DNA from: an archaeon
Lineage (GTDB): Archaea > Asgardarchaeota > Heimdallarchaeia > Heimdallarchaeales > Kariarchaeaceae
Reading direction: 5' to 3'
Length of the DNA stretch: 44,174 nucleotides
Assembly: GCA_024280435.1 (NCBI GenBank)
Contig: JAJRQD010000323.1
Span: 1 to 44,174, forward strand
Shown here: piece after piece, positions 1 through 44,174 of the stretch
Numbering within the stretch: the first letter of the stretch is position 1
Layout: each line of letters begins with the position of its first letter
Made by a program: the position numbers and the translations under genes
Notes under the pieces: model-generated
What the model saw: the letters and a program-made list of their open reading frames with translations, nothing else
Database searches by the model: none
Told to the model about the DNA's origin: nothing

Positions 1-41
1 ACTGCTTAATTTAATACAATAACAATATTTAATCCCATTTT

Positions 42-60
42 TACTATTTTATAAATAGTA
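42..60. repeat. Perfect inverted repeat at left edge
   Basis: TACTATTT (42-49) and AAATAGTA (53-60) are exact reverse complements separated by three bases and followed by a short T run. It could be the 3' hairpin of a gene lying outside the window or a distal operator of folD; the sequence alone does not decide. Confidence 0.45.
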
Positions 61-162
61 TTTTGCATATTCAAGATATGGACAAATGCACCTAGTTTAT
101 ATAGTAAATAAAATCGTTCTACATAGTAATTAAAAAAAGATCAGTTAACAGATGCAAAATCA

Positions 163-193
163 TTTAGTCACTAAAATCATTATAGTTACTAAA
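163..193. promoter_or_regulatory. Tandem palindromic operator candidate upstream of folD
   Basis: TTTAGTCACTAAA (163-175) is a perfect palindrome around a central C, and TATAGTTACTAAA (181-193) is a near-perfect second copy. The centres are 18 bases apart, a little under two helical turns, which suits two dimers side by side on DNA. The pair lies 56-86 bases before the folD start, upstream of TATA-like stretches at 209-217 and 231-238. Binding of a regulator is inference. Confidence 0.4.
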
Positions 194-248
194 TCAGATT
201 TTAAATCACTATTTAATTGGTATTGAACTTATATTTTAAATTAAATAT

Positions 249-1154
249 ATGGAGATAACAGTTATGGAATTACATGAGATTACAGCTCAGATTGATACCA
301 AGCTTGCCGAGGGGATAATAGACGGCAAGGCTATTGCCAATGAAATTCGTGCAAATATGAAAATAGAGATTGATGAGAAAGGTTTGAAACCATATCTTGT
401 TACACTGCTTGTAGGCGATGATCCAGCTTCACAGGTATATGTAAATTTCAAAGAAAAAGCGTGTAATGCAATTGGAATCAAGAATAATGTGTATCGTCTA
501 TCAAAAGATACCACTGAGGAAGAATTATTTGCTAAAATAGATGAATTGAATAATAATGAGGAGGTTGATGGGATACTACTTCAATTACCACTTCCAGATC
601 ATTTAAAAGAACAGGATGCCACCATGAGAATTGATCCAAAGAAGGATGTAGATGGTTTACATTTTGTAAATCAGGGTAAATTATGGGTCGGAATGCCCAC
701 TTTTAAATCATGCACCCCATGGGGCAGTATTGAGTTGTTAAAAAGAGCAAAAGTCACACTTAAAGGTGCTAATGCTGTTGTTATTGGTAGATCTAATCTC
801 GTAGGTAGACCAATTGTCAGAATGCTGGAGGCAGAGAATGCAACTGTTACCCTATGCCATTCAAGAACTGTGGATCTACCTTCTATTACAAGAAGAGCAG
901 ATATTATTATCGCAGCAGCAGGAAGAATAAATCTAATAACAGAGGATATGGTATCAGAGGGATGTGTGATCATTGATGTTGGAATAAACAGGAATGAGGC
1001 AGGTAAATTGGTTGGAGATGTTGATTTTGAGAATGTCAAGCCTAAAACTAGCTTGATAACTCCCGTACCAGGTGGTGTCGGGCCAATGACTATAACTATG
1101 CTGTTGGCCAACACATTACTGTCTTACAAGCGAAAAATAGGTCTGGAAAATTAG
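249..1154 (+). CDS. folD: Bifunctional methylenetetrahydrofolate dehydrogenase/cyclohydrolase FolD
   Basis: FolD interconverts 5,10-methylene-, methenyl- and 10-formyl-tetrahydrofolate in the cytoplasm, supplying one-carbon units for purine synthesis. The 301-residue product has the whole family pattern: the catalytic Y64 and K68 in YVNFKEKAC, LPLPDHL, DVDGLH, the CTPWG loop, the nucleotide-binding VVIGRSNLVGRP stretch, and the C-terminal PVPGGVGPMT signature. The length is near the usual 280-300. An in-frame ATG at 264 is an alternative start: family homology begins only around residue 23 (IIDGKAIA), and a TATA-like stretch at 231-238 would place a leaderless start near 260. Tandem palindromes lie upstream. 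Purine synthesis is also represented by purM, encoded convergently nearby. Assignment is firm. Confidence 0.97.
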   Translation: MEITVMELHEITAQIDTKLAEGIIDGKAIANEIRANMKIEIDEKGLKPYLVTLLVGDDPASQVYVNFKEKACNAIGIKNNVYRLSKDTTEEELFAKIDELNNNEEVDGILLQLPLPDHLKEQDATMRIDPKKDVDGLHFVNQGKLWVGMPTFKSCTPWGSIELLKRAKVTLKGANAVVIGRSNLVGRPIVRMLEAENATVTLCHSRTVDLPSITRRADIIIAAAGRINLITEDMVSEGCVIIDVGINRNEAGKLVGDVDFENVKPKTSLITPVPGGVGPMTITMLLANTLLSYKRKIGLEN

Positions 1155-1186
1155 GTTTAAATTTATTTTCTTAATTTTATAATCAA

Positions 1187-1450
1187 CTAGTCATCATAAT
1201 TTTTTGTTTTACTCCATTGAATATTAGAAAACTCAATTGCCCTAATGATTTTGAATCTAGACATATCAAGTTCATTTACCTGATCACAATACATTGTGAA
1301 ACCATCAAAATTAAAATAATAAAAATTTGCAACACGATAAATTATTCTTGGTTCTGCAATTTCTAGTAATTTTAAAAATTCTAATTTCTTGAATTTCAAA
1401 CGGTATCCACTGCCATGATCATTATTGCTACTACTTGCTGCGTAACTCAT
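1187..1450 (-). CDS. Small hypothetical protein
   Basis: An 87-residue product read from the ATG at 1450; the frame is open further upstream to 1498, but a TATA-like stretch (about 1470-1480) lies roughly 25-30 bases before 1450, favouring the shorter form. It starts with a short S/N-rich tail, then a basic LKFKKLEFLKL stretch and aromatic-rich beta-like segments (YRVANFYYFNFDGFTMYC). No family is recognised and no signal peptide or membrane segment is seen. It sits convergent to folD with a 32-base gap. An opposing frame at 1415-1651 overlaps only the 5' end and has poor composition, so this frame is preferred. Confidence 0.5.
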   Translation of the reverse strand: MSYAASSSNNDHGSGYRLKFKKLEFLKLLEIAEPRIIYRVANFYYFNFDGFTMYCDQVNELDMSRFKIIRAIEFSNIQWSKTKNYDD

Positions 1451-1671
1451 AATATAAAAAGTACCAATCAAATTATTAAATATTTGCAGAGAATACATAT
1501 TGATTATACAAAATTTTTGATAATGATAAAATATTTTGCTAATAATTCATGGTGTAATAATGGGAAAACTAGCCCCAGAGTATTAAAACACATTCAATGG
1601 AGTAGTGGTGAGATCACCAGTGCATGTGAAATTCACAACTTAAAATTTTAATTACAAATAAGATGATTGAA

Positions 1672-2661
1672 TCACAGAGTAATATCATTAACTATAACTG
1701 AAACTCCTTCTTCTACAATACCCAGAGTATGTGTGGGATAATACTTATTCAATTGATTTTTTATATCATCCGCATATTCTTTTGATACAATCAGAACAAA
1801 ACCAATGCCACAATTAAAAGTTCTATACATCTCTTTATCAGTAATATTACCATTTTTCTGCAAATGTTTGAATATATCAGGTAAGTCTGGAATTTCAAGA
1901 TCATACTTGAATTTACCAAGCCTTGCAATATTTGTGAAACCACCACCAGTTATATGTGCCATCCCATGAACATTTATCAAAATATCATCATCTCTGAGCA
2001 GCTCTTTGATTGCCTTCACATATATTCTTGTGGGTGTTAATAGTTGCTCTTTCCAATCATCAGCCACTACTTTTCTGGCCAATGTGAGCCCGTTGGAGTG
2101 GATACCAGAAGATTCTATACCTATAATAATATCTCCAATTGCAATGTTTTTTCCGGTAATAATTTTATCTTTTTTCTGAATACCAAGTGCAGTTCCTGCA
2201 ACATCAAATTCATTATCATTTCCTGCAATCAATTCAGGAAGAACAGCAGTCTCACCACCAATCAATGGGATCTCGGATTGAATACATCCCTCAGTCAAAC
2301 CTTTCATTATTTCTGTCAAGATCTTGCTATCTGGTTCTCTGATTGCGATATAATCCACAAAAGCAGCAGGAATTGAATTAGTGGCCAGTAAATCATTTGT
2401 GTTCATAGCCACACAATCAATTCCGATAGTATCAAGTTTATTTAGTTCCATCGCCAATAATACTTTAGTTCCAACACCATCTGTTGCAAGACTTAGATAA
2501 TAGTCCAAAAAAGGTATTGCACCTGCAAAATGTCCTTCAGGCATTTTATCACTACTAAAAATATGTGTTTTCTTAATCAGGGCAAGTATAGTTCTCACTG
2601 CTTCTTCTTCCTTTTCTCGATCCACACCGGCTTCACTGTAAGTCATTGATTTATCGCTCAT
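1672..2661 (-). CDS. purM: Phosphoribosylformylglycinamidine cyclo-ligase (AIR synthetase) PurM
   Basis: PurM closes formylglycinamidine ribonucleotide to aminoimidazole ribonucleotide with ATP, the fifth step of de novo purine synthesis. The 329-residue product carries the N-terminal TYSEAGVD element (7-14), the Mg/ATP-binding LATDGVGTK loop, the VAMNTNDLLA segment, IPLIGGETAVLPEL, SSGIHSNGLTLAR and the VHGMAHITGGGF motif. Length matches the usual 330-345. It starts at an ATG and is divergent from the transporter gene at 2774, with only 112 bases between them for both promoters. Together with folD it indicates de novo purine synthesis. Confidence 0.97.
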   Translation of the reverse strand: MSDKSMTYSEAGVDREKEEEAVRTILALIKKTHIFSSDKMPEGHFAGAIPFLDYYLSLATDGVGTKVLLAMELNKLDTIGIDCVAMNTNDLLATNSIPAAFVDYIAIREPDSKILTEIMKGLTEGCIQSEIPLIGGETAVLPELIAGNDNEFDVAGTALGIQKKDKIITGKNIAIGDIIIGIESSGIHSNGLTLARKVVADDWKEQLLTPTRIYVKAIKELLRDDDILINVHGMAHITGGGFTNIARLGKFKYDLEIPDLPDIFKHLQKNGNITDKEMYRTFNCGIGFVLIVSKEYADDIKNQLNKYYPTHTLGIVEEGVSVIVNDITL

Positions 2662-2773
2662 TCTATTTCTAAGTTGAAGCTATTTATAACCAAATTAAAT
2701 GTGATGTTGTAATAAGTGAATTAATCATATACAACATAAATAATTATATGAATTTCAGTATATTAATCAAATT

Positions 2774-3637
2774 ATGATTGTTGGATATATTGCTTTACTT
2801 GCTAGAATTATAATGTTAGGATTGGAGAGAATAGTTTTAAAATTTATGAATGAGTATGATTCCACAGCAGTTGCCAGTTTATTCTTTCTATTTGCGGCAT
2901 TATTTCTCACTCCTGTTTTCTTTTTTGTTCCTGTTGGTGTATATTCAATATTTATTCCCAGCCTTATTCTGTTAACACTGACTTCAAGTCTTGTTTATTC
3001 ATTTGGTTTCTATGCATATGTCAGGGCCATCTCTGTTGGTGATACATCTCTTGTGGCCCCGTTGTACAATTCATCACTATTGTGGTTATTATTAATGAGT
3101 TTTTTATTTTTGGATGAGGATATAACATTGTATAGTGTATCTGGTGGCATAATAATGTTTGCAGGGATGATGTTATTGTATCCAGGGTCAATTAAATCCA
3201 AACTAAATGCAATCAGAGAATCAAAATCATCAATGTATATGATTGCAGGCTCTATATTCATTGCAATAGGTAGAACAATAGATACCTATATCATACAGAC
3301 AATTGATGAGAAACTGTATGCCTTTCTATCAAATCTATTTATTGGACTATTTCTACTGCTACTTGTGATTTACCAGTCAAATACACAGCAAATACGTAAT
3401 ATTTTGAGAGATAAAAGAAAAATAATAGTTTTATCAGGGGCTCTCAATGGATGGAGTTACCTATTTCTGCTAATTGCGATCTCTTTTCTGGGAGTGACAA
3501 TAGCAGAGCCTACATCATTACTCAGCGTTTTTGTAACTGCATATTTTGCAAAAAGGTTTCTTGATGAGAAGGTGAAAGAAAGAATACATGGTATGATACT
3601 GATGATTATTGGTGCAATTCTATTATTTATTACATAA
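2774..3637 (+). CDS. EamA-like drug/metabolite transporter (DMT superfamily)
   Basis: A 287-residue, almost wholly hydrophobic protein with about ten membrane helices arranged as two five-helix halves, the normal DMT/EamA architecture. Each half ends in the typical pattern: a short acidic element (FLDEDITL near 115, FLDEKVKE near 265) followed by a helix. Proteins of this family export or import small metabolites through the cytoplasmic membrane; the substrate cannot be read from the sequence. It begins at an ATG directly after an AT-rich spacer shared with the divergent purM. Confidence 0.85.
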   Translation: MIVGYIALLARIIMLGLERIVLKFMNEYDSTAVASLFFLFAALFLTPVFFFVPVGVYSIFIPSLILLTLTSSLVYSFGFYAYVRAISVGDTSLVAPLYNSSLLWLLLMSFLFLDEDITLYSVSGGIIMFAGMMLLYPGSIKSKLNAIRESKSSMYMIAGSIFIAIGRTIDTYIIQTIDEKLYAFLSNLFIGLFLLLLVIYQSNTQQIRNILRDKRKIIVLSGALNGWSYLFLLIAISFLGVTIAEPTSLLSVFVTAYFAKRFLDEKVKERIHGMILMIIGAILLFIT

Positions 3638-3731
3638 AATATGATAATAATGGTGAGAATAGAAAAAAAAAATTATTATTATCAATTCAAAGAATTGAAA
3701 TACTTAAAGTTACTTGGTTAAACTCTGATAT

Positions 3732-4289
3732 ATGAGTGACAAAAAGAAAAGTACCTTGAGTAATCTTGCAAAGAAAGGTATCAAAGCAGGTGCAAAGGCA
3801 AGTGTCAAAGCAGGTAAATTTGTTAAAGAAGTGATTGATGAGGCTCAGGAGAATTCTAAGCAGAATATGATAGTAAATACACAGCAATATCAGAGCAAAC
3901 CCATACAGAATAAAACAAGTATAGATGAGCAGATAGAGATCTGGCAGGGATGGTTCTATGGAGGTATTGTATATGTTTTTGTGATAATAATATCCTTTAT
4001 GATTGCTGTTCAGGACAGTAGATTCACAATACTTGCATGGATTTTGTTAATTGGATTTCCATTCTTTGTATTCAAAGGAATTGTAAACTCAATACCAGAG
4101 GTAAAAATAGGTAATCGAGTGATATTCTCAAGACAGAATTTCTCATATCGTGATCAGCTTTCATTCACATCAACAGTATTCAAAGGTTTTTCAAAAGAGA
4201 TGTATCGTGCAAATCCACAGGCTGCGTCTATTCTTATTGTATTCATCATTTTTTTGATATTCATAACCCTAAGACCTTTTTTTAGCTGA
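3732..4289 (+). CDS. Hypothetical membrane protein with basic amphipathic N-terminus
   Basis: The 185-residue product starts with a lysine-rich helix with repeated KAG units (residues 3-40: KKGIKAGAKASVKAGKF), then a polar linker, two adjacent membrane helices (about 74-95 and 99-117), a soluble 45-residue segment and a third helix at the C-terminus (about 163-182). No family is recognised. The alanine/lysine repeat could lie on a membrane surface or bind nucleic acid; this is speculation. An ACTTAAAG-like box 27 bases before the ATG suggests a leaderless mRNA. Confidence 0.7.
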   Translation: MSDKKKSTLSNLAKKGIKAGAKASVKAGKFVKEVIDEAQENSKQNMIVNTQQYQSKPIQNKTSIDEQIEIWQGWFYGGIVYVFVIIISFMIAVQDSRFTILAWILLIGFPFFVFKGIVNSIPEVKIGNRVIFSRQNFSYRDQLSFTSTVFKGFSKEMYRANPQAASILIVFIIFLIFITLRPFFS

Positions 4290-4351
4290 TTTGTGTAAAA
4301 AAAATTTGGTTGATTAATAATCTACAAATATTGATGTACATTCTTGATAAT

Positions 4352-4942
4352 ATGAAGAAAGAAATTACATATAATGTTTTGAACTGGGAAGAGGCATTCT
4401 CTAAATCACACAAATTATTTGAGCTTATTTTTATGGATAATTTTATACCTGATATTGTTGTGGCAGTTGCAAGAGGTGGATGGATACCCGGACGTCTGAT
4501 TGCAGATTTCTTCCGTACTAAAAAAACAGCCAATATCAAAGTCGATGCATATCATGAGATCTCAGAGGAAAATATAGAACCTGAGATCACACAATCAATA
4601 TCTATGGACCTATCAGATAAAAAAGTGTTGATTGTAGATGATATTGCAGATTCTGGTAAAAGTTTAGAGGTTGTCATCAAATCACTTGAGAATGTCAAGG
4701 AGATAAAAACTGCAACCATTCACTACAAAAAAAGATCTATTATTGTACCAGATTACTATGTTGATGAAACAGCATCTTGGATTATATATCCATGGGAGTA
4801 CTATGAGACAATCGAGGAGTTCACCAAGAATTTTCATGAAGATGGTATGACATTGATGGAGATAAGAAAAGAGCTGATGAGTATTGGTTTTCCAGTGAAT
4901 ATGATTGATAGTTATCTGATACATTATCCATTGAATACATGA
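4352..4942 (+). CDS. HPRT-like purine phosphoribosyltransferase
   Basis: The 196-residue product is a type I phosphoribosyltransferase, salvaging a base (probably hypoxanthine, guanine or xanthine) with PRPP. The PRPP-binding motif VLIVDDIADSGKS is at 92-104, an ARGGWIPGR loop is at 40-48, and the late WIIYPWEYYE element is characteristic of the archaeal Gpt/Hpt-like group (COG2236). The frame is open from a TTG at 4310, but the ATG at 4352 fits the normal N-terminus, since family homology starts within 15 residues of it. Exact base specificity is not determinable here. Confidence 0.85.
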   Translation: MKKEITYNVLNWEEAFSKSHKLFELIFMDNFIPDIVVAVARGGWIPGRLIADFFRTKKTANIKVDAYHEISEENIEPEITQSISMDLSDKKVLIVDDIADSGKSLEVVIKSLENVKEIKTATIHYKKRSIIVPDYYVDETASWIIYPWEYYETIEEFTKNFHEDGMTLMEIRKELMSIGFPVNMIDSYLIHYPLNT

Positions 4943-5058
4943 TTATCACTACATTTTGTTTAAATACAGATATTGCTTATAGACTTTTCTTGTGGATAAA
5001 TTTAATAATTTAACTAGATGATTTAGGAAAATATTTAAACAAATGAAAGCTAATTTAG

Positions 5059-5295
5059 ATGGGTTGGAACTATAAATTGAGTGAAGACGTGAATTTAAGA
5101 GAGATCATCTCTGTACTGAGACAATTAGCAGATCGACATGCTAAAAGATTGCCAGTCTCTCCGAAAGAGGTTCAGAAAGCAAAGTCAATTGCTGCTAAAT
5201 TTTATCTTAGCCATACAAATCGCAAACTGACATTGAACAATGAACAATTTCAATTGGTTATTGATATTCTTAGGATAGATGACACATTCAAATGA
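5059..5295 (+). CDS. Small hypothetical helical protein
   Basis: A 78-residue product, rich in charged residues and predicted largely helical (LREIISVLRQLADRHAKR, then KEVQKAKSIAAKFYL). No family is recognised. The start is supported by an ATATTTAA box at 5031-5038, about 24 bases before the ATG, typical of a leaderless archaeal transcript. It stands alone between the phosphoribosyltransferase gene and the candidate RNA locus. Confidence 0.65.
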   Translation: MGWNYKLSEDVNLREIISVLRQLADRHAKRLPVSPKEVQKAKSIAAKFYLSHTNRKLTLNNEQFQLVIDILRIDDTFK

Positions 5296-5514
5296 TAATC
5301 AAAACATAAATTTTTAAAAATCTTAACTTATTAATATTGAATTCAGTAAATAGGTAATTATTATGTTATAGCCTAATTATACATATATTATCAATTTAGT
5401 AAATATTCTTTGTTTATATCAGCATGTTATATTATCATATAATATATGTGGATATATCAATTGTTATGCAAAAAATAAAATAAGTTTATATAGGTTATCA
5501 TCTTTATAACAATT
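5296..5514. other. AT-rich spacer holding the promoter of the candidate RNA
   Basis: No open frame or repeat stands out. The right end carries TTTATATA at 5485-5492, which lies 23-30 bases before the start of the stem at 5515 and is placed like an archaeal TATA box for that RNA. Confidence 0.5.
5485..5492 (+). promoter_or_regulatory. TATA box of the candidate structured RNA
   Basis: TTTATATA is centred about 27 bases before the first base of the predicted terminal stem (5515), the expected archaeal TATA-to-start spacing. No start codon with an open frame follows, so the promoter appears to serve a non-coding transcript. Confidence 0.5.
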
Positions 5515-5670
5515 GAACCTGCGTGTGCAATATTTAAGCGAAAGTTGTAATAATTGTTTGCGTAAATTTGAGAATCCTAAATTCTTATGAATAAGGAGCT
5601 GTGGATAAATGTGTGTACCACAATAATCTCAATTCAGTTCTCAAGGGGTAGAGCTAAATAACGTAGGTTC
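5515..5670 (+). ncRNA. Candidate structured non-coding RNA, about 156 nt
   Basis: The ends GAACCTGCGT (5515-5524) and ACGTAGGTTC (5661-5670) form a ten-pair stem with one G-U pair. Inside, read by eye: GCAA/TTGC (5527-5530 with 5558-5561) enclosing a GAAA tetraloop at 5540-5543; TTGAGA/TCTCAA (5568-5573 with 5627-5632) closing two hairpins, TCCT..ATTC/GAAT..AGGA (5575-5597) and TGTGG/CCACA (5600-5622); and GTTCT/AGAGC (5637-5654). A TATA box sits 27 bases upstream and CCTTTTCT follows immediately. The region is visibly less AT-rich than its flanks and has no open frame. It does not match tRNA, 5S, SRP or RNase P RNA in any signature I recognise. It could alternatively be a leader element of pyrE, which begins 61 bases later, but pyrE has its own TATA-like box. 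Confidence 0.55.
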
Positions 5671-5678
5671 CCTTTTCT
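5671..5678 (+). terminator. T-rich end of the candidate RNA
   Basis: CCTTTTCT follows the closing stem of the 5515-5670 RNA directly. Archaeal RNA polymerase terminates at T runs without needing a hairpin, so this is a plausible 3' end. Confidence 0.4.
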
Positions 5679-5731
5679 AATTACTATATATGGATAAACA
5701 ATCTCATAAATATACATAAGATAATTAAACT

Positions 5732-6331
5732 GTGTCTATTATTGAATTATTACACAGTATCTCCTCTATAAAAATCGGAGAATTCAAATTAAAATCAGGA
5801 GATATATCACCATTTTACATGGATTTAAGATTGATACCATCACATCCCACTCTATTTGAACTTGTCTTATCAGAGTATTGCAATCTAGTAAATTCTCTTG
5901 ATTATAAACCCGATGCAATTGCAGGAATAATGTCTGCAGGTGTTCCATTCGCAACAGGCATCGCAATAAGAGAGAAAATACCATTGTTACAGATTAGAGC
6001 TGAGAAGAAGGCTCATGGTACAAAAAAAATGATTGAGGGGATTTTACCCAATAAAGGCTCGAAAATTGTGTTGATAGACGATTTGATCTCAACTGGAGTA
6101 TCTAAACTGATGCCAACTAAAATACTGAGAGATAAGGGGATGATTGTGGATGATTTAATTGTATTGATTGATAGAACTAATAGTGATGGAAAAATGATAC
6201 TGAAAAATAATAAACTCAGATTACATTCAAGTTTCACACTAGAACATATATTACATGAACTTAAGGATTTGAATATTCCAACAAAAGAATTAAAGATAAT
6301 TAATGAAGCGATAAAAATATGGGATAGTTAA
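5732..6331 (+). CDS. pyrE: Orotate phosphoribosyltransferase PyrE
   Basis: PyrE joins orotate to PRPP to give OMP in pyrimidine synthesis. The 199-residue product has the FKLKSGDISPFYMDLR opening (18-33), the IAGIMSAGVPFATGIA segment (63-78), the catalytic loop RAEKKAHGTKKMIEG (89-103, with R89, K92, K93 and H95) and the PRPP motif VLIDDLISTG (113-122). It starts with GTG at 5732; a TATA-like ATAAATATAC about 24 bases upstream suggests a leaderless transcript separate from the RNA upstream. Length is normal for the family. Confidence 0.95.
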   Translation: MSIIELLHSISSIKIGEFKLKSGDISPFYMDLRLIPSHPTLFELVLSEYCNLVNSLDYKPDAIAGIMSAGVPFATGIAIREKIPLLQIRAEKKAHGTKKMIEGILPNKGSKIVLIDDLISTGVSKLMPTKILRDKGMIVDDLIVLIDRTNSDGKMILKNNKLRLHSSFTLEHILHELKDLNIPTKELKIINEAIKIWDS

Positions 6332-6482
6332 TTGTCTGAATAGCATACCGTGATTTTAAAATTTTTAGTACCTGGGAAATCCTATACATTAATCATTTAG
6401 AATTGGAACTTGAATATTCCATCGTCTAATAGTTGTGGTACAAACACCTAATAATATTGCAGTCTTAGATATTGAATAATAC

Positions 6483-6960
6483 ATGGGTAGATTGGAAAAA
6501 TATGGTATATTCCCACGTAGTAAGTATTCAATGGATGTATACTTGCACATTGCTTATTTGGCAGGTGAAAATCGTAGTTTGGATTATATCGTGGAACACA
6601 TGAGAAAAGACTTTCCTGCTCTTGATGATGCACATCTCAGCAGAAAATTTGTGGAACGTGTACTACTGCTGACTTCAACAGTAGTTACTCTGTATCTTCC
6701 AATGATTATCATTTGAATGGGTAGGTGAGTTACTAAGTGTAATTGCAGGAATTGGTGATTTTAATCAATGGGGTGATATCCTGACACAAATACCACTTGA
6801 CAATTGGGTTACTGAATTAAATAAATTAAGAGTTCGTGAGAAAAGAAGAAGGTCCGAAATCAAAACAGCACGGTGGTTAGCCAGTCTAGATCCACTTGGC
6901 CTTCAGCGTCAATTGAAAATGATGCTTATAATGGATTTTACTAAGGAGGTGGTTAGTTAA
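6483..6960 (+). pseudogene. Frameshifted gene of unknown function
   Basis: Three successive frames look coding. The first runs from the ATG at 6483 (MGRLEKYGIFPRSKYSMDVY...) and stays convincing to about 6660. The middle part reads best one frame over (about 6659-6713, TTADFNSSYSVSSNDYHL). The third frame is open from 6706 (clearly coding from about 6715) to the TAA at 6958-6960 (EWVGELLSVIAG... to ...TKEVVS). The joined product would be about 155 residues, with a basic helix (LRVREKRRRSE) near the end. Both shifts go in the same direction. An AAGGAGGT sequence at 6944-6951 overlaps the end, yet no gene starts after it. This is either a decayed gene that has lost its downstream partner or a live gene with sequencing indels. 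No family is recognised. Confidence 0.55.
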
Positions 6961-7445
6961 ACAGCAAAATCATAAATTATTTTTACAGATACATCAGTGG
7001 TCTATTGACGAAAAATTCAAAATTTATCAAATATGATCAGTTATGAAACTACATGTGTTTATAATTATTTTCCTTTATATTCCGGTTTCAGTTGATTATT
7101 CATCATTTTTGGATTTTAATAAATAGAATTAGTTTAAATACTATTTTTCCAATGTTATTGGTGTTATTTTGATAATATTTACATCCTCCCAGGATCATAT
7201 TGTGATATTCTTGATCAGATGGGTAAACATCCCCTTTAATTCACTATTAACCTTATTTGGTTATTAACCTCTTAAAATTGTGAATTGCAACAAATATCCT
7301 CGACAATTTTTTTATAGTTATTTGTCATAAAATAAATAGCATATTTAATTTGATTTGATTAATATCAATTGAGTTTTATTTGTGGTTCATTTGATTTTAA
7401 TTTAATGCAAATTTTGTATTATCTGATGATAAATGGATGTGATAA
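6961..7445. other. Long AT-rich non-coding stretch
   Basis: No convincing gene. A 27-codon frame at 7043-7126 begins like a signal peptide (MKLHVFIIIFLYIPVSV) but ends at once. TATTAACCT occurs twice, 16 bases apart, near 7246-7270. The stretch separates the frameshifted gene from the three-gene operon and may be the remains of lost genes. Confidence 0.4.
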
Positions 7446-7523
7446 ATCATTAGTCGAATTGATGAATTTGGTTTAGAAGAATTAAGAGATTTACTAAAAG
7501 AAGGTAAAGAATTTAATGAGATC

Positions 7524-8051
7524 ATGACAAATGTAATGAAAATAGGAACAGAAATGGCTAAAAAAGTTGGGCATAAGGACTATTCCTCAATGGAGGAGAT
7601 AATGCTTGAGGTCAAGAACCATACTTCTCCACTTTATTATATTGATCAAGAGGTAATTGCAGACTTTGAGGGTGGTGGAACAAACCTGATAGGGGTGAAA
7701 AAATGTCCATTCAAAGACATTATGAGCACAATGAGTGGATCCGGTACTTCAGATGCAAAAGTGGATAGTGTTATGGATGGGCATCATACTCGAGAGGGCG
7801 AGGATGATAAATTCATAGATTTGGGTTGTTTTGTTGCACAGCAATTAAGGCAAATGGTAGTTTCTTCACTTAAAGTAAAGGGAGAATATCATCTGAATTA
7901 TATGCATCTTGGATGTGATAAAAAAACTGGAAAGAAAACTATCAATGCTGGAGATGTTGAAATGATAAATATGGATTTGGATCGATTGAACCGATTGCTA
8001 GCAGAGGTTGACTGTGTTTATGCTATTTCTTACAAGGAGGGAATTGAATAA
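7524..8051 (+). CDS. Unknown Cys-containing protein, first gene of the roadblock/longin-like operon
   Basis: A 175-residue product from the ATG at 7524. The same frame is open back to 7446 and encodes a coding-like extension (IDEFGLEELRDLLKEGKEF) without any ATG, GTG or TTG; an ATT at 7449 would add 25 residues, so the true start may be unusual or a base may be wrong. Four cysteines (C61 in CPFKDIM, C102 in LGCF, C131 in LGCD, C164) with H87, H88 and H128 could bind a metal or cofactor; this is inference. No family is recognised and there is no membrane segment. Its stop overlaps the next ATG by one base (TAATG), so the genes are co-transcribed and probably translationally coupled. Confidence 0.75.
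   Translation: MTNVMKIGTEMAKKVGHKDYSSMEEIMLEVKNHTSPLYYIDQEVIADFEGGGTNLIGVKKCPFKDIMSTMSGSGTSDAKVDSVMDGHHTREGEDDKFIDLGCFVAQQLRQMVVSSLKVKGEYHLNYMHLGCDKKTGKKTINAGDVEMINMDLDRLNRLLAEVDCVYAISYKEGIE
8034..8040 (+). promoter_or_regulatory. Shine-Dalgarno sequence of the second operon gene
   Basis: AAGGAGG ends ten bases before the ATG at 8051. Such a full-strength site is rare in this window, where many first genes look leaderless; it fits an internal operon gene. Confidence 0.75.
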
Positions 8052-8338
8052 TGAGTGAATTAAGAAAACAGGTATTTTATCGAGTTGTCGAGGCCCTGGA
8101 GGAAAAAGTTAGCATGTCTGCTTATTATACGGTAGAGTTAGCATGCCAGAATATTGGTCTGACACCTGATAATCTTGCAGAGAACCATTTACCACAACTG
8201 ATCAATGCTATATTGGATATTTACAAGGAATATTATCCCCATAGAGTTTCAGATGTGGGAAATCACCTTTCTATGAAGTTGTTGCAGAAGTTTGATGTGA
8301 CAAAAAAGAAACGAAGAAGGTTCTTCAAATTCTTTTAG
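8051..8338 (+). CDS. Small helical protein, second gene of the roadblock/longin-like operon
   Basis: A 95-residue product that is predicted mostly helical and ends in a strongly basic, aromatic tail (KKKRRRFFKFF, 85-95) that could contact membrane lipids or nucleic acid. No family is recognised. The ATG overlaps the previous stop by one base and has a strong Shine-Dalgarno sequence, so it is made together with the Cys-containing protein; the roadblock/longin-like gene follows 13 bases later. A role with those two proteins is inferred from the operon only. Confidence 0.75.
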   Translation: MSELRKQVFYRVVEALEEKVSMSAYYTVELACQNIGLTPDNLAENHLPQLINAILDIYKEYYPHRVSDVGNHLSMKLLQKFDVTKKKRRRFFKFF

Positions 8339-8351
8339 GTTGTTGATTAAT

Positions 8352-8810
8352 ATGAGTTTTGTATTTATGGCAATATCTAAAGTTGGAGTACCAATATTTG
8401 AATACCCGATGTCTGTTGAACAGATTGGAGGGATGAATATAAACTCAGTTCTGTTCTCAGGTCTAATGAGTGCCATCAATGCTTACTCCATAGAAGCAAC
8501 AGGGAAAATCATTGGGGACATCAAATTTGGAAATATACAATCTACCTTCTCAAAAGATGGATTTGACAATCTATATGTTGTTCTTACGCATGAAGATATA
8601 TCAAATGAATTGTTAAAACAAATACACATAGAGATAAAATCGTTATTTCTGAACTCATTAGAGCAGATAAAAGTAGACATTGATCCTGAAAAAGTGTATA
8701 ATATTGAGAAGACAATAAATAATAAAGAAAGAATAGAATCTATCTTTGATCCATTTTATCGCATGTGGATTAAGAAAATTATGCATCTTTCAACCCCTAG
8801 TTACAAATGA
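8352..8810 (+). CDS. Roadblock/longin-like domain protein (candidate small-GTPase regulator)
   Basis: The 152-residue product opens with a strand-loop-strand of the kind seen in archaeal roadblock/longin-like proteins (FVFMAISKVGVPIFEYPM), then a long helix with the conserved pattern LFSGLMSAINAYSIEATGK (about 34-52), and then alternating beta strands (IGDIKFGNIQSTF, NLYVVLTHED). Such domains regulate or scaffold small GTPases (MglB, LC7 and related families) and are expanded in Asgard archaea. The C-terminal third is helical. The ATG at 8352 is chosen over a TTG at 8340. It is the last gene of a three-gene operon. The small GTPase in this window (42006) is far away, so no partner can be named. 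Confidence 0.7.
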   Translation: MSFVFMAISKVGVPIFEYPMSVEQIGGMNINSVLFSGLMSAINAYSIEATGKIIGDIKFGNIQSTFSKDGFDNLYVVLTHEDISNELLKQIHIEIKSLFLNSLEQIKVDIDPEKVYNIEKTINNKERIESIFDPFYRMWIKKIMHLSTPSYK

Positions 8811-9000
8811 CACGAATAATGTGAGTTATTCTTGTAAATTATCCATTAAATCAAGCTAAAATTTAGTTTTACTAGTAAATATTTTTAGAAATCTAAAGAT
8901 TTATAGGTTTTAATTTACCCATCTCTTATCTGTACCGTAAAAATCTCTCCACCCTGTTTATTTTATTTCTTAAAAATAATTAAGGTATGAATTATAATGA
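8811..9000. other. AT-rich spacer before a transposase remnant
   Basis: No gene or repeat is evident. It lies between the end of the three-gene operon and the IS66-like fragment at 9001-9186; the further spacer 9187-9263 is likewise empty. Confidence 0.4.
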
Positions 9001-9186
9001 AATAATGATCTAATCTTACAAGAGCTTGAGGAGGCTCAAGAATATTTAGCTTTAAATCTTGGTTTAGTGGAGGTAAACCAAGCTCTTCAAAATAAAATTG
9101 TTGAATTTAAGAGAAAATTAGCTTTTTATGAAGCTCCTCATCTACCCTGCTCAAATCAGTTAATCAAAAAGAAAAAGAGGTGGTAG
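9001..9186 (+). pseudogene. Remnant of an IS66-like transposase N-terminus
   Basis: A 61-codon open stretch without a usable start codon encodes a coiled-coil-like segment (LQELEEAQEYLALN, then QALQNKIVEFKRKL) followed by AFYEAPHLPCSNQ and a basic tail before tandem stops. This order, a leucine/glutamate coiled coil then a FYENPHTPPS-like box then a basic stretch, is the N-terminal signature of IS66-type transposases known in bacteria and archaea. The catalytic DDE core is absent, and I see no terminal inverted repeats. It marks an old insertion next to the frameshifted gene and the three-gene operon. Confidence 0.5.
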
Positions 9187-9263
9187 TAAGGTTTCGTTAT
9201 TACTGATAGATAAATCTGTATTTTTTCAAGTGTTTTATTAAGGTTATTCAAAATAGTTCAATT

Positions 9264-9716
9264 ATGTATCATAAATATGAGGAGATAATTCGTTTCTCAG
9301 ATGTGGATGCGGCTGGTATCTGTTACTTCAGTCGTTATGGTGGCCTGTTTGATGAGAGTATTATTGATATAATGCGAAAAGAGAAGATAAGCTGGGAGGA
9401 CAGAATAGCTGAGAATATGGATTTCATGATGCCAGTTGTTGAACAGAAGGTGAATTATCACTCACCACTACGTGCTGGAGATAGAATATACATATATACT
9501 GCAATAATTCAGATAGATAACAAATATTACAGATCAGTTCACAAGATAACTAGAATTGTTGAAAACAATGAGATCAAAGTTGCCAGTGGATACATAGGTC
9601 GTGTAATTGTTGACTTTCATACATTCAAACCCAAGCAAATTCCAGATCTATTAAAAGATGTCTTGAATAAGTATCTTGTGAATAAAACAGATTGGGATTT
9701 ATTTATTGAAAGTTAA
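9264..9716 (+). CDS. 4HBT/YbgC-type acyl-CoA thioesterase (hotdog fold)
   Basis: The 150-residue product is a single hotdog domain. FSDVDAAGICYFSRY (11-25) matches the 4-hydroxybenzoyl-CoA thioesterase active-site segment, with D15 in the catalytic aspartate position. The rest follows the family pattern: VNYHSPLRAGDRIYIYT, then beta strands ending in GRVIVDFHTFKPKQIP. These cytoplasmic enzymes hydrolyse acyl-CoA thioesters; chain length or aromatic substrate cannot be predicted. Length is typical. It stands alone. Confidence 0.88.
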   Translation: MYHKYEEIIRFSDVDAAGICYFSRYGGLFDESIIDIMRKEKISWEDRIAENMDFMMPVVEQKVNYHSPLRAGDRIYIYTAIIQIDNKYYRSVHKITRIVENNEIKVASGYIGRVIVDFHTFKPKQIPDLLKDVLNKYLVNKTDWDLFIES

Positions 9717-9815
9717 AATTGCTAATTATTCACAAATAAAATTCAATTATTCTTTAATTTAGATTATAATTTAGAGGATAATTTATAAGATGTAACAATC
9801 TAAGATTACTTAAGA

Positions 9816-10274
9816 GTGAATTCAGAGGAAGAAATAGTACAGAGGCAATTAGCATTTTCTCTGCTAGAACAAAAAAATAGCTATGGTATTCTTTCTACAG
9901 CCTCATCAGACGTTGTCTCAGGCTATCCCCTAGGTAGTCCTTTGCCTTATGTATTAAATGCAAATAATGAGATAGTAATAATTGCAAATGACATCGCTGA
10001 ATACAGGCGTAATTTTGGTATTAATGAGAAAGTCTGTTTCACAGTACTAAAACAGGGTGATTCAACCTCTCTTGTTGGTCTCAACTATTTTGGTAAGGTT
10101 AAGAAAATTAATGTGGATGAATATATTGCTTACAAAAATAAATTTATCTCCGAATTTCCAATTGCCAAACATATCCTCCAGGATGAATCAAATAAAATGT
10201 ACCGGATTGAGCTCACAAAATTGAGATATTTTGACAATAAATCATCAAAATGGATTAATACAGATCGGGATTAA
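9816..10274 (+). CDS. FMN-binding split-barrel protein (PNPOx/HugZ-like)
   Basis: The 152-residue product has the N-terminal pattern of pyridoxamine-phosphate-oxidase-like split barrels: a leading helix (QRQLAFSLLEQ), SYGILSTAS, GYPLGSPLPYVLNANNEIVIIAN and AEYRRNFGINEKVCFTVL. This resembles the heme-utilisation HugZ branch, although the C-terminal extension of full HugZ is absent. The protein probably binds FMN, F420 or heme; true PNPOx activity is not implied. It starts with GTG at 9816. Confidence 0.75.
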   Translation: MNSEEEIVQRQLAFSLLEQKNSYGILSTASSDVVSGYPLGSPLPYVLNANNEIVIIANDIAEYRRNFGINEKVCFTVLKQGDSTSLVGLNYFGKVKKINVDEYIAYKNKFISEFPIAKHILQDESNKMYRIELTKLRYFDNKSSKWINTDRD

Positions 10275-10525
10275 AATCATTTCAATTAATACATAAATAT
10301 GAGCTTATTTATATCTGTGGATTATATTACACTTTCAAACAGAAAATGTATCCCAAAGTTAGTTTAAACAGGTAAATACTTACAATTATTGTAATATCTG
10401 AATATTGTGGCATTAATACCTAAAATATCTGGGTATATATTTGTCAATTTTCAATTCAATTTTATCTTGTAAATGATAAATTTATTTGTATAAATATGCA
10501 AAAAAAAAAATATTAATGAAATATC

Positions 10526-12883
10526 TTGAAAACAGCATTAAATCTTTTATTTATAAAAATAATATTGGGAAAAGTATACATTAGCCCTAGGAGGCAATTT
10601 TTCATCGAAAACAATAATACTTCACCTAAATCATTTGAATTGTTCAATGAAGCTATGCAATCCCAAATTAATGCAATATTCAACAAAGATGATCCTTTCC
10701 CACCAATATACTATGAAACCCTTGAAAAAATAATCAGAAAGGGCTATTCTACAAGATTATATTTCTCTCGTGGAAAGCATAACCTTGTTCTACCTGCATG
10801 GTTACTCGGATTGCTAGGGCCAGAAGGGAAGGGAAGGAGAGGTATTGCAGGCCTTCCATTACTGATTAATACTGATCTAAGATCCTATTATGCACTTGGT
10901 AGTCCAGATTCAGAGGAAGAACCTGTAATTGATCACAGAGGTGGTATTATACCAATTCCAGGATCATATACACTGTTATTTGGAACTATAATCGATGGAA
11001 GACCCATATATTCCTCTGAAAAGGGTGAGGTAAGTGTAGAGTTGCATGAAGAGGGTTATCCTCTTGTTACTGTGACATGGGAGATTGCTGGTGATATATT
11101 ACTATTTAATGTATTTGCAGATAATGAGGATGATAATGAGGCAATGGTGATTAACGTTGTACGTGGATTTTCAAATCATCAACTATTGATCAGCCTCTGT
11201 CCAATAGATCAAGAAGGTTTAACAACTGTTGAATCACTAGATTATGATAATAAACATAATATTTTGAATGTGAAGGACCTTCCAAATATATTTATCTCTG
11301 AGACACCAATACAGAGTATAGTTACACCACTGAAAGATGGACATGCAGGTAAATTAATTAATTCCACAAAAGACATATCATATTCATGTACTTGTGAGGC
11401 AAAGGCTGCGTCTTGGGTGGCATCATTCCCTGTGAGAGCTAATCCTGATATAGTCATCCCACTGGACAAGGATGTTGTGGAATATGATTTGAACAATGCA
11501 CCAGATGGAGATGATATTGAGGACAAATGGGAAGAAATTCTAGACGAGTTTCCATTGATTTCCACATCAAATGAGGATGTAGATTTTCTGTACAAAACAA
11601 GTGGTTTGGTATCAAGATTACTATCAGATGTGAAGGGTGAGACGATTACCATTGGACCCAGTCTACAGGAAGAGATGTGGCTACCAAGTCTTGTATTTCA
11701 GGCTCAACTATTGGATAGGTTTGGTTTCTATGATATAGTTAAGAGGGTTCTTGATAATATTCTATCAAAAGTTGATAGTAATGGATTAATTGCCAAAGGA
11801 AATCAATGGGATGCACAGGGTGCACTAGTACAAGCAGTCCTTCATCATTACCAATATTCAGGTGATAAAGAATGGATTGGAAGTAAATATTCAATCTTGA
11901 AGAGAATTGGTGATTGGGTTTCTAGACAGATCAAAAAAGGTGATGATGCAGAGGGATTGGTCACTGGTCTGTTGCCACCTGGTACACCATCATGGTTTAA
12001 TCCACTATATTGGGAGATTAGTTATTATTATTCAAATAATTTCTGGTCACTTTCTATATTCAAGAACTTGGCAATTATCGCAAAAGAGCTTGGAAAACAT
12101 GGTGATAGTGAGAAATTCATGAATGAGTTTGATCATTACAAGGATAGTATCGAGAATTCAGTATCACAGGTATGTGAAGAGACTATTTTTCTACCTGCAA
12201 GTCCTTTTATGCGAGATTCATCTGAGATGATATTTGTACTCAATGCATTCTATCCCTTAAATTTATACAATTCAACTTATCAACCAATTATTAATTCAAT
12301 CAATCATCTCTGGAAAAATTATGTGATCGATGGAGGATTACTTATAGATCAGCCATGGAATAGCTATGCTAGTTATCATTCAATATTATTAGCTCAGGCA
12401 ACAAGATATATCGATCAAACTGAGAAAGTTGAGGAGATAATTAATTTTCTTATTTCTCATACCACAAATAAACAGGGTTGGGCCGAGGGAATATCACCTC
12501 AGACATCAATGGGTTCTGTTGGGGATTCTCCCAGTGGTTTTGCAGCAGCAGAGTTCTGTAATCTTATACAGGATATTTTTGTTGAGCAATATTGGGAGGA
12601 AGCACCGGTATTTCTCAAGGGAATGCCAAGAAGCTGGTTAGAAAAGGGAGTTGAGGCAAAGAGAATTAGACTATTCCACGGTACTCTGGTGGATATAAAA
12701 GCAAAATTAGATGGAAACATATTATCCTTTGAATGGAATATAGAGAATGCATCAACTGATCTACATCCAATGTTATATCTCAAAAATCCAAAAATAATCT
12801 CCAAAGATACCCGGCAAATAAGTAATTTTCTATTCGAACTATCTTCAAATAAAGGTAGTGTAAAAGTGAATTATAGTCAATAA
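10526..12883 (+). CDS. Large six-hairpin glycosidase-like protein
   Basis: The 785-residue product has an N-terminal beta-rich part (about 60-330) followed by a helical toroid (about 350-720) with motifs seen in (alpha/alpha)6-barrel glycoside hydrolases such as the GH15/GH63/GH37 groups: QEEMWLPSLVFQAQLLDRFG, SNGLIAKGNQWDAQGAL, an acidic/aromatic region around YWEISYYYSNNFW, and NKQGWAEGISPQ. Catalytic acids cannot be fixed by eye. No signal peptide is evident. The start is uncertain: the frame opens with TTG at 10526 and has no early ATG; an ATG at 10516 is in another frame. A TAGGAGG at 10585-10591 has no start codon after it. A sequence error at the 5' end is possible. Confidence 0.65.
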   Translation: MKTALNLLFIKIILGKVYISPRRQFFIENNNTSPKSFELFNEAMQSQINAIFNKDDPFPPIYYETLEKIIRKGYSTRLYFSRGKHNLVLPAWLLGLLGPEGKGRRGIAGLPLLINTDLRSYYALGSPDSEEEPVIDHRGGIIPIPGSYTLLFGTIIDGRPIYSSEKGEVSVELHEEGYPLVTVTWEIAGDILLFNVFADNEDDNEAMVINVVRGFSNHQLLISLCPIDQEGLTTVESLDYDNKHNILNVKDLPNIFISETPIQSIVTPLKDGHAGKLINSTKDISYSCTCEAKAASWVASFPVRANPDIVIPLDKDVVEYDLNNAPDGDDIEDKWEEILDEFPLISTSNEDVDFLYKTSGLVSRLLSDVKGETITIGPSLQEEMWLPSLVFQAQLLDRFGFYDIVKRVLDNILSKVDSNGLIAKGNQWDAQGALVQAVLHHYQYSGDKEWIGSKYSILKRIGDWVSRQIKKGDDAEGLVTGLLPPGTPSWFNPLYWEISYYYSNNFWSLSIFKNLAIIAKELGKHGDSEKFMNEFDHYKDSIENSVSQVCEETIFLPASPFMRDSSEMIFVLNAFYPLNLYNSTYQPIINSINHLWKNYVIDGGLLIDQPWNSYASYHSILLAQATRYIDQTEKVEEIINFLISHTTNKQGWAEGISPQTSMGSVGDSPSGFAAAEFCNLIQDIFVEQYWEEAPVFLKGMPRSWLEKGVEAKRIRLFHGTLVDIKAKLDGNILSFEWNIENASTDLHPMLYLKNPKIISKDTRQISNFLFELSSNKGSVKVNYSQ

Positions 12884-13010
12884 TGAATTATTATATTAGG
12901 CAAAATCCAAAAAAAATAATTATAAAGTAAATAATAAATGGTTTTATTGATAAATATTAATCGTAATATATCGAATTCCTTTTTATATGTGTTATATGAT
13001 TGTAGAATAT

Positions 13011-13553
13011 ATGGCAGGAAAATCAAAAAAACTCCCTAACCACGTGCCAATAAACATAGATTCCAATGATATAGATAAATTTAATGAGGTATTGCACAAC
13101 AGGGGTTACAGATCTATTTTTCTGCAGATAATTAAACCTCGGCAAATTATTGGTAGAGTAAAACCAATAATTAGAAATGATAAATCGATAGAACATCACG
13201 TTAGAGTATTTGTAGATGGAACAATCACCTCAGAATATGAATTACCAAGAGTTGATCAGATGTGGGCTCACATTACAACCGTATCATATTCATCTCATGA
13301 ACAAGTTATTGAATTTTTAGAGGAGGCAAATATTGACTATACTGTTGATGAGGAATTGAGAAAAAGATACAATGAGGAAGCAATTGATGATTATCCGGTT
13401 GACTATATGGAATTTGTATATTGGTTTTTTGCAGGCGTTCTATTCTGGACACCACTTGGTTATATCTGGAGATTTTTCTATAATATTAAAAATCGAAATC
13501 ACAAAAGTATTTCAATAGATGAGAAATCAAAGTTAGGTACTATTGGCAAATAA
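13011..13553 (+). CDS. Hypothetical single-pass membrane protein
   Basis: The product is 180 residues from the ATG at 13011. The frame is open from an ATG at 12987, but that codon lies within the TTTATATG box (12982-12989), which is about 25 bases before 13011, so a leaderless start at 13011 is preferred. The soluble N-terminal part (about 1-125) has a beta-alpha pattern with basic and acidic patches (KFNEVLHNRGYRSIFLQII, then EQVIEFLEEANIDYTVDEEL). One membrane helix follows (EFVYWFFAGVLFWTPLGYIW, about 133-152) with a basic tail. No family is recognised. Confidence 0.65.
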   Translation: MAGKSKKLPNHVPINIDSNDIDKFNEVLHNRGYRSIFLQIIKPRQIIGRVKPIIRNDKSIEHHVRVFVDGTITSEYELPRVDQMWAHITTVSYSSHEQVIEFLEEANIDYTVDEELRKRYNEEAIDDYPVDYMEFVYWFFAGVLFWTPLGYIWRFFYNIKNRNHKSISIDEKSKLGTIGK

Positions 13554-13786
13554 AATATCTAATTCTGTTGTAATATTCATATTAAAATGATCTATTTTCT
13601 GTATAAAAGTTGCATATATCCAAAAAAGTACAGATAATTCGAGCAATCGATATATTCTTCCATCTAATTTTTATTATTTTTAAGCCGAGAGCAATAATAG
13701 CATAGTATTAAAAGTTACAAAATTGATATTATTATAATATACCATTTTCCTTAGTTTTTTATATCAAAAAAAAATATATCAATTAT

Positions 13787-14200
13787 ATGACTGAAATAAT
13801 TAGCTCTATCCAAGAGAACTGTGCCTTCTTCTTCGCGAATAATGCTATCTCCCCAAAATGGAATACAAATATAGTGCTTGAATTCATCACAGCTGAATCC
13901 TCTCTATCATTCTCAGAGATAGCACAGAGAATTCCTGAGATAAGTCCCAGAATGCTGAGTATGAGAATACAGAGCCTGGTTAAACTTGGAATAATATCTG
14001 TGATCAATAATCCTGAGAAACCGAAAAAAGTGAGGTATCAGCTTACTGAGAGCGGTCGAGAACTTTCTAAAGTATTACATGTGATACGAGAGTGGAGCCT
14101 CAAGTATGGTGATTGCAAGAATGAGGTATGTATTAATAATCAATGCAGACATGGTGTGGCCATCTCAAAACTGATGGAACTGACAACTTTGAATCCATGA
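13787..14200 (+). CDS. HxlR-family winged-helix regulator with C-terminal Cys cluster
   Basis: The 137-residue product has the HxlR/MarR-like layout: an N-terminal Cys (C12) near SPKWNTNIV, a winged helix-turn-helix (SFSEIAQRIPEISPRMLSMRIQSLVKLGII) and the wing VRYQLTESGRELSKVL. HxlR proteins are DNA-binding repressors or activators, often sensing electrophiles through a conserved Cys. Unusually, the tail carries C110, C115, C120 and H122 in a CX4CX4CXH spacing that could bind zinc or an iron-sulfur cluster. It is convergent with the gene at 14210-15016, nine bases away; its targets are unknown. Confidence 0.85.
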   Translation: MTEIISSIQENCAFFFANNAISPKWNTNIVLEFITAESSLSFSEIAQRIPEISPRMLSMRIQSLVKLGIISVINNPEKPKKVRYQLTESGRELSKVLHVIREWSLKYGDCKNEVCINNQCRHGVAISKLMELTTLNP

Positions 14201-14209
14201 TTAATAAAT

Positions 14210-15016
14210 CTATTTTTTATCTATCAATTTTCTTTTCAATATAACAATTACAACAAGCCATATCGGCTGTATTACCAGATCTAATTGATTCAATAGTGCA
14301 ATAAGTGGAATGATTGCAACGAAATCTATTTGTTCAGATATTCTGAAAGGAATTGTGTTATTCGGAAATTCAAATGAATTAACAGTATAGTTTAACTGAA
14401 ACAATGCACCAGTTGAGATAGAATAGGTTAATCTTGTACTTATTGATGAATTATAGACTTTCATTCCTTCTAAACCATTTAGGAATTGTATAGAGGATAA
14501 TATATTATTCTTATCAAAATCTATTATTCTTGAATATGTATCCCTTTTGAATTCAACTACTGTATCTTTAATTGCAACCTGAGTATTGAAAAGGAAAAAT
14601 GGATCATCCAGTTCGACATTGTAGTAGTCTATGTTCTGTTCACCAAAATATTTTAACCATTCATCATGATCATTGAACTTAATTGGTAAAACTACTGGAA
14701 AACCACCTGTGGGATATTCAATTATTTTATCATCAACAGGTTCAATTGCCATGTTCACTTTTTTACTATATGTTATATTTCCATGACCACGATAATTATA
14801 TGTATAATCATTATTTGTAAAATTACCAACTCTGAATTCTGTTATTGGTTGGTTCTGAAAATTTATCATAGTACTATTTGATCTCTCTACAATGGCAGAA
14901 TGCAGGTAGGCTATTTTATATCCCTCACCAGGACCCCATACACTTATTACCTCTTCCCCAGCTGAACTGTTTATCATTAATAATATAAAAAATGATAAAA
15001 ATAATTTACTCTGCAT
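14210..15016 (-). CDS. Secreted, membrane-anchored hypothetical protein
   Basis: The 268-residue product begins with a signal peptide (SKLFLSFFILLMINSSAG, cleavage likely near residue 20), continues as a polar beta-rich extracellular domain with several N-X-S/T sites (for example NSTM and NFTNND), and ends with one or two hydrophobic segments (from about 228) followed by a lysine-rich cytoplasmic tail. No family is recognised. It is probably a cell-surface protein. It starts with ATG at 15016 and is convergent with the HxlR gene. Confidence 0.7.
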   Translation of the reverse strand: MQSKLFLSFFILLMINSSAGEEVISVWGPGEGYKIAYLHSAIVERSNSTMINFQNQPITEFRVGNFTNNDYTYNYRGHGNITYSKKVNMAIEPVDDKIIEYPTGGFPVVLPIKFNDHDEWLKYFGEQNIDYYNVELDDPFFLFNTQVAIKDTVVEFKRDTYSRIIDFDKNNILSSIQFLNGLEGMKVYNSSISTRLTYSISTGALFQLNYTVNSFEFPNNTIPFRISEQIDFVAIIPLIALLNQLDLVIQPIWLVVIVILKRKLIDKK

Positions 15017-15159
15017 ACGACAAAACTAATTATTTCTGTTATAAAGTCTTTTAATTGTTAAATCCATTTTTTTTCATGATTTTTGATGATCTAAATAAAA
15101 AATTCATAGATAGCTAATAACAGATAAATAATAAGAAAATATAATTAAGTTGTAATCCC

Positions 15160-15912
15160 ATGAAAAAATTTCAAGACAAATCTTTTATTTCTGGATTAAT
15201 AATAGTTGCCAATAGTGATGTTGGACCTGATCTTATAGCTAATCTATCACCAATAGATGATTCAAATGCTCTGGTCACTGCATTACATATGGTTAGCCTG
15301 GCAGGCCTAGAAGAAGATAGCCAGCTGGATGAGGATGGGAGTCGTATGATAGGCCCTCTACCCGTTAAGGGATCCTCTGATTACAAGGCGTTATACTATT
15401 CCAATATGTTAAAAGCCTCTAATGCAGTAGATGAGAGGTTGGTAGAATTCGGTGCCAAGATTGGGATTATCTTAATTTTTGAGAAATCTAAATTACCTGA
15501 TATTCGTCGGGCCTCAGGTCTAATTGAACCACATCTTGAAAGATATCTTGAGAGGATAAATGAAACAGATGAACTTAACAAAGAATTCGCTATGGAACTT
15601 TATGAACATCTAGTGGATCTGATTGCCAAACCAAGAGTAAGATTATTCAAGGTTGATGAGGATGGTCTAAATGAATACAGAGATCATGGATTTGTTGATT
15701 CTTCTGGAAACCTTATGATACTAGATGAGAATGAGAAAAAAATGTTTCTTATTGCACAGAAAGGTATATCTCCATTTGAATTGAGAAAACTAAGGAAACA
15801 TATTGATTCTGCTAATATGGAATTCTATCAGGGTAGCTTCAGTGTTGTAAAACTGGAGAACTTCAATGAGATTGAACCATTACTATTAAAACATGGAATT
15901 AAAATTAGATAG
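15160..15912 (+). CDS. Probable longin-like domain protein (Asgard type)
   Basis: The 250-residue product follows, by eye, the layout of archaeal longin-like proteins: an opening strand (SGLIIVANSDVGPDLI), a paired SP..ALVTALHMVSLAG helix, a GPLPVKGSSDYKALYY strand, DERLVEFGAKIGIILIFEKS and an amphipathic helix (HLERYLERI). The C-terminal 110 residues form a second alpha/beta region (EKKMFLIAQKGISPFELRKLRK). Longin and roadblock folds act as platforms for small GTPases. The assignment rests on pattern recognition, not on a unique motif, so it is moderate. Cytoplasmic, no membrane segment, single gene. Confidence 0.5.
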   Translation: MKKFQDKSFISGLIIVANSDVGPDLIANLSPIDDSNALVTALHMVSLAGLEEDSQLDEDGSRMIGPLPVKGSSDYKALYYSNMLKASNAVDERLVEFGAKIGIILIFEKSKLPDIRRASGLIEPHLERYLERINETDELNKEFAMELYEHLVDLIAKPRVRLFKVDEDGLNEYRDHGFVDSSGNLMILDENEKKMFLIAQKGISPFELRKLRKHIDSANMEFYQGSFSVVKLENFNEIEPLLLKHGIKIR

Positions 15913-16215
15913 ATAATTTTGAATTGATATTGAAAATTAAATTATTTGATATTGAAAATAAATGTATTGGATTATTAATAAGAGAATTAGAATTCAGTAC
16001 TTTAAATTGATTAAAAATAGAAACGAACATTGCAAATATTTATTTATTTACTGGCAAATTAGGATAAAAAAAATAGTATTTTTATTAATAGAGGATTTGA
16101 TTCTGCATTTTACAAGTGATGATAGTAATTAGCAGAAATTATTTCGTAACTAAAAATTATGCGAAACAATGAACAGAAACTATAAATAATTTGTTTTTTA
16201 TTTTCATTCGTAACT
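15913..16215. other. AT-rich intergenic region with promoter of the DOMON-like gene
   Basis: No gene is visible. TTCGTAAC occurs at about 16141-16148 and again directly before the 16216 start, and a CTATAAATAA stretch near 16179-16188 is placed as a TATA box for that gene. The repeated element could be an operator. Confidence 0.35.
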
Positions 16216-17421
16216 ATGAAAAAAATATTATTACTAGGATTATCAATAATGGTGTTATTAGTCTTTGTAACCCAAAGTTCTGCATTTTCAGCAGATGCAA
16301 TTTATTCACAATATGTGGAAGATGGTCCAACAATAGATGGAACTATCTCAGATGGTGAATGGGTAACAGAAGAAGAAGTGTTTCAAGAGACACTAACTGG
16401 TTTGGCAATAACTGGTGCTCCAGTTGATATGAAGATAGATATTACAACTCTTAGAAATGAATCACACATATTCTTTCTTGTAAAAGTTCTAACAAAGTTA
16501 CCAAATAGCAATGGTAATCTCTCAGTTGGTATTGCACTGGCAGCAGACCCAATTGCCACGATGGTTTCAATTCCTGATAGGAAAGTTGCTTTTTGGAATA
16601 CAAGTAATACCATTTTACATGATCTTTATTTCAATGAGAATGGTGGTATAAGAGGATTCACCCCAGGCTCTGATGACCCAGAAGACATTAATTTTGATGC
16701 TAAATATGGAGAAGATGGAGAGGATAGGTTCTTTGAATTTGCAATACCAATGGCTCCTGCTGATACAAATTATGATCTTCCAATTAAAGATGGAATCCAT
16801 GTGAAGTTTATTGTAAATCCATTTAATAACATGTATGAGGGTCAAAATGGACATGGTGCCAAGGGAAGTGATGATCTGGAGATCTCATTCAGCCCTAGAT
16901 CTTTCTTCCAAAGACCTCCTCCAGGAATGGATACAATGACGATGATATTTGTTGGTTTCTTTGCATTACTAGTTAGCGGTGTTGCGATCACTTTCATTTA
17001 TTCAGGTATCAGTGAATCATTTTCTAGAAAAGTTTGGGTAATAAAAACAACTGAGAAGATGGCACAGCAATCAATATTGCAGGAAATTGCATATTATAAC
17101 TCCAATTTTCTATCAATGTTATTGTCATTCTTTTTACTGCTCTATTCATCAGTAACACTTGCATACAGTTTCTGGGCACAATGGTATACAGAATCTATTT
17201 TGCCTTATTTCATTACTATCATTCCACTTGTACTCTCACTCTATGCTTTGATTGATCTTGGTAAGAGAAATGAGAATTTACATTTGAAAGAGAATATAGA
17301 GGATAGAATGAAAAAAGGTTCTGATATGAACAAAAGTGATAAATTGTGGTTAGTCCCAACTACTTTCTTGATATTAGTATTGTTAATGCTGGTATTCATC
17401 GGTATTGGCGTGTTAAGTTAA
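16216..17421 (+). CDS. Secreted DOMON-like domain with four-helix membrane anchor
   Basis: The 401-residue product has a signal peptide (KKILLLGLSIMVLLVFVTQSSA), then an extracellular beta-sandwich of about 210 residues opening with the IDGTISDGEW element common to DOMON/CBM9-like and ethylbenzene-dehydrogenase-type domains, and a membrane part with helices near 238-262, 297-320, 327-350 and 376-400. DOMON-like domains bind heme or sugars. A PPPGMD linker joins the two halves. An electron-transfer role would suit the oxidase region further right, but no heme ligand can be assigned by eye. Confidence 0.6.
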   Translation: MKKILLLGLSIMVLLVFVTQSSAFSADAIYSQYVEDGPTIDGTISDGEWVTEEEVFQETLTGLAITGAPVDMKIDITTLRNESHIFFLVKVLTKLPNSNGNLSVGIALAADPIATMVSIPDRKVAFWNTSNTILHDLYFNENGGIRGFTPGSDDPEDINFDAKYGEDGEDRFFEFAIPMAPADTNYDLPIKDGIHVKFIVNPFNNMYEGQNGHGAKGSDDLEISFSPRSFFQRPPPGMDTMTMIFVGFFALLVSGVAITFIYSGISESFSRKVWVIKTTEKMAQQSILQEIAYYNSNFLSMLLSFFLLLYSSVTLAYSFWAQWYTESILPYFITIIPLVLSLYALIDLGKRNENLHLKENIEDRMKKGSDMNKSDKLWLVPTTFLILVLLMLVFIGIGVLS

Positions 17422-17509
17422 TTAAACTGAAAGATAAACTTAATGAATAGATAAAAAAAATATTTAAATCTGCAAAAATGAGCTAGTGGTTCAAAATTAT
17501 ATGAATTAT

Positions 17510-17538
17510 CAATGTTAATATTACCAATGTTAATATTA
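17510..17538. repeat. Two-copy 15-base tandem repeat
   Basis: CAATGTTAATATTA occurs exactly at 17510-17523 and 17525-17538, period 15, directly beyond the stop codon of the degV-like gene. Each unit contains the palindrome TAATATTA. It may be incidental slippage or part of a 3' end. Confidence 0.5.
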
Positions 17539-18402
17539 TCAATCTAGATAGTACTCAAAATGAGGTGCAATACCAATTCCTGCTGCATCTGGACCTGTAT
17601 GGGATAGTAATGTTTTGCTCACTCTGCTTTTAATTGAGTAATTATTCTCATCAAGTATTTCAGGCACCTCTTCAATCAGTTTATTCATATCTTCTTTCTC
17701 TGTTGAATATACGACAACGAAAAAATGTTTGTTGTTAATTTTTTTTCTAATTCGTCTGGCAATTTTTTTAAGTGAACCATTATGTGAGAACCCGATACCT
17801 TTCACAATAAGTATTCCATCTATAAGATTAAGCAATGGCTTCAGGTTGAATAGACCTAGTAATGCATACTGCCCAAGATTTATCCTACCACCTCTTTTGA
17901 GGTAATTGATGTCCTGAATCAGTATCTCAATGTGAATCAGATCTCTTGCTTTTTCCAATTTTTTCACCACACTATCAATTGAGTATCCAAGGTCTCTGAG
18001 AAATACCGCTAGATGTACCATATATGCAGCTCCAATACTGATACTGAGAGTATCAAACAAGGTGATATTTTCATAGTCCAATGCGATAGTTCTGGCTGCA
18101 TTGAATGTACCTGATAGTTTGGATGTCAGATGCATTGATAAAATCTGTTCTCCTTTGTACAATTCATATAGATCAACAAAATCCTGTGGAGATGGAAGTG
18201 ATGTGGTTGCAAATTCACCCTGTTTTAACCTTTTAATAAACTCATCATGAGACATATCAAATTCTTTGTAGCTAGTATCTCCAAATCTAAAATAGGTTGG
18301 AACTATGCTAATGCTGTGTTTACTGGCATATTCCTCACTAATACCACAGGCAGAATCCACTATAATCTTGAAAGTCACTGAAATCTCAATTATATTTCCC
18401 AC
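17539..18402 (-). CDS. DegV family fatty-acid-binding protein
   Basis: The 287-residue product matches DegV throughout: FKIIVDSACGISEEYA at the N-terminus, the lipid-binding TTSLPSPQDFVDLY element, MHLTSKLSGTFNAAR, the segment around NYLKRGGRI, and a C-terminal HTGPDAAGIG motif. DegV proteins bind a single fatty acid; in bacteria they present it to fatty-acid kinase. A DegV protein in an archaeon is of interest beside the PlsC-type acyltransferase at 41059, but the genes are not linked. It starts with GTG at 18402, with a TTTAAATT-like box about 23 bases upstream. Confidence 0.92.
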   Translation of the reverse strand: MGNIIEISVTFKIIVDSACGISEEYASKHSISIVPTYFRFGDTSYKEFDMSHDEFIKRLKQGEFATTSLPSPQDFVDLYELYKGEQILSMHLTSKLSGTFNAARTIALDYENITLFDTLSISIGAAYMVHLAVFLRDLGYSIDSVVKKLEKARDLIHIEILIQDINYLKRGGRINLGQYALLGLFNLKPLLNLIDGILIVKGIGFSHNGSLKKIARRIRKKINNKHFFVVVYSTEKEDMNKLIEEVPEILDENNYSIKSRVSKTLLSHTGPDAAGIGIAPHFEYYLD

Positions 18403-18513
18403 ACTAAATCTTTTTGATTTGGTTTAAATTATCTTATAGTAAAATTGTGATTAATGTATTTCAAGGAATAATACTCTAGAAAACTATATCTATTGAATAT
18501 ACAAATCTAGTTT

Positions 18514-19449
18514 ATGATAGATAAGGTTGATAGACTTATTTTTGATGAATTACTAAAGTCTCTGTCTATTGAATGCATTGAAAGTAATATCACAAATAGA
18601 GATGGTGAAATACTTGATGTGGATTACTGGAGAGATAGATTCAGCTCAACTCCTGAAGGATATGTACTTGATCTATCAAATCAACAATTAACACAGATCC
18701 CATTCTCAATACGTCAATTCCGAGATATTATAGAACTAAGATTGAGCAATAATAATCTTAGTGAGTACGCAGCATTTTTGTGTGTATTCTCATCATTAAG
18801 ATCATTAGATTTATCTTTCAACAATCTCCAACATTTACCAGTACAATTTCTTAATCTTAAAAAACTTCGATCAATTAATCTCAGAGGAAATCTGTTCAGA
18901 AGAATACCAAATGAATTATTCAATCTTAGTATAGAATATATGAATATATCAAATAATAATCTCTCAATAATTAGTAAGGATATTGTAAATCTAGCTGGTA
19001 ATTTAAACTATCTCAATCTGAGTTCCAATAAATTAACTGATATACCAGATATTATTGCAGATCTAAAGAGTTTAAAAATACTTGATCTTAGTTTTAATCA
19101 AATTAAAAGTATCCCAATGAGAATTACAAGATTACAACTTGAGAAAGTATTTATCGAATCTAACTTGTTAACAAAACTACCATTGAATATAGAGAACATG
19201 TATAGTCTGAAAATAATTAACCTCAGAGATAATCACCTTCATGAAATACCCGAAGGTATATGTAGATTAATTAATCTTGAAGAACTGTATCTTGATGGAA
19301 ATGAATTATCAGAATTACCTGATACAATAGGAAACTTGATCAATCTAAAAATTATATCAATTGCAGATAATCAGATAAGATCTATCACTCGCTCTGCTAA
19401 AAAACTAAAATTAGACAAAAAAATACCCAAACTGAAAAAGAATAAGTAG
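18514..19449 (+). CDS. Leucine-rich-repeat protein
   Basis: The 311-residue product is mostly a run of about ten LRR units of roughly 23 residues with the pattern LxxLxLSxNxLxxIP (for example LRSLDLSFNNLQHLPVQF and LEELYLDGNELSELPDTI). A helical cap of about 45 residues precedes the repeats and a lysine-rich tail ends the protein. The repeats form a curved solenoid for protein-protein binding. No signal peptide is seen, so it is cytoplasmic. The start is an ATG. The partner is unknown; intracellular LRR proteins are common in Asgard archaea. Confidence 0.93.
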   Translation: MIDKVDRLIFDELLKSLSIECIESNITNRDGEILDVDYWRDRFSSTPEGYVLDLSNQQLTQIPFSIRQFRDIIELRLSNNNLSEYAAFLCVFSSLRSLDLSFNNLQHLPVQFLNLKKLRSINLRGNLFRRIPNELFNLSIEYMNISNNNLSIISKDIVNLAGNLNYLNLSSNKLTDIPDIIADLKSLKILDLSFNQIKSIPMRITRLQLEKVFIESNLLTKLPLNIENMYSLKIINLRDNHLHEIPEGICRLINLEELYLDGNELSELPDTIGNLINLKIISIADNQIRSITRSAKKLKLDKKIPKLKKNK

Positions 19450-19491
19450 ATACATTATTTCAAAAGTTTACTTTGATTTTTAAATGGAAAT

Positions 19492-19917
19492 TTAACTCTG
19501 CTTGAGATCAATCAGCTGAATTCCCATCTCAGACGCAAATTTAATTATTTTCTCATCACCATAGAATTCAAGATAGAATATTTTATTGATGCCTGAATTA
19601 GCTATTAATTTGAAACAATGAAAACAGGGAGATGCTGTAACATAAATACTGGCATTATCAATACTTACACCATGTTTTGCTGCCTGTATAATTGCATTTG
19701 CCTCCGCATGTATAGTTCTTATACAATGGCCATTATCTATTAGACAACCGATCTCGGAGCAATGTTTCAATCCTCGCATACTGCCATTATATCCGGTACT
19801 GAGTATATTTTTATCTCTAACTATCACTGCACCAACATGTTTTCTATCACATGTCGATCTGCTTGCAACTTCTATTGCTAATTTTCCAAAATATTCATCC
19901 CATGGAGGTCTTGTCAT
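19492..19917 (-). CDS. Deoxycytidylate (dCMP) deaminase
   Basis: The enzyme converts dCMP to dUMP for thymidylate synthesis. The 141-residue product has the ComEB/dCMP-deaminase pattern: WDEYFGKLAIEVASRSTC, VGAVIVRDKNILSTGYNG, a Cys/His-rich insert (C53, C58, C65), the zinc and proton-shuttle motif HAE (70-72) and PCFHC (97-101) supplying the other two zinc ligands. Length is normal. It starts with ATG and lies head-on to the LRR gene with 42 bases between the stops. Confidence 0.94.
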   Translation of the reverse strand: MTRPPWDEYFGKLAIEVASRSTCDRKHVGAVIVRDKNILSTGYNGSMRGLKHCSEIGCLIDNGHCIRTIHAEANAIIQAAKHGVSIDNASIYVTASPCFHCFKLIANSGINKIFYLEFYGDEKIIKFASEMGIQLIDLKQS

Positions 19918-20081
19918 ATATAATTATCGATAAATATATCTAATAATTAAGATAGCGATCTGTCGTGAATATAGTGTCAAATATATCTTTTGAGAATAAA
20001 TTCACATAAAGTAATTACATTTATCTGCCATTGAAACCGTACCTGAATGTTGATCTTTTCATGATTTCAAGGGCTAGTTGA

Positions 20082-20909
20082 CTATTGTGTTGCAATATAA
20101 ACCATAGAATGAGAAGTTTCATTCACTTCTACTTTCAAATCACTATTTATCAGTAGTTCAAGAAGTGAATCATGTGTAATATATTCAATATAAGTCCAGA
20201 ATAACTCCTTCTCTAGTATATTGTATTTATTATCCAATCTATGATACATCTGAATACTTTTAGAACTTGCCCCATATTCTGTGATCTCTAGGCTGTATTG
20301 ATGACTTTCCAATGCAATCCTATCTTTTATATCAATAAGTAACTCTCCTGCAATTCTGCGTTTGTATCTATTTATATTATCCGAATTTATATCTTCGTGT
20401 AATTTGTAGGTGGAGAAAATAAATTTACCATCATCATTGAGGTATTTTTTTACTTTGTCTAACAACATACTTATCGAGCTGTATGTAAATGTCGGAAAGG
20501 TATTCATAGGTAATAATACAATATCAAAAGTTTTGTCAATCATTTTATCAAAAAAATCAGTAAAAATAATCTCAAATTTACCTTCTTTATTGTATTCGTT
20601 GTAATATGGCTTGAAATAATCACAAATCTCGATTCCAGTATAGTTAATATTCATTTTCTCTGTTATTTTATTGGCAATTCTTCCATATGCAGCACCAATT
20701 TCAAGTATTGTATCGAATTTCATTGACCTCAGCAGTTCAATTTCTGGATCAATTCTTCTTGAATGATAATTCTTCCTTCTCCAAAAACTGTCTGCCCATA
20801 ATTTTGATCGATGTAAATCTGATCTGATATTTGTGATATCTCCATCGCTTAATATATCTGAAATTATTTTCTCCACCTTAAAAATCAGAGTAGGTCTGTA
20901 TTTAATCAC
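20082..20909 (-). CDS. SAM-dependent methyltransferase (class I)
   Basis: The 275-residue product has a Rossmann methyltransferase core from about residue 70: ILEIGAAYGRIANKI (motif I, the SAM-binding glycine loop), YTGIEICDYFKPYY (motif II acidic residue), FDIVLLPMNTFPTF (motif IV) and YLNDDGKFIFSTYK (post-motif). The 70-residue N-terminal part is helical and basic. The substrate is unknown. It starts with GTG at 20909, and an AATTTAATAA-like box about 25 bases upstream on the minus strand suggests a leaderless mRNA. Confidence 0.85.
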   Translation of the reverse strand: MIKYRPTLIFKVEKIISDILSDGDITNIRSDLHRSKLWADSFWRRKNYHSRRIDPEIELLRSMKFDTILEIGAAYGRIANKITEKMNINYTGIEICDYFKPYYNEYNKEGKFEIIFTDFFDKMIDKTFDIVLLPMNTFPTFTYSSISMLLDKVKKYLNDDGKFIFSTYKLHEDINSDNINRYKRRIAGELLIDIKDRIALESHQYSLEITEYGASSKSIQMYHRLDNKYNILEKELFWTYIEYITHDSLLELLINSDLKVEVNETSHSMVYIATQ

Positions 20910-20995
20910 TTCTATTTTTTCACAAGTAATTTAATAATAATCTGATAACTCTCACCTGTAATAAAATTATAATAGCTATTCGAAAAATATGCATA

Positions 20996-21574
20996 ATGAA
21001 AAAAGTTTTATCACTGATAATTCTGATTTTGATTAGCAGTAATAATGTGAGTGCTGGAAGGACTTTTGAAGCGATCCAGGGTGATATAAGCTCACTTGAC
21101 GATCCTTCACTGACTGAATATATTTTGATAGATTTTTTTGCAACATGGTGCGTTCCATGTCAGATCTCTATGCCTGAATTAGTTGAGGTTTATGATATTC
21201 TGGATTCAAAAGTAAGTATGCTATCAATTTCTATGGATACCATGGAGGATAAATCTGATATTCTTGATTTCATTGATGAATTTAATAGTACCTGGATATT
21301 TGGATGGGACAGTACTGGAGAGTTGAATCAGAGTTATAATGTATTTTACTATCCAACAACAGTTATTCTGGATAAAGATAGAACTGTAATCAAAGAATGG
21401 ACGGGAATAACCACTGCTGATACAATTTTAAAAGAATTGGATAAATACGTGAGTCTTGATGGTAGGTTCTCAAGGAACCCACAGATATTTGTATTGACTG
21501 GAATGGGTATCTTCTTTGTACTGATAATAATACAGATAGTTAAAATTAGAAAGAATAATATTGCTAGGATATAA
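20996..21574 (+). CDS. Membrane-anchored TlpA/thioredoxin-like protein
   Basis: The 192-residue product has a signal peptide (KVLSLIILILISSNNVSA), an extracytoplasmic thioredoxin domain with the redox centre WCVPC (C52, C55) and the cis-proline segment YYPTTVILD, and a C-terminal membrane helix (about 164-183) with a basic tail. It probably reduces or forms disulfides outside the membrane, for example in cytochrome or CuA maturation; that link to the oxidase (23388-25593) is inference. It starts at an ATG. Confidence 0.88.
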   Translation: MKKVLSLIILILISSNNVSAGRTFEAIQGDISSLDDPSLTEYILIDFFATWCVPCQISMPELVEVYDILDSKVSMLSISMDTMEDKSDILDFIDEFNSTWIFGWDSTGELNQSYNVFYYPTTVILDKDRTVIKEWTGITTADTILKELDKYVSLDGRFSRNPQIFVLTGMGIFFVLIIIQIVKIRKNNIARI

Positions 21575-21618
21575 ATTATAAGAGAAATAATATTTAATCT
21601 ATTCATTATCATTTATCT

Positions 21619-22059
21619 GTGACATCTGGTAATATAAGAATAGAATCAATGATTTATAGCTTCAATACAGACGGAGAGATTGATATTATTGATCTGACAG
21701 AAGAAATCATTACATTTGTAAGAAAAACAGGTATTTTGGAGGGAAGAGTGACAATTTTCTGTATTGGATCCACAGGTGCAATAGCATGTACTGAATTTGA
21801 GAATGGATTAATCAGTGATAATAAGGAAATACTACAAAAGTTGATTCCAAAAGCTGCGGGATATATTCACGATAGAATTGATAACAATGCACACTCACAT
21901 CTCAGATCAACATTACTGGGCTCTGAGATAACAATCCCTGTGATAGATGGTGAATTGGTACTTGGAACTTGGCAACAGATAGTATTTTTCGAACTAGATG
22001 TACATAAACGGTCTCGTAGAGTTGTTTTTCAGATATTAGGTGTTGATCCATCGCATTGA
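21619..22059 (+). CDS. YjbQ/UPF0047 family protein
   Basis: The 146-residue product has the YjbQ signature: CIGSTGAIACTEFE (47-60), then HDRIDNNAHSHLRSTLLG (84-101, with H84, H92 and H94) and the strand LVLGTWQQIVFFELD. Members show weak thiamin-phosphate-synthase activity in bacteria, but the physiological role is unsettled. It starts with GTG at 21619, with ATATTTAAT about 25 bases upstream, so the transcript is probably leaderless. Confidence 0.92.
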   Translation: MTSGNIRIESMIYSFNTDGEIDIIDLTEEIITFVRKTGILEGRVTIFCIGSTGAIACTEFENGLISDNKEILQKLIPKAAGYIHDRIDNNAHSHLRSTLLGSEITIPVIDGELVLGTWQQIVFFELDVHKRSRRVVFQILGVDPSH

Positions 22060-22122
22060 TAACTTTACCAATAAATATTCAATAATCAATAGATTGTTTA
22101 AACTTGTTTCAATGTATAGCAT

Positions 22123-22773
22123 ATGACAACTTTAATTGTTACTGCATCTTCCAAAACCAAGGCTGAAATAAGCCTCAAGTCATTTGAATATGCAGATAGA
22201 TCTTTTATCAATTCAATTGATAAGAGATATTCTGAAGAATTACTTAAAGCAAGAAAAAGCATTGCAGTATCTGAATCTATAGAGCTGGGGCCTGATATAA
22301 TTGAAGGTTTAGCTGATCCAGTAGACAATGAATTTTTGCCAGCCTATATCAGATATACTGGAAGAACTTATTCTCGTATCACAGATGATGCATGGGTCTC
22401 TCTTAATAATTCTGATGGTAAATTTGATATGGTGATTCTATCAGCTGTATATGGTTTGATGAGGTATAATGAACCTGTAAGAAATTACAACACTCAACAG
22501 AAGGATAAAATTAATGAGACAAGGATCGCAACATTCTGGAAAAATAAAGGAGCAAAGACTTGGTTGATGAATTATATACAGAAAAACAATTTTGATGATG
22601 TTAAATTTGTATTGTCAACAAGTTACGCTGCAATAGTTGAACGGGATAGACTCATTGATGAACTTAGAAATCTCGGTATAAATGCAGAGGATAAACAGCT
22701 AAAATCTGCTGGTAGGGCATCAATGCTTGAGAGAGGATCATATATCAATGACCTTCTACTGGGTAAATTTTAG
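22123..22773 (+). CDS. YaaA/DUF6884-like protein
   Basis: The 216-residue product has an opening strand (TTLIVTASSKTK), a helical middle, then DMVILSAVYGLMRYNEPVRNY, which is the best match to the YaaA group, where LSALYGLL followed by a P..PY/RL turn is conserved, and a last segment FVLSTSYAAIVER. YaaA binds DNA and protects against peroxide in E. coli; DUF6884 proteins are related and associated with modified-base metabolism. The choice between them cannot be made by eye. It starts with ATG, with TTTAAAC about 23 bases upstream. Confidence 0.6.
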   Translation: MTTLIVTASSKTKAEISLKSFEYADRSFINSIDKRYSEELLKARKSIAVSESIELGPDIIEGLADPVDNEFLPAYIRYTGRTYSRITDDAWVSLNNSDGKFDMVILSAVYGLMRYNEPVRNYNTQQKDKINETRIATFWKNKGAKTWLMNYIQKNNFDDVKFVLSTSYAAIVERDRLIDELRNLGINAEDKQLKSAGRASMLERGSYINDLLLGKF

Positions 22774-23353
22774 AAAGATTATTAATTATAGGAAGAAGTC
22801 TCAAAATAATACATTGAAAATAGAAAAGTAGACTGAAAATAATATGAAATTATACAAAATACAGAACCTTAATATCATTATAGCAGTTATTCTTATTTTG
22901 ATTAAGGATCAATAAATTTTACAAAATTAGAATTTATAAATATTGGATCTCAATTACCGCCTTTCATCATTCAGAATACTATATATTTGAATATTTAGCT
23001 CTATTTATGTTTTAAATTACTTATTTTTTAAAAGTTTAATTAATAAAGTAAAAAACACGCTTTCTAATATACATTTTATAGTATCGAAATAGAATGTAAA
23101 TTTTCAAAAAAAATTTATGCATAATTACTGTGCAATAATATAGTTTTTACTTTATTGATCTAAATTCGATATATCTTATTTCGATAGTTCAATTTAAAAT
23201 TAATTGTCCAGAAGCCATCTCTCATCAAAATTATAAAAAATATACTTATTTTATTGATTTAAATAAATATAATTTTAAACAAAAAAATAAAATTGAATTA
23301 ATGATTTGAACATTTATTCAAAGAATTTCTTCATTTTATAACTGTCCACTAAA
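22774..23353. other. Long AT-rich region upstream of the oxidase operon
   Basis: About 600 bases without a gene. The only marked structure is the pair of inverted 10-base sites at 23082-23091 and 23177-23186. It is unusually long for this compact window and probably holds the control region of the oxidase genes. Confidence 0.45.
23082..23186. promoter_or_regulatory. Inverted pair of TATCGAAATA sites upstream of oxidase genes
   Basis: TATCGAAATA (23082-23091) and its exact reverse complement TATTTCGATA (23177-23186) flank an 85-base interval 200-300 bases before the oxidase start. Related copies occur before the blue copper gene (27963-27972, one mismatch) and the lipocalin-like gene (30425-30434, exact). 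A shared regulator is inferred. Confidence 0.35.
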
Positions 23354-23361
23354 TTTAAATA
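23354..23361 (+). promoter_or_regulatory. TATA box of the oxidase operon
   Basis: TTTAAATA is centred about 30 bases before the ATG at 23388, predicting a 5' leader of only a few bases. Confidence 0.5.
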
Positions 23362-23387
23362 CTTAGCATATCAATCTGGTATAATAT

Positions 23388-24110
23388 ATGACTGAAACAG
23401 AATTTAATTTTGTTAAACAGGCTAGAATGATGCTCACAGTGACAGCAGTTATAGGTACTTTGGGATTGGTCATTCTACTGGCAAAAGATTCATCAAGATT
23501 TGAGCTGATGAAAGATGTGATTGATCTCTCCTATAATGAAAAGAAAATAACATTGATGAGAGTATTCCTAGCAGCATATGAGACATTCTGGCTAGTTGCA
23601 ATTGCCTATGGTTTCTGGAGATTATCCAAAAAGGTAACTGAAGTTGCTTCAGATGATCAGCTTCACAAAGTAGAGGCATTTGAATCCAAATTTATGAAAT
23701 TCATGATTGGTATTCTTATAATTTCTGCTTTAGCCACATTACTCGGTCCAATACTTGCAGGAAGTCCACCACCACAGTTTACCACAAATGCAGATACTGA
23801 ACAGACAATATATGTAACTGCATATCAGTTTGGATATTCATTCTCATTTAATGGTATCAACTATACAAGTGATATCACACTCAAACAAAATGTATACTAT
23901 ACTTTTGCATTGGAAACGTCTGATACCACCCATGGTTTTGGTATCTATACACCGGAAGGAGTATTTCTACTTCAAGCACAGATAGTACCAAATTACACAA
24001 CTAATCTGGCATTCACATTTGAAGAAACAGGTGTTTATGAGATACGCTGTATGGAGTACTGTGGACTGGGTCATCATGCTATGGTTCAGCAGATACTAGT
24101 GGAGGCATAG
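23388..24110 (+). CDS. Heme-copper oxidase subunit II (CuA protein)
   Basis: Subunit II receives electrons at the binuclear CuA centre outside the membrane and passes them to subunit I. The 240-residue product has an extracytoplasmic cupredoxin domain (from about 137) with the complete CuA ligand set: H182, then C221, E223, C225, H229 and M232 in CMEYCGLGHHAM. The N-terminal part shows three hydrophobic segments (about 12-32, 59-79 and 102-124), one or two more than the usual subunit II. The donor may be the anchored blue copper protein at 28089. First gene of a two-gene operon; subunit I starts four bases after its stop. Confidence 0.95.
   Translation: MTETEFNFVKQARMMLTVTAVIGTLGLVILLAKDSSRFELMKDVIDLSYNEKKITLMRVFLAAYETFWLVAIAYGFWRLSKKVTEVASDDQLHKVEAFESKFMKFMIGILIISALATLLGPILAGSPPPQFTTNADTEQTIYVTAYQFGYSFSFNGINYTSDITLKQNVYYTFALETSDTTHGFGIYTPEGVFLLQAQIVPNYTTNLAFTFEETGVYEIRCMEYCGLGHHAMVQQILVEA
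24101..24105 (+). promoter_or_regulatory. Shine-Dalgarno sequence of subunit I
   Basis: GGAGG lies nine bases before the ATG at 24115, inside the end of the subunit II gene, consistent with translation from a shared mRNA. Confidence 0.65.
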
Positions 24111-24114
24111 AATT

Positions 24115-25593
24115 ATGGAATTAATATCTAAAAATAATAAACCACATATCAAGGAAGCAAGAGATCTTGCAATGGGTTGGTTAATGACAGGTTTAACAAT
24201 TCTAATCATTGCCACTTTACTTGGTTATCTGAATAGATTAACACAGACTGGTGTTTTATTCTATTCTGCAAAAGCTTGGTATACACTGATGACATTGCAT
24301 GGTATGGCTGCATTTGTCGGATGGGGTGTATTCATCTGTATGGGATTATCATTCTACGCCATCACAAATATTCTGGATGCACCTTTACACAATATAAAAA
24401 TAGCAAAAGCTGCATACTGGATATTCATGGTTGGTGTCATGTTACTGGCAGTTGCCACATTATTCGGTAATTTTGCAGGTTCATGGGTGTTTCTCTATCC
24501 ATTACCCTTTGAGAATGGTGGAGCTTGGGATAACTGGGCAAATTTTGTATGGATATTTGGTGTATTACTAGCTGGGGTGGCAATTTTACTGGTGAACTAT
24601 GAGATACTGATGACTGTGAGGTTAGCAGGTGTATCAATTATAGCTGCACTTGGATTTGAGGCTTTCAAAGAAAAACCAAAGGATGGATATAAAGTGCCTA
24701 CACCACTAATTCCATTTGTTGTGAATGCAGTTGGTATGATTATCGCAACAATTCCATTTGCAGTGTTACTTGTAGTGCTTCTGGTAGAATCTACGGGTGT
24801 CACCACAGGATTGGATGCACTGGCTGCAAAAAACGTACTCTGGTGGTTTGGCCATCCTGTTGTCTATGCACTGCTATTCCCTGTTGCAGGTTTTATGTAC
24901 TACATGCTGGAGAGAATTACAGGAACTGAATTAATTGGAGAACGTATCACAAAACTTGCTTGGGCATTGGCAGTAATTATACAGAATGTAATTGGATCTC
25001 ATCATGTTTATCAAGATCTGGTAAATCCTCTATGGGTTCATGTTATGATGCAGATTTTGACCTATGGTATCACTATTCCAAGTCTTGCCTCATTATTTGT
25101 ATTTGTGGGACAGGTATATACCAAGAAATTTGAATGGTCCATGCCTGCCCGTTTCATGTTTCTTGCAGCACTCGGTTGGATGCTTGCAGGAATGACTGGT
25201 GTTATCAATGCAACAATTCTGTTCAATGGCTTTATCCACAATACATTGTTCATTGTGGCACATTTCCATACCATGGCATTACTAAATATATCAACAATGG
25301 TATTTGGTATTGCATATTTTCTGGTGATGGATTATTCAGGAATGCCTGTATGGAATGAGAAACTGGCAAAAATTGGAATGTGGACATGGTACCTTGGTGT
25401 AATTGGTGCAGTACATGCATGGTTTATGCAAGGTATACTAGGTGGAGTTAGACGCTCATATGTTTCAACTCCCAATCAGAACCTGTTCACCTGGATCTCA
25501 ATTCCCTTCTTTACTATGGTTCTGATTGGTATTTACATCACAGTGTATGTTTACTGGAAAACAGTAACACAATCAATTGATACTAGAGAATGA
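24115..25593 (+). CDS. Heme-copper oxidase subunit I, B-type
   Basis: Subunit I reduces oxygen to water at the heme-CuB centre and pumps protons. The 492-residue, about 12-helix protein has all metal ligands: H62 (low-spin heme), H247 and the cross-linked Y251 in HPVVY, H296/H297 (CuB), H383 (high-spin heme) and H385 (low-spin heme). The A-family glutamate of HPEVY is replaced by valine, as in ba3-like B-family enzymes, and GGVRRSY (443-449) supplies the propionate-binding arginines. No subunit III or quinol-type marker is nearby. B-family enzymes work at low oxygen. The presence in this genome implies microaerobic or aerobic respiration. Confidence 0.97.
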   Translation: MELISKNNKPHIKEARDLAMGWLMTGLTILIIATLLGYLNRLTQTGVLFYSAKAWYTLMTLHGMAAFVGWGVFICMGLSFYAITNILDAPLHNIKIAKAAYWIFMVGVMLLAVATLFGNFAGSWVFLYPLPFENGGAWDNWANFVWIFGVLLAGVAILLVNYEILMTVRLAGVSIIAALGFEAFKEKPKDGYKVPTPLIPFVVNAVGMIIATIPFAVLLVVLLVESTGVTTGLDALAAKNVLWWFGHPVVYALLFPVAGFMYYMLERITGTELIGERITKLAWALAVIIQNVIGSHHVYQDLVNPLWVHVMMQILTYGITIPSLASLFVFVGQVYTKKFEWSMPARFMFLAALGWMLAGMTGVINATILFNGFIHNTLFIVAHFHTMALLNISTMVFGIAYFLVMDYSGMPVWNEKLAKIGMWTWYLGVIGAVHAWFMQGILGGVRRSYVSTPNQNLFTWISIPFFTMVLIGIYITVYVYWKTVTQSIDTRE

Positions 25594-25688
25594 AATATAT
25601 TATTACAAAAATATATTAATTTAATTATTTGTTTATCCAAACGCTGATAAAATCAATTTTATGTGATAACAATTATTGTTAGATATTC

Positions 25689-25928
25689 ATGGATTATGAT
25701 GATGAGATAGATCGACTAGAGGAAAGGTTCCGGGATCCCGAATTCAGGGCACAATTAAGTGAGAGTGATATGGAGAATATTCAAGAGGTATATTTTGAAT
25801 TTGTGAAAAAACTTGCTGGATATAACAGAGCAATAAAAACAAATGAGCCTGAGGAATTTATAGAACAATTGAATGAAGGCGTGTTGGAGATACTCCATAA
25901 ATGTAAAGAACTGGCAGGTCTGAGATAG
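25689..25928 (+). CDS. Small acidic helical protein
   Basis: A 79-residue, strongly charged and predicted all-helical protein (DDEIDRLEERFRDPEFRAQL at the start). No family is recognised. It lies 95 bases after the oxidase genes on the same strand and could be read through from them, but no functional link is evident. Confidence 0.65.
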   Translation: MDYDDEIDRLEERFRDPEFRAQLSESDMENIQEVYFEFVKKLAGYNRAIKTNEPEEFIEQLNEGVLEILHKCKELAGLR

Positions 25929-26069
25929 AATAACCCAATATTTTTATTACTATAATAAAAATGTAAGAATCTATGATCTTATACGTAATTAATTGTTACA
26001 AAATCAATCTATAGTACCTGTATTTATCGTCTGTGATAATAAATTTAAAATAAGCTGTCTTAATTACCT

Positions 26070-27023
26070 ATGTTCGTGGTAGTTCCAGAAAAAACTATAA
26101 ATTGGTTACTTGAGAGCGATCCCTCAATCAAATGGCAGGTGATGCAGGATCTTAAGAATGATGATTTTACAAAAGTATTCAAAGTGAGAAGATCAATGAC
26201 AAAAACTGGATGGGCTGCTGATCTACTAGCACTACAGGATAAAGAAACATATATGTGGGGTGGGGGATTATACTCACCCAAATGGACTTCTACCACCTAT
26301 ACTATGCTGTTTTTGAAAAGGCTTGGATTACTACCAAATAGGCAGACAGTCAATGCATCAAAATTACTACTGGATAAAGGATTAAAAAAAGATGGAGGTA
26401 TCAATTATATCCAGAGAAAGAATACTGGTGAGACATGTATTACTGGTATGATACTTGGAATTGTATCATTCAATGCAGTACAGGACAATAGAATTGAGGG
26501 AATAATTGACTATCTACTGAATGAACAGATGAAAGATGGAGGTTGGAATTGTAGATCTGGATCAAAACACAGCTCATTTAACACCACATTATCTGTGCTC
26601 GAGGGTTTACTTGCATTCAGAGAGACATACAATGATAATAAAAGATTAACTGAGATTCGAGATATGCAGAACTTGGCCCATGAATTTCTACTGCAACACA
26701 AATTGTATCAATCACACAGGACAGGAGAAGTAGCAAGCAAAGAATTTATCAAACTTGCATTCCCACCAAGATGGAGATATAATATACTATCTGCACTGGA
26801 TTATTTCCAAAATATAGATATCGGATTTGATGAGAGATTTATAGATGCAATTGATCTGATGAATAATAAGTCAATTAATGGGAGATGGAAGGCACAAAAA
26901 GCATTCTATTCTGGAAAAAATTTCATAGAACTAGAGCCTAGTAGAGTGGCTAGCAGATGGGTAACGTTCAAAGCACTGAGAATAAATAAATGGTGGGATA
27001 AAAAGAGTAGAGGTAAAATATAA
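26070..27023 (+). CDS. Terpenoid-cyclase/prenyltransferase-like alpha-toroid protein
   Basis: The 317-residue product consists of helical pairs with glycine-rich QW-like turns, notably KKDGGINY near 110 and KDGGWNC near 154 followed by SSFNTTLSVLEGL, the pattern of the squalene-cyclase/prenyltransferase superfamily (COG1657-like). Full squalene-hopene cyclases are about twice as long and carry a DXDD motif, which is not seen here, so cyclase chemistry is unlikely or at least unproven. The N-terminal TINWLLESDPSIKWQVMQDL is typical of the short archaeal/bacterial relatives. Cytoplasmic; the role is unknown. Confidence 0.7.
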   Translation: MFVVVPEKTINWLLESDPSIKWQVMQDLKNDDFTKVFKVRRSMTKTGWAADLLALQDKETYMWGGGLYSPKWTSTTYTMLFLKRLGLLPNRQTVNASKLLLDKGLKKDGGINYIQRKNTGETCITGMILGIVSFNAVQDNRIEGIIDYLLNEQMKDGGWNCRSGSKHSSFNTTLSVLEGLLAFRETYNDNKRLTEIRDMQNLAHEFLLQHKLYQSHRTGEVASKEFIKLAFPPRWRYNILSALDYFQNIDIGFDERFIDAIDLMNNKSINGRWKAQKAFYSGKNFIELEPSRVASRWVTFKALRINKWWDKKSRGKI

Positions 27024-27159
27024 GCAGTATTTAGAAATACAATTGCTATAAATATTAATGCAAAACCATTTGAAATATGATTTTATGCCTTCAAAATGAT
27101 GTATCTTATTTCTAGGAAGATAATCTTTTTATAACTTTTTGAAAGATTGAGTTTAATAC

Positions 27160-27768
27160 ATGAGAACAATCACGTTATATAGAATTGTTAGTGGAGCAAC
27201 TTTTCTGTTGTTCCTGTCATCTTTACTGGTGCCAGTAGTAAGCATCACAGTGACTCCTAGTAATCCTGACGATCCAATTTATTTGCAATTTATTTGCGTG
27301 TACTGTCAATTTGGAAATGTAGACTCTGCTGGTGGTGGAGTGGTAACTGTACTAAATCTCACTCCATTCGATTTCTACAATACTTGGGTGATCAATATCA
27401 TACTGATAATGATCTCATTGATACCTTTAACAGCAGGTTATCCTCAGATTGGATATTCCTTCATCACTCCTAAAAGAGCTGTGATATCATCATGGGTACT
27501 TGTTATTATGGGTCTAGCACTTCGTGGGCTGCTATCAATACTCTTAGTGGATAAACTGAATTACTACAGAAGATTATATCCAACAAACCAGATACTTGGA
27601 GATCTTTCATGGTCAATGGGTGGTGTTACAATTGGTGCGATAATGGCTGCAACTATGGGTATGCTTGGATATATCATGTGGCTTTATGATAGTGATGGAA
27701 ATGTGAAAAATGCCAAGGTAAAATACTATGAGAAGGGATATGGCTCTGAATCAGAGGTAGAAAATTAA
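27160..27768 (+). CDS. Hypothetical four-helix membrane protein with extracellular CxxC
   Basis: The 202-residue product has membrane helices at about 10-30, 76-95, 108-130 and 150-175. The long first loop (30-75) faces the opposite side of the membrane from the N-terminus and contains CVYC, a possible redox or metal-binding pair. The tail is charged and cytoplasmic. No family is recognised. Position between the oxidase and the blue copper gene hints at a respiratory role; that is inference. Confidence 0.65.
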   Translation: MRTITLYRIVSGATFLLFLSSLLVPVVSITVTPSNPDDPIYLQFICVYCQFGNVDSAGGGVVTVLNLTPFDFYNTWVINIILIMISLIPLTAGYPQIGYSFITPKRAVISSWVLVIMGLALRGLLSILLVDKLNYYRRLYPTNQILGDLSWSMGGVTIGAIMAATMGMLGYIMWLYDSDGNVKNAKVKYYEKGYGSESEVEN

Positions 27769-28088
27769 GTTGCATATATAAAAGACTATTCAAAGATGAA
27801 AAATAAGGATAAAAAATAAACTATTGGTATAATTAAATAACTGATTACCGATTCATAAAAGATAAAAGTTTATTAAATATAAGTGCGAAAAAATTACTAT
27901 ACTATAATTACATTTTGCATAAATGAACCTTATAGTTGCATTCTACACATTTTTATTCTGTATATCGAAATCATATTTTTGTATAGTTTTGTTTCTAGAA
28001 CCGAACTTTATTTTTTATCTACGAAATAATTTAAATACCTCATCAAACTTACTGTTGTTATACAAAACGATCAATGATCGGTTTGGAG
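27769..28088. other. Upstream region of the blue copper gene
   Basis: Contains TATCGAAATC at 27963-27972, a one-mismatch copy of the oxidase upstream motif, and ATTTAAATACC near 28027-28037 as a TATA box. A frame across 27923-28198 has a hydrophobic, low-complexity product and is not considered a gene. Confidence 0.4.
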
Positions 28089-28622
28089 ATGAAAAAAATG
28101 AGAAGAAGACTATTCATTATTTCCTTTTTAGCACTTGTAATGGTATTTACAAGCACTCAATCAGTTGTGGTAACTGCTGCAACAGAGGGTCCCAATGACT
28201 GTGATGATCCAACACAGTTTGTCACAATCAAAGCTGATAAAGTAAAAATTGCATTTGATCTCAAAGAGATTAAAGTAGACAAAGATACATGTGTACAGCT
28301 GACTTTTGTCAATCTAAGCCCTGCTACCCCACATGATTTCTCAGTAGATGCAGATGCAGATTCTGGCTTCCCAGAGGTATATGTATACATAGAGAATAAT
28401 GTTGGAGGTATAAATGGTACAGATACAAAAACAATCAACTTCAAGACACCCAACGTAGATGTGACACTTGAATACTACTGTTCTATCACTGGTCACAGAG
28501 ATGGAGGCATGTATGGTGATCTTATAATTGGTAATGGTACCGAAGCTCCAGGTTTTGAGATTAGTTTTGCAATTCTTGCACTTGGTGCATTAGTAGCGAT
28601 TCCAATGCTGAGAAAAAGATAA
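28089..28622 (+). CDS. Blue copper protein (plastocyanin-like cupredoxin) with PGF-CTERM-like anchor
   Basis: The 177-residue product has a basic signal peptide (KKMRRRLFIISFLALVMVF), a cupredoxin domain with type 1 copper ligands H82, C131, H136 and M141, a possible disulfide pair (C38, C68), and a C-terminal tripartite anchor: APGFE (153-157), a hydrophobic helix and RKR. PGF-type tails are processed by archaeosortase and linked to lipid in haloarchaea. It probably carries electrons outside the cell membrane, plausibly to the CuA centre of the oxidase 3 kb upstream, which shares an upstream motif. The frame also has an ATG at 28074; the one at 28089 gives the better signal peptide. Confidence 0.9.
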   Translation: MKKMRRRLFIISFLALVMVFTSTQSVVVTAATEGPNDCDDPTQFVTIKADKVKIAFDLKEIKVDKDTCVQLTFVNLSPATPHDFSVDADADSGFPEVYVYIENNVGGINGTDTKTINFKTPNVDVTLEYYCSITGHRDGGMYGDLIIGNGTEAPGFEISFAILALGALVAIPMLRKR

Positions 28623-28740
28623 TTAAAAATTTATAAATAGATAATAAAAATAATTTACAAACTAAATTAAAAAAACTGAGCTAACAAAATATTTATTGTC
28701 AATAACAAGAATTAATATTTACTGTTCAAATTCGAAAGTT

Positions 28741-30042
28741 ATGGAGATGAAATTTGAGAATGAATTAAAAATTGCTGAAAATGCAGTCATATTCATCAAG
28801 AGAATAGCAATTGATATCTCCAAAAGTGGATTAATCAATCAGCAAAGTGTTTTTGAATTTGGAATAGATGTAAAGAAAGTAATTGCAAGTGATAGAAAAG
28901 GTAAGTTAAATGTAAAAAGAATCAGCTCACGTAAAATATCTGTTTTATTAAGAAATACTCCAAAATCAGCCAAAGTATATGGTCTCACATTGAAAATGCT
29001 TTTAGAACCAGAGATACATCAAATTGGTAATATCAAAGTCATTGAATGGCCTGCACTTGATCTTTTCAGAATATCAACCAATGTAAAACCATATCAGATA
29101 CTTGGATTCAAATCTTTGCACAAGCTGAACAACGAGGAGTACTGGGTGGCAGAGAGGAATGTAACTAATAAAGTTAAAGCACATGTTGCATCAAAAAGAT
29201 CATCAAGGATTGAACTGATAGGAAATTCATCGATGCCTGTATTTCTATTAAGAGGTAAATTAAGAATAGATTGTACTTCGGGAGGGAGAATCAGTGTGAT
29301 TAATCTCAACAGACCACAGCATTCAAACAGACATCAGGTGGTACAGACATCAAATCATGAATATAATAATGTGAAAGAAGCCAACAATAATCTTCGTATT
29401 GAGATAGATCATCCATGTTCTCCAGGAGAGACTAAAGAGATACTATTCAACTGGGAGGTAAAACTAAATAAAATTCCTTTCTATCAGGAAAAATTTGCAT
29501 ATCCATCAATGAAAGCATATAACTTGTTCAGAAATGATGAATATTCACATCTATACTCTGGAAATAAATACTGGAATATCAATGATCCTGATATACAGAA
29601 TGTAGCCAATGCAACTAGGAATTTTGAGAGTGTATGGCAGGTACATAGATTTTTATTTGAATTTGTTAACAGAAGAATTAGCTATCAGGCAAATGGTATA
29701 AGATATTCCTCATCACATGCATTCAAAACTAAAATTGGTGATTGCTCTGAATATGCAGATCTACTGATAACTCTTCACCGATTGTCTGGTATACCATCAC
29801 GTTTGGTTGAGGGAATGATTGTTGACAATAATAAACTGGAGGGACATGCATGGCTTGAATTTCTTACTCCAAATGGTTGGATACCCTCAGACCCAACATG
29901 GGGTATACCAATTGGTGTATCAAGTCAGCATATCAGTTTTCAAAGACAGATGAATGAGAAAAATCCCACTGCTTTCAGCTTCTCATCCTCCGGTCCAAAA
30001 CCAAAAGTTACCTGGGATATCTCATTTATAGGTATTAAGTAG
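28741..30042 (+). CDS. Transglutaminase-like protein
   Basis: The product is 433 residues from the ATG at 28741; the frame opens earlier only with a TTG at 28696, and TTAATATTTA about 25 bases before 28741 supports a leaderless start there. The C-terminal third is a transglutaminase-like fold with the catalytic triad C335 (GDCSEYADLL), H369 (EGHAWLEF) and D384 (SDPTWG). The first 270 residues form a beta-rich region seen in archaeal and bacterial transglutaminase-like proteins. No signal peptide, so it acts in the cytoplasm, probably as a protease or amidase-type enzyme. Substrate unknown. Confidence 0.88.
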   Translation: MEMKFENELKIAENAVIFIKRIAIDISKSGLINQQSVFEFGIDVKKVIASDRKGKLNVKRISSRKISVLLRNTPKSAKVYGLTLKMLLEPEIHQIGNIKVIEWPALDLFRISTNVKPYQILGFKSLHKLNNEEYWVAERNVTNKVKAHVASKRSSRIELIGNSSMPVFLLRGKLRIDCTSGGRISVINLNRPQHSNRHQVVQTSNHEYNNVKEANNNLRIEIDHPCSPGETKEILFNWEVKLNKIPFYQEKFAYPSMKAYNLFRNDEYSHLYSGNKYWNINDPDIQNVANATRNFESVWQVHRFLFEFVNRRISYQANGIRYSSSHAFKTKIGDCSEYADLLITLHRLSGIPSRLVEGMIVDNNKLEGHAWLEFLTPNGWIPSDPTWGIPIGVSSQHISFQRQMNEKNPTAFSFSSSGPKPKVTWDISFIGIK

Positions 30043-30180
30043 TATAAAAAAGTATAAATTAATTACTTTTATTGTTAAAATGTAGCTACAATCGAGTAGA
30101 ATATTAATATTAAAAAAATATTGATCTTTTGAAAAATCCTTTTTCAAAAAGTTTAAATTTAAGTAGAATATATTTAATTT
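30043..30180. other. Spacer holding the promoter of the candidate C-rich RNA
   Basis: AT-rich with no gene. TTTAAATT at 30152-30159 lies about 26 bases before 30181, where the hairpin RNA would begin. Confidence 0.4.
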
Positions 30181-30248
30181 GTCTCAAAGGCACTTTATTT
30201 TAATCGCCTTTGGGACCTCCCTCCCCCAGATTATTTCTGTGTTTTTTT
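30181..30248 (+). ncRNA. Candidate small C-rich hairpin RNA
   Basis: GTCTCAAAGGC (30181-30191) and GCCTTTGGGAC (30206-30216) form an 11-pair stem with a 14-base loop; a pyrimidine tract CCTCCCTCCCCC follows (30216-30227), then a small CAGA/TCTG hairpin (30227-30239) and a seven-T run (30242-30248). A TATA-like TTTAAATT sits 26 bases before the stem. The GC content stands out sharply from the flanks. The CCTCC tract could pair with GGAGG ribosome-binding sites. It could instead be a strong terminator for the transglutaminase-like gene 138 bases upstream. Confidence 0.45.
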
Positions 30249-30424
30249 ATTTAATCATTTTGAAATTATAGTGTTATAATTGATGTGTATAATTATTTAT
30301 TACCATAAAAATTATTATCAGCTAGAATTCATGTATAATCACCTGCATTCATATAATTAGAAAAATAGTTATTTAAATAATAAATATACAAACTTATAGA
30401 ATTATTAAAAAATGCATTATCAAT

Positions 30425-30434
30425 TATCGAAATA
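30425..30434. promoter_or_regulatory. TATCGAAATA motif directly before the lipocalin-like gene
   Basis: An exact copy of the 10-base motif found as an inverted pair upstream of the oxidase operon; it abuts the TTG start at 30435, where a bound protein would block transcription or initiation. Confidence 0.3.
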
Positions 30435-31601
30435 TTGCAAAACGAAAAATCCATTAAAGAGGCATTTGATGATATTTGGAAACATCATCCTGAATTACAG
30501 AACTGGTCTTCTTCATCATGGTGGTTCTTCCTGTTCCTACCCAAACAAGAGAAAGGTTATGGTCCCAAGCAAATGATGTTCACCTATGCATCAAGACAGG
30601 GATCTATCATTAAAGTGAACAGTACTTGGCAGCGAGGATTTGTACCCGATAGACAACTTGGAAATGAGGAAAAATTCATGACCACAGTTGTTGGTTGGAT
30701 TGGTGATGGAAAGACAGTTCATGAACAGATAGTCCATCAACCTGCACTTGCAACTCTCAATACATCAGAACAATCATTGGATGCATTTGTTGATCAGAAG
30801 GATGGAAACAGATATGGTGCAAGAATCGAAGCATCTAAGGAAAGAGATCTTGCAATAGATGGTAATTTTGTGGGAAAAGATGGCTATGCTAAATTTCAGA
30901 TTTGGGGAGATATGGAATTTGAGAATGGAGAGCTGGTTAATGCTTTTGAATTACCCGAAATACTTGCAATAAAAGGACCTGCAAATGGTAAATTCGGTAA
31001 TAATAACCTTGTTGCCTGGAGAAAATTCAAATTCAAAGGAGAGTTCAAATCTCCATCCGGTACTGAAAAACATACAGGAGTGGGTTATTTTCAAAGAGTA
31101 CTGATGAACGTGCCAATGCAACCATGGAAATGGCTATATGCAGTTTTTGAGGATGGGTCTATATTCTCCTCATTCATGCTATATTTTGGAATTCATAATT
31201 TCAGAAGAGATTTTTATTTCTACAAACAGTATTTTGAGAGAAAAGTATTCCATGTGGTACCTGGAGCTTATCTCTATGATGCAAAAACACACAAGACAAT
31301 TAAATTTAACAAAGCTACAATTGTTCCAAAGCTCAATGAAGAGGGACATCCAGATTTTTATATCAAAGTAAGCAATAAAGAGGGTGATGAGTTAATGATG
31401 CGTACAAAGACCCATAATCATGCACAATTTCTACTTGATAGGCGTCTATTCAAAAAACTATGGCAGACGAAATACATATACAATGAATACATGTATGTCA
31501 TGGATAGAATGCAGGGAACAATAAATGGTGCAAAATTTGATAAGAATACACATGGTGAGCTATGGGGAAATATAGAGTACACATGGGGCTGGAGCCTATG
31601 A
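30435..31601 (+). CDS. Lipocalin-like (CrtC/AttH-type) protein
   Basis: The 388-residue product is beta-rich with many aromatic residues and follows the two-half lipocalin layout of the carotenoid 1,2-hydratase/AttH group: WWFFLFLPKQEKG near the start, a GVGYFQRVLMNVPMQPWKWLYAVFEDG-type junction in the middle (split here: GVGYFQR then WKWLYAVFEDGS), and GELWGNIEYTWG at the end. CrtC acts on carotenoids; AttH relatives bind lipids of unknown identity. No signal peptide. The only early start is TTG at 30435. The family call is by layout rather than a unique motif. Confidence 0.5.
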   Translation: MQNEKSIKEAFDDIWKHHPELQNWSSSSWWFFLFLPKQEKGYGPKQMMFTYASRQGSIIKVNSTWQRGFVPDRQLGNEEKFMTTVVGWIGDGKTVHEQIVHQPALATLNTSEQSLDAFVDQKDGNRYGARIEASKERDLAIDGNFVGKDGYAKFQIWGDMEFENGELVNAFELPEILAIKGPANGKFGNNNLVAWRKFKFKGEFKSPSGTEKHTGVGYFQRVLMNVPMQPWKWLYAVFEDGSIFSSFMLYFGIHNFRRDFYFYKQYFERKVFHVVPGAYLYDAKTHKTIKFNKATIVPKLNEEGHPDFYIKVSNKEGDELMMRTKTHNHAQFLLDRRLFKKLWQTKYIYNEYMYVMDRMQGTINGAKFDKNTHGELWGNIEYTWGWSL

Positions 31602-31606
31602 TTATA

Positions 31607-32968
31607 CTATTTTCCTGATCCCACAATAGGTCCAATATCTGTCAGATAATTCAGCAATTTATTTTTTAACTCTACTGAATTTTTCTCATAATTGATAATC
31701 TTATGCCACTTATTTATCTCTGTCTCAGCCTTCTCCTTGATCTCATTTATCTTTCTGATATATTTCTCAACATTATGCAGTCTGGCAAGTTTCTCTGCTT
31801 TCTCAAGAAAATCATCCATCATATCAATTTTACCCTCAACAAGTGCGAATTGGGATTGAAAAATCAATACCTGTATCATAATACTATAATTCTGTTTTTT
31901 TGCCAACTTGTATAACCTCTGTATAATCTCATATAACTCTCTGTATGCATTTATATTGGAAAATATAGAGTATTCCTCAAGTAATATATCTGCCAGATTG
32001 ATCATAGTTAATCTTGATAGATTAATATCAATAATATCTACCATGGATTTAACTTGCAATTCATTGAGTATCTTCATAGCCTTTGCTCTGTGGATAAAAC
32101 CTGCCTTTGATTTACTAAACAATGCATCTGCCAATTTATAATGGTAAATTATCTCTTTGCTATTATTGGATAATTGATGATTATTCAATAACTTTAACAG
32201 ATGCTCTGCCTGAGTGAACTGCTTGAGATCCAATAGACAAAGTATTGAATAGAAGAACCCAAGTGAGTACAATGAAGGATTACATTCTTGATCAATCCTG
32301 GACAAAGCTTTTGTTAGATAACTCAATCCCTGATGTGAATTACCAATATAGTAGCTGGATATTCCAAGATTCAATTTGATCATAGGTATTAATCTTTCTC
32401 CATTATTCTCCTTTGCAAAATTCAATGCGTTATTCAGACTTATATTTGCAGAGTTGTACTCTCCAATCAGTTGATAAACATCTGCAATCAAATTCAAGGA
32501 TAATGCAAAATATATTTTATTAGGTATTTTCTCTCGAATATCAAATGCTATCTTGAACATATTAATTGAATTGTTGATATTACCAGATATTTTTTGATGC
32601 GTACCAATTACATCATAATAATATGCCTTCCATATATCTTTGGTAATTAGCCAATCATCTTCCATGTTTTCTTTTTGCTCAAGTAAATCAATTAATTTTA
32701 TAGTCTCATTGTTTAAATTATCAAACTCAAAATATTTTTTTTTCTGCATATAAAAATATAATATAATTGTATTCTGTGCAAGTTTTAACCTATCATCACA
32801 AACTGTAATATTTTTTATCTTATCAATCTCATCAATGGTATCCTTAACAATAAATAGTCTCATTATGTCTATTTCAACAAGAGACAGATTTTCCAATAAT
32901 TTCAAATACCTTAATGCTTCATCCAATTGATTTTGTGCTATCAGATAATATGCATGAACAGGTATCAT
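31607..32968 (-). CDS. TPR-repeat protein (paralogue 1)
   Basis: The 453-residue product is all-helical with tandem TPR-like pairs, clearest between about 140 and 260 (for example YFALSLNLIADVYQLIGEYN and IKLNLGISSYYIGNSHQGL). TPR solenoids bind peptides or partner proteins. The C-terminus (EKAEKLARLHNVEKYIRKI) resembles that of the next gene, and both start with a short V/YxLIAxNxLxxA unit, so the two are tandem duplicates. Cytoplasmic. It ends five bases beyond the convergent lipocalin-like gene. Confidence 0.85.
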   Translation of the reverse strand: MIPVHAYYLIAQNQLDEALRYLKLLENLSLVEIDIMRLFIVKDTIDEIDKIKNITVCDDRLKLAQNTIILYFYMQKKKYFEFDNLNNETIKLIDLLEQKENMEDDWLITKDIWKAYYYDVIGTHQKISGNINNSINMFKIAFDIREKIPNKIYFALSLNLIADVYQLIGEYNSANISLNNALNFAKENNGERLIPMIKLNLGISSYYIGNSHQGLSYLTKALSRIDQECNPSLYSLGFFYSILCLLDLKQFTQAEHLLKLLNNHQLSNNSKEIIYHYKLADALFSKSKAGFIHRAKAMKILNELQVKSMVDIIDINLSRLTMINLADILLEEYSIFSNINAYRELYEIIQRLYKLAKKQNYSIMIQVLIFQSQFALVEGKIDMMDDFLEKAEKLARLHNVEKYIRKINEIKEKAETEINKWHKIINYEKNSVELKNKLLNYLTDIGPIVGSGK

Positions 32969-33129
32969 TATTAATTAATGGCATTCATTATTTAAAAGAT
33001 AATCCTATATTTCATATGGTTATTTCAATTGAGAGTGTGAGAAAGTTGACTTTTATCCAAATAATAAGATTTTTAGCTCACTTAGCTGATTATTAACTTA
33101 TTCGTGAGAAGTCCTCTTCCTTCTGTCAC

Positions 33130-34461
33130 TCAACCTTTGATCAGATTTGAAAGATCCTCTAGATAATTCAAAATTCTTGCTTTATCCCCTTTATCTGTCT
33201 CATACAGCCCTTTCTCAATTTCTTTTTCAATAGTTTTAATCTTATCAATCAATCTATTCATACTATTAACCTCTGCAATCCCCTCTGCTCTTCTCAGTAA
33301 CTTTAGGCTTTCATATTTCAAATTTTTAATCAAACTTACTCTTGCCTGGAATATTAGTACTTCTATCATCAAATCTATGCTTTCCTGATCTTGAGCGATT
33401 TGATACAGTGTAGATACAATTAAATGTAATTCATTATATGGTGTTTCATCTCCAAATAATTTATATTCCTCGATCAATAGATCTGCTAGATTTATCATAG
33501 CTAACTTTGTTAAAGACACATCAATTATCTTATCATCTATTATCTTACCAAGCAATAACTGTGCCTGTGCTCTCATCAGATATCGTTCATTAGATTTAAG
33601 ATACATGGCATAAGCCATGTCTGCATGAAGACTGATTTCTTTTAAATTACTATTCTCTTTCTTCAGTAATTGCAATTCTTCTACATACAGATTTGCCTCA
33701 TCCAGATCGCTGGTATCAAGATAACAGAGTGCAGTGTATAGATATACTGTGGACAGTCTAATTGCTGAATACTCACAGTCCAAATTGGACAGGAAGTACT
33801 CAAGTGCCTTGATCGGATCTCCAGAATAATAATATGTAATCCCAAGGTTCACTATTGCCACATGATTAAGCAGGCTCTTCTCATTATTCTTGGAAATCTC
33901 AAGTGCCTGTGAGAAATAAGACTTGGCAACAATATACTCTCCTTTGTAAAGAAATAATATACCTAGATTATTCAGACTCATACCTGCATAAAGTTTATTT
34001 TTCAAAGATTTTCTGTACTTGAAACTCATGTTGTAGTAATCAATTGTATGGGGTTTGAATAATCCTTTGTTCAGATAAACAACAGCTATAATATTATAAT
34101 AATAGCCAATCCAGATCTTTGTACTCTCTTTCCAATCTTCATCGGTCTCTCTATCCAGTTGATACACCAATTTGCTGGCAATTTTATCACCCACTATTCT
34201 AAGATCCTCAATTATATCAAATTCTCTCAATCTGAATAAATTATACAGATTAACCACAATTCTTGCAATCATCACTCTGTAATCATCCTGGTTCTGTACT
34301 TCATCCAGTAATTTCAATGATTTATTGTAGTTTCCATTCAAATATTCAATATGTGCCAGTAGGATTATTTTTTCTGGTATTTCTGGTAATACATCAATCT
34401 CGATCTTTGCATCCTTTAATTTGTTATATGCAATTAAATCATAAACCTTTAGAGGATACAT
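33130..34461 (-). CDS. TPR-repeat protein (paralogue 2)
   Basis: The 443-residue helical protein has at least six TPR-like pairs, clearest at LYAGMSLNNLGILFLYKGEY and VAIVNLGITYYYSGDPIKAL. It is similar in length and layout to the gene at 31607-32968 but clearly diverged. Both start at ATG and are on the same strand, 161 bases apart; a separate promoter for the second is possible in that gap. Such TPR proteins often serve as input or scaffolds for signalling complexes; a hybrid histidine kinase is encoded nearby (35717-38260), but a link is speculative. Confidence 0.85.
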   Translation of the reverse strand: MYPLKVYDLIAYNKLKDAKIEIDVLPEIPEKIILLAHIEYLNGNYNKSLKLLDEVQNQDDYRVMIARIVVNLYNLFRLREFDIIEDLRIVGDKIASKLVYQLDRETDEDWKESTKIWIGYYYNIIAVVYLNKGLFKPHTIDYYNMSFKYRKSLKNKLYAGMSLNNLGILFLYKGEYIVAKSYFSQALEISKNNEKSLLNHVAIVNLGITYYYSGDPIKALEYFLSNLDCEYSAIRLSTVYLYTALCYLDTSDLDEANLYVEELQLLKKENSNLKEISLHADMAYAMYLKSNERYLMRAQAQLLLGKIIDDKIIDVSLTKLAMINLADLLIEEYKLFGDETPYNELHLIVSTLYQIAQDQESIDLMIEVLIFQARVSLIKNLKYESLKLLRRAEGIAEVNSMNRLIDKIKTIEKEIEKGLYETDKGDKARILNYLEDLSNLIKG

Positions 34462-34644
34462 CCTATTATTTATTTAGCAAGTATCCCTAATAAAATTACT
34501 GAAATATTAATTTTGATAATCTCCATTTTTATCGAATTTTTGGTAATAAATGATTCAATTCAGGAACATTTTCAAGAAAAACATGATTTAGAATTATTTG
34601 TATGAAATTGAAAACTATTAATAGGATTAAACTTAATCCATATT

Positions 34645-35709
34645 ATGTTTAAAGATTTCTTGAATGATAATTCATTTCATAAGGAATATTATATTGATCT
34701 ATGCAATTATATTGAGAAACATGTTGATGGGGATAGACCTCTTTACGCAGTACATGGATTGTGTACTGATGGAGGTGTGGCTGGGGCAATGATTCACCAT
34801 CAGATACCTGAAGCAATAATTATACCACTGGATTATAAAATATTGAACCATCCTGCTGCATCAGATATTTTATCAGATATCAAATGGGAAGGTATAGTTG
34901 ATCTAAAGCCATTCAATAAACACAGGTTAAAATTCTGGGTAGATCATCATCTCTCTGCTGTCAATCTAAAAGTAAATGCAGAAAGAATAAGATTTGATAT
35001 AAATGGGGATTCTGGTTCATATCAGCTGTATTTATCTGATTTTATTAATGAATTACCACAGCATCTGATTGAACTGGCAGTGATGACAAGAACTACAGAT
35101 ACCGCGGGATATATCACAGAACCACCATTGGACACCTATAAATCAATCTCTGATATTAAAATAGATCAGAGTACTGGAATAGAGGGAAGGAAGCAATTAG
35201 AACAGAGAATATGGTTACTTGATGATGCCTGGGGCTCTGTAACAACTTTGAAAGAACAGTTGCAACTTTATCAGTTACTTGCTAAAAATGGTTTTATTGG
35301 TTTGGATAAAGTATTATCAAGAGTGAACAGAATGCGAGATGAGAGAAAAGAAGCAGTTAAAATTGCAGATAATATTGATATCAGCAAAGATATCATCTGT
35401 TTCAGCTACAAAGCAGATACAATTGATAATTTCACAATTACCCGGAGATTGCAGACAAGAGGTGTAAAAGTAGTTGTTTCATTGGCAAGAGTTCCAGATG
35501 GTGTAAAAATATCTTTGAGAAGAAATAGAAATCTTGATGAGAATATGAACTCAAAGATACAGTTGAATGAACTTGCTGCAAAAATGAATGGAGGAGGACA
35601 TGCAGGTGCCTCTGGTGCAAAAATGCCCGATGTTACCACTGCATTGAGAGAAATCTATGCTTGGAGTAATAAAATTGGATTGTCTGTCAACCATACCGAG
35701 TTAAATTAG
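34645..35709 (+). CDS. DHH/DHHA1 family phosphoesterase
   Basis: The 354-residue product has an N-terminal DHH domain: D42 in GLCTDGGVAGAM, D86 in IVDLKPF, and D100-H101-H102 in VDHHLS, the manganese-binding set, and a C-terminal DHHA1 domain with GGGHAGASGAK (about 316-326). Members hydrolyse phosphodiesters such as short RNA, pAp or cyclic dinucleotides. The first motif lacks the usual DxD spacing (HGLCTDG rather than HxDxDG), so activity may be altered. It starts with ATG and ends seven bases from the convergent kinase gene. Confidence 0.88.
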   Translation: MFKDFLNDNSFHKEYYIDLCNYIEKHVDGDRPLYAVHGLCTDGGVAGAMIHHQIPEAIIIPLDYKILNHPAASDILSDIKWEGIVDLKPFNKHRLKFWVDHHLSAVNLKVNAERIRFDINGDSGSYQLYLSDFINELPQHLIELAVMTRTTDTAGYITEPPLDTYKSISDIKIDQSTGIEGRKQLEQRIWLLDDAWGSVTTLKEQLQLYQLLAKNGFIGLDKVLSRVNRMRDERKEAVKIADNIDISKDIICFSYKADTIDNFTITRRLQTRGVKVVVSLARVPDGVKISLRRNRNLDENMNSKIQLNELAAKMNGGGHAGASGAKMPDVTTALREIYAWSNKIGLSVNHTELN

Positions 35710-35716
35710 CAATTTT

Positions 35717-38260
35717 TCAAAAATTAGATAATACATTTCTTAATTTACTGACAACAGTATCGATGGTAAATGGTTTAAGAATAAAATCAAAATATTCATG
35801 CTCCCTGAATACTGACATATCAATATCTGCATAGCCCGATATAACAATAATTGGAATATCTTTTCTAATTTTAACAATTTCATTGAATACTTCATATCCA
35901 CTCATTTCAGGCATAGTCAGATCTAGAAATATCAAATCATATTTATCCGGTTGATTTTTGAATTTTACAACTGCATCTCTTCCATTCAATGCAGTATCTA
36001 CCTGAAATCCAATTTTATGCATATATCTATTTAATATATTTATCACAATCTCTTCATCATCAATAATCAATACTGTACCGTTGAATCCATATATTTTTTG
36101 TTCCTCAATGCCAGGCATCACTAATCTAGGTCTATCTGGTGATGTTGGCAGATAATAAGTGATTGTAGTACCTTTGTCTATTTCTGATTCTATATGAATT
36201 GCACCATGGGATTGTTTGATAATACCAATCACAACAGATAGACCAAGCCCCTTTCCCTCGTCTTTAGTGCTGTAAAAGGGATCAAATATTTTTTGCAAAT
36301 CATCACTTTGTATACCTGAGCCTGTATCTGTGATTGCTATGAAAATATATTTTTTATCTGATTTCAAATTATTCTTCATCATCATATTTTCTTTGTTCTT
36401 CAAAGCATCAGTTATCTTTATGCAACCTGATCTCATTGAAATACTGCCATTGTCTTGAATTGCATCTGATGCATTTATCACAGTATTGAGAATGACCTGT
36501 TGTAGCTGTATTTTACTGAGATAAACAGTCTCCGATGTACTCTTCATATCATATTTTAAAACGATTTTATCAGATACAGATAATTTGATAAGACCTTTCA
36601 TATTCTCAATTAATTCGGCAATTTTTATATTTTCCTGGAACAATACTTGCCGACCTGTATAAGCCATCAATGATCGGGTCAAATTGGTAGCCTGAGTTGC
36701 TGCCTTGTCAATGATATCAATTGTAGCTCTGGTATCCTCATTTAAATCATCATTGAGTGAAATTAACTCTATTCCACCTGCAATTCCAAGTAGTAGATTA
36801 TTGAAATCATGCACAATTCCACCTGCTAGAAGGCTCATTGCCTCCAATCTTTTGGCTTCCATTATTTCTACTAATATTTTATCTTTCTCTTTTGCTAATG
36901 ATACCTCCTCTGTAATATTTCTAACAAATACAAGTTCAAATTTCTCATCATCCACCTCTACAAAAGTTGAAGATATTTCAATCTCAATTATATCTCCATC
37001 TTTCTTCTTACCAAAGCTTCTGAATCTGTCCTCTATTAATCTCTTCTCTATCTTTTTCCTATTTCTAAGTGCATATTCTTCCTGATACTCAACAGGTTGT
37101 AATTTTTCAATTCGTAAACCAATTAATTCCTCTTTTCTCTCATAGCCAAACATCTCGGCTAATTTATCATTTGCTAGCATGATAACATTTGTGAAAACTG
37201 TGAATATACCAATGGGTGCTTTTGAGAACAAGACCTCGTACTTCATATTTGCTTTTTTGATCTGTTCCTCTCTCCATGTCTGAGCTGTTATATCAATTAG
37301 AAGTAGAATTAATTTGGGATTATGTTTACTAGGTTGATTTGTACGAAGCAATATTGTTTTTTCATTGTTTTTAAAAGTTCTAATCACCATCTTTTTATCT
37401 TTTATAATCAAATTATTGTAGATCTCATCAAGTATTTTCACTGATTCTTTATATTGAAGATTATAACCTCCCTGTAATTCCATAGTTAATTGTGCAATGT
37501 TATCAGCCTCGAATAATTTCAGTGCACCATCACTGATATGTGATATTTTATCAATTTTATTAATCCTGATTAACTCTTCTGGATTATCCTCTAAATATTC
37601 TACTAGGTTAATAATTCCTTTATTCTTTAAATTATCAAATTCTGTGTATATATCTGCAAGATCTCTTATTATCAGTGCAATTCCCGATACTCTGGAAAAT
37701 GCATAGTAATAACTGGTAGAAGTTGTCAATCTGCTTAATATAAAATCTGCACGGTCTCTCTCTATAAAATAAATTTTCTCAGTATCCTTCTCAATCTCAA
37801 AAGTGATAATCAGATCTATCTCATTATTATTACTATCAATTCCAACAATTTCCTGTGCGTATACTTCTTCTTTCATGATCAGATCATTGAATATTGTCAA
37901 ATAATTCTCATGTATCAGATCTAGAATTGAAGAATTCAACATCTCTTGCTTTGTATATTTGAATATATCAAGAATTTTTTGATTACAAGCGGTTATATCA
38001 AATTTCTTATCAATATACAGATACCCCTCAAATTCTAATTTATCAATTAAATTTTCATTATTATTATATTTAATCAGCAGAATAGATATTAATGAAATAG
38101 ATATCAAACTTACCATTATTTTCTCAGTTGGAGCTGTAAGATATAACATTACAACATAACTAGATACAATTATAGATAGAAACAGAATTTTATATAATTT
38201 TATTTTGATCAGTAATATCACTCCCATAAATTCAAAAGCTGTGTTTAATTTTTCTTTCAT
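35717..38260 (-). CDS. Hybrid sensor histidine kinase with receiver domain
   Basis: The 847-residue product from the ATG at 38260 has two N-terminal membrane helices (about 20-65), PAS-type sensor domains (the clearest about 335-465, with YEVLFSKAPIGIFTVFT), a HisKA dimerisation helix with phospho-accepting H484 in IVHDFNNLL, a HATPase domain (INASDAIQDNG, DTGSGI and the GKGLGLSVV lid) and a C-terminal receiver (LIIDDEE, phospho-accepting D780 in FLDLTMPE, and the conserved lysine in LKPF). The HDFNNLL type of H-box is common in bacterial hybrid kinases. The frame extends to a TTG at 38305. It starts about 55 bases after the helicase gene on the same strand and may be co-transcribed with it. 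Confidence 0.95.
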   Translation of the reverse strand: MKEKLNTAFEFMGVILLIKIKLYKILFLSIIVSSYVVMLYLTAPTEKIMVSLISISLISILLIKYNNNENLIDKLEFEGYLYIDKKFDITACNQKILDIFKYTKQEMLNSSILDLIHENYLTIFNDLIMKEEVYAQEIVGIDSNNNEIDLIITFEIEKDTEKIYFIERDRADFILSRLTTSTSYYYAFSRVSGIALIIRDLADIYTEFDNLKNKGIINLVEYLEDNPEELIRINKIDKISHISDGALKLFEADNIAQLTMELQGGYNLQYKESVKILDEIYNNLIIKDKKMVIRTFKNNEKTILLRTNQPSKHNPKLILLLIDITAQTWREEQIKKANMKYEVLFSKAPIGIFTVFTNVIMLANDKLAEMFGYERKEELIGLRIEKLQPVEYQEEYALRNRKKIEKRLIEDRFRSFGKKKDGDIIEIEISSTFVEVDDEKFELVFVRNITEEVSLAKEKDKILVEIMEAKRLEAMSLLAGGIVHDFNNLLLGIAGGIELISLNDDLNEDTRATIDIIDKAATQATNLTRSLMAYTGRQVLFQENIKIAELIENMKGLIKLSVSDKIVLKYDMKSTSETVYLSKIQLQQVILNTVINASDAIQDNGSISMRSGCIKITDALKNKENMMMKNNLKSDKKYIFIAITDTGSGIQSDDLQKIFDPFYSTKDEGKGLGLSVVIGIIKQSHGAIHIESEIDKGTTITYYLPTSPDRPRLVMPGIEEQKIYGFNGTVLIIDDEEIVINILNRYMHKIGFQVDTALNGRDAVVKFKNQPDKYDLIFLDLTMPEMSGYEVFNEIVKIRKDIPIIVISGYADIDMSVFREHEYFDFILKPFTIDTVVSKLRNVLSNF

Positions 38261-38314
38261 AGAATTAATTTTAACGTTTTGGAAGGATAATAGATTAAAA
38301 ATCAAAAATATAAG

Positions 38315-40660
38315 CTATAAAGAGTTCCAGAACTGTTTGATCTCTTCAACTGGATTATCTGTTATTTTTAACTTCCAGTATTTTGGTAATTGATAATCAG
38401 TGAACCTTCTGCCAAATAAAAGAACAAAACCTGTATCTGTTTCTTTTCTGAATATCCTACCTGCTGATTGTACGACTTTGGTAAGTCCAGGGTTAAGATA
38501 TGCATAGTTAAACCCATTTTTGTACTGCATATCAAAATATTGCCTGCGTAATTCCTGATCAAATGAATATGCAGGTAAAGATGGCCCACAGATAAATACT
38601 CCAATTGCAATCTCGCCAATAAAATCCACCCCCTCCGAAAAAATTCCACCACTTACTGCAATCAATAAATTATTTTTATTATTGATTAATTTATCATACA
38701 TGACTTTACGTTCTGTATCATTCATTTTAGTCTGCTGTACAATCAGATTTAGTTTACTTATCTTCTCTAACTCTCTTGCCAATATCTTCTGATATGAGAA
38801 TGATGGCGTGAATACAAGATAATTACCTTTTTTCAAACTAGCTGTATTATTTATAATCTTGGCAATTATGGGTATAAATTGTTCTCTGTTGGTAAATCTA
38901 GTTGAAACCTGTGGGTAAATCAGATGCAATTGGTTTTGTTCTGGAAATGGAGATGGATAGTCCAATGTGATAAAGTCATCTATTCCCAAGATATTCGCAT
39001 AGTAGTCAAATGGCTTGATTGTGGCTGATTGAAGTATTACAGAATGAAATCCCTTGAACTGTTTCGCCAATTTTTTATTTGAGGATTTACATAATATTCG
39101 CATTGCAGAGTTATCAACATCATATATCTGTGAGAATTCTGGCTCAATACTATCGTCTGCTAGATTTGAGAAATATTTCAGTTTATCAGCAAAGAATATC
39201 ACAGTATCTTTGGCTAATTTCTCCTCATGATGTAGTTCTATTAGCTGATTGATATAATCTATGGTGAAAAGATCAAAGTCCTCGTGTATCTGTTTAATAC
39301 GAGAAATATCAAATTCCACCTCACTATTATCAGTATACTCAAAATTATATATTTGATCTCTTAATACCTGTATAGAGCTATGTAATTTCTGTAGTATTGC
39401 TCTACCCTTTAGTTTGATAGCAGCAGAAATCTGTGTTTTATTGAGAAAATTCATTATTCTACGTACTTCTGAGAGGCTTATGTCCATGGAGTAATAATCA
39501 TTGGCCCGGTCAGGTAGATTATGTGCCTCATCCACAATAATTATTGAATCATGATATGATCTTTTGAAATATCTGTGCAGAGCAATTTTTGGATCAAATA
39601 CATAGTTATAATCGCCAATTATCACATCACATTCAAGTGATACATCAAGAGATAATTCAAAAGGACAGATCTCATGTATATCTGCATGTTTCTGGATAAT
39701 CTGCTGGTCTATCATCTTGAATTCCAGTATGTCATCTATCAAGTCATCAGTATTCATTTTCTCATAATTTTCAAGATACTTGCATATATTATTCTCACAA
39801 TTGTTATCTTCAGAATGACATATCTTAGTTTTGGCAGTAAGAATAATTGCTCTGAACTCAGCATCCATGTTTAGCAGTTCAATTAAAGTGTCTCTGTATA
39901 TCTTCTGCTGAGTAGTTTTGGATGTGACTACAAATAATCTCAGATTGTTCTCAAGTGTATATTTCAAAGCTGGAAATAGGCTAGATAGTGTTTTTCCAAG
40001 TCCAGGTGGTGCAGATAATATAGTTCTTCTACTTTTCCTGATAGATGTATACACTTTATCAATAATCTCCTTCTGGTTTTTACGATATGTAGGATATGGA
40101 AATACAAGCTTATCAGATCTTTTAGATAATTTTTTATCCTCATTTTTTTTATTTATGAAAAATTTAATTATTTTTTTAACCTGTTTTTCTATGAACTCAT
40201 CCTGTGGAATATCTATTATTCTTATCTTATCAATCTCTTGTCTTTGATCCACCACCACAAGATATGCAATAATTTTTTTGTTATGATATTTGCTGAAATA
40301 GTGGGCGTATAATTGTAATTGCATCTCATGTGCAAAATTAATATTATCTCTGTAAAGCCTTGTAGGGATGGTGATAGATTTGATCTCCTCAATTTTTATA
40401 TGCTTTTCATTGAAATAAATCACATCAAGATAACCTTTGATATATACTTTCCAATCATCCACCATCAGATCAAATTTAAAATAATATTCAGTCTTTCCAC
40501 CCTCTTCAACCTCATTCTGTTGATAATATCTATGCACAATCTGTCCAACTTTTGTTCTCAACCTCTGTGAGATAAAATCAAAGGTAGTATCTGGTTCTGT
40601 AGAGTATGCAAGCTCTCGTATGGATATAAATAATTCTTTATTCTCTATATCCACTTTCAT
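38315..40660 (-). CDS. RecB/Cas4-like nuclease fused to XPD/DinG-type Fe-S helicase
   Basis: The 781-residue product joins two modules. Residues 1-170 form a PD-(D/E)XK nuclease with D79 (GYLDV), E92 and K94 (EEIKS) and Q114-x3-Y118, the RecB/Cas4 motif set, though without an obvious Cas4 Fe-S cysteine cluster. From about 190 comes a superfamily 2 helicase of the XPD/DinG group: Walker A APPGLGKT (217-224), four cysteines C281, C288, C293 and C332 placed for an Fe-S cluster, DEAH (377-380), SGGIFSEGVDF, and a motif VI QSAGRIFRKE. It probably unwinds DNA 5'-3' and cuts it in repair or replication-fork processing. It starts with ATG. Confidence 0.93.
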   Translation of the reverse strand: MKVDIENKELFISIRELAYSTEPDTTFDFISQRLRTKVGQIVHRYYQQNEVEEGGKTEYYFKFDLMVDDWKVYIKGYLDVIYFNEKHIKIEEIKSITIPTRLYRDNINFAHEMQLQLYAHYFSKYHNKKIIAYLVVVDQRQEIDKIRIIDIPQDEFIEKQVKKIIKFFINKKNEDKKLSKRSDKLVFPYPTYRKNQKEIIDKVYTSIRKSRRTILSAPPGLGKTLSSLFPALKYTLENNLRLFVVTSKTTQQKIYRDTLIELLNMDAEFRAIILTAKTKICHSEDNNCENNICKYLENYEKMNTDDLIDDILEFKMIDQQIIQKHADIHEICPFELSLDVSLECDVIIGDYNYVFDPKIALHRYFKRSYHDSIIIVDEAHNLPDRANDYYSMDISLSEVRRIMNFLNKTQISAAIKLKGRAILQKLHSSIQVLRDQIYNFEYTDNSEVEFDISRIKQIHEDFDLFTIDYINQLIELHHEEKLAKDTVIFFADKLKYFSNLADDSIEPEFSQIYDVDNSAMRILCKSSNKKLAKQFKGFHSVILQSATIKPFDYYANILGIDDFITLDYPSPFPEQNQLHLIYPQVSTRFTNREQFIPIIAKIINNTASLKKGNYLVFTPSFSYQKILARELEKISKLNLIVQQTKMNDTERKVMYDKLINNKNNLLIAVSGGIFSEGVDFIGEIAIGVFICGPSLPAYSFDQELRRQYFDMQYKNGFNYAYLNPGLTKVVQSAGRIFRKETDTGFVLLFGRRFTDYQLPKYWKLKITDNPVEEIKQFWNSL

Positions 40661-41058
40661 ACAATATTGTGTTAATTAAATATAAATAATAATGTGAGGA
40701 TTGACCTCATTAATTTAATATATTTGTTTCAATTAATTTATACATCTAAAAATACTTTTCTTTTTTCACATCAAAAAATGCCTTTCATTTTTTCACATCA
40801 AAAATATGGATTCATGCCTTCAATAATTAAATTACAGGGTATTGGATTGCTATTCTCACCTAGAAACAGTAAGCTATTTTGGAACTCCGAATTCACTATT
40901 ATATCGAGATATAAGTCCTCATAAGACCAATTTCTAGAAATTCCACATTTTTTTTTATATTTTGCTTCATCAAATTTAAATATACTAAATTAAATTTAAA
41001 TTTATCAAAATCATATTTTAGATTGTAAAACATGATTTCAATGAAAAAGTGATTGGCT
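40661..41058. other. Intergenic region with a 17-base direct repeat
   Basis: A divergent promoter region between the helicase and acyltransferase genes. Apart from the repeat at 40761-40804 it is AT-rich; short frames here have poor composition and are not called. Confidence 0.4.
40761..40804. repeat. Direct repeat of TTTTTTCACATCAAAAA
   Basis: Exact copies at 40761-40777 and 40788-40804, 27 bases apart, each followed at different distances by ATGCCTT. Each unit is flanked by T and A runs that could give bent DNA. It may be an operator pair or a small duplication. Confidence 0.5.
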
Positions 41059-41871
41059 ATGAGTTTAAAAACTGAAACATCCCAATACAGTTCCAAATCA
41101 AGCAAATATTCAACAGTGCTAAATTTCCAGAAGAGTGATGATGGCACCATGGGGCCTTGTGATTATTTTAATTACAATTTCAGAACAAAACCCTATCTTT
41201 ATGCAGTTTTAAAGCCTTTAGTCAAGTTATTTTTGAGAATTGGTTGGAGATACTCTGTGGAAGGGAAAGAGAATATACCTAAGAAAACTAATCTAATTTT
41301 TATGCCGAATCATGTTAGTCATTTTGATTCTTTTCTAGTGGGCTCTTACTATCCATACACACCTATTGGAATTGCAGATGAGAAATTATTCAATAATAAA
41401 TTATTTGCATTATTTGCAAAAAATATAAATGCATTTCCGGTAAGAAAAGGAACTAAGTCTCTTGATATAGTTAAATACGCTATTTCCAGGGTAAATCGAG
41501 GAGATAGTATGTTGTGGTTTCCAGAAGGACAAAGACACAAAAATCCCCGAGAGAACAAGTTGAATCCTGGAAAATTAGGTTCAGGTATGATTGCTCATGC
41601 GATCAAGGCACCAATTGTACCTGTGTTCATCTCAGGTGCTGAATTTGCAATGGGTGTGGGAAGAGCACTTACAATGGGTGCAGGTCCAAGAGCAATTAGA
41701 ATCAAGGTTAAATTTGGTAAACCAGTATATCTAGATGATCTTAGAAATTTACCTGCTTCAAAGGATACATCTCAGAAAGTTGTTGATAGAATAATGGCTG
41801 ATATTGAGAAATTGAGACCTGAAGGGCCTTATATGGTACAAAAAGCATTTAAGAAAAAAAAGAAAAGATGA
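41059..41871 (+). CDS. PlsC-type 1-acylglycerol-phosphate acyltransferase-like protein
   Basis: The product is 270 residues from the ATG at 41059 (a TTG at 41053 is also in frame). It has the LPLAT/PlsC motifs: NHVSHFD (84-90, catalytic H85 and D90), the substrate-binding FPEGQR (154-159) and IVPVFISG (186-193). A hydrophobic segment around 46-60 would dock on the membrane. In bacteria PlsC puts a second fatty acid on glycerol phosphate; archaea normally make ether lipids, so this enzyme is notable. The C-terminus is strongly basic (KKKKKR). The acyl donor and acceptor are unknown. Confidence 0.93.
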   Translation: MSLKTETSQYSSKSSKYSTVLNFQKSDDGTMGPCDYFNYNFRTKPYLYAVLKPLVKLFLRIGWRYSVEGKENIPKKTNLIFMPNHVSHFDSFLVGSYYPYTPIGIADEKLFNNKLFALFAKNINAFPVRKGTKSLDIVKYAISRVNRGDSMLWFPEGQRHKNPRENKLNPGKLGSGMIAHAIKAPIVPVFISGAEFAMGVGRALTMGAGPRAIRIKVKFGKPVYLDDLRNLPASKDTSQKVVDRIMADIEKLRPEGPYMVQKAFKKKKKR

Positions 41872-42005
41872 ATTAAGTTTATGTAAAAACTAAACACTAA
41901 TCGCTCAGAATAGTAATCTATTATCAAATATCTAGTGTAATTTACTTTTTATCGCCTCGATATCACGATAGATTTATATTTTAATCTTTATTTCAATTTA
42001 TTAGC

Positions 42006-42578
42006 ATGTCTGAGAATGAAAACCTGACCATATATAAGATTGTAATGATAGGCTCTGTCTCAGTTGGAAAAACTTCTATTCGGCTCAGATACTGCGGCCT
42101 TGGCTTCTCAAATCAATATTTGACGACACTTGGAGCAGATTTTTCAATAAAAAAAATCGAATCTTCTGGAAATTCAAATGTGCTTCAGATTTGGGATCTT
42201 GCAGGGCAGACCAGTTATAACAATCTCCGCTCAAACTATTACAAGGGAATACAGGGGGCTATTGTTGTATTTGATCTATCAAATGAAAATACCTTACAGA
42301 GCATTGATAAGTGGCTAGATGAAATGCTTAAATACAGTGAACTGGAAAATATACCCACAACCATAATTGTTGGCAACAAGGCAGATCTAGTATCATTATC
42401 ATATAAAGATGAATTACAGTTAAATATAGATGCAAAAATAATTGAATTGAATGAAAAATACAATCTAAAATTGATATATGTTGAAACATCTGCCTTGACA
42501 GGTCAAAATATTGATTTTGTATTTACTCAACTTTTCAATCGAATTACAGAGGAATTAACAAATAACTCAGCAGAATAA
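42006..42578 (+). CDS. Ras/Rab-family small GTPase
   Basis: The 190-residue product has the complete eukaryote-like GTPase set: G1 GSVSVGKT (16-23), switch I with a conserved Thr (T40/T41 in LTTLGADF), G3 WDLAGQ (63-68, with the catalytic Gln), G4 NKAD (124-127) and G5 ETSA (160-163). The WDLAGQ and YLTTLGADF elements are Rab/Ras-like, as found in numbers in Asgard archaea. The C-terminus (NNSAE) has no cysteine for prenylation, so membrane attachment would need a partner, possibly the membrane protein encoded 75 bases downstream. It starts with ATG, with a TTTATATTTTA box about 30 bases upstream. Confidence 0.96.
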   Translation: MSENENLTIYKIVMIGSVSVGKTSIRLRYCGLGFSNQYLTTLGADFSIKKIESSGNSNVLQIWDLAGQTSYNNLRSNYYKGIQGAIVVFDLSNENTLQSIDKWLDEMLKYSELENIPTTIIVGNKADLVSLSYKDELQLNIDAKIIELNEKYNLKLIYVETSALTGQNIDFVFTQLFNRITEELTNNSAE

Positions 42579-42652
42579 TTTTATCGCAAAGTCAATATTT
42601 TAACTTTGTAATACTAGTTTAATTTATAAAAGTTCAATCATTTTTTAATATA

Positions 42653-44174
42653 ATGAGTAAAGAAAATATTTCCTTTTCTAAATTTCTTTGGAATTTTTCC
42701 ATTAGGTTAGGATTTATTATATTACTCAATATTTTTGTGTATTTTAGCTGGTTTCTCATAAATTTTGTTTTTGAAAAATATATAAAAACAGAAGGTGGTC
42801 TAACTTATTTTTATCAGTATATTCCAGTATTTATCACTCTAATTCTTGGAATATTTCTACCAATTTTATTGAATGAGTTCTATACTTTTTTTGATGCAGG
42901 TGTCAGCCTTAATCGTAATTCATCTTTTTATTTTCCTAAGCATAAATTAACATTTCTGATTTATGAAATATTCTCGGTAACAATAGTGCCTATGATGCTG
43001 GCTAGTTTTTATACATATTTTCTGTCTGATTGGATAGATTATAAAGGATTAAAAATAAGCAATGAGATACTTTTACAGTACTTTGCATTTATTTCACTAT
43101 TAATTCTTGTTCAACTGATAGCAATTCTATTTAAACTCAAGATGCGAAACTATAATAATTATAAAAAATCAGTTTTCGCAATATATGCGACGTCATATCT
43201 TTATTATCTGTTTCCTATTTATATTATTGCACTTACTCACAGGCCTACAAATCTGAATGAATTGATCATTAATTATGCAGAACAATTCTTTTTTGCAACT
43301 ATATTCGTTTTGGAGTTGGTTTTTGTTATCCTTGTTCTTACTCTAAATATCAGCTTCATGGCAAATTCTATACTCAAACTAAGATATGGTCATGATTATG
43401 TGGTGGATTCATGGAGGCAGAAAAAAATAATATTACAGCGTTCATCTATTCTGACTATAATCAACTTCTTCCCAATAGATCTGATAGAGATGTCATTCAT
43501 CAACATTAACGATTTGAGAAATATGGAGAAGAATACACGAAAATATTTCTCAATTTACAATCTGAATGAGGCAAATAATGTGATGGTTGATCTATTGAAT
43601 GCATTACCAGAGGATGGTAATTCATCTCCAGTATTGGAAATCAAGATTGAATACAGTAATGAACAGTCATTCTCATTTTATCAGGTACTGGATAACGGTA
43701 TTCTCAGACAAATTCATGATCAGAAACGGATATTCGAGGTAATTTATACAAATCAGCTATTTCATGCATGGAGCAATAAGATAAAATTGAACCAACAACC
43801 GATAGATAACAATCTAGCTATGGCAATCATCTCAAATATATATTCTGGAGAGGTAACAATAGGTAAGATTAAAGATCTGAATGATATTATTATATCTAAA
43901 TTATCTGAAGTTATTGATGATCTAAAACTTGTGAAGTATATAGATGAGGAATATATCCTGTTCTATGATAAATACAGAATTGATCTGAATGACGTGGTTG
44001 TGGTCATAAAAATGAATAGACTGAAATCAATAAAAAATGAGATTGCAGGCTTTGTGAAGTATATTGATCCTGAGACTGGTATTTTAAGTATCAGAACCAA
44101 GGATAATGAATTAATTGAGTGTTCAATCACTGAAATCAAGCATATCAGTGTGGCTGAACGAGATAAATGGTATG
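42653..44174 (+). CDS. Six-helix membrane protein with large cytoplasmic domain (partial at right edge)
   Basis: An open frame runs from the ATG at 42653 to the end of the window (507 complete codons) with no stop. The first 240 residues contain six membrane helices (about 17-37, 57-78, 100-124, 141-163, 172-196 and 210-236); the rest is soluble and alpha/beta, with a small beta domain at the cut end (FVKYIDPETGILSIRTKDNE). No family is recognised. It follows the small GTPase by 75 bases, but a TTTATAAAAG box 27 bases before its ATG suggests its own promoter. It could be a membrane partner of the GTPase; that is inference from position. Confidence 0.75.
   Translation, partial: MSKENISFSKFLWNFSIRLGFIILLNIFVYFSWFLINFVFEKYIKTEGGLTYFYQYIPVFITLILGIFLPILLNEFYTFFDAGVSLNRNSSFYFPKHKLTFLIYEIFSVTIVPMMLASFYTYFLSDWIDYKGLKISNEILLQYFAFISLLILVQLIAILFKLKMRNYNNYKKSVFAIYATSYLYYLFPIYIIALTHRPTNLNELIINYAEQFFFATIFVLELVFVILVLTLNISFMANSILKLRYGHDYVVDSWRQKKIILQRSSILTIINFFPIDLIEMSFININDLRNMEKNTRKYFSIYNLNEANNVMVDLLNALPEDGNSSPVLEIKIEYSNEQSFSFYQVLDNGILRQIHDQKRIFEVIYTNQLFHAWSNKIKLNQQPIDNNLAMAIISNIYSGEVTIGKIKDLNDIIISKLSEVIDDLKLVKYIDEEYILFYDKYRIDLNDVVVVIKMNRLKSIKNEIAGFVKYIDPETGILSIRTKDNELIECSITEIKHISVAERDKWY

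Follow-up and report, generated by a model that had tools for sequence, protein, structure and literature searches.

Known archaeal RNAs and the layout of the locus

Among the closest described counterparts of the locus reported here are the archaeal SRP and RNase P RNA genes, both of which are encoded in the same genome (G000). The SRP RNA gene (RF01857, contig C322) has a layout like that of our candidate, with a TATA-like box, complementary ends and a T-tract, but it is 308 nt long, has 46% G+C and carries the conserved GGAAG motif that the candidate lacks. Similarly, the RNase P RNA gene (RF00373, contig C302, 279 nt) resembles the candidate in its upstream TATA-like box and closing P1 stem, while its GAAAGTC is missing from the candidate. 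The TATA-like boxes of these two genes, CTTTAATA and CTTTATAT, are located about 29–30 nt before the mature 5′ ends; this distinguishes both genes from most of the 30 tRNA genes (L183–L212), where the 60 nt ahead of the gene show no clear TATA hexamer. Archaeal box C/D and H/ACA guide RNAs are small and intergenic like the candidate, which differs from them in having neither a C/D box nor an Rfam match. Orphan archaeal sRNAs detected by screening intergenic regions, for example those of Pyrococcus abyssi (PMC3124441), are likewise intergenic, non-coding and outside known families, but in contrast to the candidate they were characterised experimentally.

The stretch of DNA analysed, hereafter the window, comprises 44,174 nucleotides and represents contig 29 of a 4.0-Mb genome that is 84% complete. 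Among public genomes, MAGs assigned to Heimdallarchaeota or Kariarchaeota come closest, at approximately 50% protein identity, in line with the Asgard archaeon named in the preliminary description. Here, the segment 5515–5670 sits in a 436-nt gap between a gene for a 78-aa protein and pyrE, 61 nt before the GTG start of pyrE and on the same strand. The features of the locus are as follows:

5059–5295, + strand: conserved small protein of 78 aa, the upstream neighbour, without Pfam or NCBIfam family
5457–5516, no strand assigned: inverted repeat TCAATTGTTAT...ATAACAATTGA with 11 bp arms around the TATA box, a possible, weak regulator site
5485–5492, + strand: TATA box TTTATATA, exact match, putative promoter of the RNA, 22 nt before P1
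5515–5670, + strand: candidate structured non-coding RNA of 156 nt, proposed from the fold z-score, the G+C contrast and the lack of an Rfam match
5515–5524, + strand: 5′ strand of the closing stem P1, GAACCTGCGT
5525–5561, + strand: GAAA-capped arm, pair probabilities of only about 0.5, within chance
5568–5632, + strand: three-way junction with hairpins 5575–5597 and 5600–5622, pair probabilities of 0.7–0.9, within chance
5636–5655, + strand: 3′ hairpin, pair probabilities of about 0.9
5661–5670, + strand: 3′ strand of P1, ACGTAGGTTC
5671–5678, + strand: U4 tract CCTTTTCT, putative transcription terminator by its sequence
5684–5691, + strand: TATATATG, possible separate pyrE promoter, weak TATA match (6/8), 41–48 nt before pyrE
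5732–6331, + strand: pyrE, orotate phosphoribosyltransferase, GTG start, TIGR00336 above cut-off and PF00156

The box TTTATATA, of which the window has three copies on the + strand and two on the − strand, was described earlier as a TATA box at the right distance, and its position before the stem agrees with a putative promoter. The T-rich end noted after the stem was also found, as CCTTTTCT. In Methanococcus, the archaeal termination factor aCPSF1 needs at least a U4 tract for binding, as tested on a two-tract RNA, and non-coding RNAs of this organism have short U-tracts; one aCPSF1 from Lokiarchaeota behaves similarly (PMC8716108). The weaker box TATATATG would fit separate transcription of the RNA and pyrE, without proving it. 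Regarding the inverted repeat around the promoter-like box, shuffling the gap 500 times gave a comparable repeat in 29 cases, and the repeat itself is unique in the genome; it may represent an operator, although one near chance level.

Closing stem, fold and base composition

Folding of the transcript 5511–5680 showed P1 as ten pairs, including one G-U, with pair probabilities of 0.87–1.00, so that the ten-pair closing stem seen by eye is present exactly at the ends of the segment. The minimum free energy (MFE) of the 156-nt segment is −38.9 kcal/mol with a z-score of −3.17, and none of 200 dinucleotide shuffles folded as well. This thermodynamic calculation also recovered the parts drawn by eye in the preliminary description: the GNRA-capped arm (GAAA), a three-way junction carrying two hairpins, and the final hairpin. 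However, when P1 is left out (5525–5660), the z-score falls to −1.01 and 33 of 200 shuffles fold equally well. Therefore, the z-score of the whole segment essentially reflects P1, and the GAAA arm, the junction and the hairpins are by themselves not evidence for an RNA.

A stem equal to P1 or better was obtained in only one of 300 shuffles of the 436-nt gap. Over a shuffled 44-kb window, stems of this quality spanning 100–200 nt appear zero times or once, and the real window contains three further ones on the + strand, all positioned within genes. P1 thus exceeds chance locally, though not everywhere. The + strand folds to −38.9 compared with −28.4 for the − strand, while the z-scores of both strands are almost identical. 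Since the SRP RNA of the same genome has a fold z-score of +0.25, this measure neither proves nor excludes an RNA at 5515–5670.

Two other gaps in the window exceed the segment in z-score strength. The AT-rich gap 30043–30434 folds with z-scores down to −4.75 (at 30095 on the + strand); in it, the hairpin GTCTCAAAGGC...GCCTTTGGGAC has a T-run some way downstream and resembles a terminator. At 23006–23185, upstream of a gene for a cytochrome-oxidase-like subunit, there is a long near-perfect inverted repeat, AATAAAGTAAAAA / TTTTTACTTTATT, with a z-score of −4.15.

RNA genes of archaea are known to stand out as G+C islands where the intergenic DNA is AT-rich. At 35% G+C, the segment contrasts with 16% in 5296–5514 and 20% in 5671–5731, and the edges of this island coincide with the stem. 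The remaining gaps in the window average 23%; among them, only 6717–7523 attains 35%. That gap resembles a decayed gene, and the overlapping region 6483–6970 is probably a frameshifted or decayed protein gene, in which a 77-aa frame is followed by more coding-like sequence with coding-like G+C. The known RNAs of the same genome are richer in G+C than the segment (SRP RNA 46%, RNase P RNA 45%, sampled tRNAs 51–65%), and the segment is close to the coding DNA of the genome in this respect.

The claim that the segment holds no open frame stood, the longest frame with an ATG, GTG or TTG start overlapping it being 27 aa. One minus-strand frame has just two stops across 83 codons, a pattern seen twice among the 516 frames taken from other gaps. 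The G+C contents at the three frame positions (29/38/38%) bear no resemblance to those of pyrE (39/31/26%). Homology searches gave no support to a coding remnant: the six frames yielded no credible Pfam family, and the most open frame had no protein relative.

Search for known families and relatives

Across the window, every Rfam family stayed below its gathering score, and for the segment itself no plausible family of Rfam 15, including riboswitches and ribozymes, was obtained even at E=10. The covariance-model search thereby agrees with the earlier statement that the segment matches none of the common archaeal RNAs. The window contains no match to RF00373 and none to RF01857, whose GGAAG motif is also missing from the segment. 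Because the RNase P RNA (127.6 bits on C302) and the SRP RNA are encoded elsewhere in the genome, the segment is neither of them. A box C/D guide RNA was rejected, with neither a RUGAUGA nor a CUGA box within 5511–5675; of the H/ACA features, there is a single ACA, at 5620 within a stem, and no Rfam match. The window contains no tRNA genes.

Searches of 38 relatives and of 228 genomes from the phylum with a one-sequence covariance model retrieved only the segment itself; weak hits of this model coincide with parts of coding frames. DNA similarity searches of the 38 genomes gave short chance matches only, those inspected lying inside reading frames or at their margins. The segment is present as a single copy in its genome, and phage and plasmid collections, as well as viral contigs searched for both P1 strands, showed no match. 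The loci beside pyrE in related genomes, which had been suggested as the place to look for homologs, yielded no RNA, and neither did those where the upstream phosphoribosyltransferase gene is paired with the small-protein gene.

A single other genome of the genus was available. There, pyrE starts within about 10 nt of the stop codon of the upstream gene, and a converging gene lies 47 nt beyond the end of the small protein. Owing to this tight spacing beside both flanking genes, there is no room for the RNA at either place. In this genome, the gap that separates the phosphoribosyltransferase from the small protein showed no structure (z-score of 0.33). As a matched control, a one-sequence model was built from 160 nt of the SRP RNA of our genome. 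This control detected the same-genus ortholog at E=1.3e-11, but its E-values rose to 0.22 and 2.6 in two further genera of this family, with nothing in the remaining genomes. Therefore, a missing homolog counts within the genus, where the available genome is 68% complete, and is uninformative further out. An RNA conserved like the SRP RNA should have shown up in that genome, unless its locus belongs to the third that is missing.

Competing readings and significance

Combined, the promoter-like box, P1, the U-tract, the G+C island and the lack of both an open frame and an Rfam family agree with an independent non-coding RNA, which is the best-supported reading. We tentatively favour a lineage-restricted, independently transcribed small RNA of approximately 160 nt, with belief and doubt about evenly divided. 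The similar layout of the SRP RNA gene and the better folding of the + strand would also support it. On the other side stand the chance-level internal structure, the nearly equal strand z-scores and a G+C content like that of coding DNA and below that of known RNAs, together with the lack of a detected homolog in 228 genomes and of room beside the flanking genes in the same-genus genome. The preliminary description held that everything about the segment fits an independent RNA; this stands for the promoter-like box, P1, the U-tract, the G+C island and the missing frame and family, but is overstated for the rest, given that the arms are within chance, that G+C is 35% against 45–65% in known RNAs, that the segment is absent beside both flanking genes in the same-genus genome and that the searches detected no homolog.

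If this small RNA exists, transcription would start near 5511–5515, driven by the TATA box at 5485, and would end in the U-tract after 5670. P1 would then hold both RNA ends together and may shield them against exonucleases, while the internal hairpins could be presented for a trans-acting role through protein or RNA binding.

The reading that survives next best is that the segment has no RNA function and that P1 is a chance stem in an AT-rich gap, perhaps what remains of a small gene that decayed or was transient. An equal stem is expected about once per 44 kb, the internal fold lies at chance level and conservation was not found; a small gene of this kind would also explain the coding-like G+C and is consistent with the minus-strand frame with two stops in 83 codons (2/516). 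However, the tested frames have no protein relative, the G+C by frame position (29/38/38%) is unlike that of pyrE (39/31/26%), and stem, TATA box and U-tract coincide at matching distances, and we regard this explanation as somewhat unlikely.

Alternatively, transcription from 5485 may continue into pyrE, making the segment a structured cis-acting 5′ leader in which the stem and U-tract act as a conditional, attenuator-like terminator. The shared strand, the 61 nt to the GTG start and the order of stem and U-tract are consistent with this, as is the placement of the strong box upstream of the RNA, with only a weak (6/8) match in pyrE's own gap. Nevertheless, that weaker box, TATATATG, does lie 41–48 nt before pyrE, the RNA would be expected to end at the U-tract that follows the stem, the same-genus pyrE has no space for such a leader, and no known riboswitch family matches, which together make a leader clearly unlikely. 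A MITE-like non-autonomous mobile element with P1 as its 10 bp terminal inverted repeat is barely credible, being disfavoured by the single copy in the genome and by the absence of a visible flanking target duplication.

The independent small RNA might, in a bolder form, represent a class of its own, in which structured, end-paired RNAs act in trans and are confined to one Kariarchaeaceae-like Heimdallarchaeia lineage, possibly linked to nucleotide metabolism by its place beside pyrE, but we consider this very improbable. The candidate is a plausible orphan RNA gene, as yet unproven, and at present one among several such plausible candidates, of the kind that every AT-rich archaeal genome supplies. 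Should it prove real, a lineage near the ancestry of eukaryotes would have a non-coding RNA that belongs to no known family, and the locus would offer a concrete and cheap target for a transcript test.
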